Origin: a virus | Length of the DNA: 62,216 bases | Reading direction: 5' to 3' (one strand) | IMG/VR virus record: IMGVR_UViG_3300028558_000030 | Coordinates: 1-62,216 of that record | In this document: in pieces, positions 1 to 62,216 of the stretch | Layout of the letters: every line of letters starts with the position of its first letter | Numbering within the stretch: the first letter of the stretch is position 1 | Translations under genes and position numbers: made by a program | Notes under the pieces: generated by a model | The model's database searches: none | What the model saw: only the letters and a program-made list of their open reading frames with translations | Told to the model about the DNA's origin: nothing

Positions 1-809
1 ATAGCCGCCACGGCTGCCGCTGTCGCAATACCAACCACCTTGGACTCTTTTGGAGGATCATCCGGTATATTGTTGACTTCCAAGGACTTCCGAGCCGCAT
101 CTGTAGCATTGGCTTGGACTTTGGTGAGCATCAAGGATCTAGATTGTTGTTCGTCCCGACTTGTTTGCGCACCCTGCTCGGCAACCTCTTTAATACTAGT
201 AGTATTGATCTCATTCGAGGCAGCAACTTCATTTGAAGCGCTATCTACTGGGGTTGGAGCATACTCACCTGACCCCGCCTGCTTAGCAGCAGCGTCGATC
301 CAACTCCGCATCCGGAGGTTGATCAACGGGATAGCATCGAAGATATCAAGAGCCTTGTCTGCATCCTCTAACATTGAGGCAGAGATTGCAGCCTTGACCT
401 GTCGAACATACTTGGGGTTATCCAAGATACCCTTGACAGTCTGGGCCCCACCTCTAGTGAGAAGCGTTCGGAACTGTAGCGCGCGTCGAGCTGCCCCCGC
501 GGGGTTGAACACCTTCAAGTTCAGAGCCCGGCGCAACATGGTCTTCTGAGACTCTTTGGATAGGTGTGTCTCCAGATACTCTCGATACTGATCGATCTGA
601 GTATCTGCCATTCGAAGGATCTTGAGACCCCGTCTGATTAGGGCGTCTTCAACATCATCAACCCCAGAAGTTTCCTCAGCGTACCGTTCATAGGTATCAA
701 GAGCCAGGAGAAAAATGATGTATTCAGCTACCTGAAACTCACCGATCTCCAGGTCATCATCATTCTCGGGCTCATTGATTGCTACCTTTTTGGTGATCGG
801 GATTAGCAT
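1..809 (-). CDS. Partial late protein of unknown function, cut by the left edge
   Basis: The reading frame is open to position 1, so about 269 codons are visible and the C-terminus is missing. I do not recognise the product. The N-terminus is acidic (ENDDDLEIG near residues 15-23), residues to about 190 look mainly alpha-helical, and the remainder is rich in Ala, Ser, Asn and Gln and probably disordered. ATG at 809 is the working start; an in-frame GTG at 824 is possible, and neither has a clear Shine-Dalgarno. It follows the tail sheath gene, where a tail tube gene is often found, but a helical chain of this kind does not look like a tube subunit. It is probably a tail or late protein by position only. 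Confidence 0.75.
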   Translation of the reverse strand, partial: MLIPITKKVAINEPENDDDLEIGEFQVAEYIIFLLALDTYERYAEETSGVDDVEDALIRRGLKILRMADTQIDQYREYLETHLSKESQKTMLRRALNLKVFNPAGAARRALQFRTLLTRGGAQTVKGILDNPKYVRQVKAAISASMLEDADKALDIFDAIPLINLRMRSWIDAAAKQAGSGEYAPTPVDSASNEVAASNEINTTSIKEVAEQGAQTSRDEQQSRSLMLTKVQANATDAARKSLEVNNIPDDPPKESKVVGIATAAAVAA

Positions 810-887
810 GCCTTCAATTCCCACGTTATGGACGTACTACAACCAAAGCCAACCCACAAGGGATTTATGCTAGAGTCCGCATACGAC

Positions 888-919
888 AAGGCTCCTCAGT
901 GTTACCACCAAGGAGCCTT
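888..919 (-). terminator. Hairpin after the tail sheath gene
   Basis: A perfect 9-bp stem (AAGGCTCCT with AGGAGCCTT on the minus strand) closes a 14-base loop, about 20 bases after the sheath stop codon. No long T tract follows, so it may be a weak terminator or an RNA-stabilising 3' end for the abundant sheath message. Confidence 0.6.
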
Positions 920-937
920 CAGTCATTGCCTGGACTA

Positions 938-3900
938 TCAGATCCTGGCGCGCAGGTTGAAGGTCAAGACGAGGTACAACAGCGGGAATATCGGCTGGTA
1001 GTACGCTTCGGCGTTCAGAGTAGTTGGGTCATTAGGGTCGACCGTGGCCGAGATGCCAGTGAAGGCAGCCACAATCTCCTGTTGAATCAACTGCTTGAAC
1101 AACGAAGTCATGCTGACTTCGACTTCATTGGTCCTGCTGGCGAGGAACTTCGTACCTACGAAGGCATCGAGGACCGACCTCGAACTAATCGAAACGTAGT
1201 CGGCGATCTGGGTCACTGTCGGCAACCGAGTCAGGACCGACGTCATGTTGGTCGTGAGACCCTGACGAACCCTGATGATAGGCTGCAGATCTTCTAGAAC
1301 CGTGATACCAGCGACGGCCGTTTGATTGGCCTCCACCGGGTCCATGATCCTCGGGATTCGAGTGAACCCTTGGAGCTGCCTATGAGTGTACGGGGTTGCA
1401 ACGTCAACCGCCGGTGAGCAGACCGCACCAGCCATGGCCGCCGCGTAGAAGGTCCCGTCAACCAAGGACTCGAAGGTGTTGCCCAACTCATCCGTGAAGG
1501 TAACCACAGAGGAGTCTGGGTAGAAAGCCACGATTCTTGAACTGAAGAGGCCCTTTGCGACTGACTGAGCTGTGGTCGGAGAGGTCCCACTTGCAAAGCC
1601 AATCATACCCATTCGCTCGGACTGGTTGCGGATATTCGACATTACCTCACAATGCTGAGTCAAAGCCGAGTAAACCGCAGTGTCAGTGCTCAGGGGTACG
1701 AGGACATCGGGCTTGACATTCCCTGGTAGGGGAGTTGCCAGACCTTGGATAGCCGTGATGAACGAGGAGGCTGCCGCTTGGTTCGTGTTCGGAACCTTTA
1801 GCACCTGGGTGATTCCCACCAAGACTGCACCGTTGAGGATCGCCAAGTACGCGCCCAAGACTACTCGGTTCTCAGCATTGAGTTGACCGTAGTTTGCTTC
1901 GATGGTCTTGAACGTGGTGAAGATCCGCGTCGAGAAGTCCTGCTTCATGTAGCGGTACGAGATGTAGTAGTAGTCACCGTTCTTCGGCTCGAGACCAGAC
2001 GGGTTGAAGGTCTGGACATTTGCCGTGTCATTCACCCCAACATTCACAGTATTGGTGACGATAGTCTCCAAACCAGGGATGTAGTAGTACGGGATTCCAG
2101 GGTTAACCTGGAAGGTCTGGGAGATGACGAGGGTGAAAGTACCACCACTTGCATACTGAGTAGTGGACGGGAGGATGCTGAACCTCAAACCAGTACGGGA
2201 ATCCGTATAGGTCTGTCCTGGGAACCCAGTACCTGACGAACCATTTGGATTCGAGGAGGTGACTACGAAGTTGTTGGTAGCACTCTCCCCATTGTCGCCA
2301 GAGGTCCCTGGTACAATCCCAGTCCCAGTTGTCGTGTTGAACGCCGACTGAGTACCCCCAACGAACCCAACGCTCGATGCCGTTGCGCCAGTAGTGAGTG
2401 ACTCAATAGTCAGATAGGTCTGACTATTGATGACATCCGGATAGGCGACACAACCTGTCGTATTTGGAGAAGGAGCTACGTGACCAACAGTTCCTGGAGT
2501 TCCCCAGTTTGTAACGGCAAACCCCGTTGTATCCATGAGGCGATCAACCACCTCTTGAACACTCACCAAGGTCTGACTAGCAAACTCACCCTCGGTGAAC
2601 CCGAGAAGCTCATTGGCTGTACCGTCCTGAATCAACAAGGTAGATTGAGGAGAGCCGTCTACACTGGTGATTCTGAGCTTGTTCAAGTTCCCCAGAGTTC
2701 CGACCGAAGCCGTACCCTGAGAGCCAATGACCAAGTTGACAGCCGTTACAACCGCGCTAGTTGCTACGGAAGCACCGTTTGGTAGAGTGACCTGAAAGTC
2801 AACTCCGTTGACTCGAATCTTGAAGATATCGTTCAGGCCAGCAGTGATATTGAAGGTTCCAGGAACTGAACCAATCAATGTTGCCGGCTTATCGAGGGCA
2901 CCTACAGTACCAGCAGCAGTCTGGAACGTAGTGAACCCAAGGAGGGTCTCAGCAGTACCCTGATTGATGGTGACGTTACTGTTATGGTCGAGACCACCTG
3001 GGACCGAAGCCGGAGTTGAGTACCCTCGGATTACGAAGAAGGTGCTCGTCGAGCCTGGCCCTGGGATGGCCGTGAACAGGTCGTTGGCTGCTGTACTTGA
3101 GAAAGCCACATTAGCATCAATGACTGCATTGACTGCTACTGCTACTGCCGCCGGAGTAATCACACCAGCAGGAAGTGAAACCGTGAGGGCCACTCCGTCG
3201 ATAGTGAGATTAAAGGTGGCTCCACCTACTGGGATAGTAATGTTACCACCAGTTAGTGGTACAGCCTGACTAACCAAGTAAGCTCGGGTAGACCCTGACA
3301 ACAGGGTTGAAATCGTAGTTCCGTTTACAGAGGTCCTCCAAGTATCGGAGGCGCCCACGTAGAAGGAATAGGGTTGAGCACCGAGGTTCGTGTAGACCGC
3401 ATTCCGGGCCACTGCTTGACCGAAGGTGACCGTGACAGTCTCGCTCACGGGGGTTCCACCGACATGCATGGCGTCCGGGATCTGCTCAACACCACGAGGC
3501 CACTGGACGATCTGAGTCAGACCTCCACCCTTGGTACCAAAGCGAATCTGGTACAGGTTCTTGTTGAACAAGGACGAGAAGACCTCGTACTGACCAACCC
3601 CAAGAGGTCCTGGGACCTTGTTGGTCAGGATGTAGGTGTCGTCCGTGATCCTGTTGTAGTAGAAGGTAGCGAAGACAGTCCAGTCCGGAGGAAGAGCATT
3701 CTTGAGAGTGATTTTCCGGTTGGGCCCGTCCACAGAGAGGACGGTAGCCGCTGGACGCCCTAGAGCGTCTTCGAGGTTCCGACCAACCCTAGCCACAATA
3801 AGGTCTGGACGATTCGTAATGAGGTCCTGACGGTTGTTGGCTACTGAGCTGTATAGGGACTGCCCGAGAACACTGTCACGCCCGTTACCCGTCGTTGGAA

Positions 3901-5251
3901 CTTCGGGGAGGATGAACACGGTGTTGCTGACAGAGGCCGGAATGACCGTGGTGTCAACGAACGCAGCACACTCGACCAAGTACAGCTTGTCATCGACCAA
4001 GGTCGGAACAATCTGAGAGGCATCGAGGGGTTCAGTTCCAGGGGTGTTGAGAGTCGATGATACCGAGTAGCTGGTCCCCCAGTGGACGATTGAGACGTCC
4101 GGAGAGGGGTTAACAACTACGAAGTCCTGATTCTGGATGTAATCCGATCGACCCGAGCTAATCCCACAACGAATGACATTCGTTACTAAGGTATTTGGCA
4201 AGTAGTCAAACGTATCCTGCCAGGTATTCGCCCAGTAGTTGACTGTAACCGTGGAGCCTGGAGGGGGCGCCAAGGCCAGAGTCACAATACCATTGGTCCC
4301 GTCTACTGCAGTCGGGATGACCTGGACGTTGTTGACCTTGACCACAACCTTGGAAGTGTCGGTAGTGGTGATGCCACCGGAGGTCCCGTCCACGATCGGA
4401 CGCTGGAACACACGGAATTGAGTGTTACCGCTCGCCGTTTGACCCGAGGATAGTCCGAGGATACCATTAGCTGTGCCGGCACCGATAAATACCGAGGAAG
4501 CCGCCGTAAGAGTGAGGTGGTTGAGACCTTCATTGTCAGCAAAAACTGACGTTGCAAGCCCTGAGATAGCGGCTGCATCGATCTGAGTCTTCAGGCTCAA
4601 AGCCGTTGAGGACCCAGGAACGAACGTCACTGTCTGCTCAGACCCGTTATTGGGCGTTACCTTCAGTGTATCATTGACACCCGCCACGATGACGAAGGGC
4701 TCGAACCCTGGAGTCGTGATTGATGAAGCAATCACTGAAACCTGAGCTGATACATCGTCCGTGAAGGCAGTATCGCCTCGGTGGAAGTAGTAAGTGACGC
4801 GGACTGTGTCCGTCGGTTGAGGTGGTACTTGCAGAGTGACCTCACCCAAGGATCCGAGCACACTACCAACAGCCACAGGGCTGCCATTCACGGTCACAGT
4901 AACAGACCGTGTATCATTGGTAACTCGACCAAAACCTTGGCCATCTACCAACGGGAAGTTGCGGACTTGGAAGGTAACCCGAGACCCGTCATTCGCCCCA
5001 AGAATGGGGTTCGATGGGTTCGTGTTATCCACGATCCAGCGCAGGGTTACGTCTTCATTGACGATTTGCTCATCAAGAGTAGACGAAGAACCACGCACCA
5101 TTTCGAGATCATCTTGCTCCAGCTCTTCCTGACCGACACCGATAATGAACGGTATCCGCAGGCCAGCAATGAGCGAAGCAACATTGGCCTCGGTCAGTGT
5201 GCGGGAGTATACACCAGGTGGAACGTACGTTGCGAAGGGTCCAAAAGACAT
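938..5251 (-). CDS. Tail sheath protein, unusually large (about 1437 aa)
   Basis: The N-terminus (YVPPGVYSRTLTEAN, then a conserved hydrophobic strand) and the C-terminal region (IPRIMDPVEANQTAVAG to the final FNLRARI) are those of contractile tail sheath subunits, which polymerise around the tube and contract to drive DNA delivery. The usual size is about 400-700 residues; this one is double. The extra length is internal: three beta modules near residues 93-165, 284-350 and 500-548, and three further modules near 185-280, 673-790 and 800-897 that each end in a motif like LLGFTTFQTAAG. ATG at 5251 is preferred over an upstream in-frame TTG because AGGAG lies six bases before it. Sheath identity is secure; the roles of the inserts are not known. 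Confidence 0.93.
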   Translation of the reverse strand: MSFGPFATYVPPGVYSRTLTEANVASLIAGLRIPFIIGVGQEELEQDDLEMVRGSSSTLDEQIVNEDVTLRWIVDNTNPSNPILGANDGSRVTFQVRNFPLVDGQGFGRVTNDTRSVTVTVNGSPVAVGSVLGSLGEVTLQVPPQPTDTVRVTYYFHRGDTAFTDDVSAQVSVIASSITTPGFEPFVIVAGVNDTLKVTPNNGSEQTVTFVPGSSTALSLKTQIDAAAISGLATSVFADNEGLNHLTLTAASSVFIGAGTANGILGLSSGQTASGNTQFRVFQRPIVDGTSGGITTTDTSKVVVKVNNVQVIPTAVDGTNGIVTLALAPPPGSTVTVNYWANTWQDTFDYLPNTLVTNVIRCGISSGRSDYIQNQDFVVVNPSPDVSIVHWGTSYSVSSTLNTPGTEPLDASQIVPTLVDDKLYLVECAAFVDTTVIPASVSNTVFILPEVPTTGNGRDSVLGQSLYSSVANNRQDLITNRPDLIVARVGRNLEDALGRPAATVLSVDGPNRKITLKNALPPDWTVFATFYYNRITDDTYILTNKVPGPLGVGQYEVFSSLFNKNLYQIRFGTKGGGLTQIVQWPRGVEQIPDAMHVGGTPVSETVTVTFGQAVARNAVYTNLGAQPYSFYVGASDTWRTSVNGTTISTLLSGSTRAYLVSQAVPLTGGNITIPVGGATFNLTIDGVALTVSLPAGVITPAAVAVAVNAVIDANVAFSSTAANDLFTAIPGPGSTSTFFVIRGYSTPASVPGGLDHNSNVTINQGTAETLLGFTTFQTAAGTVGALDKPATLIGSVPGTFNITAGLNDIFKIRVNGVDFQVTLPNGASVATSAVVTAVNLVIGSQGTASVGTLGNLNKLRITSVDGSPQSTLLIQDGTANELLGFTEGEFASQTLVSVQEVVDRLMDTTGFAVTNWGTPGTVGHVAPSPNTTGCVAYPDVINSQTYLTIESLTTGATASSVGFVGGTQSAFNTTTGTGIVPGTSGDNGESATNNFVVTSSNPNGSSGTGFPGQTYTDSRTGLRFSILPSTTQYASGGTFTLVISQTFQVNPGIPYYYIPGLETIVTNTVNVGVNDTANVQTFNPSGLEPKNGDYYYISYRYMKQDFSTRIFTTFKTIEANYGQLNAENRVVLGAYLAILNGAVLVGITQVLKVPNTNQAAASSFITAIQGLATPLPGNVKPDVLVPLSTDTAVYSALTQHCEVMSNIRNQSERMGMIGFASGTSPTTAQSVAKGLFSSRIVAFYPDSSVVTFTDELGNTFESLVDGTFYAAAMAGAVCSPAVDVATPYTHRQLQGFTRIPRIMDPVEANQTAVAGITVLEDLQPIIRVRQGLTTNMTSVLTRLPTVTQIADYVSISSRSVLDAFVGTKFLASRTNEVEVSMTSLFKQLIQQEIVAAFTGISATVDPNDPTTLNAEAYYQPIFPLLYLVLTFNLRARI

Positions 5252-5422
5252 CCGACTCTCCTGACTCAATTGGTCTGAACAGGTCTGATTCGATTTGATC
5301 TTGGAAGTCTGTCAAGACTACCTAATAGATAGAACAGCGATTCGATCTGAGTCTGGATTTACATTTGGATGTCCGGCCCCTTAGAACCGGAGGAACTTAC
5401 TCTGACTCCAGGGAACAAGACT

Positions 5423-5860
5423 TTATTGGGTTGGCTTTACTTGTGAACCCCGCTCGACTCCCACAGCTAGATCTACTAGTTTTGCGCGGGCATTCCTTTG
5501 AGGTTGCCCCATTGCTGCGTATTCTGTGTATCCTTCACCATCAAGGCGTTCAAGGGCTGGACTACCTCCAACCTCTCGTACTTGCTTCTTGACTTTATCC
5601 CGCTCTCTGTAGGTGGCCCATCGAGACTCAGCACTCCTACCAACTATCTTGTCAGCAGTTGGATAGTCCTGATCATGAACCCCTGAGTTAGCCGGCGCAG
5701 CTCCACCAGCCTTGAACCCAAACCCAAAGGCTGTCCCATCGAACAACCGAGGTGCTTCCTCCTTACAGGAAGGGCATGGGTGTGTCGGGTTGTCCCCGAG
5801 CTTCAATGTGCGTTCAAACCTAGTCGAGCATTGTGCGCACTCGAAGGTATAGCGAGGCAT
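5423..5860 (-). CDS. FmdB-type zinc-ribbon protein
   Basis: The first 40 residues, MPRYTFECAQCSTRFE followed by CPSC about 20 residues later, are the zinc-ribbon signature of the FmdB regulatory-protein family: four cysteines in two CxxC pairs bind one zinc. The remaining ~105 residues are polar, charged and probably flexible. The gene lies between a virion protein gene and the sheath gene, with AGGGG six bases before its ATG, so it is probably expressed with the tail genes. Whether it binds nucleic acid or protein cannot be told. A second FmdB-type protein is encoded at 19143-19559. Confidence 0.75.
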   Translation of the reverse strand: MPRYTFECAQCSTRFERTLKLGDNPTHPCPSCKEEAPRLFDGTAFGFGFKAGGAAPANSGVHDQDYPTADKIVGRSAESRWATYRERDKVKKQVREVGGSPALERLDGEGYTEYAAMGQPQRNARAKLVDLAVGVERGSQVKPTQ

Positions 5861-5872
5861 AGAGTACCCCTT

Positions 5873-7039
5873 TCATCCGATCCGTTCGTAATTTGCATTT
5901 CGCCCGACTATTACAGGCGTAGTGTTGAAGAAAAGTGAAGCTTGTGAAAGAGCTTGGATACTAGAAGCCCCGTTGGGCTTCGTGTAAGCCGACGCCCTAC
6001 TAATTGTGTAGGGAAGTGGAAGGTGCATCTCCCAATCAGATTGAATTGCAACACTCATAGAATAGTTGTAGTAGAAGAGCTCCGCAGCCTCATCGTAGAC
6101 TTCCTCGGACTCACCGCCCATTGAAGTATCGGTCAACTCAATCCCTTCAGAGGATAGGTTGCTGCGCTTCTCAGCCCAGAGATACATGAAGACCAGATCC
6201 GCAATCTCTTCCATCTGAATAGGATCCCTAGAGATCACATCCAAATCAAAGGTAGCGTCGAACCGACCACCGAAGGCTTGCGCAGTCTCCACTCGGTCTG
6301 AGTACACGACAACCGCTTGCTTGTCCCCGGGCTTACCCCTCTTGCCAAAGGCGAGTATCACCCCAGGGAGGGTCTTCCAGTCTGCTGTATTCCACGACCA
6401 CTTGATGGGTCCTATCGAAGGAGCGGCGTATCGATAATCAGCCGTAATCAGAGCCCCAGGGAAGAACCCCGTGTGAAAGGTGATCTCCTGAGCTTCGTAG
6501 TCAACCGTGTAGTCAGTACCCTCTACTAATAGGAGGTTCCGGTTGGTCCACATACGAAGTGTCCCCTTGACCGGTTGATTCTGGATAGTAGCCGAAACCA
6601 CTGGCCCTGATTGAGCCTGGATGATGGGTTCGTCGGTGATTGTCAGGAGTGGATCAATGATGAACTCCCCGAACTCTCCTGGAACAGTAGGAGCCGAGAG
6701 ACACTCTATATAGTAGACCCCAGCGGGGATCGGCATCGAATCCCCGGACTCCTTGAGCACAATCAAGTCCTCTTTCACCCACTCAAGTAGGTAGGCTGGT
6801 TCATTGTAGAAGGCCAGCATGACATGGCTCTCTACAGTACCAAGGAAGTTCTGAGGTGACACTTGGACCTTGTTCGCCGACGACCCCTTCACTACGATGC
6901 CATACTGGGGCCGCTCCTCGAATGCGAACTTGTTTTGCACGAAAGGTACGATCTTCTCATAAACTGGATGTCTGGAGAAGCTGTCCTGCAACTCAAGTAT
7001 GAGCCGTCTCTTCAGCGAGGATATTAGGTGAAAGTACAT
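5873..7039 (-). CDS. Probable virion protein of the neck or tail
   Basis: This 388-residue protein mixes an N-terminal helical part (LKRRLILELQDSF) with beta-rich domains. Residues about 145-210 include a stretch ending GALITADYRYA that resembles the beta modules inserted in the tail sheath. The C-terminal half (FDLDVISRDPIQMEEIADLV) resembles domains of tail-completion proteins in other large phages, but I cannot name a family with certainty. Its ATG overlaps the stop of the actin-like gene (TAATG), and it is upstream of the zinc-ribbon and sheath genes, which fits a tail terminator or tail-completion role (inference). Confidence 0.7.
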   Translation of the reverse strand: MYFHLISSLKRRLILELQDSFSRHPVYEKIVPFVQNKFAFEERPQYGIVVKGSSANKVQVSPQNFLGTVESHVMLAFYNEPAYLLEWVKEDLIVLKESGDSMPIPAGVYYIECLSAPTVPGEFGEFIIDPLLTITDEPIIQAQSGPVVSATIQNQPVKGTLRMWTNRNLLLVEGTDYTVDYEAQEITFHTGFFPGALITADYRYAAPSIGPIKWSWNTADWKTLPGVILAFGKRGKPGDKQAVVVYSDRVETAQAFGGRFDATFDLDVISRDPIQMEEIADLVFMYLWAEKRSNLSSEGIELTDTSMGGESEEVYDEAAELFYYNYSMSVAIQSDWEMHLPLPYTISRASAYTKPNGASSIQALSQASLFFNTTPVIVGRNANYERIG

Positions 7040-8055
7040 TATTCTCGGTGCTCGTGCTCAGCTAGCAGCAACAACCCATCTGCCACCGCGTCCAAAGGTC
7101 GTTCAACCCTGAATACCTTGGAGATAGGAATCGGGAAGCCCCTCCTCCTGATAGTCTCGAATTCCTCATTGAAGACATCCATGAATCCCTTAGCCAGTGA
7201 GGTGCCGCCAGAGACAACCAAGGGTAGCTCATCCAAGTGATCGTTTTGTTCCTGCTTGACCCTCTCTGATATCTTCTCCAAGCAATGACGAACCAGAGTT
7301 CTAACATAGAGGGCTATAGCTTCAATGTCTGGTTTACCACTAGGCGGAGAGGCGAGGTTGAACTCCCCTTTCTCCTTTAGGGTGCACATTCTAGCCGCTG
7401 TCGAGCCAACCGCCTTTGCTGCATGAGCATCAATCCAATCCCCACCACCTCTAGCGATGGAGAAGTTCAAACCCATAACTCCAAAGTTAGCTAAAGCTAC
7501 GTTGCACAACCCTGATCCGAACGATAGGGCTAACCCAGAGAACTCTGTGTCAAAACACTGAGAGTAGATGATGGCCAAGGCCTCGTTCGTAGGTTGAGCG
7601 ATATACCCATAATTGGTGATGATCCTACTGAATACGTCCTTGTGGTACTTTACATCCTGGTCGGGTAAGTCAATCGGATCAGCTGGAACACTATAGAAAC
7701 AGTGCTCACCCTTGCACGATGGTTCACCCAGTACGTTACTAATCAAGTGATTAAGTACGTGTTGAGCTTTTAGCGCCCCCGGAGAAATCAGACCCTTGGA
7801 GAGTGGACGCTTGACCTCTTGCTTGAACAAGTTAGCCATTTGGAATGACTTGTCACCGACCACTACAACTTCGCTTTGCTCTTTGAACTCAACAAAGTTG
7901 ATGTTACTCATCTTCAATGTTTTAACGTTCTCAGCGTCTATCTCGATATAGGCGTCGGTGGCTCTCTTGTGGGATATCTCATCCTCTTTGTACCTAGCGG
8001 CCACAAAGTTCATGGTACCCACATCTAGACCAACACCTGGACTCTTGTTTGCCAT
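7039..8055 (-). CDS. Actin-like ATPase (ParM/MreB/Hsp70 fold)
   Basis: The five expected motifs occur in order: phosphate-1 loop GLDVGTMNF (residues about 9-17), connect-1 NEALAII (157-163), phosphate-2 region LSFGSGLCNVAL (177-188), a GGGDWID segment (203-209), and the adenosine motif VVSGGTSLAKGF (280-291). This is the actin/Hsp70 nucleotide-binding fold, and the size of about 338 residues fits a polymerising bacterial actin. The usual Asp of phosphate-2 is replaced by Ser. ATG at 8055 is chosen because AAGGA lies eight bases upstream; ATGs at 8061 and 8073 are alternatives. It sits between Dps-like and tail genes. Likely roles are filament formation for DNA or capsid positioning, but this is inference. 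Confidence 0.85.
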   Translation of the reverse strand: MANKSPGVGLDVGTMNFVAARYKEDEISHKRATDAYIEIDAENVKTLKMSNINFVEFKEQSEVVVVGDKSFQMANLFKQEVKRPLSKGLISPGALKAQHVLNHLISNVLGEPSCKGEHCFYSVPADPIDLPDQDVKYHKDVFSRIITNYGYIAQPTNEALAIIYSQCFDTEFSGLALSFGSGLCNVALANFGVMGLNFSIARGGGDWIDAHAAKAVGSTAARMCTLKEKGEFNLASPPSGKPDIEAIALYVRTLVRHCLEKISERVKQEQNDHLDELPLVVSGGTSLAKGFMDVFNEEFETIRRRGFPIPISKVFRVERPLDAVADGLLLLAEHEHRE

Positions 8056-8098
8056 TTTCATATTCCTTTTCATCTGTTATGATTTTGATTTGGGTTGA

Positions 8099-8800
8099 TT
8101 AGGCTAGTCTCTGCCTGAGTAGGTAGAGGTGACTCTCGTGCTTGTCTTCGATGCCGGCCATCATATTGTCGACGCCCCGCGATAGCTCACCCTTCTCCTT
8201 CATCACCTTGGCGACCTCAGACATGCACTCCACGAACTGGGTCTCGGCTAGTAGGCTAACTTCAAGGTAGGACTTCGGGTTCTCACTCTCACCGGACACA
8301 ATCCCATCACCACAGTACTTCTTGATGATGTACGCAATGATCCTGGCTTGAAGCCCGGGGTGCATCTTGTCGAGTGGGGCACCAGTACCAACAGCCTTCT
8401 CAGCCACACCATCGATCTCGTCAGACGTCTCTTCATACAGACGCTGGAATAGGAGATGGTCAGCGTAGTAAGTCTCACCATAGGTCAACCAGTGATGGCT
8501 CTGATGGATATCTGCCAATGCCCTCAGAAAGACAAGGACAGTAGGTAGTCCGTAACCAAGACCATTGGCCATCTTGCTTGCAGCTGCCACGAGGGTCCTC
8601 TGCGAAGCCTGCTTGTCCATTCGAACCTTCATCCCAGGGAGATAAGGAGGACCGTGGAAAAACGGATTGTAGGATGACGGATCTTGCCAGATCACTGATG
8701 TTGCATCATCAGGTGGGGTTCCTAAGTTACTAACCCCAGGGTGATCAGGTGCCGGAGAGAATGACGGGTCTTTAGAAGCAGTTTTCCAACGTGGGTCCAT
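8099..8800 (-). CDS. Dps/ferritin-like protein
   Basis: Residues 95-140 reproduce the Dps ferroxidase segment: HHW, then ADHLLF, then DEIDGVAEKAVG. Spacing matches E. coli Dps (H51, H63, D67, D78, E82) as H103, H115, Q119, D130, E134, so four of five metal ligands are kept at exact distances and the third is changed to Gln. The C-terminal helix (GIEDKHESHLYLLRQRL) also fits Dps. Dps proteins form 12-mers that oxidise iron and protect DNA. The 90-residue N-terminal extension is not part of the usual fold. ATG at 8800 overlaps the preceding stop (TGATG) and has GGAGG five bases upstream. The presence of a Dps-like protein in a phage late operon is unusual. Confidence 0.75.
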   Translation of the reverse strand: MDPRWKTASKDPSFSPAPDHPGVSNLGTPPDDATSVIWQDPSSYNPFFHGPPYLPGMKVRMDKQASQRTLVAAASKMANGLGYGLPTVLVFLRALADIHQSHHWLTYGETYYADHLLFQRLYEETSDEIDGVAEKAVGTGAPLDKMHPGLQARIIAYIIKKYCGDGIVSGESENPKSYLEVSLLAETQFVECMSEVAKVMKEKGELSRGVDNMMAGIEDKHESHLYLLRQRLA

Positions 8801-9939
8801 CACGCCCTCCCGAGTCTCTGTTCGAGTTGTCTGGCTATTAGAGTGCACTCCTCAGCCAGATGTAGGATCTCAGGCTGAAGGTAGGTCATTACAAAGGTGG
8901 GATCCTCTGTGCGACCAACGCCAACTCTTTTCACGCCATCTGAGTGCTTTTTGCACTCTTTTAGGGCTTCAAGGATCTTTTCGTATTGATCCGTAATGAT
9001 CTTGATTGCTGGGTGTTTCTCACCCTTATCCATGAACTCAGCCGCCATCTCCCACTGCTCTTGTGAGCTAGCGTTCTTCTTGAACCAGATATGAGGAGCA
9101 AGAGTATTAGCAGGGATCGACTTCTTCATGTATCGAAGAATCTCCTCGTCATTCTTCACCTGAGGTCGGCTATCATCAACCACGATCTTGTCGCCTTCCC
9201 ACTTGGCGAAGTTACTACCTCCAAGACCGTTCTTTTCGAGTTTCTTACCATCAGTGGTGAGCATTCCACCATGAGCTGGCTTTCCCTCGTAGAAGGCGTC
9301 AACTACCTTTTTCTCAGGGGCAGTTAGAGCCGCCACCTTGATCTCAGCTGTCTTGGGTTCAGCCTTTGGCTCAGCTTTCTTTGGTACGTTGTAGTTGATC
9401 TCGAACTGTTTTGTATCCTTCAAACGCTCTTCAAGCTCAAACGGACCCATACCCTCTTCCTGAAGAGTAGTGGCGAATGCAGGGTCATAGCCCTTGACCG
9501 CCAACATGGCCTCCATCTCTGCAAGGAACTTTGCACTAGGGTCAGGAGCGGTCTCTAGCTTCAATTCCTTGCCAACCTCATTCAAGGTGAACCGCTGAGG
9601 TTTGGCCGGGAAAGTCTTACCAGTGAGTGGAGACTTGACTGTACCCACGAGACGCTGATCACAGTAGAAGCTTCCGCCATCAGGGTCCGCATAGTGCCAA
9701 AGAGACCCTTTGATCTTGGCATCACCCGCGCGAAGCTCCTTGGAGATATCCGTTAGAGATTGACGAGTCGGCTTTGCTGGGAAACTTCTTCCGGTGAATG
9801 GTGAGCGAACCGTACCTAGGCGACGCTCTGACAGGTAGAAAACGGTCCCTTCAGGGTCCAAGTACTTCCAAAGTACAGCGGCTGCTGTCTTCTCAACTAT
9901 GGACCCTACTCGGTTCAGAAGTCTGTCTTTGGCGCTCAT
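8800..9939 (-). CDS. Late protein with a duplicated N-terminal domain
   Basis: The product is about 379 residues. Two copies of a ~47-residue unit lie at about 23-69 and 80-127; both share LWxYxDPxGxxFY, then GTVxSPxTGxxFPAKP and a final KEL. I do not recognise the unit as a named family. A flexible Lys/Ala/Glu/Pro segment follows near residues 190-205 (KKAEPKAEPKT), then a helical C-terminal half. ATG at 9939 is preferred to an in-frame TTG at 9945 because GGAG lies seven bases before it. The gene is translationally coupled to the Dps-like gene by TGATG. It is probably a structural or assembly protein by location. Confidence 0.75.
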   Translation of the reverse strand: MSAKDRLLNRVGSIVEKTAAAVLWKYLDPEGTVFYLSERRLGTVRSPFTGRSFPAKPTRQSLTDISKELRAGDAKIKGSLWHYADPDGGSFYCDQRLVGTVKSPLTGKTFPAKPQRFTLNEVGKELKLETAPDPSAKFLAEMEAMLAVKGYDPAFATTLQEEGMGPFELEERLKDTKQFEINYNVPKKAEPKAEPKTAEIKVAALTAPEKKVVDAFYEGKPAHGGMLTTDGKKLEKNGLGGSNFAKWEGDKIVVDDSRPQVKNDEEILRYMKKSIPANTLAPHIWFKKNASSQEQWEMAAEFMDKGEKHPAIKIITDQYEKILEALKECKKHSDGVKRVGVGRTEDPTFVMTYLQPEILHLAEECTLIARQLEQRLGRA

Positions 9940-9973
9940 GGTCAATCTCCGTAACTGTCAGATCCTAAGTACT

Positions 9974-10633
9974 TTAACGACTCTTACCCTTCCGTAACTC
10001 CCTGAGTGCTTTGCTCGCTACTGCTGCCGAGTTACCTTCAACTCTATCCTCCTTTACAGTCAACTTCTTTGGAGTGTCGAAGGTTGGAACGAAGTTCGGA
10101 ACATCATCCTCCACAGAGATCCCAGCAGACTTAAACTCCTTGCCTGAAGCTTGAACCACTACCTGGGCCGGCATGCTGTCGAGTTTTTCCAGAATGGTGT
10201 TTAGCTTCGAGTCCTCCCCTTTGAACTTCCCGAGTTCGATTCGAAGCTGACTACACTCAGCAAGCAACTGTCCGCACTCGGTATTGGCGGACTCCAACTC
10301 CCCCTTTAACCTTTGAATCTCCAGATTGGCTACTCTCAACTCAGATTGGACTTGCTGGTGATTGTACCGAAGCTCCAAAAGCTCAGAGTGGGCCACTACT
10401 GGAGTTAACTCAACCGGTTCACTTCGAGGTTGACCCGAGAGGGCATTATCGAGTCTAGGGTTGGTGCCAAGCTCAATGATTCGATTCTGGGACATCAACT
10501 TACCCAGATCTCGTGAATCACATGCTAAGTTACCAGGAATCGTAACTGGAACACCCCGTGGTACCCTGAAGCGTATGTCTTCAATAACGAGATCTTCCCT
10601 AACTGATTGAACAATCATATCACCTTGGCTCAT
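9974..10633 (-). CDS. Coiled-coil late protein of unknown function
   Basis: An N-terminal beta-rich domain of about 55 residues (IRFRVPRGVPVTIPG) is followed by a long heptad-rich coiled coil at about 85-150 (LRVANLEIQRLKGELESAN) and a basic C-terminal tail (LRELRKGKSR). The ATG overlaps the stop of the upstream gene by ATGA. It lies next to a gp10-like neck/tail gene, so a role in the neck or tail is plausible. No specific function can be assigned. Confidence 0.7.
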   Translation of the reverse strand: MSQGDMIVQSVREDLVIEDIRFRVPRGVPVTIPGNLACDSRDLGKLMSQNRIIELGTNPRLDNALSGQPRSEPVELTPVVAHSELLELRYNHQQVQSELRVANLEIQRLKGELESANTECGQLLAECSQLRIELGKFKGEDSKLNTILEKLDSMPAQVVVQASGKEFKSAGISVEDDVPNFVPTFDTPKKLTVKEDRVEGNSAAVASKALRELRKGKSR

Positions 10634-11136
10634 GACATTCTGATCACTTTCTTAGCTGCATTTTTAGCGACCATCGTTACCTCAGAGACGATGGCCTTTC
10701 TGATTTGGGTTCTGGCTTCCTTCTTTGCCTTCTCAATGAAGTCGTAAGGTGGGCGTCCTGGGTGAACCCACTTTCCGTCCTTCATCGACTTGATGGTCGC
10801 CGACCTGAAGATAAGTTTCCCCTCCTCAGTAATAATAGGAATAGGAGCTCGAGACTTCGTCAACCACCTCATCTGCCCCTTGCGCTGCCCTCGCATCAAA
10901 TAGGTAAACGCTGGGTGCTTGGAGTAGAGGGTGAGTGACGAAGGACCAACCTCGACCATGAGCGACTTTGCCAATGCCTTCTTGGCACGCTCCGAGAAAG
11001 TGGACTGGACCAGCTTATCCCGTAACCTACGGAGAACACTGTATTTTACCCGATTCAGGGCATTCTCTGGGCTTACCCCCAAACCTCGAAGAAGGGGCTT
11101 ACCGTAGAGTGAGGTTAGTTTGTAATCTTGTGGCAT
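10630..11136 (-). CDS. HK97 gp10-like neck/tail completion protein
   Basis: This basic 168-residue protein has the shape of the HK97 gp10-like family: an N-terminal helical region, a central beta part (VEVGPSSLTLYSKHPAFTYL), the segment WVHPGRPPYDFIEKA, and a C-terminal helix rich in Lys and Arg. Family members join head and tail or close the neck. The gene lies within a block of neck and virion candidates. It is coupled to the next gene by an ATGA overlap. No strong Shine-Dalgarno is seen before its ATG, so it may rely on translation from the upstream gene seven bases away. Confidence 0.7.
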   Translation of the reverse strand: MPQDYKLTSLYGKPLLRGLGVSPENALNRVKYSVLRRLRDKLVQSTFSERAKKALAKSLMVEVGPSSLTLYSKHPAFTYLMRGQRKGQMRWLTKSRAPIPIITEEGKLIFRSATIKSMKDGKWVHPGRPPYDFIEKAKKEARTQIRKAIVSEVTMVAKNAAKKVIRMS

Positions 11137-11142
11137 TTTCTA

Positions 11143-12492
11143 TCAGTAGTTGGAGTTTTTCCAAGCCAGTGTTCGACCTCGATACTGGCGCTCTTCTGGG
11201 ATATTCGGATTGTCTGTAATCTCAGAAGAAGCTTCAAATTCAGGCCCACTCGGAGCAAACTGAGTAGCTGAAAACCTAATAGGATCCCCAACCGGTACCC
11301 GATAACGAATGTCCTTCTCGTCAAAGTAGTTGATTGTGAAGTGCTGCTGTAGGATAGTACCACGATTAGTTGGTCTTCTCACAGCTCCAAGGCTGTAGCG
11401 GTCACCATCAATCTTCAGAATGAAGTCTCGGTGGCTGAGAAGCGGTTGGGGGCCAGTCCATACCTCGTATGTATGGATGAGGTTCCGACCTGACTCCGCT
11501 TGAGCAACCTTCTTGTCTGAGTCATCAGGAGCGATGATGATCTCGTAAGGCCCTTCGTACCCACCAATGATCCCTGTCCCATAGCACTTGAGGCAGTCAC
11601 CCAATGGCTGCTTGTGAATCTGGTCGTAGCAAGGGCACTGAATCCCAACAACCTTCCGAAGGTAGACTCGGGCGCGCTCCCCACCTTGTTCGAGTATCCA
11701 CCGGTTGCGCCTGATGGCCTCCCTCCAGTAGTTGTCGAGCTTTTCAATCTCGATAGTGTTAGTGGACGCCGCGTTGCCTATAGGGGTCTCAATCAGGCTA
11801 TCAGGGGTAGCCTCAGACCAGTTACCTGTGACAGGGTAGCCAACTGTTGAGACTCGGTAGAATATGCGCTGGGCCAGATCAGTACGAACCAGATCCCTTG
11901 TGTACCGGTAGGTGCACGTTACTCGACTCGTGGTACTTGGAACTACAGGGATGATGTTCTTCTGAAGGGCAGTATCCATGTAGACGTTAGCGTCAATCTC
12001 AACTTCCCCTGTCTGCCCATTCACCCAGAATACGTTAGCCTCAACCCCATCGACGTATACTCGAACATCGTGCGGGTTGTTGGTCGGTAATCCTCGAGCA
12101 GCCTCGGCAACGATAGGGTAGTTTCGAGTCTTGAATACGTAACGAGGCCCGTCCATGCCAGTAGAAGCAGTCCCAAATAAGGTGAACTGCTCAGTGACAT
12201 CTTCCTCTATGATCAGCTCGTTGTCAGTCTGATCCCTCCAAAACGTTGACCCAACTGGTAGTTCAGTGATCCTTCGATAGGGGCCAAACTCAGAGTCAAA
12301 GCTACGATAAACGTTGACCCCAAGGATTTTGAAGCGACTATTCAGAACAAGAATAGAGGGGTCATCCCATTGAAGGTTGATGACCCCCTTTACATCGCTC
12401 GACATGAACAGGTTCAACGGCGGAGCGGGCCAAGGAATCTTGGTCAGCTCCGTAAGTCCCGGCGTCCTGTCACGATTGCTCACATCCGCCAT
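11143..12492 (-). CDS. Probable neck/virion protein with fibronectin-like and Cys-rich parts
   Basis: Residues about 25-85 look like a fibronectin type III domain (INLQWDDPS, then VNVYRSFDSEFGPYRRI). Residues about 115-200 hold a module (FKTRNYPIV, VRVYVDGVEANVF, then TCTYRYTRD) that matches modules inserted in the tail sheath. Later CPCYD and CLKCYGTG form a four-cysteine, DnaJ-like zinc site, followed by a beta domain (DFILKIDGDRYSLGAV). GAGGA lies nine bases before the ATG. The gene precedes the gp10-like gene, so it is probably a neck or head-tail joining protein. The exact role is not known. Confidence 0.7.
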   Translation of the reverse strand: MADVSNRDRTPGLTELTKIPWPAPPLNLFMSSDVKGVINLQWDDPSILVLNSRFKILGVNVYRSFDSEFGPYRRITELPVGSTFWRDQTDNELIIEEDVTEQFTLFGTASTGMDGPRYVFKTRNYPIVAEAARGLPTNNPHDVRVYVDGVEANVFWVNGQTGEVEIDANVYMDTALQKNIIPVVPSTTSRVTCTYRYTRDLVRTDLAQRIFYRVSTVGYPVTGNWSEATPDSLIETPIGNAASTNTIEIEKLDNYWREAIRRNRWILEQGGERARVYLRKVVGIQCPCYDQIHKQPLGDCLKCYGTGIIGGYEGPYEIIIAPDDSDKKVAQAESGRNLIHTYEVWTGPQPLLSHRDFILKIDGDRYSLGAVRRPTNRGTILQQHFTINYFDEKDIRYRVPVGDPIRFSATQFAPSGPEFEASSEITDNPNIPEERQYRGRTLAWKNSNY

Positions 12493-12550
12493 GTTGAGTA
12501 GTCCTCACTTGAGGCTACCAATAAGGGGAAGTTTGAGTACCACTACCCAC

Positions 12551-12889
12551 TCAGTCTGCAGACGGTGCAGCCCCTCTTTGGGCTGCCTTAATGTTATCCA
12601 ACTCATCCTGAGTGAGGGCCCTGATCTGTCCAGTCTCTGCATCAATAGAAACCCTTTGACTCGGGGACAGGCCACGCTCAATGAGTATTCTTTCGAACAA
12701 CTTCTGGCGCTCGTTGTCGAGAGCGCTAACAGAACGAATCAACTTAACCCTCTCTAGTTCAAGATCCATCAAGCGCTCACTAACTCGAAGGCGTGATTCT
12801 TGAATGACTACGAATCTAGCCCTGGATTCAGCATCAACTGGATCATCAATGGTTAGTCGCCTATGCTCTGGTTCAATCTGGGTATCCAT
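12551..12889 (-). CDS. Small coiled-coil late protein
   Basis: The product is 112 residues and almost entirely helical. Residues about 20-70 show heptads (ERLMDLELERVKLIRSVSAL) and the C-terminus is polar with an Ala/Pro end. GGAG lies eight bases before the ATG, a good start signal. I do not recognise a family. It lies between neck candidates and is probably an assembly or structural factor. Confidence 0.7.
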   Translation of the reverse strand: MDTQIEPEHRRLTIDDPVDAESRARFVVIQESRLRVSERLMDLELERVKLIRSVSALDNERQKLFERILIERGLSPSQRVSIDAETGQIRALTQDELDNIKAAQRGAAPSAD

Positions 12890-12933
12890 CTGAATATCTC
12901 CCTAAACGGTAATAGCCACTTCTAATAAGTAGA

Positions 12934-13149
12934 CTAGTCAGGGCATCCTGCGCACCCACTACGAATGATGTAGGAAAGGGAGGGTCCACTGTTTGGGATC
13001 AAGTGAAGAACCCCATTGGCGAACCTAAGTCTGACCAGCCTAGCCCCTCTCAGCTTGAGCTTCTCAGTCCCTTCATTGACTGCAGTCAAGCATTTACCGA
13101 AGTCATCCGGTAATAGCACCTCATTGCAATCAAACGGGACTGGGAACAC
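12934..13149 (-). CDS. Small hypothetical protein, 71 aa
   Basis: This frame fills the space between two clear genes and begins with GTG at 13149. The product has alternating hydrophobic residues (LRGARLVRLRFANGVLHL) that suggest a small beta domain, four cysteines, and a C-terminal CAGC pair. No good Shine-Dalgarno is seen. It is supported mainly by fit and by lack of an alternative on either strand. Function unknown. Confidence 0.5.
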   Translation of the reverse strand: MFPVPFDCNEVLLPDDFGKCLTAVNEGTEKLKLRGARLVRLRFANGVLHLIPNSGPSLSYIIRSGCAGCPD

Positions 13150-13173
13150 GAGTAGCTATACACCAATAGTAGG

Positions 13174-14064
13174 TTAGGTACCCATGAACTTGGAAGGGGC
13201 TAGGACTCCCCTACCAACATAGGGTCCGAAAGAACTTCGAATACCAGCCCCGTACTTTGGTTGCTGCAAGCCCTTGACGTATTTCACAGTTAGCTTGGCG
13301 CGCTCAAGTTGCTTGTCGAATTGGTCTGCAGCCCCCTGCTTCAAGGACTCGTACTTGCTAGATTTGTCCAGGTTGAGGCTGACTCCACCGATGGAGTAGT
13401 CAAACTCATCAGCAATCCAATTAGCTTGTAGAGCATTGACCGCCCAGATCTCTGCTCCTACTAAGAGGAGAGTCCTCCACTCCGGACGGCTTTGCATCAT
13501 GTGGTCCAGACTATTGAAGGGGGTTCGAGGCGGAGCCGCAATAATCATGTCCAAAGCGAACTCCAAGAACTGTACAAGCTCCTCATCCTCCCAAATATAC
13601 CCGAAGACCTTACTGAATTGATCTATGGTCTCCTCGTGTGCAGGGGGGCGGAATTTATAGTTACGATCCGGATTCGCATCTCGAAGCATGAGTCGCAACT
13701 TGTGCAAGAGATCGATTTGAGCCGTTGAGAAGAAATTCGGTGTCGCCACTTCCCGATCTTGGATATTGAACTCTTGGACCACAGACTGGACGGGACCACC
13801 AACCACCTCACGCATAGCCCATCGAACTCGGTAGTCACCAATATTGGCATCGATGGGGACCACCAAGCTGACGAAGTACTCACCTACGGATGAGTTGACT
13901 GGTATCCTCCTTTGAGGACCCACGAGCACTTCTTGGCCTGTTGTATTGTCGTAGATGGCGTAGGTAATCTCAGCCGCATTGATCTGGTGACCCGAGGAGT
14001 TAGTCAAGAAAATATTCAGGTCGCTCCGACCCAACTGCTGGCCTCTTAGGAACGAAGTAGCCAT
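13174..14064 (-). CDS. Candidate head-tail adaptor with N-terminal Ig-like domain
   Basis: Residues about 10-105 form a beta domain (LGRSDLNIFLTNSSG to VVQEFNIQD) that is clearly related to the protein encoded just downstream at 14068-14556 in the window, so the pair arose by duplication. Residues about 115-230 are helical (LLHKLRLMLRDANPDRNY, then WEDEELVQFLEFALDMI), a pattern seen in head-tail adaptor proteins of large phages. Start ATG has GGTGG upstream. The position among neck genes agrees with an adaptor role, which remains an inference. Confidence 0.65.
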   Translation of the reverse strand: MATSFLRGQQLGRSDLNIFLTNSSGHQINAAEITYAIYDNTTGQEVLVGPQRRIPVNSSVGEYFVSLVVPIDANIGDYRVRWAMREVVGGPVQSVVQEFNIQDREVATPNFFSTAQIDLLHKLRLMLRDANPDRNYKFRPPAHEETIDQFSKVFGYIWEDEELVQFLEFALDMIIAAPPRTPFNSLDHMMQSRPEWRTLLLVGAEIWAVNALQANWIADEFDYSIGGVSLNLDKSSKYESLKQGAADQFDKQLERAKLTVKYVKGLQQPKYGAGIRSSFGPYVGRGVLAPSKFMGT

Positions 14065-14067
14065 AGG

Positions 14068-14556
14068 TCACCACCCTCTGGAGTTCGCACAACCACAGGG
14101 GTTGGGCTTGCAGCACCACCGACAAGATGGCCGAATCCCTGGAGTATTACACCCGCTTGGCCTACCCGCCATTCCCACTCCAGGTGGGAAGTATGCAGCG
14201 GTATCGAAGACCTCGAACCCAAACTGCTCCTCCAAGAGAGGACCCTGCAGGTACTCTTGAACTACCCAACGTGCAAACCACTGTCCTGGTTGCCCACACT
14301 CCCCTGCGCATCCGGTAGCATAGTACTCACCTGGAGCCGCTTGAACTGGGGTCTTATGGCACACACCAACGACTACGGGATGGCGAGGGACCGCAGGGCG
14401 GTCATGGTAGTGCTTGTGAGCCTGGTACAGAAGGCTGTACTTGACGCTATGGGGGTCAAATGGGTTCCCAGCAGTGTCGGTGATGTAGATTGGCAGATCC
14501 CCGCGCTGGAACAAATGGCCCCACTTGAACACACCTGGACTGGATCTAACTATCAT
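14068..14556 (-). CDS. Virion protein with Ig-like domain and Cys-rich tail
   Basis: The main part (residues about 15-120) shares the pattern RGDLPIYITDTAGNPFDP to EEQFGFEVFD with the N-terminal domain of the next gene at 13174-14064. Beyond it the chain ends in a compact Cys-rich segment, CRWCCKPNPCGC, with ten cysteines in the last third of the protein overall. That tail could bind zinc or form disulfides outside the cell. ATG at 14556 has AAGG directly adjacent, which is too close to be ideal, so the true start could be slightly downstream. Confidence 0.65.
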   Translation of the reverse strand: MIVRSSPGVFKWGHLFQRGDLPIYITDTAGNPFDPHSVKYSLLYQAHKHYHDRPAVPRHPVVVGVCHKTPVQAAPGEYYATGCAGECGQPGQWFARWVVQEYLQGPLLEEQFGFEVFDTAAYFPPGVGMAGRPSGCNTPGIRPSCRWCCKPNPCGCANSRGW

Positions 14557-14602
14557 CCTTAACTACCGGTCCGACAAATGAAACCTTCAGGTCGCCGCCG
14601 GA

Positions 14603-15130
14603 CTACCTCTTGATGAAGGAAGTACGGATACCCGAGGATACTGGAATAAACGTAGGCAAAGCTGCATCGTAAGATAACGACACTGCCTGGTCATGCGCCG
14701 GATAGGTAAGAAGAATCCTCCACGACCCAATCACATTGGGGAAGAACCTAATCGTGTAGAACCCAGTCAGAAACTCTGTCCAATACACCTGACCTGCAGT
14801 GACCTGAATGTCTTGGACAGCGGAACCACTCACAAGAGGCCATTCAACTTGAGAGCCATTGAAGAATAGCTTCAGGTTCAAGTCCCCTATGGTAACCCCT
14901 TGCGCGCGGGTCTTCCCATCAGTCACGAATAGATCGATCTGGTCGAGTACAAGCTTGCTGACGCTAACGTTCCTACTTGCTGGTTGGTACCTGATCGGAG
15001 ACTGAACCCCAAGGCTGACTGTAGGGGTGGCTGAAATACTAGATAAACCAACCAGGTGTGCGCGAGCAGCATATCTCACAGATGCATGAGAGACTAAACC
15101 AGAGTTACCTTGAAGATCAATATCAGTCAT
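14603..15130 (-). CDS. Probable virion protein, beta-rich
   Basis: The 175-residue product is made of alternating hydrophobic strands (LVLDQIDLFVTDGKTRAQG, YTIRFFPNVIGSWRILLTY) and looks like a beta-sandwich. It resembles in general style the two Ig-like proteins encoded next to it, though I cannot align it with confidence. GAGG lies seven bases before the ATG. It is probably a tail or fibre component by context. Confidence 0.65.
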   Translation of the reverse strand: MTDIDLQGNSGLVSHASVRYAARAHLVGLSSISATPTVSLGVQSPIRYQPASRNVSVSKLVLDQIDLFVTDGKTRAQGVTIGDLNLKLFFNGSQVEWPLVSGSAVQDIQVTAGQVYWTEFLTGFYTIRFFPNVIGSWRILLTYPAHDQAVSLSYDAALPTFIPVSSGIRTSFIKR

Positions 15131-15168
15131 GGGTCACCCTCGGAATCACCCCGTAGGGTACTCAATTA

Positions 15169-15579
15169 TTAGCTCTCGCTGGCGACTACTGCATTAACAG
15201 CGAAAGAAACCTGATCACCTATACCGACGATCTTGGGGACCGCCAGAGTACCTTGGTAGAGGATGGTAGCAGAAGGAGACCCACCATTTTGGGCATCCAC
15301 GATACCAGCCCAACCAACGGTACCCCAAGCGTTAATAGCAACAGCAAATGTTATTGCCGCAGAATTACTAACGCTACCACCGGCGATTGTACCCCAGGTC
15401 ACAGGCTGGCGCACATACTCGGCCGGGGTTACCTCTCCAGTAAAGATACCAGCCGAGGTGGGATCCGACGTGAAGAGTGCAAGGTATACTGTAGCGGGCC
15501 AAGCATAGGCGAACTGAGCATTGTTCTTCAGAACCCTATCGAGGACCGAGTTTGCCAACGAGGTGGTCTTTGCAGCCAT
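15169..15579 (-). CDS. Phage tail-fibre-like protein
   Basis: The 136-residue sequence matches the layout of a short family annotated in many phages as tail fibre protein: an N-terminal helix, a strand such as VYLALFTSDPTSAG, then YVRQPVTWG, a segment AITFAVAINAWGTVGWAGI, and a C-terminal GIGDQVSFAVNAV. These proteins are virion beta domains. AGGAG lies eight bases before the ATG. The exact place in the particle is unknown. Confidence 0.7.
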   Translation of the reverse strand: MAAKTTSLANSVLDRVLKNNAQFAYAWPATVYLALFTSDPTSAGIFTGEVTPAEYVRQPVTWGTIAGGSVSNSAAITFAVAINAWGTVGWAGIVDAQNGGSPSATILYQGTLAVPKIVGIGDQVSFAVNAVVASES

Positions 15580-15682
15580 TTCGATGTCTCCTAACCATTA
15601 CCCTAGGACAAGTGATTTCTGACCTGCTACCAACAGAAGCATCAATAGATTGTTGGCGGGTAAGGGGTCTCAGTCGAATGAC

Positions 15683-15943
15683 TCAAGAAGCCGTCATGTG
15701 GCAAATGCTCTTCAGAGACTTGATGTTATTCGCGTAGGGTTGGGCTGATACCTTGGCGGTATTGTTGAACCAACCTACTTTCAACTCCTCGATGTTTGCT
15801 ATCGAAGTATCGAAGACGAAGAACATGCGGTTACCAGACTCTCGGTCTGTACGCTTCAGAGGGACCCCCGCGGTTTGCAAGTAGGCAGCGAAGTATAAGT
15901 CCGCGGTCCGAAATTCCTTAGTACCATTCTCTTTAGCTGACAT
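15683..15943 (-). CDS. DUF5659-like small phage protein
   Basis: The 86-residue product carries the pattern I associate with DUF5659: FRTADLYFAAYLQTAGV, then RMFFVFDT, a GWFNN segment and a final YANNIKSLKSICH. Members are small proteins of unknown function that occur widely in phage and bacterial genomes. GAGGA lies a few bases before the ATG, so translation should be efficient. The long 5' region contains the terminator-like hairpin of the preceding gene. Confidence 0.65.
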   Translation of the reverse strand: MSAKENGTKEFRTADLYFAAYLQTAGVPLKRTDRESGNRMFFVFDTSIANIEELKVGWFNNTAKVSAQPYANNIKSLKSICHMTAS

Positions 15944-16015
15944 TTATTCCTCATTTGGGATCTGAGTTTTTCTATCTGATCTGAATATGAATTTGGATTT
16001 GGATTTACATCTAAG

Positions 16016-16039
16016 CAGGCCCGACTTGCGCCGGGCCTG
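16016..16039 (-). terminator. Hairpin after the gene at 16061-16873
   Basis: A perfect 8-bp GC-rich stem (CAGGCCCG with CGGGCCTG) closes an 8-base loop about 20 bases after the stop codon. It is not followed by a clean T tract. It probably separates the upstream virion gene from the DUF5659-like gene. Confidence 0.6.
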
Positions 16040-16060
16040 AAGGGGGACTCACACGAACTG

Positions 16061-16873
16061 TTACAGAGCAAACTTGTTGGATAGCATGTCGTTCACCTGG
16101 ACTAGAACCCAGGTTTTGCCGGTAACGGGAACCGTAGTAACTGTAGAGGTAGCGGCAATGAGTGACGCTGGAACTACAATCGAGGTGTCCGAGACAGTTC
16201 CACCAGCAGCTAGAATCTGAGCTTGAGTGATTCGTCGGGCTCCATTTCCGATGATGATCACAGTGGGCTCATAGAGGCCGTACCCAGCCAAGCCACCGGA
16301 GGCACCAGTAACCGTCAGAGTACCCGAAAGGGTGAGTCCAGTGATGGTCGGGGTTAGGACCGTAAAGGCCGACGTCGTGGTCGATAGGTGGTTAACATCC
16401 TGAACCACTTTGATAGCTTGGCCAGACGTCGCTGGGGGGTGATTGAGATCACCTCTCGAGTCTGGGTTGAAGCTTGGTGATAGGTAACCATGAAGGCAAC
16501 CAGCCAACACGCTCTTCTTGACGGCATCCGTCTCCACGAAGTGGTAGCCGAGCATATTCTGAAGAGCTTCTACCTGTGCATCAGATGCCCCAGATAGCCC
16601 AGAGACTGTCTTGATGTGGGTAGCCGAGATGTCCACAGCGGGAACTGAACCACCACCGGCGTATCCAGGAACTGTGGCCGTAATCAGAGCGGCAGCAGTA
16701 GCCACAAGGCTTTGAGCGTTCAAGTACTTTTGAATGTTGGCCGCATTCGGCCGCGATACATACTTGGATTGCCCCTTAGGGGACTCCGTCGTCGGGTTGG
16801 TCTGAGAGATCGGTTCGACGTCCGAAATGAAAAGAGGGTTCTTGAGATCGCTTCGGATAACAACTAGAAACAT
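16061..16873 (-). CDS. Probable virion protein, Ala/Thr/Val-rich
   Basis: The 270-residue product begins with a segment containing many polar residues, then a helical region (AQVEALQNMLGYHFVET) and a beta-rich C-terminal half with many Thr, Val and Gly (LTPTITGLTLSGTLTVTG). This composition is typical of tail or capsid-surface proteins. AGGAGG lies five bases before the ATG, among the best start signals in the window, so the protein may be abundant. I do not recognise a named family. Confidence 0.7.
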   Translation of the reverse strand: MFLVVIRSDLKNPLFISDVEPISQTNPTTESPKGQSKYVSRPNAANIQKYLNAQSLVATAAALITATVPGYAGGGSVPAVDISATHIKTVSGLSGASDAQVEALQNMLGYHFVETDAVKKSVLAGCLHGYLSPSFNPDSRGDLNHPPATSGQAIKVVQDVNHLSTTTSAFTVLTPTITGLTLSGTLTVTGASGGLAGYGLYEPTVIIIGNGARRITQAQILAAGGTVSDTSIVVPASLIAATSTVTTVPVTGKTWVLVQVNDMLSNKFAL

Positions 16874-16888
16874 TGAGTCCTCCTGAAC

Positions 16889-17251
16889 TTAGACCGGCTG
16901 CAAATGGCCACGAGCTTGATCAATCTTGAGGTAGCGAAGAATGTTGCCGTATACTGTGTAGAAACTTGCTACCGCTTGACCAAAAGCAAGCTGATTAGCC
17001 AAGCGAACATACTTTGCTCGTCGAAGGATGAACTCAAGTTGTCGCACACTCTTCAAATAAAAACTGGACCGCTCAAGAGTCTTGAACTCTTCTTCGGAGG
17101 CTTTCACGAGAGCGTATCGATGGTTCATATCCTTGACTAGAGTTTGAGTTTGAAGTGGTAAGAACAGATGTTGGGGGCGCCAAACGTTGTCAATTCGCTG
17201 GAAGGCTCCTGTTTCCTGATCCAGGATTTTGACTAGGTTAGGCGTCCCCAC
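16889..17251 (-). CDS. Hypothetical late protein, 120 aa
   Basis: The product starts with GTG at 17251 and is mostly helical in its second half (LEFILRRAKYVRLANQLAF), with many basic residues. The first 45 residues contain WRPQHLFLPLQTQTL and look beta or extended. It sits between two virion-type genes that are 15 bases away on each side. No family is recognised and the start signal is weak. Confidence 0.65.
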   Translation of the reverse strand: MGTPNLVKILDQETGAFQRIDNVWRPQHLFLPLQTQTLVKDMNHRYALVKASEEEFKTLERSSFYLKSVRQLEFILRRAKYVRLANQLAFGQAVASFYTVYGNILRYLKIDQARGHLQPV

Positions 17252-17265
17252 TTGCTACTCGCACG

Positions 17266-18177
17266 TTAGCTTACTGCAACTGCTACAGCGAGAGTTTGGT
17301 TGTCAGCAGTAACCTTGACTGAACTAGTTACAGCTGCAACGCTGGCTAGGTTAGTCACTGAGATTGTGATCTTAGTCGCGCTAATTGAAGCAAAGCTAGC
17401 TTGCTTCAATGTCTCAGCACCAGTACCAGTGATGATAACTGAGGAGACGTCCGGAGCCAACGAGGTTAGGTTGGTACCCGTGATGACCAACTCAAGGACG
17501 TAGCTCCCTGTGTCCGAGTCAACACCAGCAGCATTGGCGAAGGTGATCTGAGTATTGCCAAGCCTACTAGCAATAGTGAATGTACCGTTGTTTCCAGCGT
17601 TGGAAGCACCAGAGATCTTGATCTTCTTACCTACATCGGCAGCAGTAAATGTTGCAGCTGCATCGGTCAGAGTCACTGTACCAGCTGCGAAAGCAATCCC
17701 AGATCCAGTACCACGTCGAAGAACCGCCGAGGAGACCGTCGGAGCTGCCACATCAGCCGCGGTGAACGATGTCACCGTGATGAGCGGATAGGCCGCATTG
17801 GAAGCTACCGTCTTAGCTAGACCAGCAATAACCCCGTGGTCTTGACTAAGCAACACCCTGTCCGAGGTGTTGATGTCAATGTACCCAGCCACTGTCGTGT
17901 CGTGAGTACCATCGGGGAGCAACTTATACTTCGGAATGTAACACTTCTGCTTGGGGTAGTTCACTCCAGGCTGGGTGCTCTTGTCGCGCCCACCCAAAGA
18001 GCTACCATCCCTTTGGTAGTTCGCCGGGGCTAGAATCCCGCCCACGACTGACGCTGGGCTACCGGATACCTTCTCCCTGGCTACTCCACGTCGGGCGGAC
18101 TTGTTTGGAAGCCCGTCATCAATATCATTGATGAGGATAGATCCTGAAATGGTCTGGTTATGAATGAGCCTCAACAT
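17266..18177 (-). CDS. Probable virion protein with repeated Ig-like strands
   Basis: The 303-residue product has an N-terminal part with a DIDDGLPNKSARRG segment and a Cys-containing strand (KQKCYIPKYKLLPDG), followed by about 170 residues of beta-rich Ala/Thr/Ser/Val sequence (GNNGTFTIASRLGNTQITF, ITGTNLTSLAPDVSSVIIT) that reads like two Ig-like domains. Such domains decorate heads and tails. AGGAG lies eight bases before the ATG. The particular location in the virion is unknown. Confidence 0.7.
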   Translation of the reverse strand: MLRLIHNQTISGSILINDIDDGLPNKSARRGVAREKVSGSPASVVGGILAPANYQRDGSSLGGRDKSTQPGVNYPKQKCYIPKYKLLPDGTHDTTVAGYIDINTSDRVLLSQDHGVIAGLAKTVASNAAYPLITVTSFTAADVAAPTVSSAVLRRGTGSGIAFAAGTVTLTDAAATFTAADVGKKIKISGASNAGNNGTFTIASRLGNTQITFANAAGVDSDTGSYVLELVITGTNLTSLAPDVSSVIITGTGAETLKQASFASISATKITISVTNLASVAAVTSSVKVTADNQTLAVAVAVS

Positions 18178-18348
18178 CTAACAGCTCCTCGCTAGTGAGT
18201 GGACAGGGTTCAATGAGATAGGGCCTATAAGGAGATCAACGAGGACCAACTTGAAGGCTTCCTTGTACCCTAGTTTGGTCATGCATTCGATACTACCTAT
18301 AGGTACAATACCCAACGAGTATTCCTGGTCCGAGTATCGATAAACCAT
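18178..18348 (-). CDS. Possible small gene of 56 codons in a long gap
   Basis: The 312-base space between 18177 and 18490 holds one sensible minus-strand frame: ATG at 18348, no internal stop, ending with TAG directly before the ATG of the next gene, which suggests coupling. The product is hydrophobic in its second half (YKEAFKLVLVDLLIGPISL). Only a distant AGGAAG is seen before the ATG, so expression is uncertain. I see no gene in the remaining 141 bases (18349-18489), only short inverted repeats. Confidence 0.45.
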   Translation of the reverse strand: MVYRYSDQEYSLGIVPIGSIECMTKLGYKEAFKLVLVDLLIGPISLNPVHSLARSC

Positions 18349-18489
18349 AGAACTTAAACAGTGACTTCCTGGACCATGCTACTAGCGTGCTCGTTGACAG
18401 TCGTAACCGGACGGCATCTTGCAGTACCCCCCGCCAGGAGTTCCCCATTGAACTAATAGGGTATGAACCCCAGCAGCTAAACCTGTTTT

Positions 18490-19146
18490 TCAGCGTGGAT
18501 TTGCGTAGGTGAATTGGGCAGAGAATGCAACCGTCCCACCAGAACCTCGAACCCAGACAGAGGACACAATCCCATCGAAGCCGACGCTCTCTTGACTTGA
18601 AGCTTGCCCAGGTACAACGATCTCAGGCCCACCTTCTTGGAAAGCCACATATAGAGGGAGCGTGGTGCTCAGATTCCGAACCCGAAAGTTGGACATCTGC
18701 CGAGGCAGATCGATACGTAGAGAGTCTGCGATGGTTGACCCACTAGGCGCGGTCGCATTGAATCCAGATTGCTCGTTGCCTACATACGGAGGCAGAACCA
18801 AAGTAGCCGCACTAGGGGCTGGACTACTCATATCAGCCCCAGCTGAGTTCACGTATACCAACTTCAGCCAAAAGAAAGCCGAGTCAGGAAGCCCATAATT
18901 GGATGGCTTCATGAGAATTTGTACGTTGTTACCAGGTTGTATTGGGTTTTGAGCACCCGCAACAGATGGATCAACCAGACCGAGATTGGTAACAGTCACT
19001 ACTGCGGTAGGTGATGTAAAACCAGGCTCTGTAGCTGTGTAAAGGCGGTACTTAACAACACCAGTTGAAACAGAGTCCAATAAAGGCGTTGTGAAGTGAA
19101 AGAAGCCCGGCTTGCGTCGTAGGATTGAGAAGAGGCGTCCGCTCAT
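18490..19146 (-). CDS. Probable virion protein, beta-rich
   Basis: The 218-residue product has a short basic N-terminus (MSGRLFSILRRKPGFFHF) and then a series of strands (VKYRLYTATEPGFTSPTAV, FFWLKLVYVNSAG). The last third (FRVRNLSTTLPLYVAFQ to FSAQFTYANPR) looks like a separate beta domain. Its ATG overlaps the stop of the zinc-ribbon gene (ATGA) and AGGTGG lies upstream. It is probably a structural protein by composition and position. Confidence 0.7.
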   Translation of the reverse strand: MSGRLFSILRRKPGFFHFTTPLLDSVSTGVVKYRLYTATEPGFTSPTAVVTVTNLGLVDPSVAGAQNPIQPGNNVQILMKPSNYGLPDSAFFWLKLVYVNSAGADMSSPAPSAATLVLPPYVGNEQSGFNATAPSGSTIADSLRIDLPRQMSNFRVRNLSTTLPLYVAFQEGGPEIVVPGQASSQESVGFDGIVSSVWVRGSGGTVAFSAQFTYANPR

Positions 19147-19559
19147 GATGTCACCACCTGTGGGCTTTTGACAAGAGGATCATAAGTCGACGCAGAGGCA
19201 TCACCCTTTTCCTTTCGAGCTAGTTCTTGAGCCTCTCTCCAGGTACCAGTCTCTTCACCATTGTAGTTGGGTTGAAGACTAGCTTTGAACACATGGTCCT
19301 TCTCTTTCTTAGCAACCTCTTCACGCCTCTTCTTGCGATAAGCGTTCTCTTTGATGGACTTCGTTGTCCAACCCCCTGATTCACCCTCTTTTAGGACAAA
19401 TCCAAGGTTGCCAGGAGCAAAACCGATCTTGGCTTCAAGGCCACAATTTTTGCAGGTGAGTTTCCTGGTACCTGCTTGTACCTCGTCGTACGCTGTATAG
19501 GAGAGTCGTTGGTCCCTAGTAGTTCCACATTCGAGACACTCTACTTGGTAAGTCGGCAT
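19143..19559 (-). CDS. FmdB-type zinc-ribbon protein
   Basis: Residues 1-45 carry two CxxC pairs (MPTYQVECLECG, then LTCKNCGLEAK), the zinc-ribbon arrangement of FmdB-like regulators. A highly charged helical tail follows (AYRKKRREEVAKKEKDHVF). ATG at 19559 is preferred over an upstream frame extension because the product then begins MPTYQVEC exactly like other family members, and GAGGA precedes it. It is the second such protein in the window, the other being at 5423-5860, and neighbours a SWIM zinc-finger gene. Confidence 0.72.
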   Translation of the reverse strand: MPTYQVECLECGTTRDQRLSYTAYDEVQAGTRKLTCKNCGLEAKIGFAPGNLGFVLKEGESGGWTTKSIKENAYRKKRREEVAKKEKDHVFKASLQPNYNGEETGTWREAQELARKEKGDASASTYDPLVKSPQVVTS

Positions 19560-19581
19560 ACTTCCTCGATACCGTATACAC

Positions 19582-20412
19582 CTACTTGCTCTTTTTCTTG
19601 ACTGGGATGGACCACCCACGAACCTTAGTCATCACTGCTGCAACATGTTTACAAACTCTGTTGTTTCGAGCAGGATCTTTGATGTTAGGCGTTGAAGCAG
19701 TACCCACTGGTTTTCCATCGAGGTACTTCTCACCCTTGGCGTGATACTCGGATCCCAACCATCTCCAAGCCTTGCACGAGCATGAAAAGTTGACATCCAT
19801 CTTGGCGAGGGCAATCATATTGCCCTTACGAACCGCCTTGAGTCTGACCATCTTTGGTCCGTTGCCACAGTCAACCGAGAAGATCCATCTGAGGTTTGGT
19901 ACGTCGGTCCTCTTGGTAGTCGCTACACAGGAAGTCGCCCTCTCATTGACCTTCGGGTTCAACCCCTGTTCAATCTCGGAGAGCTTGGAAGCTACTCGTA
20001 CTGGAGCCTCGAGAGATACTGGAACCTCATGCGCGCACCTGAGCAACCAGAGCTGGGCTACATTTTCAACTATTGAAGCGTTATGCCGATGAGGGATACC
20101 ATCTCGATAAGGGTACCGAGTGATTGAGTCATCATCCACATGAGGTCCCGGGCGCCGATAGGTTGGTCTGGCCTGTGAGTGATCAATCTCGTCTTGCTTG
20201 TTCTGATCCTTCAACAGGTCGTCAGCGTCGTCAACCTTGTACATCGAGCTATCCTCGACATCTGGCTTACGCTCACCCTCATCATCTGGCTTCGCGAAGG
20301 TAGCTGACCCTGGGATGTCAGAATCCAAACCGACGCCCTTCTGAGACGGACCTGTCCCAGGCAGCCCTGACTCTGCTATTGGAGACCACAAGGTTGTGCT
20401 ATCCTTGTTCAT
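19582..20412 (-). CDS. SWIM-type zinc-finger protein
   Basis: The last third contains FSCSCKAWRW and, about 40 residues later, RVCKHVAAVM: the CxC...CxH pattern of a SWIM zinc finger, a domain that binds DNA or proteins. The preceding strands (RWIFSVDCGNGPKMVRLKA) fit the usual setting of this domain. The first ~100 residues are acidic and disordered and include WSPIAESGLPGTGP, a motif also found in the protein encoded at 43125-44624. The tail ends with basic residues (VKKKSK). ATG overlaps the upstream stop (ATGA). A SWIM domain in a phage late operon is uncommon, and its partner is unknown. Confidence 0.72.
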   Translation of the reverse strand: MNKDSTTLWSPIAESGLPGTGPSQKGVGLDSDIPGSATFAKPDDEGERKPDVEDSSMYKVDDADDLLKDQNKQDEIDHSQARPTYRRPGPHVDDDSITRYPYRDGIPHRHNASIVENVAQLWLLRCAHEVPVSLEAPVRVASKLSEIEQGLNPKVNERATSCVATTKRTDVPNLRWIFSVDCGNGPKMVRLKAVRKGNMIALAKMDVNFSCSCKAWRWLGSEYHAKGEKYLDGKPVGTASTPNIKDPARNNRVCKHVAAVMTKVRGWSIPVKKKSK

Positions 20413-21077
20413 TTCTTGTAGTTAGCGAAGTCACTTGCAGACCACTGAGTGTTCACCTTGTTTGCCGCGGTAAAGAAGACATCCGACAAGGCATTTTTCC
20501 CATCTTCCTCCAACTGACCTATAGCATTGCCAATCGATTGAAGAATGATGAAAAGTTGTCGTTTAGAAGCTTGGGGCTTCTTCTTCTTGAGTACCTTCAA
20601 GGTTTCAATTGCGGCATCAATCTCAAGCCGATACCGACTCAATGGATCTTCACCCTCGGCAGCTGACTTGAAGTTGTCCTTGTGCTCGTCGTTCATCTCC
20701 TTCCACTTCTTGGAGTCTTCTGGATTCATATTCTGAGTAGGGTCCGCAGGCTTACCCTCCTCGAACCGACTCCTACGAGCTTCTTCAGTAGCGTAGATGT
20801 TCCAGCGACGATTAACCCAGCCAGAGGCTGTCTTCAATGATTCGGCGTATAGGTCTAGCACGATTGGACTACTCCTCGTTGTTTGTACAATACCCCTGAC
20901 AAGGCTACCTAGAAGCTTCTTAAGCTCTACCAACCGCTCGGAGTCACTCGAGTCCTTGTAGGACCCCAATACCTTCTGGGCAGCTGTGAGGTCTAGTAAC
21001 AACTGACTGATGCCATCGTTTACTTTGGTAATGGCCCTAGATAGTTGTTCCTTAGACGAGGAGGTAATTGAGTTCAT
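20409..21077 (-). CDS. Helical late protein of unknown function
   Basis: The product of about 222 residues is largely helical, with polar stretches (ATEEARRSRFEEGKPAD) and a basic segment KVLKKKKPQASKRQL. ATG at 21077 has AGGGTAA about eight bases upstream and avoids a 43-base overlap with the previous gene, so it is preferred over a longer frame starting at 21152. It is coupled to the SWIM gene. I do not recognise a family. Confidence 0.65.
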   Translation of the reverse strand: MNSITSSSKEQLSRAITKVNDGISQLLLDLTAAQKVLGSYKDSSDSERLVELKKLLGSLVRGIVQTTRSSPIVLDLYAESLKTASGWVNRRWNIYATEEARRSRFEEGKPADPTQNMNPEDSKKWKEMNDEHKDNFKSAAEGEDPLSRYRLEIDAAIETLKVLKKKKPQASKRQLFIILQSIGNAIGQLEEDGKNALSDVFFTAANKVNTQWSASDFANYKK

Positions 21078-21109
21078 GGCGGACTTACCCTGTGGATCGA
21101 TGACTTGAC

Positions 21110-22213
21110 TTACTGATGCTTGTCCTTGACTACGTCCTTGTTCTTCTCCCACTGGTCAGCGATCTCGTTGAGTTGCTCCTCACTGAGGTTCGGGTTGGCA
21201 CTCTTGAAACCCTTCATGACCTCTTCACGAGAATTGGCTTGAATTGGACCCATAGCCTCAAGGGCTTGCTGGGAGGTCTGAGAGAGGGCCATCAGGACTC
21301 GACGAACCCTCAGGCTAGCCACATGCGGGGGGATGCGAGCTGCTTGGATCTCATCAGCGATCCGACGAAGGGCGGTTGCGATATGATTGGTAGAAGCTGC
21401 TCTGAACATGGATGATGTCTTTCCTTGCTGATTACTGGATGCTGAGAAGTTGTAGACAGCCTCATCGGCTACCTCGGTTTGAAACCTTCGCCAGGCTGCC
21501 TCAGCCTTGGGCCCAACCAAGAACGTCTTGTTATTGGGGAAGTACAAAACCCGGTCACCCGCTTTGAAGGGGGTTCCATCCTGTGCCTTCCCAGGATACC
21601 GAGCCTCCAACCAATGAGGATCTCGTGGAACGTAACGTGCGATTACCTTGTAGGAGTGCTTGATCTTCTTCAAGGACTTGGCTGCGAGGCTTTGAATATC
21701 CTCAACCTGATCCTGCATTTGAGGCGGTATGGACTTGCGAAGTCGGGCGACCTCTAGAAGAATGTGTTCTAGATTTGCAGTTAGTTCGTTGATGTCACGA
21801 ATCGCCAACTCAGTAGCCATCCTAGGCTGACCCTCAGGCAATGGTTGAATGAATGGTGACCTACGGTCAATCTGCCGTAGGCGAGTATTCCGAAGTACGT
21901 CTTCCAATTCTTCAACCTTTTCTGGTTTGAGCTGAGTCTTCAACTCCTCGTAATCCAAACGAGAAGCGGCCAATGCCGTAGCGGCCAATGCTTTATCCAG
22001 CTTGAACAAGGCATCCGGTATGCCGTAGATGGTATCACCCGCGATCTCATAGAAATGATCCCGACTGGGGGATGTAGATATCAGGCGCACTGCCTGACTT
22101 ACGAACTTCTTGAGCTGCTCACAACGAAGACGGGCGTCAGTGAGCTCCTCCATTATGTAAATGAGGGCTCCCCCTTCTTTGTGCATAGTACCCGTCTGAT
22201 TGGCATTGTCCAT
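21110..22213 (-). CDS. Large helical late protein of unknown function
   Basis: This 367-residue product is rich in amphipathic helices (LTANLEHILLEVARLRKSI, VASLRVRRVLMALSQTSQQ). A small beta insert near residues 215-235 contains FKAGDRVLYFPNNKTFLVG, similar in style to an SH3/KOW strand pair. It follows a strong 14-bp hairpin. The start is uncertain: the ATG at 22213 lacks a Shine-Dalgarno, and ATGs at codons 10 and 21 are alternatives. Function unknown. Confidence 0.65.
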   Translation of the reverse strand: MDNANQTGTMHKEGGALIYIMEELTDARLRCEQLKKFVSQAVRLISTSPSRDHFYEIAGDTIYGIPDALFKLDKALAATALAASRLDYEELKTQLKPEKVEELEDVLRNTRLRQIDRRSPFIQPLPEGQPRMATELAIRDINELTANLEHILLEVARLRKSIPPQMQDQVEDIQSLAAKSLKKIKHSYKVIARYVPRDPHWLEARYPGKAQDGTPFKAGDRVLYFPNNKTFLVGPKAEAAWRRFQTEVADEAVYNFSASSNQQGKTSSMFRAASTNHIATALRRIADEIQAARIPPHVASLRVRRVLMALSQTSQQALEAMGPIQANSREEVMKGFKSANPNLSEEQLNEIADQWEKNKDVVKDKHQ

Positions 22214-22222
22214 CGAACAGAA

Positions 22223-22262
22223 GAAGCTACAAGAGGACTAACGATCACCCTCTTGTAGCTTC
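22223..22262 (-). terminator. Strong 14-bp hairpin between two late genes
   Basis: A perfect 14-bp stem (GAAGCTACAAGAGG with CCTCTTGTAGCTTC) closes a 12-base loop, and TTCTTCTGTT follows on the minus strand. It sits after the stop of the gene at 22291 and before the ATG at 22213. This is one of the clearest terminator-like structures in the window. Confidence 0.8.
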
Positions 22263-22290
22263 ACATTGGGACACTTGATGTGGATGTAAC

Positions 22291-23580
22291 TCAGCTCTGG
22301 AAGGCCTCTGGGAATTCCTCCATGAGCAACTTCTTGAACTCATCACTCTCAGCAGCAAAGACTGCTCTGATGATGTCAGGGCGCTCCTCATAGTTCAACC
22401 GAATCATGGCCAAACGCTTCTTCCAATGAGCGGAGAAGTTGTAATCATCAGGGAAGTCACTGCAGAGAGCCTTGGCGACTATCTTACGGTAGTCCGCGGT
22501 CCCGTCACTCTCGATACGAGACTTAGGCTCCTCACCGGTAGGTAATGCCGATGCCATCTGGGGCTCAACCTGTGCCTGCTGCTTAAACCCAGTCTTAGGT
22601 CCATTGGTATTCCGGAACGTGATCCCTTCTTGCTCAATGACCGACTCTCGGGGCTTCTCAGTGGACCCTGAGGCGTCATAGATTTCTGTCCCACCACCAG
22701 AGGTAACTCCGACCGAGATACCCTCCACGGTTTTAGTCTGGGTTGGTGCAACCCTTCCGACAACTGGTGAGCCTGAGGCTGACATCACTCGAGCCTTGGG
22801 TTGTGGCTGGGCCTGTTGCTTCATCCCAGGCTGATTCATCGTTGCCAAGTTGGTTGTGACAGCTGGTGGAGGCACATATCCAGGCGTCCTACTCTGGATG
22901 TCATCCTTGCGGGCTTCTTTCTCCGCAACGTATACCGCGCGCTCTCCTTCGGTCATCCTGGAGAGTAGTTCTTCTTCAGAGATCCCCTCCCCAGGTTGAA
23001 TCTTCACAAGTTCAGCATCTCGAATGGCTGTCCCCACATTATTGGGGGTAACCTGCAGCCCAGTCTTCGCCGCAGTCCTAAACGCCCGAGGAACCTCGAC
23101 TCCAAACTCAGCCCCACCAACGAGTTCAGTACTACTCCCGCGCGCAACGAAGGCTCCTGATCGCCCCTGGGACTGTCTAACTTCTGCAGTCCGTTGATTG
23201 GCTTGCTGGGTCCTCTCAGAACGACTCATCACGATCCGCTCGTCTGACTCCACCGTAACGATAGCTGACTTCTTTGGAGGAGACAGCGGATTGGTACCTA
23301 GGTCGTTCGCTGGACGAACCCCAATGTTTGCCGAAGGAGCTGCCTGTTGAGGAGCTTCAGGGTCATACTCTTCAGCTGGGACAACCCAACCCATTCGGAT
23401 AGCTCCTCGAAGGGTCGGTAATACGAACCGATTGCCATTCAACTCAACGTTAGTACCATCGAATAGGATCTCCATCCCTGCATAAACACTGTAGTTGGTA
23501 CCACCTAGTGTGAATGACTTCGTTGAGATGTAGCGCCCCATCTTCCCCGGCATGAATCTGATCTGGGTCTGTTGTTCCAT
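22291..23580 (-). CDS. Large disordered late protein with N-terminal beta domain
   Basis: The first ~75 residues form a compact beta domain (YSVYAGMEILFDGTNVELN, then VLPTLRGAIRMGWVV). The centre, about residues 80-350, is rich in Gln, Pro, Ser, Thr and Ala and reads as disordered. The last 65 residues are helical (YNFSAHWKKRLAMIRLNYE). AGGAG lies seven bases before the ATG. It lies downstream of the capsid region and is followed by a strong terminator. I do not recognise a family; a long linker-like virion or assembly protein is plausible. Confidence 0.68.
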   Translation of the reverse strand: MEQQTQIRFMPGKMGRYISTKSFTLGGTNYSVYAGMEILFDGTNVELNGNRFVLPTLRGAIRMGWVVPAEEYDPEAPQQAAPSANIGVRPANDLGTNPLSPPKKSAIVTVESDERIVMSRSERTQQANQRTAEVRQSQGRSGAFVARGSSTELVGGAEFGVEVPRAFRTAAKTGLQVTPNNVGTAIRDAELVKIQPGEGISEEELLSRMTEGERAVYVAEKEARKDDIQSRTPGYVPPPAVTTNLATMNQPGMKQQAQPQPKARVMSASGSPVVGRVAPTQTKTVEGISVGVTSGGGTEIYDASGSTEKPRESVIEQEGITFRNTNGPKTGFKQQAQVEPQMASALPTGEEPKSRIESDGTADYRKIVAKALCSDFPDDYNFSAHWKKRLAMIRLNYEERPDIIRAVFAAESDEFKKLLMEEFPEAFQS

Positions 23581-23636
23581 CTTGGTCTCCTATAGGGGGT
23601 GTTTACCCGACTACCTATAGGGGGCCTATAAGGAGC

Positions 23637-24149
23637 TTATCGATTGCCGGCGGATGGGGTGCAAAACTCACATGTCGACTTAGGCTTGTTCTTATGCCAC
23701 CTCAAATGAGTGTAGTAGCGTCCCATCCTACTTCTATCTTCTGGGCTAACCTGGTCCAGATTCACGCTACTAACCCCATCATTGAGGGTGGTGGAGATCG
23801 CTCTGCCAGAGTATGGCAAAGGACCACCGAACTCCCATAAGAGTATCTCCTCAATTACTGGGTAGCCAAGTCCTACTCGACACTCATTGATGAAGAGTAG
23901 CAATTCAGGGGTCACCCTAAAGAACCCTCGACTGAGGGTTATACGAGCCTCGATGAACAACTCGTGTACATACTGTTCGGAGAGGTCTGTCCAGGCAAGG
24001 AGCGCGACCCTACGGAATGTACTTGCTCTGATGTTAGTGAGACGATTACGGATACAACTACTAGTTCCAACCTTGACTACTTCTGGCTCAACTAAGGCGA
24101 AGTAGGTGCCCTTACCAGATGGGGCAGGAAGGTCTACGGTGATTCCCAT
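23637..24149 (-). CDS. GIY-YIG-like (T5orf172/MUG113-type) protein
   Basis: Residues about 14-95 match the T5orf172 branch of the GIY-YIG nuclease superfamily: TYFALVEPEVVKVGTSS, RNRLTNIR, an ELFIEAR helix and GFFRVTPELLLFI. Members cut DNA or belong to mobile elements. The C-terminus has a small H...C..C segment (HLRWHKNKPKSTCEFC) that may bind zinc. The ATG follows the HU-gene hairpin directly and has no Shine-Dalgarno, so expression may be weak. It could be a freestanding homing-type nuclease, but activity is unproven. Confidence 0.65.
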   Translation of the reverse strand: MGITVDLPAPSGKGTYFALVEPEVVKVGTSSCIRNRLTNIRASTFRRVALLAWTDLSEQYVHELFIEARITLSRGFFRVTPELLLFINECRVGLGYPVIEEILLWEFGGPLPYSGRAISTTLNDGVSSVNLDQVSPEDRSRMGRYYTHLRWHKNKPKSTCEFCTPSAGNR

Positions 24150-24161
24150 CGGTTAAGCCAT

Positions 24162-24203
24162 TAGGTGTCGTGGGATAGCTGTAAGCTGTACCCACGACAC
24201 CTA
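24162..24203 (-). terminator. 13-bp hairpin after the HU-like gene
   Basis: A perfect 13-bp stem (TAGGTGTCGTGGG with CCCACGACACCTA) closes a 16-base loop that itself contains AGCT repeats. It lies 11 bases after the stop of the HU-like gene. No T tract follows, so it could also protect the 3' end of an abundant message. Confidence 0.75.
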
Positions 24204-24213
24204 CAGACGATTG

Positions 24214-24564
24214 TTACTTCTTGGCAGTCTTCTTGGCTTTCGGCGTAGCCGTCTTCTCTGTTGCCTGGACAACTCCAACTTCCACCTTGATGGCCTTCAG
24301 GAATCGGGCCTTCAGTTTCTTGGACGGTGGCTTGGCGGCAACAGTCATCTCTTTGCCGGTGGCAGGGTTGCGCGCCTTGCGCTCCGCCTTGGCGGGGACG
24401 TTGACGAGTGCGAATTTAACCACACCCGGGAGTACGAACTTCTTGTCCTTACGGAGACTCTTGGCCGCAACCGTAGTCAGAGCGACCAAGAACCCACGAA
24501 CGTGGGACTTGGTGGTGCCTTCCATCTCGCCAGCAACAGCCGCAATCAGTTCAGTCTTAGTCAT
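24214..24564 (-). CDS. HU-family DNA-binding protein
   Basis: The 116-residue product begins MTKTELIAAVAGEMEG, the HU/IHF start, and contains the arm signature RNPATGKEMTVAAKPP. HU proteins are dimers that bend and compact DNA. A Lys/Ala/Thr-rich tail (ATPKAKKTAKK) extends beyond the usual ~90 residues, like the tails of some chlamydial and actinobacterial HU proteins. ATG at 24564 is chosen because the product then starts as HU does and AAGGA lies nine bases upstream. It may compact phage DNA or alter the host nucleoid. Confidence 0.88.
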   Translation of the reverse strand: MTKTELIAAVAGEMEGTTKSHVRGFLVALTTVAAKSLRKDKKFVLPGVVKFALVNVPAKAERKARNPATGKEMTVAAKPPSKKLKARFLKAIKVEVGVVQATEKTATPKAKKTAKK

Positions 24565-24679
24565 AACGCATATTCCTTCATCTGGGTTGTTTTTGCGGAA
24601 GGAACACTCTCCACTCCGTCTACTTCGTAACAACTACACCACCAACTAATGATTTAGCGGGGGCGGTATAGAAATAAAT

Positions 24680-25147
24680 CTAGGGGGTCACAACTTCACC
24701 ATCGACGGGTGACTCTGAGCTAGTCCATAAGGTAGATAGCTCTACTTGATCATCAGAGGCGACAGTCAACATCGCCTGCTGAGCAAAAGCAGCCTCCTCC
24801 TCACGAGCTTTTAGGAAGAGGGCTACCCTACCTTTGATCTCATCGTAGGCTACTCTCAAAGCTTCCTCTTCAGAGTATGCTGATCCTCTGAACTCCTGAC
24901 TGAACACGTTCTCGAATACTTTTGGAGCTTCGGCTACGTCTTCAGCACCGGGTTCTTGATTTAGGATACTCAGGTCACCAGTGTACTTGTCCCCAGACAA
25001 CTTGATGACCACTTCCCAAAGAGGGTTTGAGGGGAGTACCTCGACCGGGCTATTTTTGAACTCGAAGGTGACACTCGTAAGGGCGTTACGGTTGATCGCC
25101 TTCCCATAGAGGTGGAGGGCCTCTGAAATGGTGGAGAGGATGCTCAT
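24680..25147 (-). CDS. Hypothetical protein, 155 aa
   Basis: The product has a short N-terminal helix (LSTISEALHLYGKAI), beta strands in the middle (LWEVVIKLSGDKYTGDLSI) and an acidic helical C-terminal half (AYSEEEALRVAYDEIKGRV). ATG at 25147 is preferred over an upstream GTG at 25162, but no clear Shine-Dalgarno is present for either. The gene is preceded by a homing endonuclease gene and followed by the HU-like gene. No family recognised. Confidence 0.6.
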   Translation of the reverse strand: MSILSTISEALHLYGKAINRNALTSVTFEFKNSPVEVLPSNPLWEVVIKLSGDKYTGDLSILNQEPGAEDVAEAPKVFENVFSQEFRGSAYSEEEALRVAYDEIKGRVALFLKAREEEAAFAQQAMLTVASDDQVELSTLWTSSESPVDGEVVTP

Positions 25148-25184
25148 GCCAATTGGGTACACCGGAAGTCAGCGCCCCCAAGAA

Positions 25185-25213
25185 CCAAAGAGGATGAAAA
25201 ATCAACTCTTTGG
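25185..25213 (-). terminator. Hairpin after the homing endonuclease gene
   Basis: An 8-bp stem (CCAAAGAG with CTCTTTGG) closes a T-rich 13-base loop about 20 bases after the endonuclease stop codon, followed by TTCTTGG. It probably ends the endonuclease transcript. Confidence 0.5.
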
Positions 25214-25231
25214 CTACACGGCCAGTTACGG

Positions 25232-26194
25232 TCAGCGGTCTTTGTCGCGAGAGGGGCGCCCAACCACCCGCTCATGTTCAATACCGTGCTTCGTCAAGTG
25301 CCTGCTGACAGTAGATGCTCCTACCCCAGTCAGTTTGGCAATCCTTCGAATCGGAACTCCCTTAGACGCCATCTCTCGAAGAGTATCTTCAGGAGCCTTC
25401 TCTCGAACTTGGTAGTGTGGGCCTTGAAAGCCAAAGTGCAACTTGTAGTGCATGAACTCCGGCATGTGAGGCCTCACCAGAGAAATGAATAGGTGAGCCT
25501 GGTCCTCCCCCTCGAAGATGAACTCCCCCGTGTTGCCTTTCTTCAGATCCCATCGTGGATTGAGACTGAACTTACGAAAGATAGCCTGTGCAACATCACG
25601 GCTCTTTGACCCCATGCCGAAAGTAATACGAGGCCACCAACCAGAGGTTCCATCATCCATGAACCAGATCGCAAGAGCGAGAGCATCAACTAGATCAACC
25701 ACCTGCGGTTGAAGCTGTTTAGGTCCAAGTTCCGGGTAAAACAACTCATGCCAGGGAAGCATGGTTTCGTGAGAGACGGTCTCACACCTAAAACCAGGGA
25801 ACTCACCTCCAAGCGTCTTCCATAGAACTGGGCGCAGCCCTAACTGAACCCAAGAACCCCACTCCTTGCTCTTCCACTCCAAGTACTCTCTCTGATCCTC
25901 GCAATGATTCTCGGAGTACCTAGCTACATGGGTACTCTTTGAGATCCTACCGTCACCTAGCATTGAACCCACAAGAACAGATCGAAGCCGACCTTCAATA
26001 GGGGTTACCTCATGTCGCTCAGTTCGACCTAAGGTCTCAATCCCCCAACGATGTCTCCACCGACGGATATGCTTCAGAGGGCACCCTACCTGAGCAGCAA
26101 TCTCGGAGTCCGTAAGCTTGGCCTCCAAGTACAAGGTTCGAAGTTCAGCTTCAGATATTGGACAAGGTACGAGCTTCATGCTAGACCGTACCAT
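25232..26194 (-). CDS. LAGLIDADG homing endonuclease (LAGLIDADG_2 type)
   Basis: Two LAGLIDADG helices are present: RLRSVLVGSMLGDGRIS near residue 75 and LVDALALAIWFMDDGTSG near residue 175, each ending in an acidic residue that binds the catalytic metal, so one chain forms a full active site. A helix-turn-helix-like segment precedes them (LTDSEIAAQVGCPLKHIRR) and another follows (IRRIAKLTGVGASTVSRHL), which may help target recognition. The gene sits alone between the capsid gene terminator and the next gene, as freestanding homing endonucleases often do. The start is uncertain: ATGs at 26194 and 26179 are both possible. Confidence 0.88.
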   Translation of the reverse strand: MVRSSMKLVPCPISEAELRTLYLEAKLTDSEIAAQVGCPLKHIRRWRHRWGIETLGRTERHEVTPIEGRLRSVLVGSMLGDGRISKSTHVARYSENHCEDQREYLEWKSKEWGSWVQLGLRPVLWKTLGGEFPGFRCETVSHETMLPWHELFYPELGPKQLQPQVVDLVDALALAIWFMDDGTSGWWPRITFGMGSKSRDVAQAIFRKFSLNPRWDLKKGNTGEFIFEGEDQAHLFISLVRPHMPEFMHYKLHFGFQGPHYQVREKAPEDTLREMASKGVPIRRIAKLTGVGASTVSRHLTKHGIEHERVVGRPSRDKDR

Positions 26195-26244
26195 GTAGCT
26201 TTGAGGTGTCAACGACTCGGTTCAATATGGTGCATTAAAGAGGA

Positions 26245-26274
26245 AGGCCGGGAGTCCTCTCGGAAACCCGGCCT
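26245..26274 (-). terminator. Terminator after the major capsid gene
   Basis: A perfect 8-bp GC-rich stem (AGGCCGGG with CCCGGCCT) closes a 14-base loop, then TCCTCTTT follows on the minus strand. It starts 25 bases after the capsid stop codon and is a likely intrinsic terminator. Confidence 0.75.
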
Positions 26275-26298
26275 ACACTCAATTCAGCCTAGTTAGGC

Positions 26299-27171
26299 TC
26301 AGACGCGAGTCACAACAAGGCGAGTCAACCCACGCGGGTTGAACGCACCTATACCTACATTTTCGAAGCAGCTGAACCCTATGGTTCTCGCCTTCGGGTC
26401 GTCGGCCGACAGAACCGTGAGTTCCGTACGAACCGGGAAGCGTCCGAAGTTCTCGGGCTCTGCCGCGATGTATACGAAGCCAGCGGGGACCAACCTGCTC
26501 GTGATGATCTGGGCGCCCCATAGGGTTGCCTGGAGACCAGTCTTGAGTAGGACGGCTTGGCTCTCGATGTCGAGGATGTCACGACCGAACTTGCGGATGT
26601 CCGCGTAGTCCGTCGCGTTCATGTAGATCCTCGCGACCCTGAGGTCGTGACGCTCTACCTCAGCAAAGGCATCCGCGAGGACGCTTGGGCTGATTGGAGC
26701 TACGACGTTGAGGTCGGGGTTCGTCTGACCTGGGAGAGTGTCGAAGCCCGAGACAGCAATGCTATCGAGGACTGCAAACACACGCTCATCTTCAGCGGCC
26801 TGGATCTGGGCTTTCGCCAAGTCCTGAGCGCGTTCGATGAGGTCGAACCGACGTTCCTTGATCTGAGTGAGGGGAATCTCGGGGTTCGAGGCAAGCTCGA
26901 ACAGCGGGAAGATAACCCTTCTCGGCTTCTGAATGGCAAGAATATTCTCACCCTCTTCACCAACCACGTAGGCAGTGACGTCGGGGTCCTTGTCATAGAT
27001 GGGGAGTGCCCCGTCTGGGAGTTGTTCGACTAAGAAGGTCTTGCGACCAACCGCCGTGTAGTCCCTGCGAAGACGCAAGGGCTGAATCATCGAAGCAGCT
27101 AGTTTGGCTCTGCCAGCAGCTGTTTTGATGTACTCTGAGATGATCTGTTGCTTAATGTCGTTGCTAACCAC
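26299..27171 (-). CDS. Major capsid protein (HK97 fold)
   Basis: The 290-residue sequence has the layout of HK97-fold capsid proteins: a helical N-terminal arm, a spine helix (IERAQDLAKAQIQAAEDER), A-domain strands (ARIYMNATDYADIRKFG), and the C-terminal pattern FPVRTELTVLSADDPKART followed by GIGAFNPRGLTRL. The gene starts with GTG at 27171, with AAGGT eight bases upstream, follows the decoration gene and ends at a terminator. The protease and a probable scaffold are encoded upstream. The size is on the short side for a large phage, so decoration proteins may be important. Confidence 0.87.
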   Translation of the reverse strand: MVSNDIKQQIISEYIKTAAGRAKLAASMIQPLRLRRDYTAVGRKTFLVEQLPDGALPIYDKDPDVTAYVVGEEGENILAIQKPRRVIFPLFELASNPEIPLTQIKERRFDLIERAQDLAKAQIQAAEDERVFAVLDSIAVSGFDTLPGQTNPDLNVVAPISPSVLADAFAEVERHDLRVARIYMNATDYADIRKFGRDILDIESQAVLLKTGLQATLWGAQIITSRLVPAGFVYIAAEPENFGRFPVRTELTVLSADDPKARTIGFSCFENVGIGAFNPRGLTRLVVTRV

Positions 27172-27195
27172 GGTAGTCTACCTTTCTTGTCTCAC

Positions 27196-27852
27196 TCAGA
27201 TTCTGAGGTCGACGATCAGCATGGGGGTGGTGGCATCGACAGCAGCCTTGAGAACGCCAATGACGGTGGCTGTTGCTAGCGCACCGGACTGACCTTCGTA
27301 GGCGTCTCCGACAACGTTAGTGATCAATCCATTTACAGAAGCGTAAAGGAGATCACCGGGTGCGTAAGCAGTCGTACTTGATCCTGCATTACCGATTGCT
27401 TCTCCAGCATGGGCTCCAAGCTGGATTTGGGTTTCATAGATCGTTAGACCTATGCAAGACCCTGAGCCGCAAACGTATGGGCCACGACCTGATGCTGGAC
27501 CAGGAGTGTTCTCGTAGGCGTTTCCTGCAGCATCATTCAAGAAGATGCCGAGAGGACGAATGCCGGTGTGATACCCGGAGGGCACTGTTGCTCCTGGGGT
27601 GTCAACTACTGGTCCACCAATTACATTGTTGCCCGCGAGAGCACGTGTAAAGGCTACCGATCCGCCCAGAACACCAGTCTTGGTGATTCCTGAGAGTGTT
27701 GTGCTTTTTGAGCCCGTTGCGACTGGAGGGTTCGCTTGGGTGAAGGCATCTGCCGCGAGGACACCCACGCTATTGCGGGTGACGACGTGAAACAACTGCA
27801 CTCGACCACTAGTTTCCCTGAAGTCGCCCGAGCTTTGACCGTTCATGGACAT
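27196..27852 (-). CDS. Probable capsid decoration protein
   Basis: The product (218 residues) is rich in Gly, Ala, Thr and Val with few charges, and reads as beta strands (IGLTIYETQIQLGAHAG, GDLLYASVNGLITNVVG). Proteins of this kind, encoded immediately before the capsid gene, often trim or stabilise the shell. It contains two cysteines (YVCGSGSCIG). AGGA lies about ten bases before the ATG. Assignment rests on location and composition only. Confidence 0.65.
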   Translation of the reverse strand: MSMNGQSSGDFRETSGRVQLFHVVTRNSVGVLAADAFTQANPPVATGSKSTTLSGITKTGVLGGSVAFTRALAGNNVIGGPVVDTPGATVPSGYHTGIRPLGIFLNDAAGNAYENTPGPASGRGPYVCGSGSCIGLTIYETQIQLGAHAGEAIGNAGSSTTAYAPGDLLYASVNGLITNVVGDAYEGQSGALATATVIGVLKAAVDATTPMLIVDLRI

Positions 27853-27939
27853 AGTGAAATGTTCCTGTTGGGTGAAAGTGGAGCTACTTCATATTCATCT
27901 ACATCTAGGCAGTCACTGAAGACTGAGAGTTCTCTTAGG

Positions 27940-27963
27940 AGGGGGTCACTTGCGCAACCCCCT
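27940..27963 (-). terminator. Hairpin between the Gln-rich and decoration genes
   Basis: A 7-bp stem (AGGGGGT with ACCCCCT) closes a 10-base loop in the 123-base gap after the Gln-rich gene. It is not followed by a T tract. It may separate head-assembly from capsid transcripts. Confidence 0.45.
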
Positions 27964-27975
27964 ACCTACAAGGCC

Positions 27976-29469
27976 TCACTGATCTGTTCGCATACCGAAT
28001 GCTTCACGAACGTCTGGAGCTGAATTCCAGAGGGTAGACAGGTCATCAGTTCTCGCTGAGGCTGTCTTGTTCGATCCGCCAATCTGACTTACGCCAGCGG
28101 TAGGCCGTGTTCCTACTGTCCTCATAGAGGCAGTTCGGACCACATGAGCTTGCTTCTGCTGCTGCCCTTGATCCTGGTCTTGCTGACCAGCGGCTTCTGC
28201 AGCGTTCTTGTACTCTTGGTTGTTTGCAAACAACTGACGAAGAGTGTCGTCTTCCTCTGGGGAGAGTTGGACCTCACCGACATCCATGCTGGGAGTGTCG
28301 AGTTGAATGTCCATGTTCGCCATGGGCTCAACTTGACCCTGCTCGGCAAGCATCTGATCAATCTCGTTGTTACCTTGTTGCTGAGACTGACCCTGTTGCT
28401 GAGACTGACCCTGTTGCTGAGACTGACCCATGCACTGCTGAGCTGCCGCAACCGGGTCTTGGCCATTCTGAATCGCCTGTTGCACTGCCTGTGCAACCTG
28501 CTGGGCCTGACTCTGTTGCTGCATCTGAGCCTGTTGCTGTTGCTGACCGGCTTGTTGCTGTTGCTGACCAGCTTGCTGTTGCTGCTGGCTCTGAGCCAAC
28601 TGCTCTTGAAGCTGCTGAGCTTGCTGAACCAACTGCGCGATCTGCTGTTGCATCTCAGCTTGCTTCTGCTGAGCTTGCTTCTGCTGATCCTGACCCTGTT
28701 GCTGGTCCTGTTGGGCCTGCTTCTGCTGATCCTGATCCTGTTGCTGGTCCTGCTGAGCCGCCTTCTGCTGGCCCTGGTCCTGCTGACCCTGTTGCTGGTC
28801 CTGCTGAGCCGCCTTCTGCTGGCCCTGGTCCTTGTCGTCCTTGTCCTTGGCCTCTTCCTTCTTCTTGTTGACATTCTCGAGGAACTGAGGTGGGATCTTG
28901 CCAGCTTGCTTGTCTTGCTGCTGACCGGCTTGTTGCTGGTCCTGCTGAGCCGCCTGTACTTGCTGCTGCTGACCCTGCTGGTCCTGCTGCTGCGATGCTT
29001 GTACCTGCTGATCCTGCTGTTGCTGGTCTTCGTCCTGAGCAGCTAGGCGAGTATAAGTAGCCATCACCTCTGTATCTGGTAGATACATGAGAGAGAAGCT
29101 CTGATCCTCGATCTCAGCTGCTGAAGCTGATTTGGCTAGCATCTTGCGGGCAATGGCCACGCAAAGAGCTGCCTTCTTGGTAATGACTTCTTCCGAAGCC
29201 GTTCTTTCGGGATGGTTGAAAGTATCGGACCTCATCTCAGGCATGCCGATTTCGTTACGCTTCACCTGGCCACCAGAGTACTCGGCTTCCCAAGTTCCAG
29301 CAGCTGGATGAATGTCCTCAGCAAACTCCGAAGGTCCGCCGGTGACATAGGCATCGGCTGCCGGTTGCTGATTGACGTGGTCCTGATTCATCAGATAGGG
29401 GTCGGCGACTTTCAAACCAGCCCTCTTGGCGATGGTATGTACGTTCCAAGTTGAGCGCTCACGAGGCAT
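27976..29469 (-). CDS. Very Gln-rich protein, probable internal scaffold/core
   Basis: The 497-residue product has a short ordered N-terminal region (residues 1-140) and then about 270 residues dominated by Gln, Asp, Ala and Lys, with tandem repeats of the type DQGQQKAAQQDQQQ. The C-terminal ~80 residues are mixed. Location between protease and capsid genes is where scaffold or core proteins are encoded, and such chains are often degraded by the protease (inference). AAGGA lies eight bases before the ATG. Reading frames in the other frames of the repeat are artefacts of low complexity. Confidence 0.75.
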   Translation of the reverse strand: MPRERSTWNVHTIAKRAGLKVADPYLMNQDHVNQQPAADAYVTGGPSEFAEDIHPAAGTWEAEYSGGQVKRNEIGMPEMRSDTFNHPERTASEEVITKKAALCVAIARKMLAKSASAAEIEDQSFSLMYLPDTEVMATYTRLAAQDEDQQQQDQQVQASQQQDQQGQQQQVQAAQQDQQQAGQQQDKQAGKIPPQFLENVNKKKEEAKDKDDKDQGQQKAAQQDQQQGQQDQGQQKAAQQDQQQDQDQQKQAQQDQQQGQDQQKQAQQKQAEMQQQIAQLVQQAQQLQEQLAQSQQQQQAGQQQQQAGQQQQQAQMQQQSQAQQVAQAVQQAIQNGQDPVAAAQQCMGQSQQQGQSQQQGQSQQQGNNEIDQMLAEQGQVEPMANMDIQLDTPSMDVGEVQLSPEEDDTLRQLFANNQEYKNAAEAAGQQDQDQGQQQKQAHVVRTASMRTVGTRPTAGVSQIGGSNKTASARTDDLSTLWNSAPDVREAFGMRTDQ

Positions 29470-29511
29470 GGAGGAGATCCTTTCCTTAGTTCGAGAAGCC
29501 GTATAAGAACT

Positions 29512-31182
29512 TCATCGAAATCCGAGAGAGAACAATTTACCTTTGGTGACCAATTGAACCTTCTCAGAGTTAGTGAGGGTTCGGCCCAGTACCTCACGAC
29601 AAGCCGTAAGGTAACTATCTACATTTGGATATGAGGCCGTCCCGCCTAGAGCGATCACGGTCCTATAAATTCGAGCATCACCTGCCATTGAGGATTTCTT
29701 TTCAGACCTCTCAAGAAGGCGATTCATGACGAGTATTTCTCGTCCTGAAAATCTGTTAGCCTTGCCTACAGCTTCCCACCCACCCATGTCATGCAGGATC
29801 AACCCTGCTAGGACACTTCTAGCTTTGGATGAGTCTTTAACGTTGGCTAGTACCATCTTAGATCGCTCACGCCACTTGGCGTAACGTAGAGCTGACCTAA
29901 TAAGAGATTCATTGGACCTATTCTCGTCCAACTTACTCTCCTCATCCTTGTTAGAGTCGGAGATGTCTTTCTTGACCTTGTTCGTGACCTCTCCAACTAG
30001 AGAGTCGTACAGATCATTGATGACTTTCTTAAAAGGACGAGTTGAATCCTCAGTATCTGGGGGGGACTTGGAAGAGCCCCCCATTTCAGATTGACCAGGA
30101 AAATCCTGCTCAGCAGAATTGATCCGAGCCCGAGGAGCATCCATAATCTGCTGCAGACGAGCTTTATGGGCTTCAGCAGCCCTAGCAGTACCAGAGAACG
30201 GAGGCGGTACATGGAGGGATCCTAGTGAGGGCCCATCATGCAAGTATGCTAGGTAGTCAGCAGGCTTCGCTACAGCTCCAACCCCAATGGGGGCGAGACG
30301 AGCAGCCTTCTGCATAATGTTAGGGTCAAAAACCTCTGTGGGTCGCGTATACGCTACTTGAATCTTGCGACGGGCCTCAGCCAACTCCGCTGTCTTCGGG
30401 TCGAGGATGGACCTCAGTACCGCTCCGGAGAAGGCTGGGTGTGCTACCCATGAGCCCTCTATAAACTTGACAGACCCTGGCTCCTTCGTGATATGTCCGC
30501 AGAGCTCAGCTATCTTGCGACGCTGACCCTTACCATCGAGGAACCAGTTACCCTTCTCATACTTGATGTGACGACAGAGTTGAGTTTCGTCTTCGGCTAC
30601 GTTGCCACATTTAGTACAGATGGTGAAGCCCACATGGCAACCCATACTCAAGGTACTGAGTTGACCACTCGTGATAGCTTCAATGAGAGACTTGTGCTTG
30701 CGGTCGGTAGCTATAAGGATGTCGACGTAGACCGACTCCCCTATGTCCCGAGCAGCTGCATCAATGATCTTGCCCTTGGACAGCTCTGGGATCTGGATGT
30801 GCTCAACGTAGTTCTCGCCACCTATGAAGGTACGGAAGGACGCGAGGAGGAGATTGCGCTCCCAACAATCCTGGTTGTTGTTGACATACTTCGTGGTACC
30901 TGCAGACACATAGAAGTCCGGGAACTGTCTATCGATCTGGAGACCATCGAACATCTGGATGCCCGTGGGCATCCCAGGCTTCTCAGTATCCACCGAGGCA
31001 ATGATCGTACAGTGGCTGAGGAGATACTGGGCTGGGTCATACTGCTGGAGTACAACCTGAGATGCCCTTCGTACCTCGAAGGTGGGGGCGGGTAGCAAAG
31101 CTTTTGAACGAACATCGTCCCACCCAGCTTGAGTGATGACAGGGTTCGTGAATGTAGCTTTGGCGTACTTGGAGAAACCCAT
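29512..31182 (-). CDS. Prohead (capsid maturation) protease with zinc insertion
   Basis: Residues 1-260 resemble the gp21-type prohead serine protease of large phages. His57 or His128 (NYVEHIQIP) and Ser179 (STLSMGC) are candidate catalytic residues. Immediately after the serine comes a zinc-type insertion: CTKC at 189-192, CRH at 203-205 and CGH at 228-230. The C-terminal ~290 residues are helical, charged and partly disordered, and could be a scaffold-like tail. ATG at 31182 overlaps the preceding stop (TAATG), and with this start the product begins MGFSKYAK. The enzyme should process capsid and core proteins during head maturation. Confidence 0.82.
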   Translation of the reverse strand: MGFSKYAKATFTNPVITQAGWDDVRSKALLPAPTFEVRRASQVVLQQYDPAQYLLSHCTIIASVDTEKPGMPTGIQMFDGLQIDRQFPDFYVSAGTTKYVNNNQDCWERNLLLASFRTFIGGENYVEHIQIPELSKGKIIDAAARDIGESVYVDILIATDRKHKSLIEAITSGQLSTLSMGCHVGFTICTKCGNVAEDETQLCRHIKYEKGNWFLDGKGQRRKIAELCGHITKEPGSVKFIEGSWVAHPAFSGAVLRSILDPKTAELAEARRKIQVAYTRPTEVFDPNIMQKAARLAPIGVGAVAKPADYLAYLHDGPSLGSLHVPPPFSGTARAAEAHKARLQQIMDAPRARINSAEQDFPGQSEMGGSSKSPPDTEDSTRPFKKVINDLYDSLVGEVTNKVKKDISDSNKDEESKLDENRSNESLIRSALRYAKWRERSKMVLANVKDSSKARSVLAGLILHDMGGWEAVGKANRFSGREILVMNRLLERSEKKSSMAGDARIYRTVIALGGTASYPNVDSYLTACREVLGRTLTNSEKVQLVTKGKLFSLGFR

Positions 31183-31916
31183 TAGGTGGCCCCTACTCCA
31201 AACCATTGATGAGGTTCACCAGTGGGACCCAGCACTGAGACTGGGTCAATGATGGTTAAGCACTTGGGACAAGCAAAGACCTTATGGCGTGCGCCCTCTT
31301 GCATCCTATAGGTAGAGCGCCTCATCCTGTTCGAGCATTTGGGACAAGCGGGACGACCCGCTTTGACATCCTGGTTGGTAGCTCGATACTGCCTATTCTG
31401 GGCTACCCAGTAAGCAGCAGTCTTTTGAAGGTGATCTTGGATCCGAAGCTCACCAGCATTGTGCGCAAACAGATAGAACTTAGCTACCTCAGCTCTGAGG
31501 GCCTCGTCATTCACGTTTGGGTAAAGAGCGCGATAGAGGTCGTCATAGGCGATGACCTCACTCGCGCCCTTATGCCAATGCCTTGCCAGCTCTACATAAA
31601 CCGAGGGCTGGAACTGCTTACTCCAGAGGGAATTTGAGGAAGCTTCCTTCCGAGCCCTCTCGATTTCTACAGTCATGTAGCTCTGATCAAACTGTGGTGG
31701 CAAGTACTTGATGAACTTTGGGTTCACCCGCACCACATCATCCGGAAACACACGCTCGTTACCGAATGGCCATTGAACATCAAGTACGCCAAGACCTTTG
31801 TGGACGGCAGTTACCGTACCCACGTAGGGTGAGAGATCCCCATCGATGACGTCGATCTTTTGGACCACGTCACCCTGAGTGAACTCCTGTGTTAGCTTCC
31901 AATAATCAATAGCCAT
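31182..31916 (-). CDS. Late protein with SH3/KOW-like domain and zinc ribbon
   Basis: Residues about 12-65 form a small beta domain (GDVVQKIDV, YVGTVTAVHKGLGVLDVQW) like an SH3 or KOW fold. The C-terminus is a zinc ribbon: CPKCSNRMRR about 20 residues before CPKCLTII. The middle is helical. The gene lies between portal-region and protease genes. Zinc ribbons often bind nucleic acid, so a role in packaging or portal assembly is possible. The protein is not one I can name. Confidence 0.72.
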   Translation of the reverse strand: MAIDYWKLTQEFTQGDVVQKIDVIDGDLSPYVGTVTAVHKGLGVLDVQWPFGNERVFPDDVVRVNPKFIKYLPPQFDQSYMTVEIERARKEASSNSLWSKQFQPSVYVELARHWHKGASEVIAYDDLYRALYPNVNDEALRAEVAKFYLFAHNAGELRIQDHLQKTAAYWVAQNRQYRATNQDVKAGRPACPKCSNRMRRSTYRMQEGARHKVFACPKCLTIIDPVSVLGPTGEPHQWFGVGAT

Positions 31917-31937
31917 TGTGGCCCTGCTTGTGTGAAT

Positions 31938-33014
31938 TTACGGAGCGAGGGGGCGACCTGAGGTTGACTTGCCAGTTTCAACTGCCTGAGATTGGTCATC
32001 CTTGAACAAGCTCATGTACTCGTTCTCATCGGCATCGGTCTGAATGGGAGCCATCGGAGCATCGAAGGTATTCATGTACCCTTCGTCCGTATCCTTCTGC
32101 AGGACCTTGGCTTCTCGGAGAACGTGAACCTGGCGTTTGAACATGTGTTCCTCGCCATAGGCTAGCTTCTCGACCTCGTCCGCTACCTTGTCAATTTCAT
32201 TGACAACAGCGCGAGCAGCTTCGAAGTTCATGCCCCACTTCTCGTGGTTGTCTTGAACAACCTGGGCAATGCGGTCTAGCCGGCTAAGAACTTTGCTGGC
32301 TTCTTCCTGAGCAAACTTGGCAGTCATGTTATTTCCCTCTGGGGTTGTTGAGGACTCACGTACCGTTAGTAGGGGTTTGGTTTGAGATTCCCCTGCCAAC
32401 TTAGCTAAAAGCAGATTGTAGAGGTTTGCATCCACTACAGCACTGTACCGACCATCTCCGGCGGACCTGATAGCGAGGTCCAGGGCTGCTCTGAATCGAG
32501 CATCTGGAACCATACCGTCAATCGCCTTCGACAAAACTGATTGAGTCAGCCACTCTCTCGCTGACGAGAGAAGTAGATCGTAGTCTTTAGAGGTCAGATC
32601 TCGAACTGCACCTTGTTCCCACCCCACATAGGGTGCGAATCCTTCGTGACCTGCTGGATATGGATCAATACCGTTATACATCGAGGTCCTTGAAGGTTGT
32701 GAGTCAGAGTCGTTTGCCAGCATGGGTGCATCCACCTGTGCTTTGACTAAGGGATAAGAAGAATAGGGGGTGGTTTCCTGAGCCCTAACAGCTAGCTGAA
32801 CCAACCTCCGAATGTCCTTCACAGATCCGCCAATTTCCCTTCGATTCTCAGAGAGGTCCTTGTCCTTCTTACTCAAATCAGGATCCTGCTCCGCCTCAAC
32901 CTCTTCACGACGTCGGTCATGACGAGGGGGCTTGACCTTAGGCATCGGGTGGACGAGACGCTCTGCCTCTTCCTCCTCGCGATCATTAAGGTTCTTGGTA
33001 CTAGTTACTTCCAT
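31938..33014 (-). CDS. Head-region protein with possible internal start
   Basis: The first ~70 residues are highly charged and disordered (REEEEAERLVHPMPKVKPP). A helical region follows (LAIRSAGDGRYSAVVDANL). At codon 230 an ATG (32327) follows GAGGG by seven bases, so a second, 129-residue product from the same frame is likely; it would be almost wholly helical (EEASKVLSRLDRIAQVVQD). Nested in-frame products are typical of phage scaffold genes. The gene lies between portal and protease. Function is inferred from context only. Confidence 0.7.
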   Translation of the reverse strand: MEVTSTKNLNDREEEEAERLVHPMPKVKPPRHDRRREEVEAEQDPDLSKKDKDLSENRREIGGSVKDIRRLVQLAVRAQETTPYSSYPLVKAQVDAPMLANDSDSQPSRTSMYNGIDPYPAGHEGFAPYVGWEQGAVRDLTSKDYDLLLSSAREWLTQSVLSKAIDGMVPDARFRAALDLAIRSAGDGRYSAVVDANLYNLLLAKLAGESQTKPLLTVRESSTTPEGNNMTAKFAQEEASKVLSRLDRIAQVVQDNHEKWGMNFEAARAVVNEIDKVADEVEKLAYGEEHMFKRQVHVLREAKVLQKDTDEGYMNTFDAPMAPIQTDADENEYMSLFKDDQSQAVETGKSTSGRPLAP

Positions 33015-33066
33015 AGCCTGTGAAGTCAGACTTCCTATCTAGCCTGGACCCAAAAGGACTATTGGA

Positions 33067-34881
33067 TTATCCGAACCTGGACTCTGATTCAGGAGGAGGA
33101 GCTTCGTTCTTCTTCAACTTGAGGTACTCAGCAATCTTCTGAGCAACGTCAGTCTCCTCTACCAACTTCCTGCCAACCTCACCGTAGATACCTCGTAGTA
33201 CCTCGTTGAATGTAGCGTCATTGATAGTGAACATGTCACGTTCAAGCTTCTCCTTGGTGTCCAACGGATCAATGTTGAACATCTCAAGAATAACGTCGAT
33301 GCTGAGACTGCCCTTTTGATAGAGGTTGAACAAGGCGTCGAAAGTGTCTTGCGAGTCTCGTAGGGCCAACCGAGTGAAGCTGAGGCGCGGGTAGAGGACA
33401 ACTTCGTTCCCCCACTCATCCTCCTCAATGAAACCCTTCCTACGAGCCACTGGTTTGAACAAGTACTTCTCAACGTATTCCTGAATCATTTCACGGAATA
33501 ACAGATACCTAGTGTTGAGAACCTCTAGTTTAACACGATCACCAGAGAATGTAGATTCACCGTTGAGTAGGGACTCAGTCACCCCAAGGCCAGCGAACAG
33601 CTGCTTGTCCGTGATCTCGTATTCCGTCGAGAGGTCCAACAGACGGTCCCGGGCTCCGATGTCTTCCCAATGAACCTCGTAGTTCGTAATGATGCTGTAG
33701 TCAGGATCGACCAAGGCAAGATCGACCTGCTCACGCAAGTCTTCCACATCCAACTCGGATAACCCCTCACCCCAGATGAGGCGCTTGGGGGTCATCGCGC
33801 GGGTGGCGATGAGGGTCTGAGCTTGGCGAAGCTTCTCTCTATAGTAGAGGGTCCGGAGACATCGATCTAGAATGCTGGCTCCTAGGTCTTCCCCTGCACC
33901 CCTTCGACCTGCCAAGTGGTAGCAGAATGAACCTTCGTCGGGGTCCGTACCCAAGGGGATCAGTTTTCCAGACTCAATGTACTCTCGAACCTCAGCCGGG
34001 ATCTCCTCGACCATCTCTTGGGCACGCTCATCACCTGCCTTAGCCTGAGTGAAGAGAACCTTGTCTCGGTCACTAGGGATCAGTTCGATTCTTGTCTTGT
34101 CGGTGAAAGAGAAGGTCGTGAGCTTGACCTGGTCGATGGGGAGTATGACCAGCTTGGTCCACCCCTTATAGTGCTTCTGGTAGTAAGCCAGGTCACGCTC
34201 CTCATGATCATCATAGGGCTCGACTGACTCTTCTTCAGTCTCCGTACCAGTACCATCCTCATTAAGGATAGCTTGCGGGCGGCGCTCAACTCGATTCCCA
34301 ACATCGACTGGAATGTCAACAGATCCATCCTCGGCGAACAGGAACACGTTTCCATCCAGCCAATAGTGATGGACAGCTGTGATCAACCTCTTGAAGAGAT
34401 CAACCTTGTCACACATACGCTCGAAGAAATCTAGGATGTACTTTCCGTAATTGTCAGCACTCTTGAAGCCCTCGGGGCAATGCAGGGGCCTGGGAGTAGC
34501 CAGCCTGACCTTAGAGAGTGGAAGTTCGGTATGGATGTCGATAGCTTGACCAACAAGAGGGTCAGCATTGTAGAAGTGGCGATATATCTCCCTCTTCTCA
34601 CGAAGAGACTGAGGTAACTCGAGAAAGTCTGTTGATAACTGAGGTGAGAAGAACGAACTGTTGCCTGAAAGAGAGGTATTAGTACCAGCGCCAGTTGGTA
34701 CAGGGCCCCCATAGTTCCCCGCACCACTCATATTAGAGGTACGGATCCGCCGCGCGAGTCGCTCTTTCTCGGTCAAGTTGGTAAACTTACCCTTCGCAGC
34801 ATAAGGAGCATACTGTCTGCTCGTAGAGGTCCACGGAGTGGAGAACCCACTCGTAGGGACGTTAGTAAATCTAGCCGCCAT
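33067..34881 (-). CDS. Portal protein
   Basis: The 604-residue protein has portal features: a disordered N-terminus, then EKREIYRHFYNADPLVGQ and AIDIHTELPLSKVRL, a wing/clip region, and a later segment LFAGLGVTESLLNGESTFS followed by helices (EVLNTRYLLFREMIQEYVE) that form the stem and crown. Portals form a 12-subunit ring at one vertex for DNA entry. The ATG overlaps the preceding stop as TAATG. Neighbouring terminase and protease genes agree. Confidence 0.9.
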   Translation of the reverse strand: MAARFTNVPTSGFSTPWTSTSRQYAPYAAKGKFTNLTEKERLARRIRTSNMSGAGNYGGPVPTGAGTNTSLSGNSSFFSPQLSTDFLELPQSLREKREIYRHFYNADPLVGQAIDIHTELPLSKVRLATPRPLHCPEGFKSADNYGKYILDFFERMCDKVDLFKRLITAVHHYWLDGNVFLFAEDGSVDIPVDVGNRVERRPQAILNEDGTGTETEEESVEPYDDHEERDLAYYQKHYKGWTKLVILPIDQVKLTTFSFTDKTRIELIPSDRDKVLFTQAKAGDERAQEMVEEIPAEVREYIESGKLIPLGTDPDEGSFCYHLAGRRGAGEDLGASILDRCLRTLYYREKLRQAQTLIATRAMTPKRLIWGEGLSELDVEDLREQVDLALVDPDYSIITNYEVHWEDIGARDRLLDLSTEYEITDKQLFAGLGVTESLLNGESTFSGDRVKLEVLNTRYLLFREMIQEYVEKYLFKPVARRKGFIEEDEWGNEVVLYPRLSFTRLALRDSQDTFDALFNLYQKGSLSIDVILEMFNIDPLDTKEKLERDMFTINDATFNEVLRGIYGEVGRKLVEETDVAQKIAEYLKLKKNEAPPPESESRFG

Positions 34882-35405
34882 TAGGGTGACTCCTCGCCAT
34901 ACAAATCATCGATGTCTGAAGCTGTTGTCTCCGATAGGCCCTGACTAACTAGGTCGACTTCTTCAGTGGTCATTGGAGGTATCCCATAAAGGGCTTCCAA
35001 CGGGTCCCTAGGCGCCGATGCCTTCTTCTGCTTGTCAGCCTCAATCTTAGACAAACGTTGAGCCTCGACTTGCTTCTGTCGGTTCCGGTCTTCTGTATCG
35101 CGAGCAACTACTGTAAGAATTCTATTTTCAAGGCCTGCAGTTCGACGAGCAGCTTGAAAGACCATCCCTGAGAAGCGTTTTCCAGAGTTGGCAATTGAGA
35201 TGTATGAATAGGACGCCTCATCAGCCACGTGCCGAGCCTTGGAGTACAAAGTTGCGTAGATCTCGTTCAACTTTCCAGAGTGATCCACTATCAAGTCACG
35301 AACTCGAACTGCTTCTTCACATAGCTCGTTAATATTCATCTGATCCAGGGACTTCCTGAACCGATAGACCTCTTGCGGCTTGGGTTTTAGTTCGTTGTCA
35401 GCCAT
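34881..35405 (-). CDS. Helical protein encoded before the portal
   Basis: The product (about 174 residues) is helical, with a long charged region (DTEDRNRQKQVEAQRLSKI) and an acidic end (SDIDDLYGEESP). ATG at 35405 overlaps the preceding stop as TGATG and is preferred over the GTG just upstream. Its position before the portal gene suggests a portal-associated or head-assembly role. No family recognised. Confidence 0.65.
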   Translation of the reverse strand: MADNELKPKPQEVYRFRKSLDQMNINELCEEAVRVRDLIVDHSGKLNEIYATLYSKARHVADEASYSYISIANSGKRFSGMVFQAARRTAGLENRILTVVARDTEDRNRQKQVEAQRLSKIEADKQKKASAPRDPLEALYGIPPMTTEEVDLVSQGLSETTASDIDDLYGEESP

Positions 35406-35923
35406 CACATTGACGTTTGGATACCAAGGAAGTTGTTGTTCACTGATTTAGGAACTTGGGCGACGAACCCGGTGAAGAATGCTGGTGCCAATAGGTCACC
35501 GGAGATGGTGAGTTCATCCTCCTTGGTCCACAAACCTCTTTTTGATAAGTAAAGTATATCGTTGGCCTGGTAGACCAGAGGAACGTAGGGTCCGCCTAGT
35601 AATCTAGAGGAATATGTATAGCGTTCGTAGCTAGTGGTAGCCATCAGGCACCCACCAGACAACATAATGGCATACTGATAGACCAACTGTTGCTGAGTCA
35701 TTGCAGTAAATTGATCTGCCGACTCATCAGAACCCCAAATCAGGAAACCACCGTATAGACCACTTGAGAATGTCACCATTCTCTCATCAGTAGTGGAGTC
35801 CACCCATTGAACTCCTTGCCCTCCAGACCACCCAAGACTGAGCATGTCCGGAGATACAATAACAGGTTGAGTGTCCCCCTTGAAGAACACAACGCAATCT
35901 CTAGAGCGGATGATCTCGGGCAT
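35405..35923 (-). CDS. Virion-type paralogue 3 of a tandem triplet
   Basis: This is the last and most diverged of three related genes. All share RDCxxxxKGD near the N-terminus, QGWxGGQxVxWV, WGSxExxDQFTAMT, and a later YTYxSR segment followed by a GxWTxEDE motif. It is 172 residues and lacks the DPRRPNTYF segment found in the other two. The fold is probably beta-rich. Location between topoisomerase and portal suggests a head or packaging-vertex component. No named family recognised. Confidence 0.7.
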   Translation of the reverse strand: MPEIIRSRDCVVFFKGDTQPVIVSPDMLSLGWSGGQGVQWVDSTTDERMVTFSSGLYGGFLIWGSDESADQFTAMTQQQLVYQYAIMLSGGCLMATTSYERYTYSSRLLGGPYVPLVYQANDILYLSKRGLWTKEDELTISGDLLAPAFFTGFVAQVPKSVNNNFLGIQTSM

Positions 35924-35929
35924 GGGGTC

Positions 35930-36460
35930 TCAAATTGAAGTCTGGATTACGATGTAGTTACTGTTCTCAGGAGCTGGGGCTTGAACCACGTTTCCTATGA
36001 AGTAGGTGTTGGGGCGGCGCGGGTCGAGCGGAGCCTGACTCCACTCATCCTCATTGGTCCAGTACCCTCGACGTGAGAACAATACCCTTTGCCCTACCGT
36101 GTAGATGATAGGTACCAGAGGCCCGCTCTGACGCGAGGCGTAGGTATACTGCTCGAAGGCGATGGTTGCTATGACCCAACCACCGGCGCAGAACGTCCCG
36201 TACCCGTAAAGGGGTTGAGCCCCTGTCATCGAAGTGAACTGATCTGAGGACTCGTTGGATCCCCAGAGCATGAAGCCACCGTAGATACCATCAGAGAAGG
36301 TTACAATGAACTCGTCTTGGTCTGAATCAACCCACTTGACTCCCTGCCCACCAACCCAGCCCTGAGTAGCCATGTTCTGAGACACGGAGACAGTATAGGA
36401 ATCGCCCTTGAACAAGACGTAGCAATCACGAGTCCTTGGGAATTCTTGGATGAAGGTCAA
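35930..36460 (-). CDS. Virion-type paralogue 2 of a tandem triplet
   Basis: This copy (176 residues) starts with TTG at 36460, which overlaps the TGA of the preceding gene, with AGGTG five bases upstream. It contains RDCYVLFKGDSYTV, VGGQGVKWVDSDQDEF, LWGSNESSDQFTSMT and DPRRPNTYFIG. It is closest to the paralogue at 36457-36993, with stretches of identical nucleotides, so the duplication is recent or maintained by gene conversion. The function is unknown. Confidence 0.72.
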   Translation of the reverse strand: MTFIQEFPRTRDCYVLFKGDSYTVSVSQNMATQGWVGGQGVKWVDSDQDEFIVTFSDGIYGGFMLWGSNESSDQFTSMTGAQPLYGYGTFCAGGWVIATIAFEQYTYASRQSGPLVPIIYTVGQRVLFSRRGYWTNEDEWSQAPLDPRRPNTYFIGNVVQAPAPENSNYIVIQTSI

Positions 36461-36993
36461 ATTGACACCTGAATCCCCATGTAGTAATTAGTCAGAGCTG
36501 TAGGGGCTTGAGTTACGAACCCAATAAAATAAGTGTTGGGGCGGCGCGGGTCGAGCGAGAGGGTCCACTCGTCTTCCTTGGTCCAGTAACCCCTCAAGGA
36601 GAACAGAAGACGATCGCTAGCATGGTATACGATAGGTACTAAAGGCCCACTCTGACGCGAGGCGTAAGTATACTGCTCGAAGGAGGTGGTTAGAATATGC
36701 CAGCCGCCAGCCCCTACAGTCCCAAACCTGTAGTAGGGCTGATTCTCAGTCATAGCTGTAAATTGATCTGAGGACTCATTTGAACCCCAGAGCATGAAAC
36801 CAGCATAATAACCATTAGACTGAGTTACTACGAACTCATCGAGGGTCGACGCTACCCACTGCACAGCCTGACCGCCCTTCCACCCTTGGGTAGCTAGGAC
36901 GCTATCAACCGTCACAGGATAGGCATCACCCTTAACAAGGATGATACAATCCCGGTCCCGAATGGGCTCGTTGCTGACGAGCTGCTCAGGCAT
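36457..36993 (-). CDS. Virion-type paralogue 1 of a tandem triplet
   Basis: First of three related genes, 178 residues, with RDCIILVKGDAYPVT, GWKGGQAVQWV, LWGSNESSDQFTAMT and GYWTKEDEWTLSLDPRRP. AGGAG lies eight bases before the ATG, so it is the likely entry point for ribosomes for the triplet. Tandem paralogues may build mixed rings or surface arrays of the virion. The family is not one I can name. Confidence 0.72.
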   Translation of the reverse strand: MPEQLVSNEPIRDRDCIILVKGDAYPVTVDSVLATQGWKGGQAVQWVASTLDEFVVTQSNGYYAGFMLWGSNESSDQFTAMTENQPYYRFGTVGAGGWHILTTSFEQYTYASRQSGPLVPIVYHASDRLLFSLRGYWTKEDEWTLSLDPRRPNTYFIGFVTQAPTALTNYYMGIQVSI

Positions 36994-38042
36994 TAGATGG
37001 TCTCCTGCTTCTTCTTGCGATTAGGTAACTGAGCCCAAGCGGACACGATGTCCTCAAGCAGCTTGTTGTTTTTCATATCGCCATTCATGAAGCCTTCCCA
37101 AGAACCACCCTTCTGCCTAAACACCAAACGGATCGACTCAAAATCAATATCCTCAGTAATGAAGTCCTCGCCTAAGAGGTGATCCACTAGTTGACGAATG
37201 ATTCGGTGAGAGAAGATCAGAGGTGGGTTAGTTTCTGGGTCAAGACCTGCAGCCTTCTCGTTGAACTTCTCTATTACCGTACCATCCTTCATGTATGCGT
37301 CTTCGAGAGCGGGAACCAAGTACTGACTACGCAAGGTCGAAGCCTCATGCCCTACAGCCTCAGCAGCCCCTTCAAGGGCCTTCTTGAACTCCTTTTTGAG
37401 GATCTCGTCCTTCCTCTTCCTATCACTGGGGAGTTTTGGACCTTTGGATCTAAGAGCCCGTAGTCTCTCTTGCATTTCACGATTAGCGTGAAGACCTCGA
37501 ATGTCTTTCGCTGTGATATTGAAGGAACTCAAGTACTCGTTGACTTCCTTTGATCCAACACCTTCAAAGAGCCCTCCAGTATCCTTCTCGACGGAGTCGT
37601 AGGCTGCCTTGAGCGCGGGCAAGATCTTGGAGTCATCAACAACCTTCTCGTGCTTCACACCAGACTTACCAGTGTACTTGATGACGGCCTTCCCCTTACC
37701 CAAGGATACATGTTGTTTCTGCCATCCAGTAACTCCGAAGTGCCCACGCTCTTCAGCGGAGTCGTCGTTACCAACCCTCTCGTAGGTGTGGTCGATCAGA
37801 GCCACTACAAGTGCGGTCAACTTGGTTTTGGTATCCTTGGACTTTAGGTCCTTCTCAACCTTACTGCGCAGCTTCCCCAGAGAGGACTTGAACTTCTCGA
37901 TTCGATCAGCCTTCTCATTATTCCTCCGTGATACCTGCTGAGGGCTGTAGATGTAGACCGTGTTCCCACTGTCTAGCTTCTTCTTTTCCTGATAGCGAGC
38001 TGCAACACGGAGCGAAGTCTCATCGAGAATGGGATGCCTCAC
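36993..38042 (-). CDS. Type IB DNA topoisomerase
   Basis: All five catalytic residues of poxvirus-type topoisomerase IB occur in order: Arg89 (YERVGN), Lys126 (YTGKSG), Arg182 (DIRGLHANRE), His232 (VGHEAS) and Tyr241 (RSQYLVPAL). These correspond to vaccinia R130, K167, R223, H265 and Y274. Such enzymes nick one DNA strand through a 3'-phosphotyrosine and relax supercoils without ATP. About 108 residues extend beyond the tyrosine, more than in the vaccinia enzyme. The N-terminus has LRVAARYQEKKK, a motif also seen in the protein at 40679-41086. The start is GTG with GGAGGG upstream, overlapping the terminase stop. Confidence 0.85.
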   Translation of the reverse strand: MRHPILDETSLRVAARYQEKKKLDSGNTVYIYSPQQVSRRNNEKADRIEKFKSSLGKLRSKVEKDLKSKDTKTKLTALVVALIDHTYERVGNDDSAEERGHFGVTGWQKQHVSLGKGKAVIKYTGKSGVKHEKVVDDSKILPALKAAYDSVEKDTGGLFEGVGSKEVNEYLSSFNITAKDIRGLHANREMQERLRALRSKGPKLPSDRKRKDEILKKEFKKALEGAAEAVGHEASTLRSQYLVPALEDAYMKDGTVIEKFNEKAAGLDPETNPPLIFSHRIIRQLVDHLLGEDFITEDIDFESIRLVFRQKGGSWEGFMNGDMKNNKLLEDIVSAWAQLPNRKKKQETI

Positions 38043-40045
38043 GGTACCCTCCTAGCCATAGATCTGGTGATCATTCGATCCATGATAACGCCATGCTTTC
38101 GCATGCGCGCCATCCTGTAGTTCTGAGGTGTGGTCTCCCGTTGAAGGGGACGTCGGTCATTATCAAGACTATGCTTGGATACTAGCTTAATGTTAGTGAT
38201 CCTAGATAGAGACAACCATGCCGCTCGAACGAAGGCATCGGACACGTCATCATGGAGCCCTTTGACTTTTGGGGCCTCAACAAGGATCTGATTCTTTGCT
38301 CGTTGAGTTGCTTGGAGCCCAAGAACCTCATTGATGAAAGGTGAGTGCTTACCACCTTCAGTCGACGTAGGGAGCGGGTAGTCGTAAAGGTCCAACTTAT
38401 GATCAAACATCAAAAGTTTGACCGCCTGAAACATACGACTCTTCTCATCTTGAGTGAAGAACTCACTGCGGAACTGCTTCAAACCCCTCTTGTGGAGGGA
38501 CTGCTCCAGTGGCAACCCATTCCAACGGTCAAACAAGCCATCCGTAATGTAGAACTTCTTGCAAAGGGCGAATATCCAATCCGCGATTGAGTCAAAGTCC
38601 AACCGATCCACAGTTTCGAGGATCTTGGCGTAATCAATCAGAGGTGAGGTAAGGTGTGGATTGCTTTCATTCCAGGGTATTCCAGCATACCAAACCTCAT
38701 GGTAGTCTTGAACTACCCTATCACCATCGGCATGAGTGATGAAGACTGCTGTACCGTCACCGATGAGTCCAACGTCGATCCCCATCTGATGAGGGCTCCG
38801 AGGACGACCAGAGAAGATAGGCTTGCGCTCGGGCTTGATACACGCCAACAAGTCTTCCTCGCGCTCAACCCAACCACGAACACGGTCTGAGAATTGAGCT
38901 CCATACTCTGTCATGAAAACAGCAGGGTCCTCATGAAACTTCTCTCGAAGAAAGGTTGGATCACAATCTCGAAAGACTTCCCAAGTTGGGGCCTGAATCG
39001 CCAACAGGTTCTCTGACCCCTCAGCCTTGGACATAGCGAAGTGGAAGAGTTCGTAGAACTTACCGGCTCGGTTCAAAGGAGACGAGATCGATATGATTCG
39101 ACTCTCTACCGGACCTATGGGCTCGTTAGTCTCTGGGTTCTTGTGTGAGAACGCCAAGGCTGACGGGGTGATAGCGTCGTAGATGTCCTTGGCAGAGCTA
39201 ACGCCCTTGTCTTGAAAGTGAGCCAGCTCATCGAGGATGATGACGATGTTACCCGAGCCACGGAGGCCCTTGGACACAGACGCCTTGAAGGTGACTCTGA
39301 GACTGGCCTTACCATTAAAGGAGGTGAACTTTCCGTTTTCGTGCCTGACAGTAGGACCGAACCTCTCGATATCATACGGGGTTCTAAACTGGACGTAGCT
39401 GAGGGTGTTGTTGGCAATGTAAGGCTGAAAGAACTCACACTTTGACATGTGCGAGGTCACATCACTGAATAGGAGTCCCGCCTGATCCTTGTCAGTAGCA
39501 ACCGATATGATCTGGATCCTGTTTCCGTTTGGGAGCCCGTAGTACTCCTGAGGGTTACCTAGGGAGATCAACCGATACAACTCATAGCTGGCAAAAACAG
39601 CTGAGAGGGTTGTCTTGCCCGACCGGCGCCCGATGGCTAGGATCAACTGCCTTCGAATGTGATCCTGCTCACCAATGTTGCAGCGACCCTCACTGAACAG
39701 GTACTTGAGGTACTCTAGCTCTGTGAAGCGGTAGAGTACCTTCGTCTTGAACATGTCGTAGATGACAATAGTCTTTTCTTTGTCATCCAACGGGATGTGG
39801 TAGTACATCTTGACGATGAACCGCTGTACCGGATACAGCTTCATCCCGAGGCCCCAAGAGGACTCAGCATACTGCAAGACGTTGAAGATCTTTACATTAC
39901 GACCATCGTGAGCAGTCTCGCTAAGGGCACCATTCATGGATGCCTCTTGCTGAGCATTCTCTAGTATGCTCTTACCTTGATGCCCAGCACTCCGAATCAG
40001 GTGAGCAATACCTAGAGACTTGGTCTCCTTATCCTTGCTAGCCAC
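38039..40045 (-). CDS. Terminase large subunit
   Basis: The packaging motor is recognised by Walker A GRRSGKTT (about 139-146), Walker B IVIILDELAHF (about 267-277), and the RNase-H-like nuclease domain with MGIDVGLIGDGTAVF (about 412) and a late DDVSDAFVRAAW acidic motif. The 668-residue size fits. The gene starts with GTG at 40045, with GAGGT four bases upstream, and its stop overlaps the topoisomerase start. It translocates DNA into the prohead through the portal and cuts the concatemer. Confidence 0.92.
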   Translation of the reverse strand: MASKDKETKSLGIAHLIRSAGHQGKSILENAQQEASMNGALSETAHDGRNVKIFNVLQYAESSWGLGMKLYPVQRFIVKMYYHIPLDDKEKTIVIYDMFKTKVLYRFTELEYLKYLFSEGRCNIGEQDHIRRQLILAIGRRSGKTTLSAVFASYELYRLISLGNPQEYYGLPNGNRIQIISVATDKDQAGLLFSDVTSHMSKCEFFQPYIANNTLSYVQFRTPYDIERFGPTVRHENGKFTSFNGKASLRVTFKASVSKGLRGSGNIVIILDELAHFQDKGVSSAKDIYDAITPSALAFSHKNPETNEPIGPVESRIISISSPLNRAGKFYELFHFAMSKAEGSENLLAIQAPTWEVFRDCDPTFLREKFHEDPAVFMTEYGAQFSDRVRGWVEREEDLLACIKPERKPIFSGRPRSPHQMGIDVGLIGDGTAVFITHADGDRVVQDYHEVWYAGIPWNESNPHLTSPLIDYAKILETVDRLDFDSIADWIFALCKKFYITDGLFDRWNGLPLEQSLHKRGLKQFRSEFFTQDEKSRMFQAVKLLMFDHKLDLYDYPLPTSTEGGKHSPFINEVLGLQATQRAKNQILVEAPKVKGLHDDVSDAFVRAAWLSLSRITNIKLVSKHSLDNDRRPLQRETTPQNYRMARMRKHGVIMDRMITRSMARRVP

Positions 40046-40047
40046 GA

Positions 40048-40665
40048 TTACCTCAAGTTATTCTGAGCTTCGTCTTCCCAGTTATTCATCTCTGTAGCGA
40101 ACCGATTGAAAAACATGTCGAATAGCTCTGGTGATAGGAGTTCCAGGGCTACCTCACGCATCTTTTCAACCCAGATAGAGAAGATCTTCTGCATCTTCTC
40201 GCTATGGAGGTTAATGGAATCTTGATCGACCTGACGTAGCTTGAGTTCAATCTTGGCGATCTCTTCCAGAGCCTTGACTCTCTTGATAGAGATTGCAGAG
40301 GTGTCCTTACCGTACTTCTCCGATTCAATTCGTTGGAAGTGAAGAGTTGCCGCCTCACGTGCTACGTCAAGCTTGATTCGATGTAGCAGAGCCAAGGTGT
40401 CGCTAGGATTACCTTCGATAAGGCTAACGAGGGGATCAGTATCAATGAACTTCTGCCTCTCGGCAGCCATCAAGGCGTGATACTCCAAGTCTGATCGACC
40501 TGGACGCCTCTCAATCTTACGAGGCCTCCCAGGACCTCTCTTGACGATACCGGTCTCACCTTCAAATGGACCTATATCATGCAAAGGAAGGATTGAAGTA
40601 GCAGCCTCTAAAATCTCCTCATGCGAAGGATCCTCTACATTTGGATTGAGTTCTTCATCTGGCAT
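40048..40665 (-). CDS. AT-hook protein, possible small terminase subunit
   Basis: Residues about 40-58 contain KRGPGRPRKIERRPGR, a classic AT-hook that binds the minor groove of AT-rich DNA. Later residues are helical and amphipathic (VKALEEIAKIELKLRQVDQ), suited to oligomerisation. The gene ends just before the large terminase start. Small terminases are DNA-binding oligomers encoded at this place, so that role is plausible, but the sequence itself does not prove it. Confidence 0.6.
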   Translation of the reverse strand: MPDEELNPNVEDPSHEEILEAATSILPLHDIGPFEGETGIVKRGPGRPRKIERRPGRSDLEYHALMAAERQKFIDTDPLVSLIEGNPSDTLALLHRIKLDVAREAATLHFQRIESEKYGKDTSAISIKRVKALEEIAKIELKLRQVDQDSINLHSEKMQKIFSIWVEKMREVALELLSPELFDMFFNRFATEMNNWEDEAQNNLR

Positions 40666-40678
40666 AAAAGTACCCTAG

Positions 40679-41086
40679 TCATCTAACAGGGTCTGCTCCG
40701 CCGCCACCGTCAGTCCTAATGAGGTACTGGGATAGGTTGCGAACAACATTGTAGCCCTTGTCTTTTTTGATCTGAGTTCTGAGGACCTTCGAGAGGTCTC
40801 TACCTGTTTCAGCCAGATTGAGGACGCTCATCTGGTTAGGGGTCCCTGCAAATGCATCCTCTGGGCGGATGTCACGACGATTGGGCGAGACAGTCTCATC
40901 GATGCCCTCCTCCATGAGTTGACCATGGTCTCTGACAATACCGCGGTCTATTCCCCGTGGTTTATTAACAGGACTAACCATTTCATGGACGTTCTTGCGC
41001 TGTCCAGGTTGCTGTTCAGCTTGCATGAAACGAGCAGCAACCCTCAGGGCCAAGGTATCAAAGGAGATCCGGTCTTGAGGGGTCAT
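40679..41086 (-). CDS. Small late protein with LRVAARF motif
   Basis: The 135-residue product has an N-terminal amphipathic helix LALRVAARFMQAEQ, then an extended polar region (NRRDIRPEDAFAGTPNQMS) and a helical C-terminal part (LSKVLRTQIKKDKG). The N-terminal motif resembles that of the topoisomerase at 36993-38042. Its ATG overlaps the stop of the Cys-repeat gene (ATGA). No family recognised; a head-related role is likely by position. Confidence 0.65.
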   Translation of the reverse strand: MTPQDRISFDTLALRVAARFMQAEQQPGQRKNVHEMVSPVNKPRGIDRGIVRDHGQLMEEGIDETVSPNRRDIRPEDAFAGTPNQMSVLNLAETGRDLSKVLRTQIKKDKGYNVVRNLSQYLIRTDGGGGADPVR

Positions 41087-43113
41087 AGGTCGATAGTTGC
41101 TCCACCTAGCTCGACTGAAATCGTTGCAGACTTCGTCGGAACTGGGTTTATGTCAATCTCCAACCCAGACTTCATCTGAACCAGGTCAGCAACTGAAGAT
41201 GGGTTGTGGATCATGAGGCTCCCCAGATCAATCTCGGTAGCTGAACCAGAAGCTAGGATCTCCCTCTGCTGAGCTGCCTTGTCGGCATATGGTGGATCAA
41301 TCACAAGGTGCTTGGCATACTTCGAACAGAACCCAGGGTGAGCTTGCTGAACGCAAGTGGTGCACTTCGACCCGAGCTTCACGTAGGGTACCTGACGGGC
41401 GCGATGAAGCCGCGACCCTTCAGCACAACCCTTGGCGTAATCATTGTAGATAGTTGGATCGATGTAGTAGATGCCTTGGAGCCCTTGCTCACCCATGGCC
41501 ACCTTGAGCTCATTCGACGACGCCAAGATGTCTCGTGAGTCGAATCGAGTCCTTAAAGCATTGAATAACTGGTGTCCGTAAAGGCCTTCATTCAAGAACT
41601 TGGAGGCAGTCTTGACCACTTCACGCTTGGTTAAGCCTGATGTGGTGTACTCATTGATGTTCCCACGGAATGCTTGTTCCACGTAGGCACGCATCGGAAT
41701 GTGAGCTTGGGGATTCGAGACAGATGCTGTTCGGTAGATTGCCTTAAGGGAGTCAACTGGTGTCGCACCCCACTGATGAGACTCTGAACCTGTCCCGAGG
41801 CGCCCTGCCTGCTTGTTATCCCATAGAGCCTGCTTGACAGTATCCTCCGTATAGAGGTCTTCAGCCTTAGCTACAAGAGGCTTCCCGTAGACCAAACACC
41901 GGCTCAACTTGCTATAGATGCAAGTTGCACACTTTTGACTAGAGACAATGCCCTTGATCTGATGGTTGTGCTTCGCAATGAAGTCGGCACCTTCGTGGCA
42001 ACTATCGAAGGATTCCTGAGTTGAGTACACGGTACCATACAACCCAGCTTCCTTGTAGATTGGCTCCCAAGCGCTACGAGTGGCGCGTAGGTCATCCAAG
42101 GAGAACGAGAGCTTCAGAGCTTGAAGCAACTCCGCCTCACTACGACCCTTGAGCATCTCACGCCTCAAGAATGCACAAATGTCGAATGACTTCTTCGAAG
42201 AAGCATTCTTTGAGCTGGAGGCAACCTTGCCCTCAACTGGAGGAGCCCAAGCGAGTTGCTCTGCAAGGTTCTGTTGAGCCTGTGTTGCAAGGACTGGAAG
42301 ATGGACCTTCGGTGGCTCGACTGTAGCCTTGAGTTGGTGAACCGGATTCGCGATGGGCTTTGGAGTCGCAACAGTCCCTGTTACCCGGACATCACCAGCG
42401 AGGTACGCTGACTTGATCCTCTCGCGAGGATCCTGAATCGAAGCCTGCACTGCTTGCTTACCACAAGCACACTGACTTCGCTCTACTGCACCAGCCAACT
42501 CAGAGGAGTACGGTACCTCAAGGACTAACTCCTTATGAAATACTGAGCAAGTTGACTTGGCGTTATGGATGCAATCGAGGCATTGATCCTTGGCTTGAAT
42601 GAACTTGGCTGTCCCAGCATTCCTCTTGACGAACTCAACCTCACTACGACTAGCTTTTCTTGAGCAACTAGGGAAGTCCTTGGCGTCAATATAGTATCGC
42701 CCAAGGAGCCCACGCTCCTGAAGAGTAGTAGCCAATACGGTTTTTGCAGCCTGAAGAGTCCAAGGATCGAACCTAGTCTTCAGGGTGCTACTAATCTTGG
42801 CCGGATCAGTAGATTGCATGATTGCCAACCGAGCAACCTTTTCGACCTGAGCCAAGGTCTCCATGGAGGCCAACTTGCCATGAGCCTCACTCAAGTCGCC
42901 CATGGTTCGATGAACGTCTTTGTTAGGGACCAAGTAAGTGGACGGAGCCTGACCTGTGTGACTCCAAGCAGCCTCCAAGTCCGGAGCGAAGTCCAGGTTT
43001 TGCTTCGGAAGGTCCGAGAGCTCCCGATAGTCTTTATCATTAACGTCAAGCCAATCAAGATTGTTGACTGCGCCTTCCTTGAGAAAACCAGAGATGTCAC
43101 CCAAATCAGCCAT
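41083..43113 (-). CDS. Protein with three Cys-rich repeats
   Basis: The 676-residue product contains three copies of a unit: an acidic helix pair, a strand (GLLGRYYID, GLYGTVYST, GLQGIYYID), an upstream Cys, then CLDC, CATC or CTTC, a further Cys about ten residues on, and a strand such as HKELVLEVPY. Each unit has four cysteines and probably binds one zinc. Centres are near residues 150-205, 360-415 and 555-615. Linkers are Ala/Pro/Gln-rich. It lies upstream of the packaging genes and ATGA-couples to the next gene. I do not recognise this family. Confidence 0.72.
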   Translation of the reverse strand: MADLGDISGFLKEGAVNNLDWLDVNDKDYRELSDLPKQNLDFAPDLEAAWSHTGQAPSTYLVPNKDVHRTMGDLSEAHGKLASMETLAQVEKVARLAIMQSTDPAKISSTLKTRFDPWTLQAAKTVLATTLQERGLLGRYYIDAKDFPSCSRKASRSEVEFVKRNAGTAKFIQAKDQCLDCIHNAKSTCSVFHKELVLEVPYSSELAGAVERSQCACGKQAVQASIQDPRERIKSAYLAGDVRVTGTVATPKPIANPVHQLKATVEPPKVHLPVLATQAQQNLAEQLAWAPPVEGKVASSSKNASSKKSFDICAFLRREMLKGRSEAELLQALKLSFSLDDLRATRSAWEPIYKEAGLYGTVYSTQESFDSCHEGADFIAKHNHQIKGIVSSQKCATCIYSKLSRCLVYGKPLVAKAEDLYTEDTVKQALWDNKQAGRLGTGSESHQWGATPVDSLKAIYRTASVSNPQAHIPMRAYVEQAFRGNINEYTTSGLTKREVVKTASKFLNEGLYGHQLFNALRTRFDSRDILASSNELKVAMGEQGLQGIYYIDPTIYNDYAKGCAEGSRLHRARQVPYVKLGSKCTTCVQQAHPGFCSKYAKHLVIDPPYADKAAQQREILASGSATEIDLGSLMIHNPSSVADLVQMKSGLEIDINPVPTKSATISVELGGATIDL

Positions 43114-43124
43114 TTCAATATCCT

Positions 43125-44624
43125 TCAGTGGTAGTCTTCTCGGTACAGGTCTTGTTGGTCGTTACGGTAGTCGTGAGCATCCGACTTCCATTTGATGTAG
43201 GGGACATCTTGTTGTTCTGTATTCTCACCCACGTTAGGGGTGGTGTCCCTGTAGTGATCGTAGTTGACTCCACCATCACCTGGCATCTGAGACTCGGCGA
43301 ACATGTGCTCTAGATTATGCGATGGTCGAGGAGTTAGAGGAGCTTCTGGAGAGTGGATGTTCATCTCCGGTAGCCCTGAGGTACCGTGATGTTGAACGTT
43401 GAATTGATTACCCTTATCGCCCTCAAAGTAGTCACTTCGAGCGACGGGATCTGGGCCATCAAAAGGGAGTTCTGACTCAGCTATCGCGGCCCATACATTA
43501 TTCGGGGACAACTTGTCATCAAAGGGGGTTGCACCTCCCTCAGGGTCATGCGTGAGCCCGCCTGGGTCATTGGGTAACCCACTCTGAGGACCGTAGACTC
43601 CGCGCCCATCCGGACTAGTTGTACCGTAGCCCTCGGACCCTTGACCCTTTGCTCCGTACCCTAGACCAAAGTCATTAGCCTCACCATGGGTATCATCATC
43701 AGAGGGTAGGTTTGATTTACCCCAGATAATAACTGCACCAGCAGATCGACTAGTGTCATTCTCCCAAGGAGTAGTGTAAATATACTCGTCTCCCACACCC
43801 TCAGACTTTCCCCACTCGTCATTTACAGTAGGTTCGTCCTTGTTATAGGATCCCTCTGATCCTGTCTGCTCACCTCGTTCGAGGTGATCGACACGAGGAC
43901 CTGGAAGAGTGTTGACTGGTAGCGAGGAGTTGGCTACTCTCTGGATGAAGGGGGCCTTCCAATCCCTTGCCTGCTTGACCTTGAAGACATCACCAGCAGG
44001 GGTAGGTTCGCTCGTCTCCTGAGCACCACCACCTGGGACCCTAGAAGCACCGGACTCCTTGTTCTCCTCATCCTTGATGCGGTCAGTTAGCTTCTTAGTC
44101 TTCGGAGCCTTTTCGGCCTCATCAACTTCTTTACCCCCATACTGCTCGGGGTCTTGAAGTACATCATCAGACTCTTCAATTAAACCTTCAATTTCATTAG
44201 CCTCGGTCTCATCGAGTATGGTGACATCGGGTTGCCAATGAGGGGCGTGTACCTCATCATGCAAGGTATCCGTGATTGAAGACAGTAGTTCACAGGCTTG
44301 CTGCAGCTGGGATCTGACTTCTTTGACCTTTAGAACATACCCTTTGCCTCCAAGCATGCCATCAGGGGAGATACTCGCGGACTTGATGCGTGCAAACTCT
44401 CGATAAGCTGTTAGGGAGTGTCCAAGAGCAACCGAAGCTGCGAACAGAGTTCGAGCTAGAGGCTTCAGGGCATTAGGATCAAACTGATGCCCTTGAGGAA
44501 TTGCACGCTTACCAACGCCAATGCCACTGTCACCCTCCAAACCATCTGGTTTTTGAGCTGGTGGTGGTAAGGGCAAGCCCTCTTCCCTAGCAATTAGTAC
44601 CCTGACCTTTTCACGGTTGTCCAA
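43125..44624 (-). CDS. Large disordered protein with repeated short motif
   Basis: The 499-residue product has a helical part at residues 45-125 (LARTLFAASVALGHSLTAY, VRSQLQQACELLSSI) and otherwise is acidic, Gly/Asp/Pro/Ser-rich and disordered. A motif of the type S-x-(L/M)-P occurs near residues 231, 302, 346, 382, 414 and 443; the copy at 382 (WAAIAESELPFDGP) matches one in the SWIM protein at 19582-20412. The function is unknown; multivalent docking is a plausible reading. Confidence 0.65.
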   Translation of the reverse strand: MDNREKVRVLIAREEGLPLPPPAQKPDGLEGDSGIGVGKRAIPQGHQFDPNALKPLARTLFAASVALGHSLTAYREFARIKSASISPDGMLGGKGYVLKVKEVRSQLQQACELLSSITDTLHDEVHAPHWQPDVTILDETEANEIEGLIEESDDVLQDPEQYGGKEVDEAEKAPKTKKLTDRIKDEENKESGASRVPGGGAQETSEPTPAGDVFKVKQARDWKAPFIQRVANSSLPVNTLPGPRVDHLERGEQTGSEGSYNKDEPTVNDEWGKSEGVGDEYIYTTPWENDTSRSAGAVIIWGKSNLPSDDDTHGEANDFGLGYGAKGQGSEGYGTTSPDGRGVYGPQSGLPNDPGGLTHDPEGGATPFDDKLSPNNVWAAIAESELPFDGPDPVARSDYFEGDKGNQFNVQHHGTSGLPEMNIHSPEAPLTPRPSHNLEHMFAESQMPGDGGVNYDHYRDTTPNVGENTEQQDVPYIKWKSDAHDYRNDQQDLYREDYH

Positions 44625-44635
44625 GGTTCCTCCGA

Positions 44636-44902
44636 TTAGGCCTTAAGAGGCGCACCGTTGTCGTCAAAGGTCCTCTCGACGAACATGCCGCCGTCGCCCT
44701 GCCTACGAATCGTCCACAGGTCCCGTGTGGACTTGTGGACCAATTCATCAGCAGATAGACGAACAAATGAGCTAAGATCTTTGATTGAAGCTACCTTCTG
44801 TCGAAGGGGAGTCACCATATTGGCGTTCCTCGCCAAGAAGGCATCCAGCCCCGTGGAGGGTTGTACCTCAAACCTGCTCAAGTCAAAATCTTGGTCTGCC
44901 AT
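44636..44902 (-). CDS. Small hypothetical protein, 88 aa
   Basis: The product has an acidic N-terminus (MADQDFDLSRFE), a helical centre (LSSFVRLSADELVHKS) and a C-terminal beta-hairpin (DLWTIRRQGDGGMFVERTF). It sits between the disordered protein and the Ig-like virion protein with short spacers, in keeping with a real gene. No family recognised. Confidence 0.65.
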   Translation of the reverse strand: MADQDFDLSRFEVQPSTGLDAFLARNANMVTPLRQKVASIKDLSSFVRLSADELVHKSTRDLWTIRRQGDGGMFVERTFDDNGAPLKA

Positions 44903-44909
44903 TCTACCC

Positions 44910-45815
44910 TCACGTAATTACAAGACGAATCTCAACGTCTATGTAGTTGTTGGAGCTATAACCAATAATGCGCAGCTTTTCTGAGTAAGTCCCCTGCAAC
45001 ATCCCAGTAGGTGGTTGGACTGTAACCGTGATCAACTCACCTTCGGTGGCCTGAAGTGTCCCCTCAGAGGGTAGCCAACTCCGCAACCAGTTCCCGCATA
45101 GGCCGGTGATAGCCCGAATGTCATATTCAAGAACTGAGCCTGGGGGTCCCATGTTCCCAATACTGAAAGTCTGCTGCGGGACCAGCGGATACTGACCGTT
45201 GAGGGGACGAACTACATTGAAGATGACTACGGTGTCGCTCGAGGTTATCAGCGCTCTAGGGCGAACGTTGATTAGCACAGGGACCGTCTGCGGGTTGTTG
45301 GTAGCCGTTGGGTCTTGAACTATGATTGACTCTGGGTACGGACTATTGGCGGCCAATAACCCAGTTGAATCTACTTCAACCGTGAAGCTACCACTCTCGT
45401 TGATAGCCAACCCACCAACCATGGAGGGGCTCACTCGAACGAATGGTGCTGATACTGTAAGGCTAGCACCTAGGATTGAACCGAACACTCCTTGGTTGGT
45501 AATGAGAGCCGACTGAGGATCAGAGTAGCCTCGACCTTCGTCAACCTCGAACACGAGCGACGCGGGGGGTCCGATGAGGATGCTCGGAGCGAAGTTGGAC
45601 TTCAACTCAACGATGCTATCTGCCATCGCTTGGATGACCTCACCTAGGATTGGGATTGAATCCCTTAGCAACCCATAGGGAGACTTGATGTCCCTAACCT
45701 GATAGGCGGGGACTGACTGAGATACATCAACTCGAGTTGTCCAATACCACTTACCGGCTGGTACCGCATACTCGAACTGGTAGTCTTGGAATCGGAGGTT
45801 CTGTACAGGTGGCAA
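44910..45815 (-). CDS. Virion protein with tandem Ig-like (BACON-like) domains
   Basis: After about 85 mainly helical residues (LGEVIQAMADSIVELKSNF) come two beta-sandwich domains at about 88-190 and 190-301, each with strands of the type SFTVEVDSTGLLAANSPY and LITVTVQPPTGMLQGTYSE. The pattern recalls BACON or Ig-like domains that bind sugars or decorate virions. The start is TTG at 45815, supported by AGAGG six bases upstream and no nearby ATG. It is the first clearly structural gene after the sigma-like gene. Confidence 0.68.
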   Translation of the reverse strand: MPPVQNLRFQDYQFEYAVPAGKWYWTTRVDVSQSVPAYQVRDIKSPYGLLRDSIPILGEVIQAMADSIVELKSNFAPSILIGPPASLVFEVDEGRGYSDPQSALITNQGVFGSILGASLTVSAPFVRVSPSMVGGLAINESGSFTVEVDSTGLLAANSPYPESIIVQDPTATNNPQTVPVLINVRPRALITSSDTVVIFNVVRPLNGQYPLVPQQTFSIGNMGPPGSVLEYDIRAITGLCGNWLRSWLPSEGTLQATEGELITVTVQPPTGMLQGTYSEKLRIIGYSSNNYIDVEIRLVIT

Positions 45816-45861
45816 GGCAGTCCTCTAAACTGCCAAGCGTACAAGTAAATGCTCAATCGAG

Positions 45862-46503
45862 TCACAACCCGGACAACTCGTCGCCGCCACGATTTTCCCA
45901 TTGAGGGAGTTTCACTGCTCTAAGTATGTTGAAGTTCTTACTAGCAATGGATGAGAACACCTTGAATAGAGGCTCAAATGTTGTGTCCTCAGTGGCCTTT
46001 CGCTCAAGTAGCTTCACCGCCCCAAAGAAACGATGTCTCACTCGACCCTGAGTAAGCTCTAGCTGCATTGCTACTTCACTCTGGCAAGTGGTCTTCCACA
46101 TGCCAACCAATATATCAACATCAATTGGCTTGAGAGGTACAAATGGTAGGTTATACCGCATCTCGCTCTCGGTGATCTGAGGTATTGATAGCAAGAACTT
46201 GATCCTTTGAAGGCCCCGATCCAATCGATAGCTGATTGCCGCCTGAGTTACATCGAAGATCTCGGCTATGTCTGCCTGACGTTTCTTCTGTATGTAGTAC
46301 AACTCAATCAGGTCAGCTTCCCTGTCTGGTATCCTGTCGAGGAGAGGTTTGACCTGCGTTTCGAAGTGCAACGAGGATAGGATAGAGACAACCTGCTCCT
46401 CATCCACTTCCTCAATTGGTTCGTCGAATAGCGGCTCTGGCGATGCAAAACGGTTTGCCAACTCTGCAGGGTCAACCGAGATCGTAAAGCCAGCGCTACC
46501 CAT
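45862..46503 (-). CDS. Sigma region-4-like transcription factor
   Basis: Residues about 50-105 form a sigma-70 region 4 type helix-turn-helix: LLDRIPDREADLIELYYIQ, ADIAEIFDVTQAAISYRLDR. A second helix-turn-helix-like segment lies at about 125-165 (TTCQSEVAMQLELTQGRVRH). Region 2, needed for -10 recognition, is not obvious in the 213 residues, so it may act as a partial sigma or activator. GAGG lies before the ATG. It lies exactly between replication and structural genes, as expected for a late-gene regulator. Confidence 0.75.
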   Translation of the reverse strand: MGSAGFTISVDPAELANRFASPEPLFDEPIEEVDEEQVVSILSSLHFETQVKPLLDRIPDREADLIELYYIQKKRQADIAEIFDVTQAAISYRLDRGLQRIKFLLSIPQITESEMRYNLPFVPLKPIDVDILVGMWKTTCQSEVAMQLELTQGRVRHRFFGAVKLLERKATEDTTFEPLFKVFSSIASKNFNILRAVKLPQWENRGGDELSGL

Positions 46504-46509
46504 AATACC

Positions 46510-48360
46510 TCAGCTATTCTTGGTGAACCCAGCCCCAACAGGGGTCTGGAAGAAGGTTGAAATCAAGATCTCAGGTTGAATGGAACACTGCTTTAGAGCG
46601 TCGAAAGCGCTATCAAAGTTCGGAGCTGCCTCCGTAATCTGGTAGTCTAGGTCCGTTCTAAGAGCCATAAGTTCCACATTTAATCGGGCTTGTTTCTCAA
46701 AGCCTCGGATCTTGTCGTACTGAGTCTTGGTGACCCCGGCTAAGCTTGAAGCGTAGACCCCATCGATCGATCCGTGCGTTGTTAGAAGGGACGCCAGGAT
46801 CTTACGAGGTACTCTTGGGACCCCGGGCAGATTGTCCGATGTGTCACCTGAGAGTGCTCTGAGGTGAACCATCAACCGGGGCGGGACCCCATACTCTGAC
46901 ACAACTCTATCGGGGTCGTAAAGGGTCTCAGGTCGACTTCCTTGCTTTGGTACTAAAAGTAAGTCAGTGTATGTAACCAACTGTAGGAAGTCACGGTCTG
47001 TAGAGATGATTATGTTGTGTTTACCTTTTAGCTTGTTCTTCAGTAAACAAGCGATAATATCGTCTGTTTCCTCGTCTGGATTATGGACTTGTGAGATGCC
47101 AAACATTGGAAGCATAGACTGAAGTCGTGACATCTCATCGTGTGTACCCTGACTATGCTCTGGCCTGCCTGCCTTGTAGTCTGGATACATGTCAACCCTA
47201 CGCTGCTTAGAGCCATCCCATACAACATACATATTAGCTCTCTCAAAACGCTTCTTGAGTGCAGCTAAGCTACGCAAGAACCCAAATACTAGTGCAGTTG
47301 ATCTGCCCTCACTATCGGTTAGCTGATCAGGGATGTTCCTTAGAGCATTGACAACCCTATAAGCTAGATTATGCCCGTCGAACACGATGTTGTTAGCCAT
47401 ATCTGGGTTCCAATCTGGTAGTGACCTCTCAAGTTGGTCACAATCACTGTGAATCTGTGAGTATCTAGCTATGAAGCTGTCGAGTAGGTCTAGTGCAGCT
47501 GAAGAGTTGGCTAGTTGTGAGACCTCTGGCAATTGAATCAGAGGTAAGTAGAAGAAAAACCCTGACCTTGATATGAATGAGTTCATTTGCTGAACTTGAT
47601 GAAACTTTTTCAGCAGAGGCTCGCTATCGGATCCCGTGAACATCTCAGGTGCCACTGGGTCTACTAGTAACTTCCTGGCTCTTCTAAAAGTATCAAGCCA
47701 CGAGGTGATTCTTAGGTACCTGTCATACTTAGCTTGTAAGGGTTTTTCGGAACTAACCAAATACTTATTCGGAGCCTTGGCACGATCAATCCACTGCTTA
47801 ATCCTGAACAACTTAGTTAGGAACGGGGAGTTGTACTGCTGGTCTTCGGTATTAGAGACATACTTCAAAAAGCTCCGAGGTAGTGTGATCAGCGCCTGCT
47901 TCGACCTGAGCTTAACGAATACTTGAACGGAGTTATTCTCAGGGATGTTCTCAATTACCTTGCCAACAATCCCGCTGTAGGCCCCACTCATGACCAAGAC
48001 TTCGTCGCCTACCTCAATCCCTTGTTCAGTCTCAATGTGAAGCTGAAGGCGCATCTGTTCGATGGAGCTATCAGGCACCGCCGATATCCTACGAATCCGA
48101 TGATCATACACTGTCAGGATTGAGGTAATATACTTGGAACCCTCCAACTTGAAGTATACGGGGTCAGGTTGTGTACGTCTAACGAAGATGTAGTTCTCAA
48201 TTAACTTGTAAACTGACCTAGAATGCCCGCGTGTGATGGTTGAGGCTGGTACAAATACATCCTTCAAGCTCTTGATAGATTTTCCAACAGCTTTTCTGAG
48301 GACCTCTGGGTCCTCATCCTCACCTTGAGGGCTTAACTCTAGGACAACCCACTCAGGCAT
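46510..48360 (-). CDS. NusG fused to a FEN-type 5'-3' exonuclease
   Basis: Residues 1-107 match the NusG NGN domain (WVVLELS, VFVPASTITR, KLIENYIFVRR, AVPDSSIEQM); residues 114-168 match the KOW domain (IEVGDEVLVMSGAYSGIVG). A helical linker of about 150 residues follows. Residues 323-616 are a 5'-3' exonuclease like the N-terminus of Pol I or T4 RNase H, with acidic residues at D328 (FDGHN), D382 (VVWDG), E430-D434, D455/D457 (STDRD) and D506/D509 (SGDTSDN). NusG binds RNA polymerase; FEN nucleases remove flaps and RNA primers. A weak internal start at 47400 (MANNIVFDGHN) could yield FEN alone. GAGGGG precedes the ATG, which overlaps dnaX. Confidence 0.88.
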   Translation of the reverse strand: MPEWVVLELSPQGEDEDPEVLRKAVGKSIKSLKDVFVPASTITRGHSRSVYKLIENYIFVRRTQPDPVYFKLEGSKYITSILTVYDHRIRRISAVPDSSIEQMRLQLHIETEQGIEVGDEVLVMSGAYSGIVGKVIENIPENNSVQVFVKLRSKQALITLPRSFLKYVSNTEDQQYNSPFLTKLFRIKQWIDRAKAPNKYLVSSEKPLQAKYDRYLRITSWLDTFRRARKLLVDPVAPEMFTGSDSEPLLKKFHQVQQMNSFISRSGFFFYLPLIQLPEVSQLANSSAALDLLDSFIARYSQIHSDCDQLERSLPDWNPDMANNIVFDGHNLAYRVVNALRNIPDQLTDSEGRSTALVFGFLRSLAALKKRFERANMYVVWDGSKQRRVDMYPDYKAGRPEHSQGTHDEMSRLQSMLPMFGISQVHNPDEETDDIIACLLKNKLKGKHNIIISTDRDFLQLVTYTDLLLVPKQGSRPETLYDPDRVVSEYGVPPRLMVHLRALSGDTSDNLPGVPRVPRKILASLLTTHGSIDGVYASSLAGVTKTQYDKIRGFEKQARLNVELMALRTDLDYQITEAAPNFDSAFDALKQCSIQPEILISTFFQTPVGAGFTKNS

Positions 48361-49789
48361 TTCCCCCTCTACTCCAGAGTTCAGCGAACCCTCGGCGCCA
48401 AGCTTCGTGACTAATTAAGTCCCTATCGCTTGTACTGGTTTCGTTAGGCGTTAGATTCAGTTTCTTTCTCTTACCAGGGTTTGCTTCTGGGATGACCTGT
48501 GTGTCGTAGATGGTCATTGCCCGAGGATCATCAGAGCCCAAATTACCGATAGGCATATCGCCACTAGGCATTTGCTTGCTACTTGGGGGCTCCTCAGGTG
48601 ACTGCTGAGCCTCTACCACTGGTGGTGGGCTCGACGTCTCAGCGGGCTTTGGTGTTGGAGCTAGTGTACTCACCGGAGCTTGAGTAGCCACGGGGGCAGA
48701 TACTTGTAGGACTGAACCTTGCGACACAGGCTGAGCTGAGATGAAAGATCCCTTCACCCCAGAGAACGCCAGTGCAGTTAGATCACAAATCAGTCCAACT
48801 TGAGTTACGTACCTGGACCTCAAGAAGTGGCTTGCGATCTTGATCAGCTCAACACCGTAGAGCTTATAGACCTCTACAGCCAGTAACTTATCTGTGAAAG
48901 AGAAGTCCGCTCCCATCCCGTTTGCTAACCGGAAAGAGTTCATAGCGGCCTCCGAGAGACCCGATACTACCTCCTCAGCGGTCATTCTCTCACAAGCTTG
49001 GTCAACAAGCTGGAGCGCCTTCTTGGTGTCAGAGGTTAAGTTGAGTAGTATGTGGTAATAAGTGGAGATCACAGACAGATTGAGGTGCTCTCGAACGTTG
49101 TCCAGAGTGACCGGCCCAACCTGAGCGATCATCTCAAGACGACTCACCACGTCACGGACATGACCACCGGCGTAGTCAATAACCGTTAGGATACCATCGT
49201 CATCGAACTCTACCTTCTCTGCTTCTAGGATACGCCTCATCCGAACTAGGATGTCTTCGCGCGTAACCTTTCTAATCCCATACTCTTCACATCGAGATCG
49301 GATAGCACCACGAACCTTTTCAGGTTCCGTGGTGCAAAACATCCCAATCATCTTGCGCTCTTCCAGCGGCTTGAGTAGGACGTCCTGAGCATCCTTAGAC
49401 ATCCGATGGCACTCGTCAAAGAGGTAGATTCTCTTTGAAGCCCCCACTACCGAGAAGGGGAGGCTATCTACTATCCTTCGAATCTGATCAATTCCACCCT
49501 GGCTAGCTGCGTCTTGCTCAGAAAAAGCCATTGAGGAGTCGTTCAGGATAGACCTGCAACTCTCGCATTGATTGCATGGCTCAGGGTTGTTCTTACCTAC
49601 GTTCTCACAGAGCATCGCCCTAGCGTAGATGCGAGCCAGAGTCGTCTTTCCCTGACCACTACCACCACTGAAGATGTAACTAGTGTCCAGCGCGGTCCCA
49701 TTCCTGAGACGAGCTTTGAGTAGTTGAACGGTTCCCTCTTGACCTAGCACATCTGCAAAGGTCAAAGGCCTATACGTGGTATCCCACAC
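48353..49789 (-). CDS. dnaX: DnaX-like clamp loader (gamma/tau)
   Basis: The 478-residue protein has Walker A GGSGQGKT (42-49), a four-Cys zinc module (C61, C72, C75, C78), Walker B LFDECH (123-128) and sensor/arginine finger SRC (165-167). These are the landmarks of bacterial DnaX, which opens the sliding clamp with ATP. A Pro/Ser-rich tail follows from about residue 360, like a tau linker. The start is GTG at 49789. The end overlaps the NusG-FEN gene by eight bases, indicating coupled synthesis. Confidence 0.9.
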   Translation of the reverse strand: MWDTTYRPLTFADVLGQEGTVQLLKARLRNGTALDTSYIFSGGSGQGKTTLARIYARAMLCENVGKNNPEPCNQCESCRSILNDSSMAFSEQDAASQGGIDQIRRIVDSLPFSVVGASKRIYLFDECHRMSKDAQDVLLKPLEERKMIGMFCTTEPEKVRGAIRSRCEEYGIRKVTREDILVRMRRILEAEKVEFDDDGILTVIDYAGGHVRDVVSRLEMIAQVGPVTLDNVREHLNLSVISTYYHILLNLTSDTKKALQLVDQACERMTAEEVVSGLSEAAMNSFRLANGMGADFSFTDKLLAVEVYKLYGVELIKIASHFLRSRYVTQVGLICDLTALAFSGVKGSFISAQPVSQGSVLQVSAPVATQAPVSTLAPTPKPAETSSPPPVVEAQQSPEEPPSSKQMPSGDMPIGNLGSDDPRAMTIYDTQVIPEANPGKRKKLNLTPNETSTSDRDLISHEAWRRGFAELWSRGGNA

Positions 49790-49801
49790 TTTTTATGACC
49801 T

Positions 49802-50296
49802 TTATTCGTTGGCAGCCGTTTGAAGCTCGTTATCCTCTTCACTCTCGGCAGTCATGAAACTGAGGTCAAGCGATTGAGCTACAATTGCAAAGTTGGATAA
49901 GTCCTCGGTCCAAGCGCCATGCCGTCGAAGGATAGAACTGAACTCGTAGACATCGGGCTCCCGTGTCTTCCACTTCATTGCAGCCGTCTGCTCATCCTCT
50001 TCACCGGTGCAACACTCGAGTAAGTGATCGACTAGCGCGGTTCGGCGAGCTGCATCCAACTCATTCCAAACATCGAGGGGTATCTCCATCAAAAAATCTG
50101 GTTCACCAGCGACGAGGAACTTCTGCAGGTCGCTCATCTTCTTAACCGTACCAAGAACGGGCTTTCCACCCTTCTTGCTGCACTTCTCCTTGAATATGTA
50201 CCTGAAGCTGGCTTCGGCTAACTCTGGATGATGTGTACCAATTAAGCTCTCAGCGATAGTTTGAACCGCCTGAGCTTCTTCGTAGGTTTGAGGCAT
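49802..50296 (-). CDS. Phage metallopeptidase-like protein with altered active site
   Basis: The 164-residue sequence fits the putative phage metallopeptidase family: LIGTHHPELAEASFRYIF near the start, KPVLGTVKK, VWNELDAARRTALVDH, and RRHGAWTEDLSNF near the end. The family's HExxH zinc site should follow TALVD; here it reads HLLECC, so the catalytic Glu at position two and the second His are absent. The fold may be kept for another role, or a different metal site may be used. It lies between primase and clamp-loader genes. Confidence 0.65.
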   Translation of the reverse strand: MPQTYEEAQAVQTIAESLIGTHHPELAEASFRYIFKEKCSKKGGKPVLGTVKKMSDLQKFLVAGEPDFLMEIPLDVWNELDAARRTALVDHLLECCTGEEDEQTAAMKWKTREPDVYEFSSILRRHGAWTEDLSNFAIVAQSLDLSFMTAESEEDNELQTAANE

Positions 50297-50298
50297 AG

Positions 50299-50997
50299 CT
50301 ACTCCCTAATCTGATTCATGATGTAGGACTTGAATGGGTCGTCACCCCAAGCTTCCCAAAGGTTTGCCGGATCCTTTACTGGCTTACCACTTAGGGTGAC
50401 ACCGCGCGGGTAGTCTAGAATCTGAAGGTGACTGAAGTCCGAGCGATACTCATTGTTGAATTCTCTGCAAGCAGATCTTCCAGTTGAGTCTGCATCGTAG
50501 AACATGTACACCTTATGCACAAGCCGAAACAACCACCTCAGTAGTTGTTCAGTAACCTTAGCTGTGATTGTGCTAACCGTGTATGGAAGTACCCTCTGGG
50601 TAGGAAATAAATCGAAAGCACCTTCCACAATGCATATAGATCCAGTAGTCCAGATATGAGGGATAGCCTGACCCAACCCAAAGAGTACCAACTCATCACG
50701 TACCAAGAAGTAGTCTAGATACCCCTTGTTCGACTGATCAACAGATCTGAATTGGAACCCAGTCACCGTCCCGAGAGCGTTGGTCAACGGAAGGACATAG
50801 GAGTCCTTCAGCTTCTCTCCCCGGTGCGCCCACTGACTGAACTCAGGATCGACTCCAGCGGGCAGTACCCCATTCAGATACCCAAGCTTGAACCCCACTA
50901 TCTGCTCTGGAGACACCCCACGCCCATACAAGGCATCCTTGACCCTGTCGTCCAAGTTACCTTGCGCGCACTCAACTAGATCATCAGCCCAATTCAT
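50299..50997 (-). CDS. Minimal DnaG-type (Toprim) primase
   Basis: Residues 1-40 resemble the DnaG core start (YGRGVSPEQIVGFKLGYL). The Toprim domain is clear: CIVEGAFDLF (catalytic Glu), VYMFYDADSTGRSAC (DxD) and KPVKDPANLWEAWG. At 232 residues it lacks both the N-terminal CHC2 zinc domain and the C-terminal helicase-binding domain of DnaG. It probably makes RNA primers, perhaps with a partner that supplies template recognition. It overlaps the upstream gene by 14 bases. Confidence 0.8.
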   Translation of the reverse strand: MNWADDLVECAQGNLDDRVKDALYGRGVSPEQIVGFKLGYLNGVLPAGVDPEFSQWAHRGEKLKDSYVLPLTNALGTVTGFQFRSVDQSNKGYLDYFLVRDELVLFGLGQAIPHIWTTGSICIVEGAFDLFPTQRVLPYTVSTITAKVTEQLLRWLFRLVHKVYMFYDADSTGRSACREFNNEYRSDFSHLQILDYPRGVTLSGKPVKDPANLWEAWGDDPFKSYIMNQIRE

Positions 50998-51565
50998 GAG
51001 ACTCGATTACCGCCAAAGTCTTGTCTACATTGTATAGTTGAAGACCGATGTAGTCTCCCACCCTTGTATAGACACCTAAGGCTGGTGCATCGGCCACAAG
51101 AATTGCACATTTAGCTGGCAGGTCAGTTGACAAGAGTTGAATCCCCTCAACATTGCCGTGTTGCACACCGTTTTCATCGGTGAAACGACTGACCACGCCC
51201 TTAGGTAGAACTAGGTTCTTCGGCTTGAATCGAGATGCCTGCATGGATTCAACAGCCTCCCCGACTGATCCAAAGCGATTTGCCCAACTACTTTGGATAG
51301 ACAGACTCACAACCTGTCGAATTAGGTCTCCCAGGAGCGCTGGCTCCTCCTCCAAGGTGCAAAAGGAGAATCCGAAGCGAGCCATACCCTCTCTGTTCTT
51401 GCGCGTAACCTTGAACTCCCTACGGGCATTAGTCACAAGGATCGGGTCCAGACCATCAGCCACACCCCTCTCAGAGAGGGCTGGTACCGAGAACCCAGCT
51501 CCAGAGTCAGCTCGCGGGCGAAGACGTTCGGCTACGAGTATGTAGGAGAAGATCGAAAAGCTCAT
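50984..51565 (-). CDS. Hypothetical replication-region protein, 193 aa
   Basis: The product begins with a hydrophobic MSFSIFSYILVAE and has a beta-rich end (QHGNVEGIQLLSTDLPAKC, LGVYTRVGDYIGLQLYN). It is coupled to its neighbours at both ends, by ATGA at the start and a 14-base overlap at the end. I do not recognise a family. Its presence between primase and the Cys-rich gene suggests a replication role. Confidence 0.65.
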   Translation of the reverse strand: MSFSIFSYILVAERLRPRADSGAGFSVPALSERGVADGLDPILVTNARREFKVTRKNREGMARFGFSFCTLEEEPALLGDLIRQVVSLSIQSSWANRFGSVGEAVESMQASRFKPKNLVLPKGVVSRFTDENGVQHGNVEGIQLLSTDLPAKCAILVADAPALGVYTRVGDYIGLQLYNVDKTLAVIESHELG

Positions 51566-52104
51566 GAGTCAATCGGGGGCGGTAGCAGCTTCGAGGTATC
51601 GATCTTTGGGATTACCGGTTCCAACCGAACCCTGCAGAACCAGAACCAAACCAACTTCCACCACGGGAACTTGATCTCTTGAACCGCCCCGAGAACCCAT
51701 AACAGTGAGAACAGCTCCGGGAGGTTCTCCTCAACCCAAGAGGTGCTCTTCAAGTCCTGGGACAGTTCAGGAAGGATGTCTGCCTTGCCCCGAGCCGCCT
51801 TGAAGTCCTTGCACTTCTTGGCATCAATGGGCTCCTCGCAGATTGTCCCCTCCCAATTCTCGGGGTCACTGCAACCTAGCATGCAGAAACCAATAGTCTG
51901 GATCACCGGCAACCCGAGCTTGTCAGTAATTCGGTTATACTCAGGGTTGGATTCCCCCTCAAGCTTCTTCCGAGTATCGAGAGGATGCCGGTAGTTGTTG
52001 ACACATCTGGTTGGTAGCCTTTCTGAGGCCATGGCCACCCTACGGTCAAGTTCTGCACAAACCAACTCCCTGACTCTCGTCTCTACCTCAGACTTGGTTT
52101 TCAT
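51562..52104 (-). CDS. Cys-rich hypothetical protein
   Basis: The 180-residue product has cysteines arranged as CVNNYRHPL, GFCMLGCSDPENW, CEEPIDAKKC, in the first 100 residues; the set could bind a metal or an iron-sulfur cluster. The C-terminal part is hydrophobic and Trp-rich (KFPWWKLVWFWFCRV), which might be membrane-associated. The ATG overlaps the Rad50-like C-terminal gene by 17 bases. I have a sense of similar proteins in other phages but no name or function. Confidence 0.65.
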   Translation of the reverse strand: MKTKSEVETRVRELVCAELDRRVAMASERLPTRCVNNYRHPLDTRKKLEGESNPEYNRITDKLGLPVIQTIGFCMLGCSDPENWEGTICEEPIDAKKCKDFKAARGKADILPELSQDLKSTSWVEENLPELFSLLWVLGAVQEIKFPWWKLVWFWFCRVRLEPVIPKIDTSKLLPPPIDS

Positions 52105-52795
52105 GTTTGGAACCCTTAGCGCGCCGTAGTGTCAAGTGCTTCCTACCCCCATCGATTTTGATATCAGCATGGTAAGATGTAGGAGCGTAATCGACATAGG
52201 ATTGATGTTGAGTAACCAAAAATATGTCCAGACCCATAGTCTCAGCTAGGCCCTTGAGGAATAAGCTGGTGTTCTCCACGTAGAGGTCTGACACCGCGGA
52301 GAGAGTCTCATCAAGCAGAAGGAACTTTCGGCGCTTCAATCGAAGGATTGTCAGTATCCTCAGAACTAGGCTTGCGATAGTTGCAGGGCCTCCACCATAG
52401 GACTCCAGCGGACTGCCTCGAGTCCCACCATTGTCTGGGTCACCGTCACGAATGAAGAACTCTGCACTAACCCGATTGTACTTCGTGGATAGCTCGGTCT
52501 CGAACCGAAGATCCTGGTCGTAGAATATAGTCTGAAATCCGTGGGTGATTACCTCGTCAATGGTCTTGACCTGGCCCTTCACCATACGATCCAATAGAAT
52601 CAGGTATAACTCTGAGACCTTTGCAAGGATAGCTAAGCGAGAGGAGAGGGTCTCTAGCTCCCTCTCCTTCTCACCTAGCTCCAAGTTCAACTGGTCTCTC
52701 AGAGTCTTGACCCTCGTCGCCTGAAGCCGGAGGGTATTTACTCGCTGCTTCCTCCCTACTTCGTCAGAGAGGACATGAACCTCGTTATTCGACAC
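52088..52795 (-). CDS. C-terminal half of a Rad50/SbcC-type ATPase
   Basis: This 235-residue protein has a short coiled coil (residues 15-80), an ABC signature region ESYGGGPATIAS (131-142), Walker B FLLLDETLSAVSD (158-170) and an H-loop VTQH (194-197). It has no Walker A. The complementary half, with Walker A and a zinc hook, is a separate gene at 56263-57609, so the two probably form one ATP site together. The start is GTG at 52795, inside the clamp gene. With the SbcD-like nuclease it would process DNA ends for recombination. Confidence 0.8.
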   Translation of the reverse strand: MSNNEVHVLSDEVGRKQRVNTLRLQATRVKTLRDQLNLELGEKERELETLSSRLAILAKVSELYLILLDRMVKGQVKTIDEVITHGFQTIFYDQDLRFETELSTKYNRVSAEFFIRDGDPDNGGTRGSPLESYGGGPATIASLVLRILTILRLKRRKFLLLDETLSAVSDLYVENTSLFLKGLAETMGLDIFLVTQHQSYVDYAPTSYHADIKIDGGRKHLTLRRAKGSKHENQV

Positions 52796-54018
52796 GGAAT
52801 AGAGTCCTCTTGGGATGTAGTGACCTTGCCATCTGCAGAACTCAGGAAGAATTCGTCAATGGTCCTGAACAGATTGAGCGCTTTCGTCCCCGCCTTGGGC
52901 TTCCCGATGTACCCGCGAAAGGTGACATCATAGCCCTTCATATTCTGAATTAGCTCGGTGAGCTGCCTAATACTCACAGAGGCGGAGAAAGAGTCAGCCG
53001 TGGAAGCCGTAGTACCCTCTTCAGTATCGACAACAGGAGTAGCCTCAATCTTGATTGACTTGGACTTCGAGGTGGTGACATTGAACCAAATCTTGCTGGT
53101 CTTCGCGTCGTAGTTGAATACGATGCTGTCATCCTTTTCCTTCAAGGCTCCTTTGGATGACTCCAAAGCATGTAGGAAACGGGCCTTGTTAACCCGAACC
53201 ACCAATGAGTCCATCTTGAGGTTGTGGTGGATGAACTTGTCGTGCAGGTCCCCAATCTTGCTCCAACCAAAGACGTCCCCTTTGGAACTGACTGCAAAGG
53301 TAAGGTTACCATTGATCTTGATGGCAACCACACTACCACTGTCGCACTTACTAAGGAAACTCAAGAATGCTGGTATGTGCGTAGCATGAATAGCCAATCT
53401 CTTACCAACAAAGTGGTCGCTCTTGAAGTAGTAGGCTATGTACCGATCAGTAGCGTACAGGTAGCCGTCCCCTTTCTCAAGCCGAGTCTTGTCGATAACC
53501 TCGACACCTCGGAACGCTTCGGACACACTCTGGTCAATCTTATCGGCCATGAAAACCCGAGCAAGGCTGATTGCCTCCTTCAAGATCGACGGGTTGTACT
53601 CATAGGTCTCAGTAGCAGCCGCTAGGTCATCATCGTACCGGGAGATGCTATCAGGGGCGTAGCTACCGAACTCAGCCTCAGCCCCATCCGGGCTTGTCAT
53701 ATACTTGACCAGGTGGCGACCATCCTCATCTGAAGAGGCTTCGATGATACAAGTCTCTTCCTCCTTGGCTAGTGGACGCAATGAGTTACTCAGATTAACT
53801 GCTGGGAATACAAAAGCCCCGTCACCACTCGAATCAATCAAGTCGAACTTGGCCCTAGCAACACAATTATCTCCACTGGAGTACAAGTAGCACTCCTTGC
53901 CGCTCACAACGAAAAGGTACCCTGCGGCTTCGTTAGTAGTCTGGTGCGGAACTACAGCCGACACTATGTCAAGGGCCTCAATGATATCGGCCAAGTTGAA
54001 ATTGATTTGAATCTTCAT
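52756..54018 (-). CDS. Sliding clamp, DnaN-like
   Basis: The 420-residue protein has the repeated pattern of a beta clamp, with strands such as ECYLYSSGDNCVARAKFD near the N-terminus and a central segment GDGYLYATDRYIAYYF typical of DnaN. It is longer than E. coli DnaN (366) and diverged. The clamp should hold the polymerase on DNA. It is encoded near its loader (48353-49789). AGGAG lies four bases before the ATG. It overlaps the downstream Rad50-like gene by 40 bases. Confidence 0.7.
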   Translation of the reverse strand: MKIQINFNLADIIEALDIVSAVVPHQTTNEAAGYLFVVSGKECYLYSSGDNCVARAKFDLIDSSGDGAFVFPAVNLSNSLRPLAKEEETCIIEASSDEDGRHLVKYMTSPDGAEAEFGSYAPDSISRYDDDLAAATETYEYNPSILKEAISLARVFMADKIDQSVSEAFRGVEVIDKTRLEKGDGYLYATDRYIAYYFKSDHFVGKRLAIHATHIPAFLSFLSKCDSGSVVAIKINGNLTFAVSSKGDVFGWSKIGDLHDKFIHHNLKMDSLVVRVNKARFLHALESSKGALKEKDDSIVFNYDAKTSKIWFNVTTSKSKSIKIEATPVVDTEEGTTASTADSFSASVSIRQLTELIQNMKGYDVTFRGYIGKPKAGTKALNLFRTIDEFFLSSADGKVTTSQEDSIPCRITRFMSSLTK

Positions 54019-54026
54019 TTAGCTCC

Positions 54027-54311
54027 TCATTTCCTGTCATACTCTGCGAAAGTACCTTCTACCTCAGTCAGTTGTCTGTCGTAATCTTCGAGCATATCCT
54101 CAAGATCCTTTTGGGTCTTGTTCCGCTCCTCAACAAGAGTCTTGGGGTTATACCCAGCCGCATCAATCTCTCGTACTAGGGAGGCAAGTTCTTCCTTCTT
54201 CGACTTTAACTCCCCAGATAATTCTGACTTGCGACGTAGTATTCTAGTGTGGCGCTGAAGGATACCGGCCACCTTCTCTTGTAGTTTATCTGGTGTCAAA
54301 AGCTGAGACAT
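54027..54311 (-). CDS. Small coiled-coil protein
   Basis: The product of 94 residues is almost all coiled coil (LRRKSELSGELKSKKEELA, KTQKDLEDMLEDYDRQLTE). ATG at 54311 is preferred to the longer frame because AGGTGG lies just upstream and overlap with the nuclease gene is avoided. It lies between the nuclease and clamp genes, and between the two halves of the split Rad50. It may add to that complex, but this is inference. Confidence 0.65.
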   Translation of the reverse strand: MSQLLTPDKLQEKVAGILQRHTRILRRKSELSGELKSKKEELASLVREIDAAGYNPKTLVEERNKTQKDLEDMLEDYDRQLTEVEGTFAEYDRK

Positions 54312-54333
54312 CAAACCACCTCTCCATGAAGCT

Positions 54334-55299
54334 TCAGTCGTCAATACCGAGGGCAAGTTCTGTTACACCTTCTGGCAGGTTTAGTCTGGGGCGTGGGCGA
54401 GATTTCTGTACTTGTTTCTTACCGTCCTCACACACCGATGCAAATGCACACAAGTTACAACCATAACTGGGTTGTGATGGGAAAAGCTCCTGTCTTAGGT
54501 CATTATATGCTTGAGACCCTTTTCCAGCCTTGTCTAAACGATCAGTTGCAACGTCAATGCGAGTTAGTACAGACAGAACCTCAACCCTCAGTTGATACAA
54601 GTCTTGTTCGGAGAATTCTACCCACTCAATAGCCTTATCGCCCTCGAATCTCCAGAAAATGTAGCCGATACCACCAGGTATACTGCTGAACTTAGCCTTG
54701 TATAGCAGGGCGTACCACTTCAATTGGGTCCCTTCGATCTTCTGTCCTTTGGCTAACCTGTGACCATCGACATAGGTCTCACGGTGCTTGGAGCCCTTGC
54801 CATCAAGAATCACAAGGTCATTGAATGGCTTCACCCGTTGAATGATGAAGTCGGCGCGGCCCCCAATGATGTACTTGCCGAACTTGAAGTCGAGTTTGAA
54901 CTCAGTATCCATGCGAGGACCGACGAAACGGTTCTCTCGGATGGTCTGAACTCCAATAGGGATCGTCGCTTCGAGATCTGCAATGATCTCCTCCTTACTA
55001 TGATAGTTGGCTTTCTCATCAAACCAATCTACGTCTCGCCCCTTCTCCATAGACTCGTTGATGGCTGCATCAAGGTGCACGGGGGCGATCTCCAACAAGC
55101 GCCGCAGAAGGTCCTTGTCCTTCCAAATCTTTTGCTTGTAGAAGGCCTCGAAAACGGTACCAATGGTGGTACCGTACAGTGAATTTACACTGTTTTCCTG
55201 TACCTTGAGCTTGTACTTGACCACATACTTGAACCAATAGGCATACGGACACTTCTCGTATTCCTTGTACCCAGAGTATGAGATGTAGTTGACGCTCAT
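54334..55299 (-). CDS. Cas4/RecB-like PD-(D/E)XK nuclease
   Basis: The 321-residue sequence has the Cas4/AddB-type layout: an N-terminal Cys (EKCPYAYWFKY), acidic GGRADFI, LVILDGKGSK with the DxK-type active site, QLKWYALLY, and a final YGCNLCAFASVC. One N-terminal and three C-terminal cysteines could hold an iron-sulfur cluster. Such enzymes degrade or trim DNA ends. The ATG overlaps the SbcD-like stop (ATGA). There are no cas genes or arrays here, so a recombination or replication role is more likely than CRISPR adaptation. Confidence 0.82.
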   Translation of the reverse strand: MSVNYISYSGYKEYEKCPYAYWFKYVVKYKLKVQENSVNSLYGTTIGTVFEAFYKQKIWKDKDLLRRLLEIAPVHLDAAINESMEKGRDVDWFDEKANYHSKEEIIADLEATIPIGVQTIRENRFVGPRMDTEFKLDFKFGKYIIGGRADFIIQRVKPFNDLVILDGKGSKHRETYVDGHRLAKGQKIEGTQLKWYALLYKAKFSSIPGGIGYIFWRFEGDKAIEWVEFSEQDLYQLRVEVLSVLTRIDVATDRLDKAGKGSQAYNDLRQELFPSQPSYGCNLCAFASVCEDGKKQVQKSRPRPRLNLPEGVTELALGIDD

Positions 55300-56270
55300 C
55301 CTACTTCAGCCATTTCTAGATACTTGAGTGCCTCAGATCGAACGTCATCAGCGAAGTCGAGAGACTTGATGTTGTCCTCGATAGTCTGATCTGGGTCAAC
55401 TTCTCCCTCAGACACCAAACGCTGAACGAACTGGTCAATGTCTTGGCGCTCACGTTCTTGGACCGCCTTCTTCTCCAAGTCGAAGACATCCTCAGCGGGA
55501 GCAACCGCTAGCTTGTAGGTTTCGACTCGCAACCCACTACCATCAAACTCAACGAGTGCAACCTTCGGAGTACGTTCAAGGTTCTCCCTCACCAGTGACC
55601 CGCGAGATAGTGCACCTTGATTGACAAAGTACTTACCACCTACAACCTCAACACCTTGATCCTTATGCCAATGCCCAAACATGAAAACATCAGGGCCATT
55701 ACGACTCACAAGTGATTCATAGGAGAACACGGGTTCGTTCCAGAAATCCTCAACAGAAGCCGGCGGACTCAATGAAGCTAAAGTGTGAACAACTGCTATT
55801 AAGTGAGTATCACCCTTCTTCTTTTGAATACTCATCAACTCATTGAGAGTCAGGTTGGGGTTGTAGGGGACGCCAACCACACGCACTCGAAGATCCCCAT
55901 CCTCAAAAACTCTCTCGTCAAGTTGCTCGAAGACCTTACTAGCATAGAGGGTGCCTAGAGGCTGCCTATCAAGGGTCTCCAGGTTGTTGTAGCGGATATC
56001 GTGGTTTCCTGGCACCATCAGAATAGGACATGGGTAACCAGCATGAATCAAGGCTGTCTTCTGAACCAAGTAATGCGAGTTACGGGTAGGGGCCTTGTTG
56101 TGGAAGTAGTCGCCCCCATCGAGCACTGCATTAACCTCAAAGTTCTTGGCTAGCTCCCCTACCTGAGTTAAGCTATCCCAGATTTCTTCCGTGTAGTCCG
56201 CCTTCCAAGAGGCTGGACTATTGTCGGACAAGTGAGTGTCAGTCCTGAAAAGGAATGATAGTTTAGGCAT
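55296..56270 (-). CDS. SbcD/Mre11/gp47-like nuclease
   Basis: This is a calcineurin-like phosphoesterase with the metal motifs in order: DTHLSDN (11-17), DGGDYFHN (51-58), VPGNHDI (86-92) and FGHWHKDQ near residue 198. The 324-residue size agrees with T4 gp47 and SbcD. It should form the nuclease partner of the split Rad50-like ATPase and resect DNA ends. It overlaps the ATPase N-half gene by eight bases. Confidence 0.9.
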   Translation of the reverse strand: MPKLSFLFRTDTHLSDNSPASWKADYTEEIWDSLTQVGELAKNFEVNAVLDGGDYFHNKAPTRNSHYLVQKTALIHAGYPCPILMVPGNHDIRYNNLETLDRQPLGTLYASKVFEQLDERVFEDGDLRVRVVGVPYNPNLTLNELMSIQKKKGDTHLIAVVHTLASLSPPASVEDFWNEPVFSYESLVSRNGPDVFMFGHWHKDQGVEVVGGKYFVNQGALSRGSLVRENLERTPKVALVEFDGSGLRVETYKLAVAPAEDVFDLEKKAVQERERQDIDQFVQRLVSEGEVDPDQTIEDNIKSLDFADDVRSEALKYLEMAEVG

Positions 56271-57609
56271 GTGAGTGGTCCAGGGTCATTGGTCGCACAC
56301 AGGTTGGACAGACACCGAGCGCGCTGACCTCTTGCTCAAGACCAGCCTCCTCGACTTCAACCGTAGTCAATTCGCTTTCGAGGGTCCCAACCAGCCCCTG
56401 CAGGGACTGAAGCTTGGCGTGGTATTGATTCAGAGTACTTAGCTTGTTCTGCAACTGTTGAATTAGTTCTATATCTGGAACAGGAGCCTTGACCGCCTTA
56501 CTTACGGTCTCGAACTTTGCCTTGAGCGCTCTGAGCTTGCCAATCCAAGAATCCAGGAGTGAGAACTTGGAAGACAATGCATCTAGACCGGAGATCTCTG
56601 GTACTACCAAAGATTCGACCCATGTGAGCCCATCAACCCGAGATTGCCGGCGCGCGTGCTCAGTAGAAAACTTGGTGAGCTGAACCACCTTAGAGTTCAT
56701 GGTGGAGACTGAAGCTATATTCGGAACACGGCCCTCCAGGTCCTCAACCCAACTCAAGCCAGACACAATCGCCTCTCGGCGGTCGTAGTCCTCAGAAAAC
56801 TTGGTGAGCTGGTCAACCTTCTGACCTAGTTGGTCAATAGCGTCGATAGCAGGTACCTGGACAGACTCAACACTCGCCAAGGACCTGATCCGGAGCGCTA
56901 GGTCCTTGAGCTTGGAAAGGAACTCTTTGATGACCCCTAGCTTGACTTCCTTGGCCTCGATGACCTTGTACTGACCCTCTACGTCAACCACCTTCTGAAG
57001 GGCGTTATCCAGCCCCTCATAGGCACACAGACGAATCTTGAGCTTATCAGCATCCGCCTCTCGAATCTTCTTGACCCCCTGCAGGTCCCGACGGTCTTTC
57101 TCGACCAGCTTGGTAGCCTTGCTTACCCGATCCAACCTAGAAACATCGGATATAGTCTCGGCTACTACCCCACCAGATTGGTCCAGAAGGAAAAGAGGGT
57201 AGAACTGGTCAGCAATCTGAATACTCTTGGAGGCATCGCCGACCTTGACCGGTGCAAGACCGTCCTTGAGGAGGAACTCAGGGATACCCTTACCAGGCTT
57301 GTCGTACTTCTCTCCGTTGAAGAAGTATCGATTTACTGCATCCCCTTTCTCCCAAAATAAGTCGAACCCATCCATCACAATGTGTACCGAGGAGGCACAC
57401 TTGCAGGTCTTAACACCTCGAAGAACGCGAGCACAATCAAGCCCGTGCCTGACGAAGTTCACCCCCTCTGCATTGGTGAGAGCGCACTTGAGCGCTCTCA
57501 CCAATGCACTCTTACCAATGTTGCTTCGGCCAACGATGGCAGTGAACCCGTCGAGGGAGATCTTGAGGTCCTCGACAGACTGAAAGCCTTTGACCTCAAT
57601 ATTGATCAT
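56263..57609 (-). CDS. N-terminal half of a Rad50/SbcC-type ATPase with zinc hook
   Basis: The first ~170 residues form the ATPase lobe, with Walker A GRSNIGKSALVRA at about 27-39. A coiled coil spans about 170-430. The chain then reaches CPTC (434-437), the zinc-hook motif, and stops 11 residues later. No ABC signature or Walker B is present; those are in the separate gene at 52088-52795. In all family members I know the two halves are one chain. ATG overlaps recA stop (ATGA). Confidence 0.83.
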   Translation of the reverse strand: MINIEVKGFQSVEDLKISLDGFTAIVGRSNIGKSALVRALKCALTNAEGVNFVRHGLDCARVLRGVKTCKCASSVHIVMDGFDLFWEKGDAVNRYFFNGEKYDKPGKGIPEFLLKDGLAPVKVGDASKSIQIADQFYPLFLLDQSGGVVAETISDVSRLDRVSKATKLVEKDRRDLQGVKKIREADADKLKIRLCAYEGLDNALQKVVDVEGQYKVIEAKEVKLGVIKEFLSKLKDLALRIRSLASVESVQVPAIDAIDQLGQKVDQLTKFSEDYDRREAIVSGLSWVEDLEGRVPNIASVSTMNSKVVQLTKFSTEHARRQSRVDGLTWVESLVVPEISGLDALSSKFSLLDSWIGKLRALKAKFETVSKAVKAPVPDIELIQQLQNKLSTLNQYHAKLQSLQGLVGTLESELTTVEVEEAGLEQEVSALGVCPTCVRPMTLDHSHA

Positions 57610-58829
57610 GACCCCTCGGAAACTACCTCTTCAGGAGTGGTATCAACTGCCTCGTCAAACAGGGTATCGTCATCGAGTTCTTTCCTCATGTCAGATACGA
57701 TGTCATCGTCATCAACCTCGGTAACCGCGGTTGGGGCCTCAGAAAGAAGGCTCTGCATCACACTATCCCGAAGCTTCTCGAAAGCCTTTGGGTTACTCAC
57801 TAGATAACTACGTAGCTTGTCTCGACCCTTGAAGGACTCACCCTCGAAGTCGTAGGCTGACGCTCTTTTGAGTATGATCTTGCGAGGTACCGCCGCCTCA
57901 ACCAAGGACAGGTACTCATCAACTCCAGTACCATACCGAATGAAGATCTCGCAGGCATGTCCTTGCTTCCCATCCATCTTGTTCTTGACGGCCTTGACCT
58001 GAACCACGTTACCGAAGGGGATCTTCTTCTTTTGAAGGGTGATTGGGTCCACCTTTTCGATGAACTCTGACTTGATTCGAGTCAGCTTCAAGCGTAGGCT
58101 TGCATAGAACTTCACGGCTTTACCACCAGCCGTGTTGTCGTCACCAGGACCATAGCTAGTTTTTGATATGTTAGCTCGAACCTGGTTGATGAAGATAACC
58201 ACTGTCGGGCTGCCCTTGAGCCACTGAGTCATCTTCGGAAGGACCGAACTCATCGACCGAGCTAGAACTCCAATGGCAGCCGCGTCATCGAGCTTCTTCT
58301 CCAACTCAGCCTTGGGTACCATCGCGGCTACCGAGTCAATGACAACCAGTCCAACCCCTTGTTTGATGGCGATGTAGAGCATTTTCATGCCCTCTTCCAA
58401 GGTGGTTGGTGCGAACAAGCTCAGGTAGGACTCATCGAAGTTGACTCCAATCGACCGCGCGTATCCGTGGTGGATAGCGTTTTCATAGTCGAAGTACAGA
58501 ACCCCTTGCTTGGCTCGCTGAGCCTGAACTGCAGCAGCTAAAGCAAGGGTAGTCTTACCACTTGACTCAGCTCCGTAGATCTCTGTGATACGTCCTCGGG
58601 GGTACCCAGGACATACCAGCCCTGACCCGTCAAGGATTGGAGTCCCACCAATCAAGCTATCAACCGCGATAGCTCCTGATTGCAAGTGAGGCCAGGAACC
58701 ATTCCGGGTACCAATTGGGTCTTGGTCCGTCGCCTTCTTAATGAAGGCTCGTGTCTGCGCCATCATCTCTCTTCGCTTGGCGTCGACTTCATCCATAGGG
58801 GGTTGAGCATTTTTCTTAGAGGCAGCCAT
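57606..58829 (-). CDS. recA: RecA/UvsX recombinase
   Basis: The ~407-residue protein is close to bacterial RecA: Walker A GAESSGKTT (about 86-94), Walker B VVIDSVAAM, and the DNA-binding loop with FINQVRANI followed by PGDDNTAGGKAVKFYAS. It forms filaments on ssDNA for strand exchange, repair and recombination-dependent replication. ATG at 58829 is chosen since TTGGAG lies five bases upstream; a GTG six bases earlier is possible. The C-terminal tail is acidic, as in RecA. Confidence 0.93.
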   Translation of the reverse strand: MAASKKNAQPPMDEVDAKRREMMAQTRAFIKKATDQDPIGTRNGSWPHLQSGAIAVDSLIGGTPILDGSGLVCPGYPRGRITEIYGAESSGKTTLALAAAVQAQRAKQGVLYFDYENAIHHGYARSIGVNFDESYLSLFAPTTLEEGMKMLYIAIKQGVGLVVIDSVAAMVPKAELEKKLDDAAAIGVLARSMSSVLPKMTQWLKGSPTVVIFINQVRANISKTSYGPGDDNTAGGKAVKFYASLRLKLTRIKSEFIEKVDPITLQKKKIPFGNVVQVKAVKNKMDGKQGHACEIFIRYGTGVDEYLSLVEAAVPRKIILKRASAYDFEGESFKGRDKLRSYLVSNPKAFEKLRDSVMQSLLSEAPTAVTEVDDDDIVSDMRKELDDDTLFDEAVDTTPEEVVSEGS

Positions 58830-58831
58830 AA

Positions 58832-59473
58832 TCACTCCAATTTTGAGAACCTGAAGAACCTATCGTTTTCCCTGAATAGCGTTCCGTACTTGTCGATCTC
58901 GCCCGAGCGAACACCCTTTGAGAAAGTGTGCTCCCCAATAAAGGTGTGTCGCTCGGACGGGATCAGTACATCTTCATCTATCTCACCCTCTAACAGCAGC
59001 CAGAACCGAGCTGCGAATCTCGCCACGTTATAGGCATCAGCTTCGTCGTTGTTCCAACGAGTGATGCCTGTATCCGCTTTGGCCATCGCAACCATGTCAG
59101 ACTTGAACATTTTCCCTTTGCGTATGGAGGGATCCTCCTTGGCAAGGGACTTCACTGTTAGAGGATCGAAGTACACCACATCTCGTCGATGGGTATAAAT
59201 CGCTTCATTTACATATGTGAACAGGGCGTAGAGTCCTTCAGACCAACCTTCACCAAAAGGGGGTGACTCTACTCCAACGATGCTAACCTCAGGGTAATCA
59301 TCAAGTAAGTTGTTAATGCACGATCGCAAACCCATGTATCGAGCTACGAACACCATATCAGCAGGGCTTGAAAAACGGCCCTTATCTATGACGCGCGCCT
59401 TACCTACTGCCCATGGGTCGTGTACACACCAACCCATATCAGAGAATGATGGATCTAGCCCGAGGGAATACAT
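58832..59473 (-). CDS. RuvC-like Holliday junction resolvase
   Basis: The catalytic acids of RuvC are found: D7 (SLGLDPSFSDMGW), E69 (GVESPPFG) and D143/D146 (NNDEADAYNVA), with the same three-residue spacing of the last pair as in E. coli. RuvC enzymes cut four-way junctions, which must be removed before packaging. The 213-residue product starts at ATG 59473, with AGGTG six bases upstream, in preference to GTG 59482. It is encoded beside recA and after a double hairpin. Confidence 0.83.
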   Translation of the reverse strand: MYSLGLDPSFSDMGWCVHDPWAVGKARVIDKGRFSSPADMVFVARYMGLRSCINNLLDDYPEVSIVGVESPPFGEGWSEGLYALFTYVNEAIYTHRRDVVYFDPLTVKSLAKEDPSIRKGKMFKSDMVAMAKADTGITRWNNDEADAYNVARFAARFWLLLEGEIDEDVLIPSERHTFIGEHTFSKGVRSGEIDKYGTLFRENDRFFRFSKLE

Positions 59474-59492
59474 TAAGCACACCTGTACCGCT

Positions 59493-59520
59493 AGTAGTCA
59501 ACAAGTCGTTGTTGACTACT
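59493..59520 (-). terminator. 12-bp hairpin upstream of the resolvase gene
   Basis: A perfect 12-bp stem (AGTAGTCAACAA with TTGTTGACTACT) closes a four-base loop. It lies just before the resolvase gene and just after a second hairpin. It is AT-rich and has no T tract, so it may be an RNA-processing or attenuation element rather than a terminator. Confidence 0.65.
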
Positions 59521-59524
59521 GGAC

Positions 59525-59565
59525 GAAAAAGTGCCTGAGTAGGGACGCACTAACGCCCCTACTCA
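59525..59565 (-). terminator. Intrinsic terminator after the SSB-like gene
   Basis: A 9-bp stem (TGAGTAGGG with CCCTACTCA) is followed on the minus strand by GGCACTTTTTCG, a T tract. It starts 14 bases after the SSB-like stop codon. This is the most textbook intrinsic terminator in the window. Confidence 0.82.
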
Positions 59566-59578
59566 CAGTTACCACGGG

Positions 59579-60448
59579 TTAGACGTTACCGAGGACTCCG
59601 GAGAAGTCCTCGTCGCTGATATCCACGCTGGAGGAACCCCCACCACCGGCTGCCGGCATACCAAGCTTCTCTCGAAGCTCATCCGTCGTCAGCGTACGGA
59701 ATGGGCTCAACTTAGCGTACAAGGCGAATGCCTTCTCGAGTACCATCTTCTTGAAGTTCTCGTTCTTCAAGTAGATGGCGCTGCCCGCCTGTGTGATGGT
59801 ATTCTTCTGGAAGTTGGTGTCACTGCAGGTGAGGTTCAAGTCGATCTGTGAGATGGAAGAACCATCCCCAACGAGACCCTTATTCATCCTGCGGAAGTTT
59901 CCGTACATCTCGGGAGTAGTGCGCCAGGGGAGAACTCTCCAATGCTTGGAGAGACGCTCCTTGTCGATCTCACCTTCACGGTCAGTTGGGTACCACAGAA
60001 CCACTGTGATCACGTAGTCCTTACGGTCACCAACCTTGGCCCAAACCTTCTCGTCAGCTGGGCTAAGCCCCGTCGGCCATGAGAGGAATCCAAGACCTTC
60101 CTTGTAGACCGCCGAAGCCGGCTTGAACCGAGCTTCCCTCAGGTCCAACAGGTCGACAGGTTCAAGAGCGTCAACCGACTTGTTGAGCTTGGCAGCGATG
60201 CTTGCGCGGACCTTCTTGATGATGGCCTTCTGTTGCTCCTGACTCAGATCCGGCTTGGCCTTGAGCTGGTTACGGAGTTGAATAGTCTCGTAGTTGTTGA
60301 AGTACACAAGAGCAATGCGGTCGGTACGACCCTTCTCACCCTTGTACCACTCAAGCTTGTTGGACTGGACTCGCCCCTTGTCCTCATCCCCAAGGCCAAT
60401 GTCTTCGTTAACGTCGGGTAGCTCGATGTCTAGATCTTCTTCAGCCAT
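59579..60448 (-). CDS. Probable single-stranded DNA-binding protein
   Basis: The 289-residue product, close in size to T4 gp32 (301), has an acidic N-terminal arm, a mixed core (KDYVITVVLWYPTDREGE, SKHWRVLPWRTTPEMYG) and a Gly/Ser linker leading to an acidic tail DISDEDFSGVLGNV. Such a tail is typical of SSB proteins, which recruit partners through it. It has its own terminator and a 180-base leader without another convincing gene, so it may be expressed independently and highly. The zinc site of gp32 is absent. The family is inferred, not seen directly. Confidence 0.55.
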   Translation of the reverse strand: MAEEDLDIELPDVNEDIGLGDEDKGRVQSNKLEWYKGEKGRTDRIALVYFNNYETIQLRNQLKAKPDLSQEQQKAIIKKVRASIAAKLNKSVDALEPVDLLDLREARFKPASAVYKEGLGFLSWPTGLSPADEKVWAKVGDRKDYVITVVLWYPTDREGEIDKERLSKHWRVLPWRTTPEMYGNFRRMNKGLVGDGSSISQIDLNLTCSDTNFQKNTITQAGSAIYLKNENFKKMVLEKAFALYAKLSPFRTLTTDELREKLGMPAAGGGGSSSVDISDEDFSGVLGNV

Positions 60449-60628
60449 GATTGTGTGTTTTCCTTTATTTGCAATGACGTGGCCCCAGTTACAATTTGGT
60501 AGGTAGAGCTGGGTAACCTGGTCTGTGCTTCAATGTAGTACGCCATAGGACTGGATAGTGTCACCACGGACGGATCATGTCAGTGACGTACCAGTGATCT
60601 GTTACACCAACAGTCGGTGCGAGACGAC

Positions 60629-61543
60629 TTACACGTTACTTAAAACGTCTTCAAAGTTGAAGTCTATGTCATCTAACTTTACTTTTGCAGGTGACTCTTC
60701 TGCAGCCTTGGGTTTCTTTGAAGTTGCCTTAGCTGGCGCTGGTTTTTCCTCTAAGAAACTTGCTAGATCATCTTCATCAGAGGTTGAAGTTGGATCACTA
60801 ACCTCTACCACTGAAGGTACCCCGCTCGAAACTTCAGGTGCACTAGCTTGTTTCTCAGCAGGCTTCTCTAGTTCTGCTACAACAACCTCAGAAGATGGCT
60901 CTTCATCTTGAATACCAGCTAGAGCCGCTGCAAGATCACTGTCTTCGTCTTCCGACGTAGTACTAGGGACAAGTGGTATAGTACCCTTCATCAAGTTCTC
61001 TAGTTCATTCTCGTTGATATCAGCAGGGGCTCCAGAGGGTGGGGGGTTGCTACCAACTGGAGACTCATCCCCATAACCGGACCCAGACATGCGGTCAGAG
61101 AATAAAAGGCTCCGCTGTACTTTAATCTCAGTGGAGGTTCGAATCAACTCATCGTGAACCAGCTTGACTGCCTTATCCACGGTCTCCACATCGAGCAGGT
61201 CTCTCTTCTTTGAAGCTATGCTCTGGACCTGCTGACGAAGCATCGTGTTGACGACGGCCTCACGGTCACGGATGTTAGGCTGGCGCTGTACTGTCTCATT
61301 CTCAGCCAGCAAGTGGTCCTTCTCTATCGAGAGGGCAGTCTCTTCACCGGCGATCTGAACCATCAAGTTACGTCGCTTCAGACTCAGATCAACTCGACGC
61401 TGGGACACCTTGTTCAGGTAGTTGCGACACTTTGAAGTTACCGATTGGATGTATCTAGCCCCCAGCACTGTTGGATCCGGCTCCAACTCAACTCGGAACG
61501 TACCAATCTCGCGATATAAATCATCAACGTACTTCTGGTCCAC
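60629..61543 (-). CDS. Possible UvsY-like mediator with long acidic tail
   Basis: Residues about 1-155 are helical and resemble T4 UvsY in layout: ARYIQSVTSKCRNYLNKVS, a basic coiled coil, and SKKRDLLDVETVDKAVKLV near the end of the domain. UvsY loads the recombinase on SSB-coated DNA. The last ~130 residues are disordered and acidic, with repeats of the type DEDSDLAAAL, DEDDLASFL, and end in FNFEDVLSNV, like the end of the SSB-like protein. The start is GTG at 61543, directly after the helicase stop. Location beside SSB, RuvC and RecA supports the idea, but similarity is weak. Confidence 0.5.
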   Translation of the reverse strand: MDQKYVDDLYREIGTFRVELEPDPTVLGARYIQSVTSKCRNYLNKVSQRRVDLSLKRRNLMVQIAGEETALSIEKDHLLAENETVQRQPNIRDREAVVNTMLRQQVQSIASKKRDLLDVETVDKAVKLVHDELIRTSTEIKVQRSLLFSDRMSGSGYGDESPVGSNPPPSGAPADINENELENLMKGTIPLVPSTTSEDEDSDLAAALAGIQDEEPSSEVVVAELEKPAEKQASAPEVSSGVPSVVEVSDPTSTSDEDDLASFLEEKPAPAKATSKKPKAAEESPAKVKLDDIDFNFEDVLSNV

Positions 61544-62216
61544 TCACTCAACTACACCAGAACCAACCGCTTCCAAGATAGCTTTCCCAAATCCAGTGTT
61601 TCTAGCTATAACCTTATCATTGTCGATTGCACGTTGGACAGCCCCGCGGTCACCAAGAACCCAAACCTTCTTCTTTGCACGGGTAACCGCCGTATAGAAC
61701 AAGTTCCGTTGAAGCATACGCCCATGCTCTCGAACCATTGGCAGTATAATAGTGTCGAACTCACTGCCTTGGCACTTATGGACTGTGATTGCGTAAGCCA
61801 GCCGGAGCTTCTGAAGTACATCGCTCTTCTGTATTTCAACGTTGGCGTCAAGACCATCCTCACCCAGACCATGGATCCTGACACGTAAGAAGTCAGAGCG
61901 GATGTCCACAAGTTTGCCCATATCTCCGTTGTAAACCCCAAGTTTGTAGTCATTCTTAATGACCATGAGGCGGTCGCCAACCCTGAAGAGCATCTTCCCG
62001 AAAGACACCTCCATCTTACCCATCTCTGGTGGATTTAGGACTTCGCGTAAACGCTCATTCAGGTTTGTAACCCCAACAATACCATCATACTTCGGGGATA
62101 GTACTTGGAAGTTAGCGTCACGCTCCTTGAGCTTGGCCGCCATCTTCACGATCAGGTCTGGAATTCTTGAGTCATCCAAGGACAGAAACCTAAAGTCCGA
62201 GTTGTCATCCCCAGTC
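61544..62216 (-). CDS. RecD-like (UvrD/SF1B) helicase, C-terminal part
   Basis: The reading frame is open to the right edge, so the N-terminal part with Walker A is missing. The visible ~223 residues contain an SH3-like insert (DRLMVIKNDYKLGVYNGDM), AYAITVHKCQGSEFDTIIL and NLFYTAVTRAKKKVWVLGD, the conserved C-terminal motifs of RecD/Dda-type 5'-3' helicases. Such helicases help replication fork progress and recombination. TTG at 62179 is not needed as a start because upstream codons continue the frame. Confidence 0.85.
   Translation of the reverse strand, partial: TGDDNSDFRFLSLDDSRIPDLIVKMAAKLKERDANFQVLSPKYDGIVGVTNLNERLREVLNPPEMGKMEVSFGKMLFRVGDRLMVIKNDYKLGVYNGDMGKLVDIRSDFLRVRIHGLGEDGLDANVEIQKSDVLQKLRLAYAITVHKCQGSEFDTIILPMVREHGRMLQRNLFYTAVTRAKKKVWVLGDRGAVQRAIDNDKVIARNTGFGKAILEAVGSGVVE

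Follow-up and report, generated by a model that had tools for sequence, protein, structure and literature searches.

Organization of the locus

The window, a linear IMG/VR fragment of 62,216 nucleotides, contains a block of genes that all lie on the minus strand and are separated by gaps of 8-22 nt or overlap by 4-40 nt, as in one operon. In the order of transcription, the block encodes a RecA-like recombinase (57606..58835), the N-terminal half of a Rad50 ATPase (Rad50-N, 56263..57609), an SbcD/Mre11-like nuclease (55296..56270), a PD-(D/E)XK nuclease of the RecB/Cas4-like type (54334..55299), a coiled-coil protein of 94 amino acids (54027..54311), a beta-like DNA polymerase sliding clamp (52756..54018), and the C-terminal half of Rad50 (Rad50-C, 52088..52795). 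The RecA-like protein was recognized by its sequence and occupies the same first position in at least 95 loci. The SbcD-like nuclease matches PF00149 (E 1.8e-12) and phrog_100 (E 2.9e-9), and its D-x-H and GNHD-type motifs are present in 132 of 132 relatives. The PD-(D/E)XK nuclease matches PF12705 (E 4.1e-20) and phrog_69 (E 4.4e-18), and its cysteine pattern suggests candidate Fe-S ligands, while the clamp was identified by phrog_947 (E 5.7e-7).

Further downstream, the window encodes a 616-amino-acid protein (46510-48360, minus strand) resembling NusG/antiterminators at residues 3-163 (phrog_6386, E 1e-3) and containing a FEN-type 5'-3' exonuclease domain (phrog_107, E 6e-21); from these matches, it looks like an unusual fusion of the two. 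In addition, a 232-amino-acid Toprim/primase core with no obvious zinc-binding domain is encoded at 50299-50997 (minus strand), and a small protein with several cysteines is encoded two genes away at 51562-52104 (minus strand). Judged from sequence, the primase of the window may thus also be split.

The two halves of Rad50

Rad50-N consists of 448 amino acids forming an N-lobe with a Walker A motif (GRSNIGKS) and a Q-loop, followed by a helical arm. It matches AAA_15/AAA_23 in Pfam (PF13476, E 5.7e-7) and phrog_16465 in PHROG (E 1.3e-19), the latter being matched by all 65 aligned N-halves. The protein ends in ...GVCPTCVRPMTLDHSHA, where the stop follows 11 residues after a CPTC hook at residues 434-437 (56263..56310, minus strand, defined by the alignment and the census below), and both C434 and C437 are invariant in 65/65 aligned N-halves. 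AlphaFold2 prediction from the 65-sequence alignment (mean pLDDT 79; lobe blocks 85-97) gave a confident N-lobe at residues 1-128, then broken helices up to residue 431 and finally the hook, with a pTM of 0.42 that makes the layout of the arm unreliable. The top Foldseek match of the N-half in the PDB was Rad50 (1f2u_C, the N chain of 1F2U; probability 1.0), and hhalign aligned it to the first ~100 residues of Escherichia coli SbcC (E 3e-6). Among 144 distinct N-halves, Walker A is found in 139 and the Q-loop in 140.

Rad50-C is a protein of 235 amino acids matching phrog_15167 (E 3.1e-16), as do all 44 aligned C-halves. AlphaFold2 predicted a single helix of 79 residues (12-90) and a confident lobe (pLDDT 90). 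The lobe carries ESYGGGPAT at the signature position, FLLLDETLS as Walker B and VTQHQ at the H-loop position. The C-half matched the C-terminal heads of SMC and Rad50 proteins in the PDB (Foldseek, E 1.6e-8 to 3e-4), and hhalign placed it onto residues 950-1030 of E. coli SbcC (E 9e-4) so that signature, Walker B and H-loop coincide; no signal was obtained by hhalign against T4 gp46. Among viral models, the three best matches were stand-alone proteins of 193-219 amino acids, ranking above full-length Rad50-like ones. Two other short stand-alone proteins resembling the Rad50 C-lobe, Q0E500 from an ascovirus (153 amino acids) and A0A8S5LJS8 (139 amino acids), were seen in BFVD and are possibly further split forms or fragments.

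The motifs of the two halves are complementary. A GG motif together with Walker B is present in 118 of 120 C-halves, whereas the same spacing occurs in only one of the 144 N-halves, and Walker A is missing from all 120 C-halves. Yet, the signature of the C-halves reads xYGG or xFGG instead of the textbook LSGG. The H-loop histidine is present in 115 of 120, but glutamine, followed by histidine, takes its place in the window and in L005, the nearest relative of the window, and motifs other than [TSA]H were also seen in L234, L253 and L271. ATP hydrolysis may therefore differ in the window and these few relatives, and for the window copy, with both signature and H-loop non-canonical, it is putative.

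Two other families of ATPases were considered for comparison. OLD/GajA-type ATPase-nucleases have the ATPase fused to a C-terminal Toprim nuclease, but a Pfam search gave no Toprim match in either half. The SMC proteins of condensin and cohesin have a globular hinge domain at the tip of the arm, for which Rad50-N has no room, as its arm ends with a CxxC 3-22 residues before the stop. The sequence-only reading, which had described a Rad50 split into two genes with the hook at a chain end and an SbcD, a Cas4-like nuclease, a coiled coil and a clamp in between, held up when coordinates, strand, motifs and Pfam/PHROG matches were checked, with the amendment that the signature and H-loop of Rad50-C are not of the textbook kind. 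The arrangement also proved to be widely conserved beyond this phage.

Conservation and gene order

Five alignment scans of IMG/VR, together with loci of named phages and genomes, yielded 144 distinct N-halves whose genes are complete at the 3' end, along with 123 distinct C-halves. A CxxC lies 3-22 residues (median 11) before the C-terminal end in 143 of the 144 N-halves, the sole exception being Microbacterium phage Magritte. This census rejects chance or mis-called open reading frames as the source of the split. A fused version in relatives had been suggested as something to look for, but among the 144 N-halves and 123 C-halves no open frame was matched by the models of both halves, of C-half and coil, or of N-half and coil.

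Both halves were found in 111 non-redundant loci, and the exact order RecA, N-half, SbcD, PD-(D/E)XK nuclease, coil protein (~90 amino acids), clamp and C-half is kept in 95 of them. In four loci, the block order is the same with RecA undetected, and in three the clamp is missing. Five Bacillales loci instead have the order N-half, coil, C-half and SbcD, and in the remaining four further genes went undetected, among them the coil in three. SbcD was detected in 110 of the 111 loci.

An intact second Rad50 in the same genome would have spoken against the split. Searches with phrog_77 and PF13476 covered 16 related genomes or records, among them Tunturi_5, vB_BboS-125, Magritte and Mvi-JY20 as complete genomes, and no full-length SbcC/Rad50 turned up. 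What they did return were the halves themselves and a small number of P-loop proteins, either unrelated or weak. In the window itself there is a single AAA_23 match, its own genome being covered in part by this 62-kb fragment.

Several named phages and genomes display variants of the locus. Bacillus phage vB_BboS-125 (58.5 kb) encodes N-half, coil, C-half and SbcD in one run with nuclease and clamp absent; here, SbcD was unannotated (7424-8404 of locus L105; NC_048735.1 22423-23403, plus strand) and completes the operon, into which an AP2/HNH gene (gp33) is inserted. The same run without nuclease or clamp is found in four Bacillales genomes (Sutcliffiella, two Paenibacillus and Brevibacillus), where the loci are probably prophages. 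Microcystis phage Mvi-JY20 has overlapping genes in the order N-half, SbcD, coil and C-half, the N-half being 332 amino acids long with CSQC near its end. In Tunturiibacter phage Tunturi_5, the coil gene directly follows the N-half and SbcD is close by, while the C-half is encoded ~108 kb away. The huge phage LR745208 keeps the order of the window, with extra genes between N-half and SbcD and an HNH open reading frame inside. In Magritte, the N-half is devoid of any CxxC (L002 8992-10044) and the C-half (L107 284-934) lies at the opposite end of the genome, so that this phage has a variant of the split Rad50 without the hook. Homing-type HNH/AP2 genes were seen inside split-Rad50 operons at about 7287-8018 of L001 and 5584-6156 of L105, and it is possible that such genes act as agents of gene rearrangement. 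Matches in Pseudomonas ZRG1/Dolphis turned out to be single-chain AAA proteins with neither split nor hook and were set aside as not relevant.

The coil protein and the geometry of the arm

An alignment of 40 sequences describes the coil protein as a helical hairpin that carries a conserved glycine and has its turn at G-x-[DN]-P. The coil gene accompanies both halves in three gene orders and is retained where nuclease and clamp are missing, lying directly between N- and C-half in the five Bacillales loci and overlapping the C-half in Mvi-JY20. As a low-complexity helix, the family gives weak HMM matches in distant loci (E 1e-5 to 1e-3 in some). In two of three loci lacking a detected coil (L079 and L084), an unrecognized helical open reading frame of about the coil size occupies the expected gap, and in the third (L080) none was found. 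No homology between the coil protein and the SbcC coil was detectable by hhalign.

The N arm, measured from Q-loop to hook, is about 220-330 residues long (median 264). The stretch ahead of the lobe in the C-half has a median of ~84 residues, and the median length of the coil protein is 91; larger values are probably start mis-calls. The unequal coils noticed in the window, from which an assembly unlike known ones had been deduced, are hence a property of the family. With an arm of ~260 residues against a C-terminal helix of ~80 and a coil of ~90, the same-chain antiparallel coil of the T4 gp46 type is impossible here, and C-half and coil together cannot match the whole N arm residue for residue. 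The N arm would instead fold on itself or pair with a second N chain. A coil serving as a full returning strand matched in length to the N arm was rejected, as the two lengths are uncorrelated (Spearman rho -0.03, p 0.80, 61 loci). Proline breaks in the N arm were likewise discarded as a sign of a folded-back arm, since the proline density of E. coli SbcC is about equal.

A Rad50 probably assembled from separate chains

The complementary motifs and folds suggest that Rad50-N and Rad50-C together make an ABC head. Each ATP-binding head would comprise the Walker A lobe of Rad50-N, with its long arm and chain-end hook, and the Walker B/signature lobe of Rad50-C with its short helix. By analogy with the family, two such heads would sandwich ATP with SbcD beneath, and the hook cysteines of two Rad50-N chains may bind one zinc to form a Cys4 hook at the arm tips. 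The hairpin protein of ~90 residues would be a third, constant subunit on the arm, replacing part of the missing returning coil. As the gene order suggests, with RecA, the Cas4-like nuclease, a RuvC-like resolvase and the clamp adjacent, the complex could work with this nuclease and the clamp in resecting breaks that feed RecA-dependent recombination or recombination-dependent replication. Overall, it is likely that the locus encodes a DNA-end-processing complex of the Mre11-Rad50 type with its Rad50 assembled from separate chains, the coil protein most likely being the third subunit.

That a normal Rad50 gene was merely broken by decay, assembly error or insertion of a mobile gene is scarcely credible. 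Homing-type genes do reside inside some copies, as with gp33 of vB_BboS-125 and the HNH open reading frame of LR745208, yet 143 of 144 distinct sequences, drawn from many contigs, share the break point after the hook, the motifs to either side of it are intact, and the genes in between are functional and overlap. As the arrangement recurs in more than 100 other phages and a few bacterial genomes, the split has the look of a functional design rather than of a damaged gene. It is also highly improbable that the halves are independent proteins, for example RecF- or OLD-like adaptors sharing no head. Their separate genes, far apart in Tunturi_5 and Magritte, and motifs diverging from LSGG would fit such proteins, but neither half holds a complete ABC site, the two co-occur in 111 loci, and both fold and profile link each of them to its counterpart in Rad50/SbcC.

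More weight, albeit still a minor share, can be given to a two-part Rad50, with an ATPase made of N- and C-half only and a coil protein that serves the PD-(D/E)XK nuclease or the clamp as an accessory. The coil gene does sit between these two in the jumbo-phage block, the length of its product shows no relation to that of the N arm, and it lacks detectable homology to the SbcC coil. However, it stays where nuclease and clamp are absent, as in the Bacillales loci and Mvi-JY20, and directly follows the N-half in Tunturi_5. Being the only small gene to accompany the Rad50 halves throughout these settings, it very probably encodes the third piece of the split Rad50 and not an unrelated neighbor. 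For the clamp, by comparison, no match was obtained in either the Bacillales operons or the Mvi-JY20 module, and it is an operon partner outside the ATPase. For the three-piece Rad50, it could tentatively be proposed, on grounds that leave somewhat more room for doubt than for belief, that a full-length returning strand is dispensed with: a variable arm of about 220-330 residues would pair with itself or with a second N arm and be braced by the hairpin, the other pieces staying nearly constant. If true, exchange of subunits could let the three-piece arm open and close again, which is beyond a single-chain Rad50.

Relation to known systems

Rad50 is treated as a single chain in which the two ends meet at the ATP site and the middle makes the hook. 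The split form resembles cellular Rad50/SbcC-Mre11/SbcD and T4 gp46-gp47 in its N-lobe with Walker A and Q-loop, its CxxC, its C-lobe with Walker B and its adjoining nuclease, and a clamp gene is near the split Rad50 just as genes 47, 46 and the clamp gene 45 are close together in T4. It differs in that the C-lobe is a separate protein with a coil gene alongside, and in that the hook is at the chain end, whereas it is mid-chain in T4 gp46 (at 288 of 560) and SbcC (at 506 of 1048). Probably working like Rad50 but lacking the single chain with a mid-chain hook, it is filed as a split variant. A head made from separate N- and C-terminal polypeptides also recalls the catalytic domain of Pyrococcus furiosus Rad50 (1F2T/1F2U), which was reportedly made as two polypeptides that assemble, the split being engineered and most of the coil removed. 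Here, in contrast, the split is natural, and arm and hook are kept.

In PHROGs, families 16465 ("exonuclease"), 15167 ("ATPase") and 18563 (77 amino acids, unknown) are an N-half, a C-half and a coil of this type and probably come from Bacillus phage vB_BboS-125, yet they are kept as separate, unlinked families with no split Rad50 named. Jumbo phages have been described to encode split DNA polymerase III alpha and split RNA polymerase subunits (PMC7824862), thus likewise dividing a single-chain enzyme between two genes, although the enzymes are different. The same survey regards SbcC as nearly universal, and its passages on SbcC/Rad50 make no reference to a split (PMC7824862). No description of a split Rad50 was found in the open-licence papers searched, where absence is no proof.

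A conserved natural split implies that continuity of the chain through the hook is not needed. It offers small, separately expressible pieces for studying the opening of the arm and the function of the hook, and it allows two anonymous phage families, an "exonuclease" and an "ATPase", together with the coil family, to be assigned to a single complex when many large phages are annotated.
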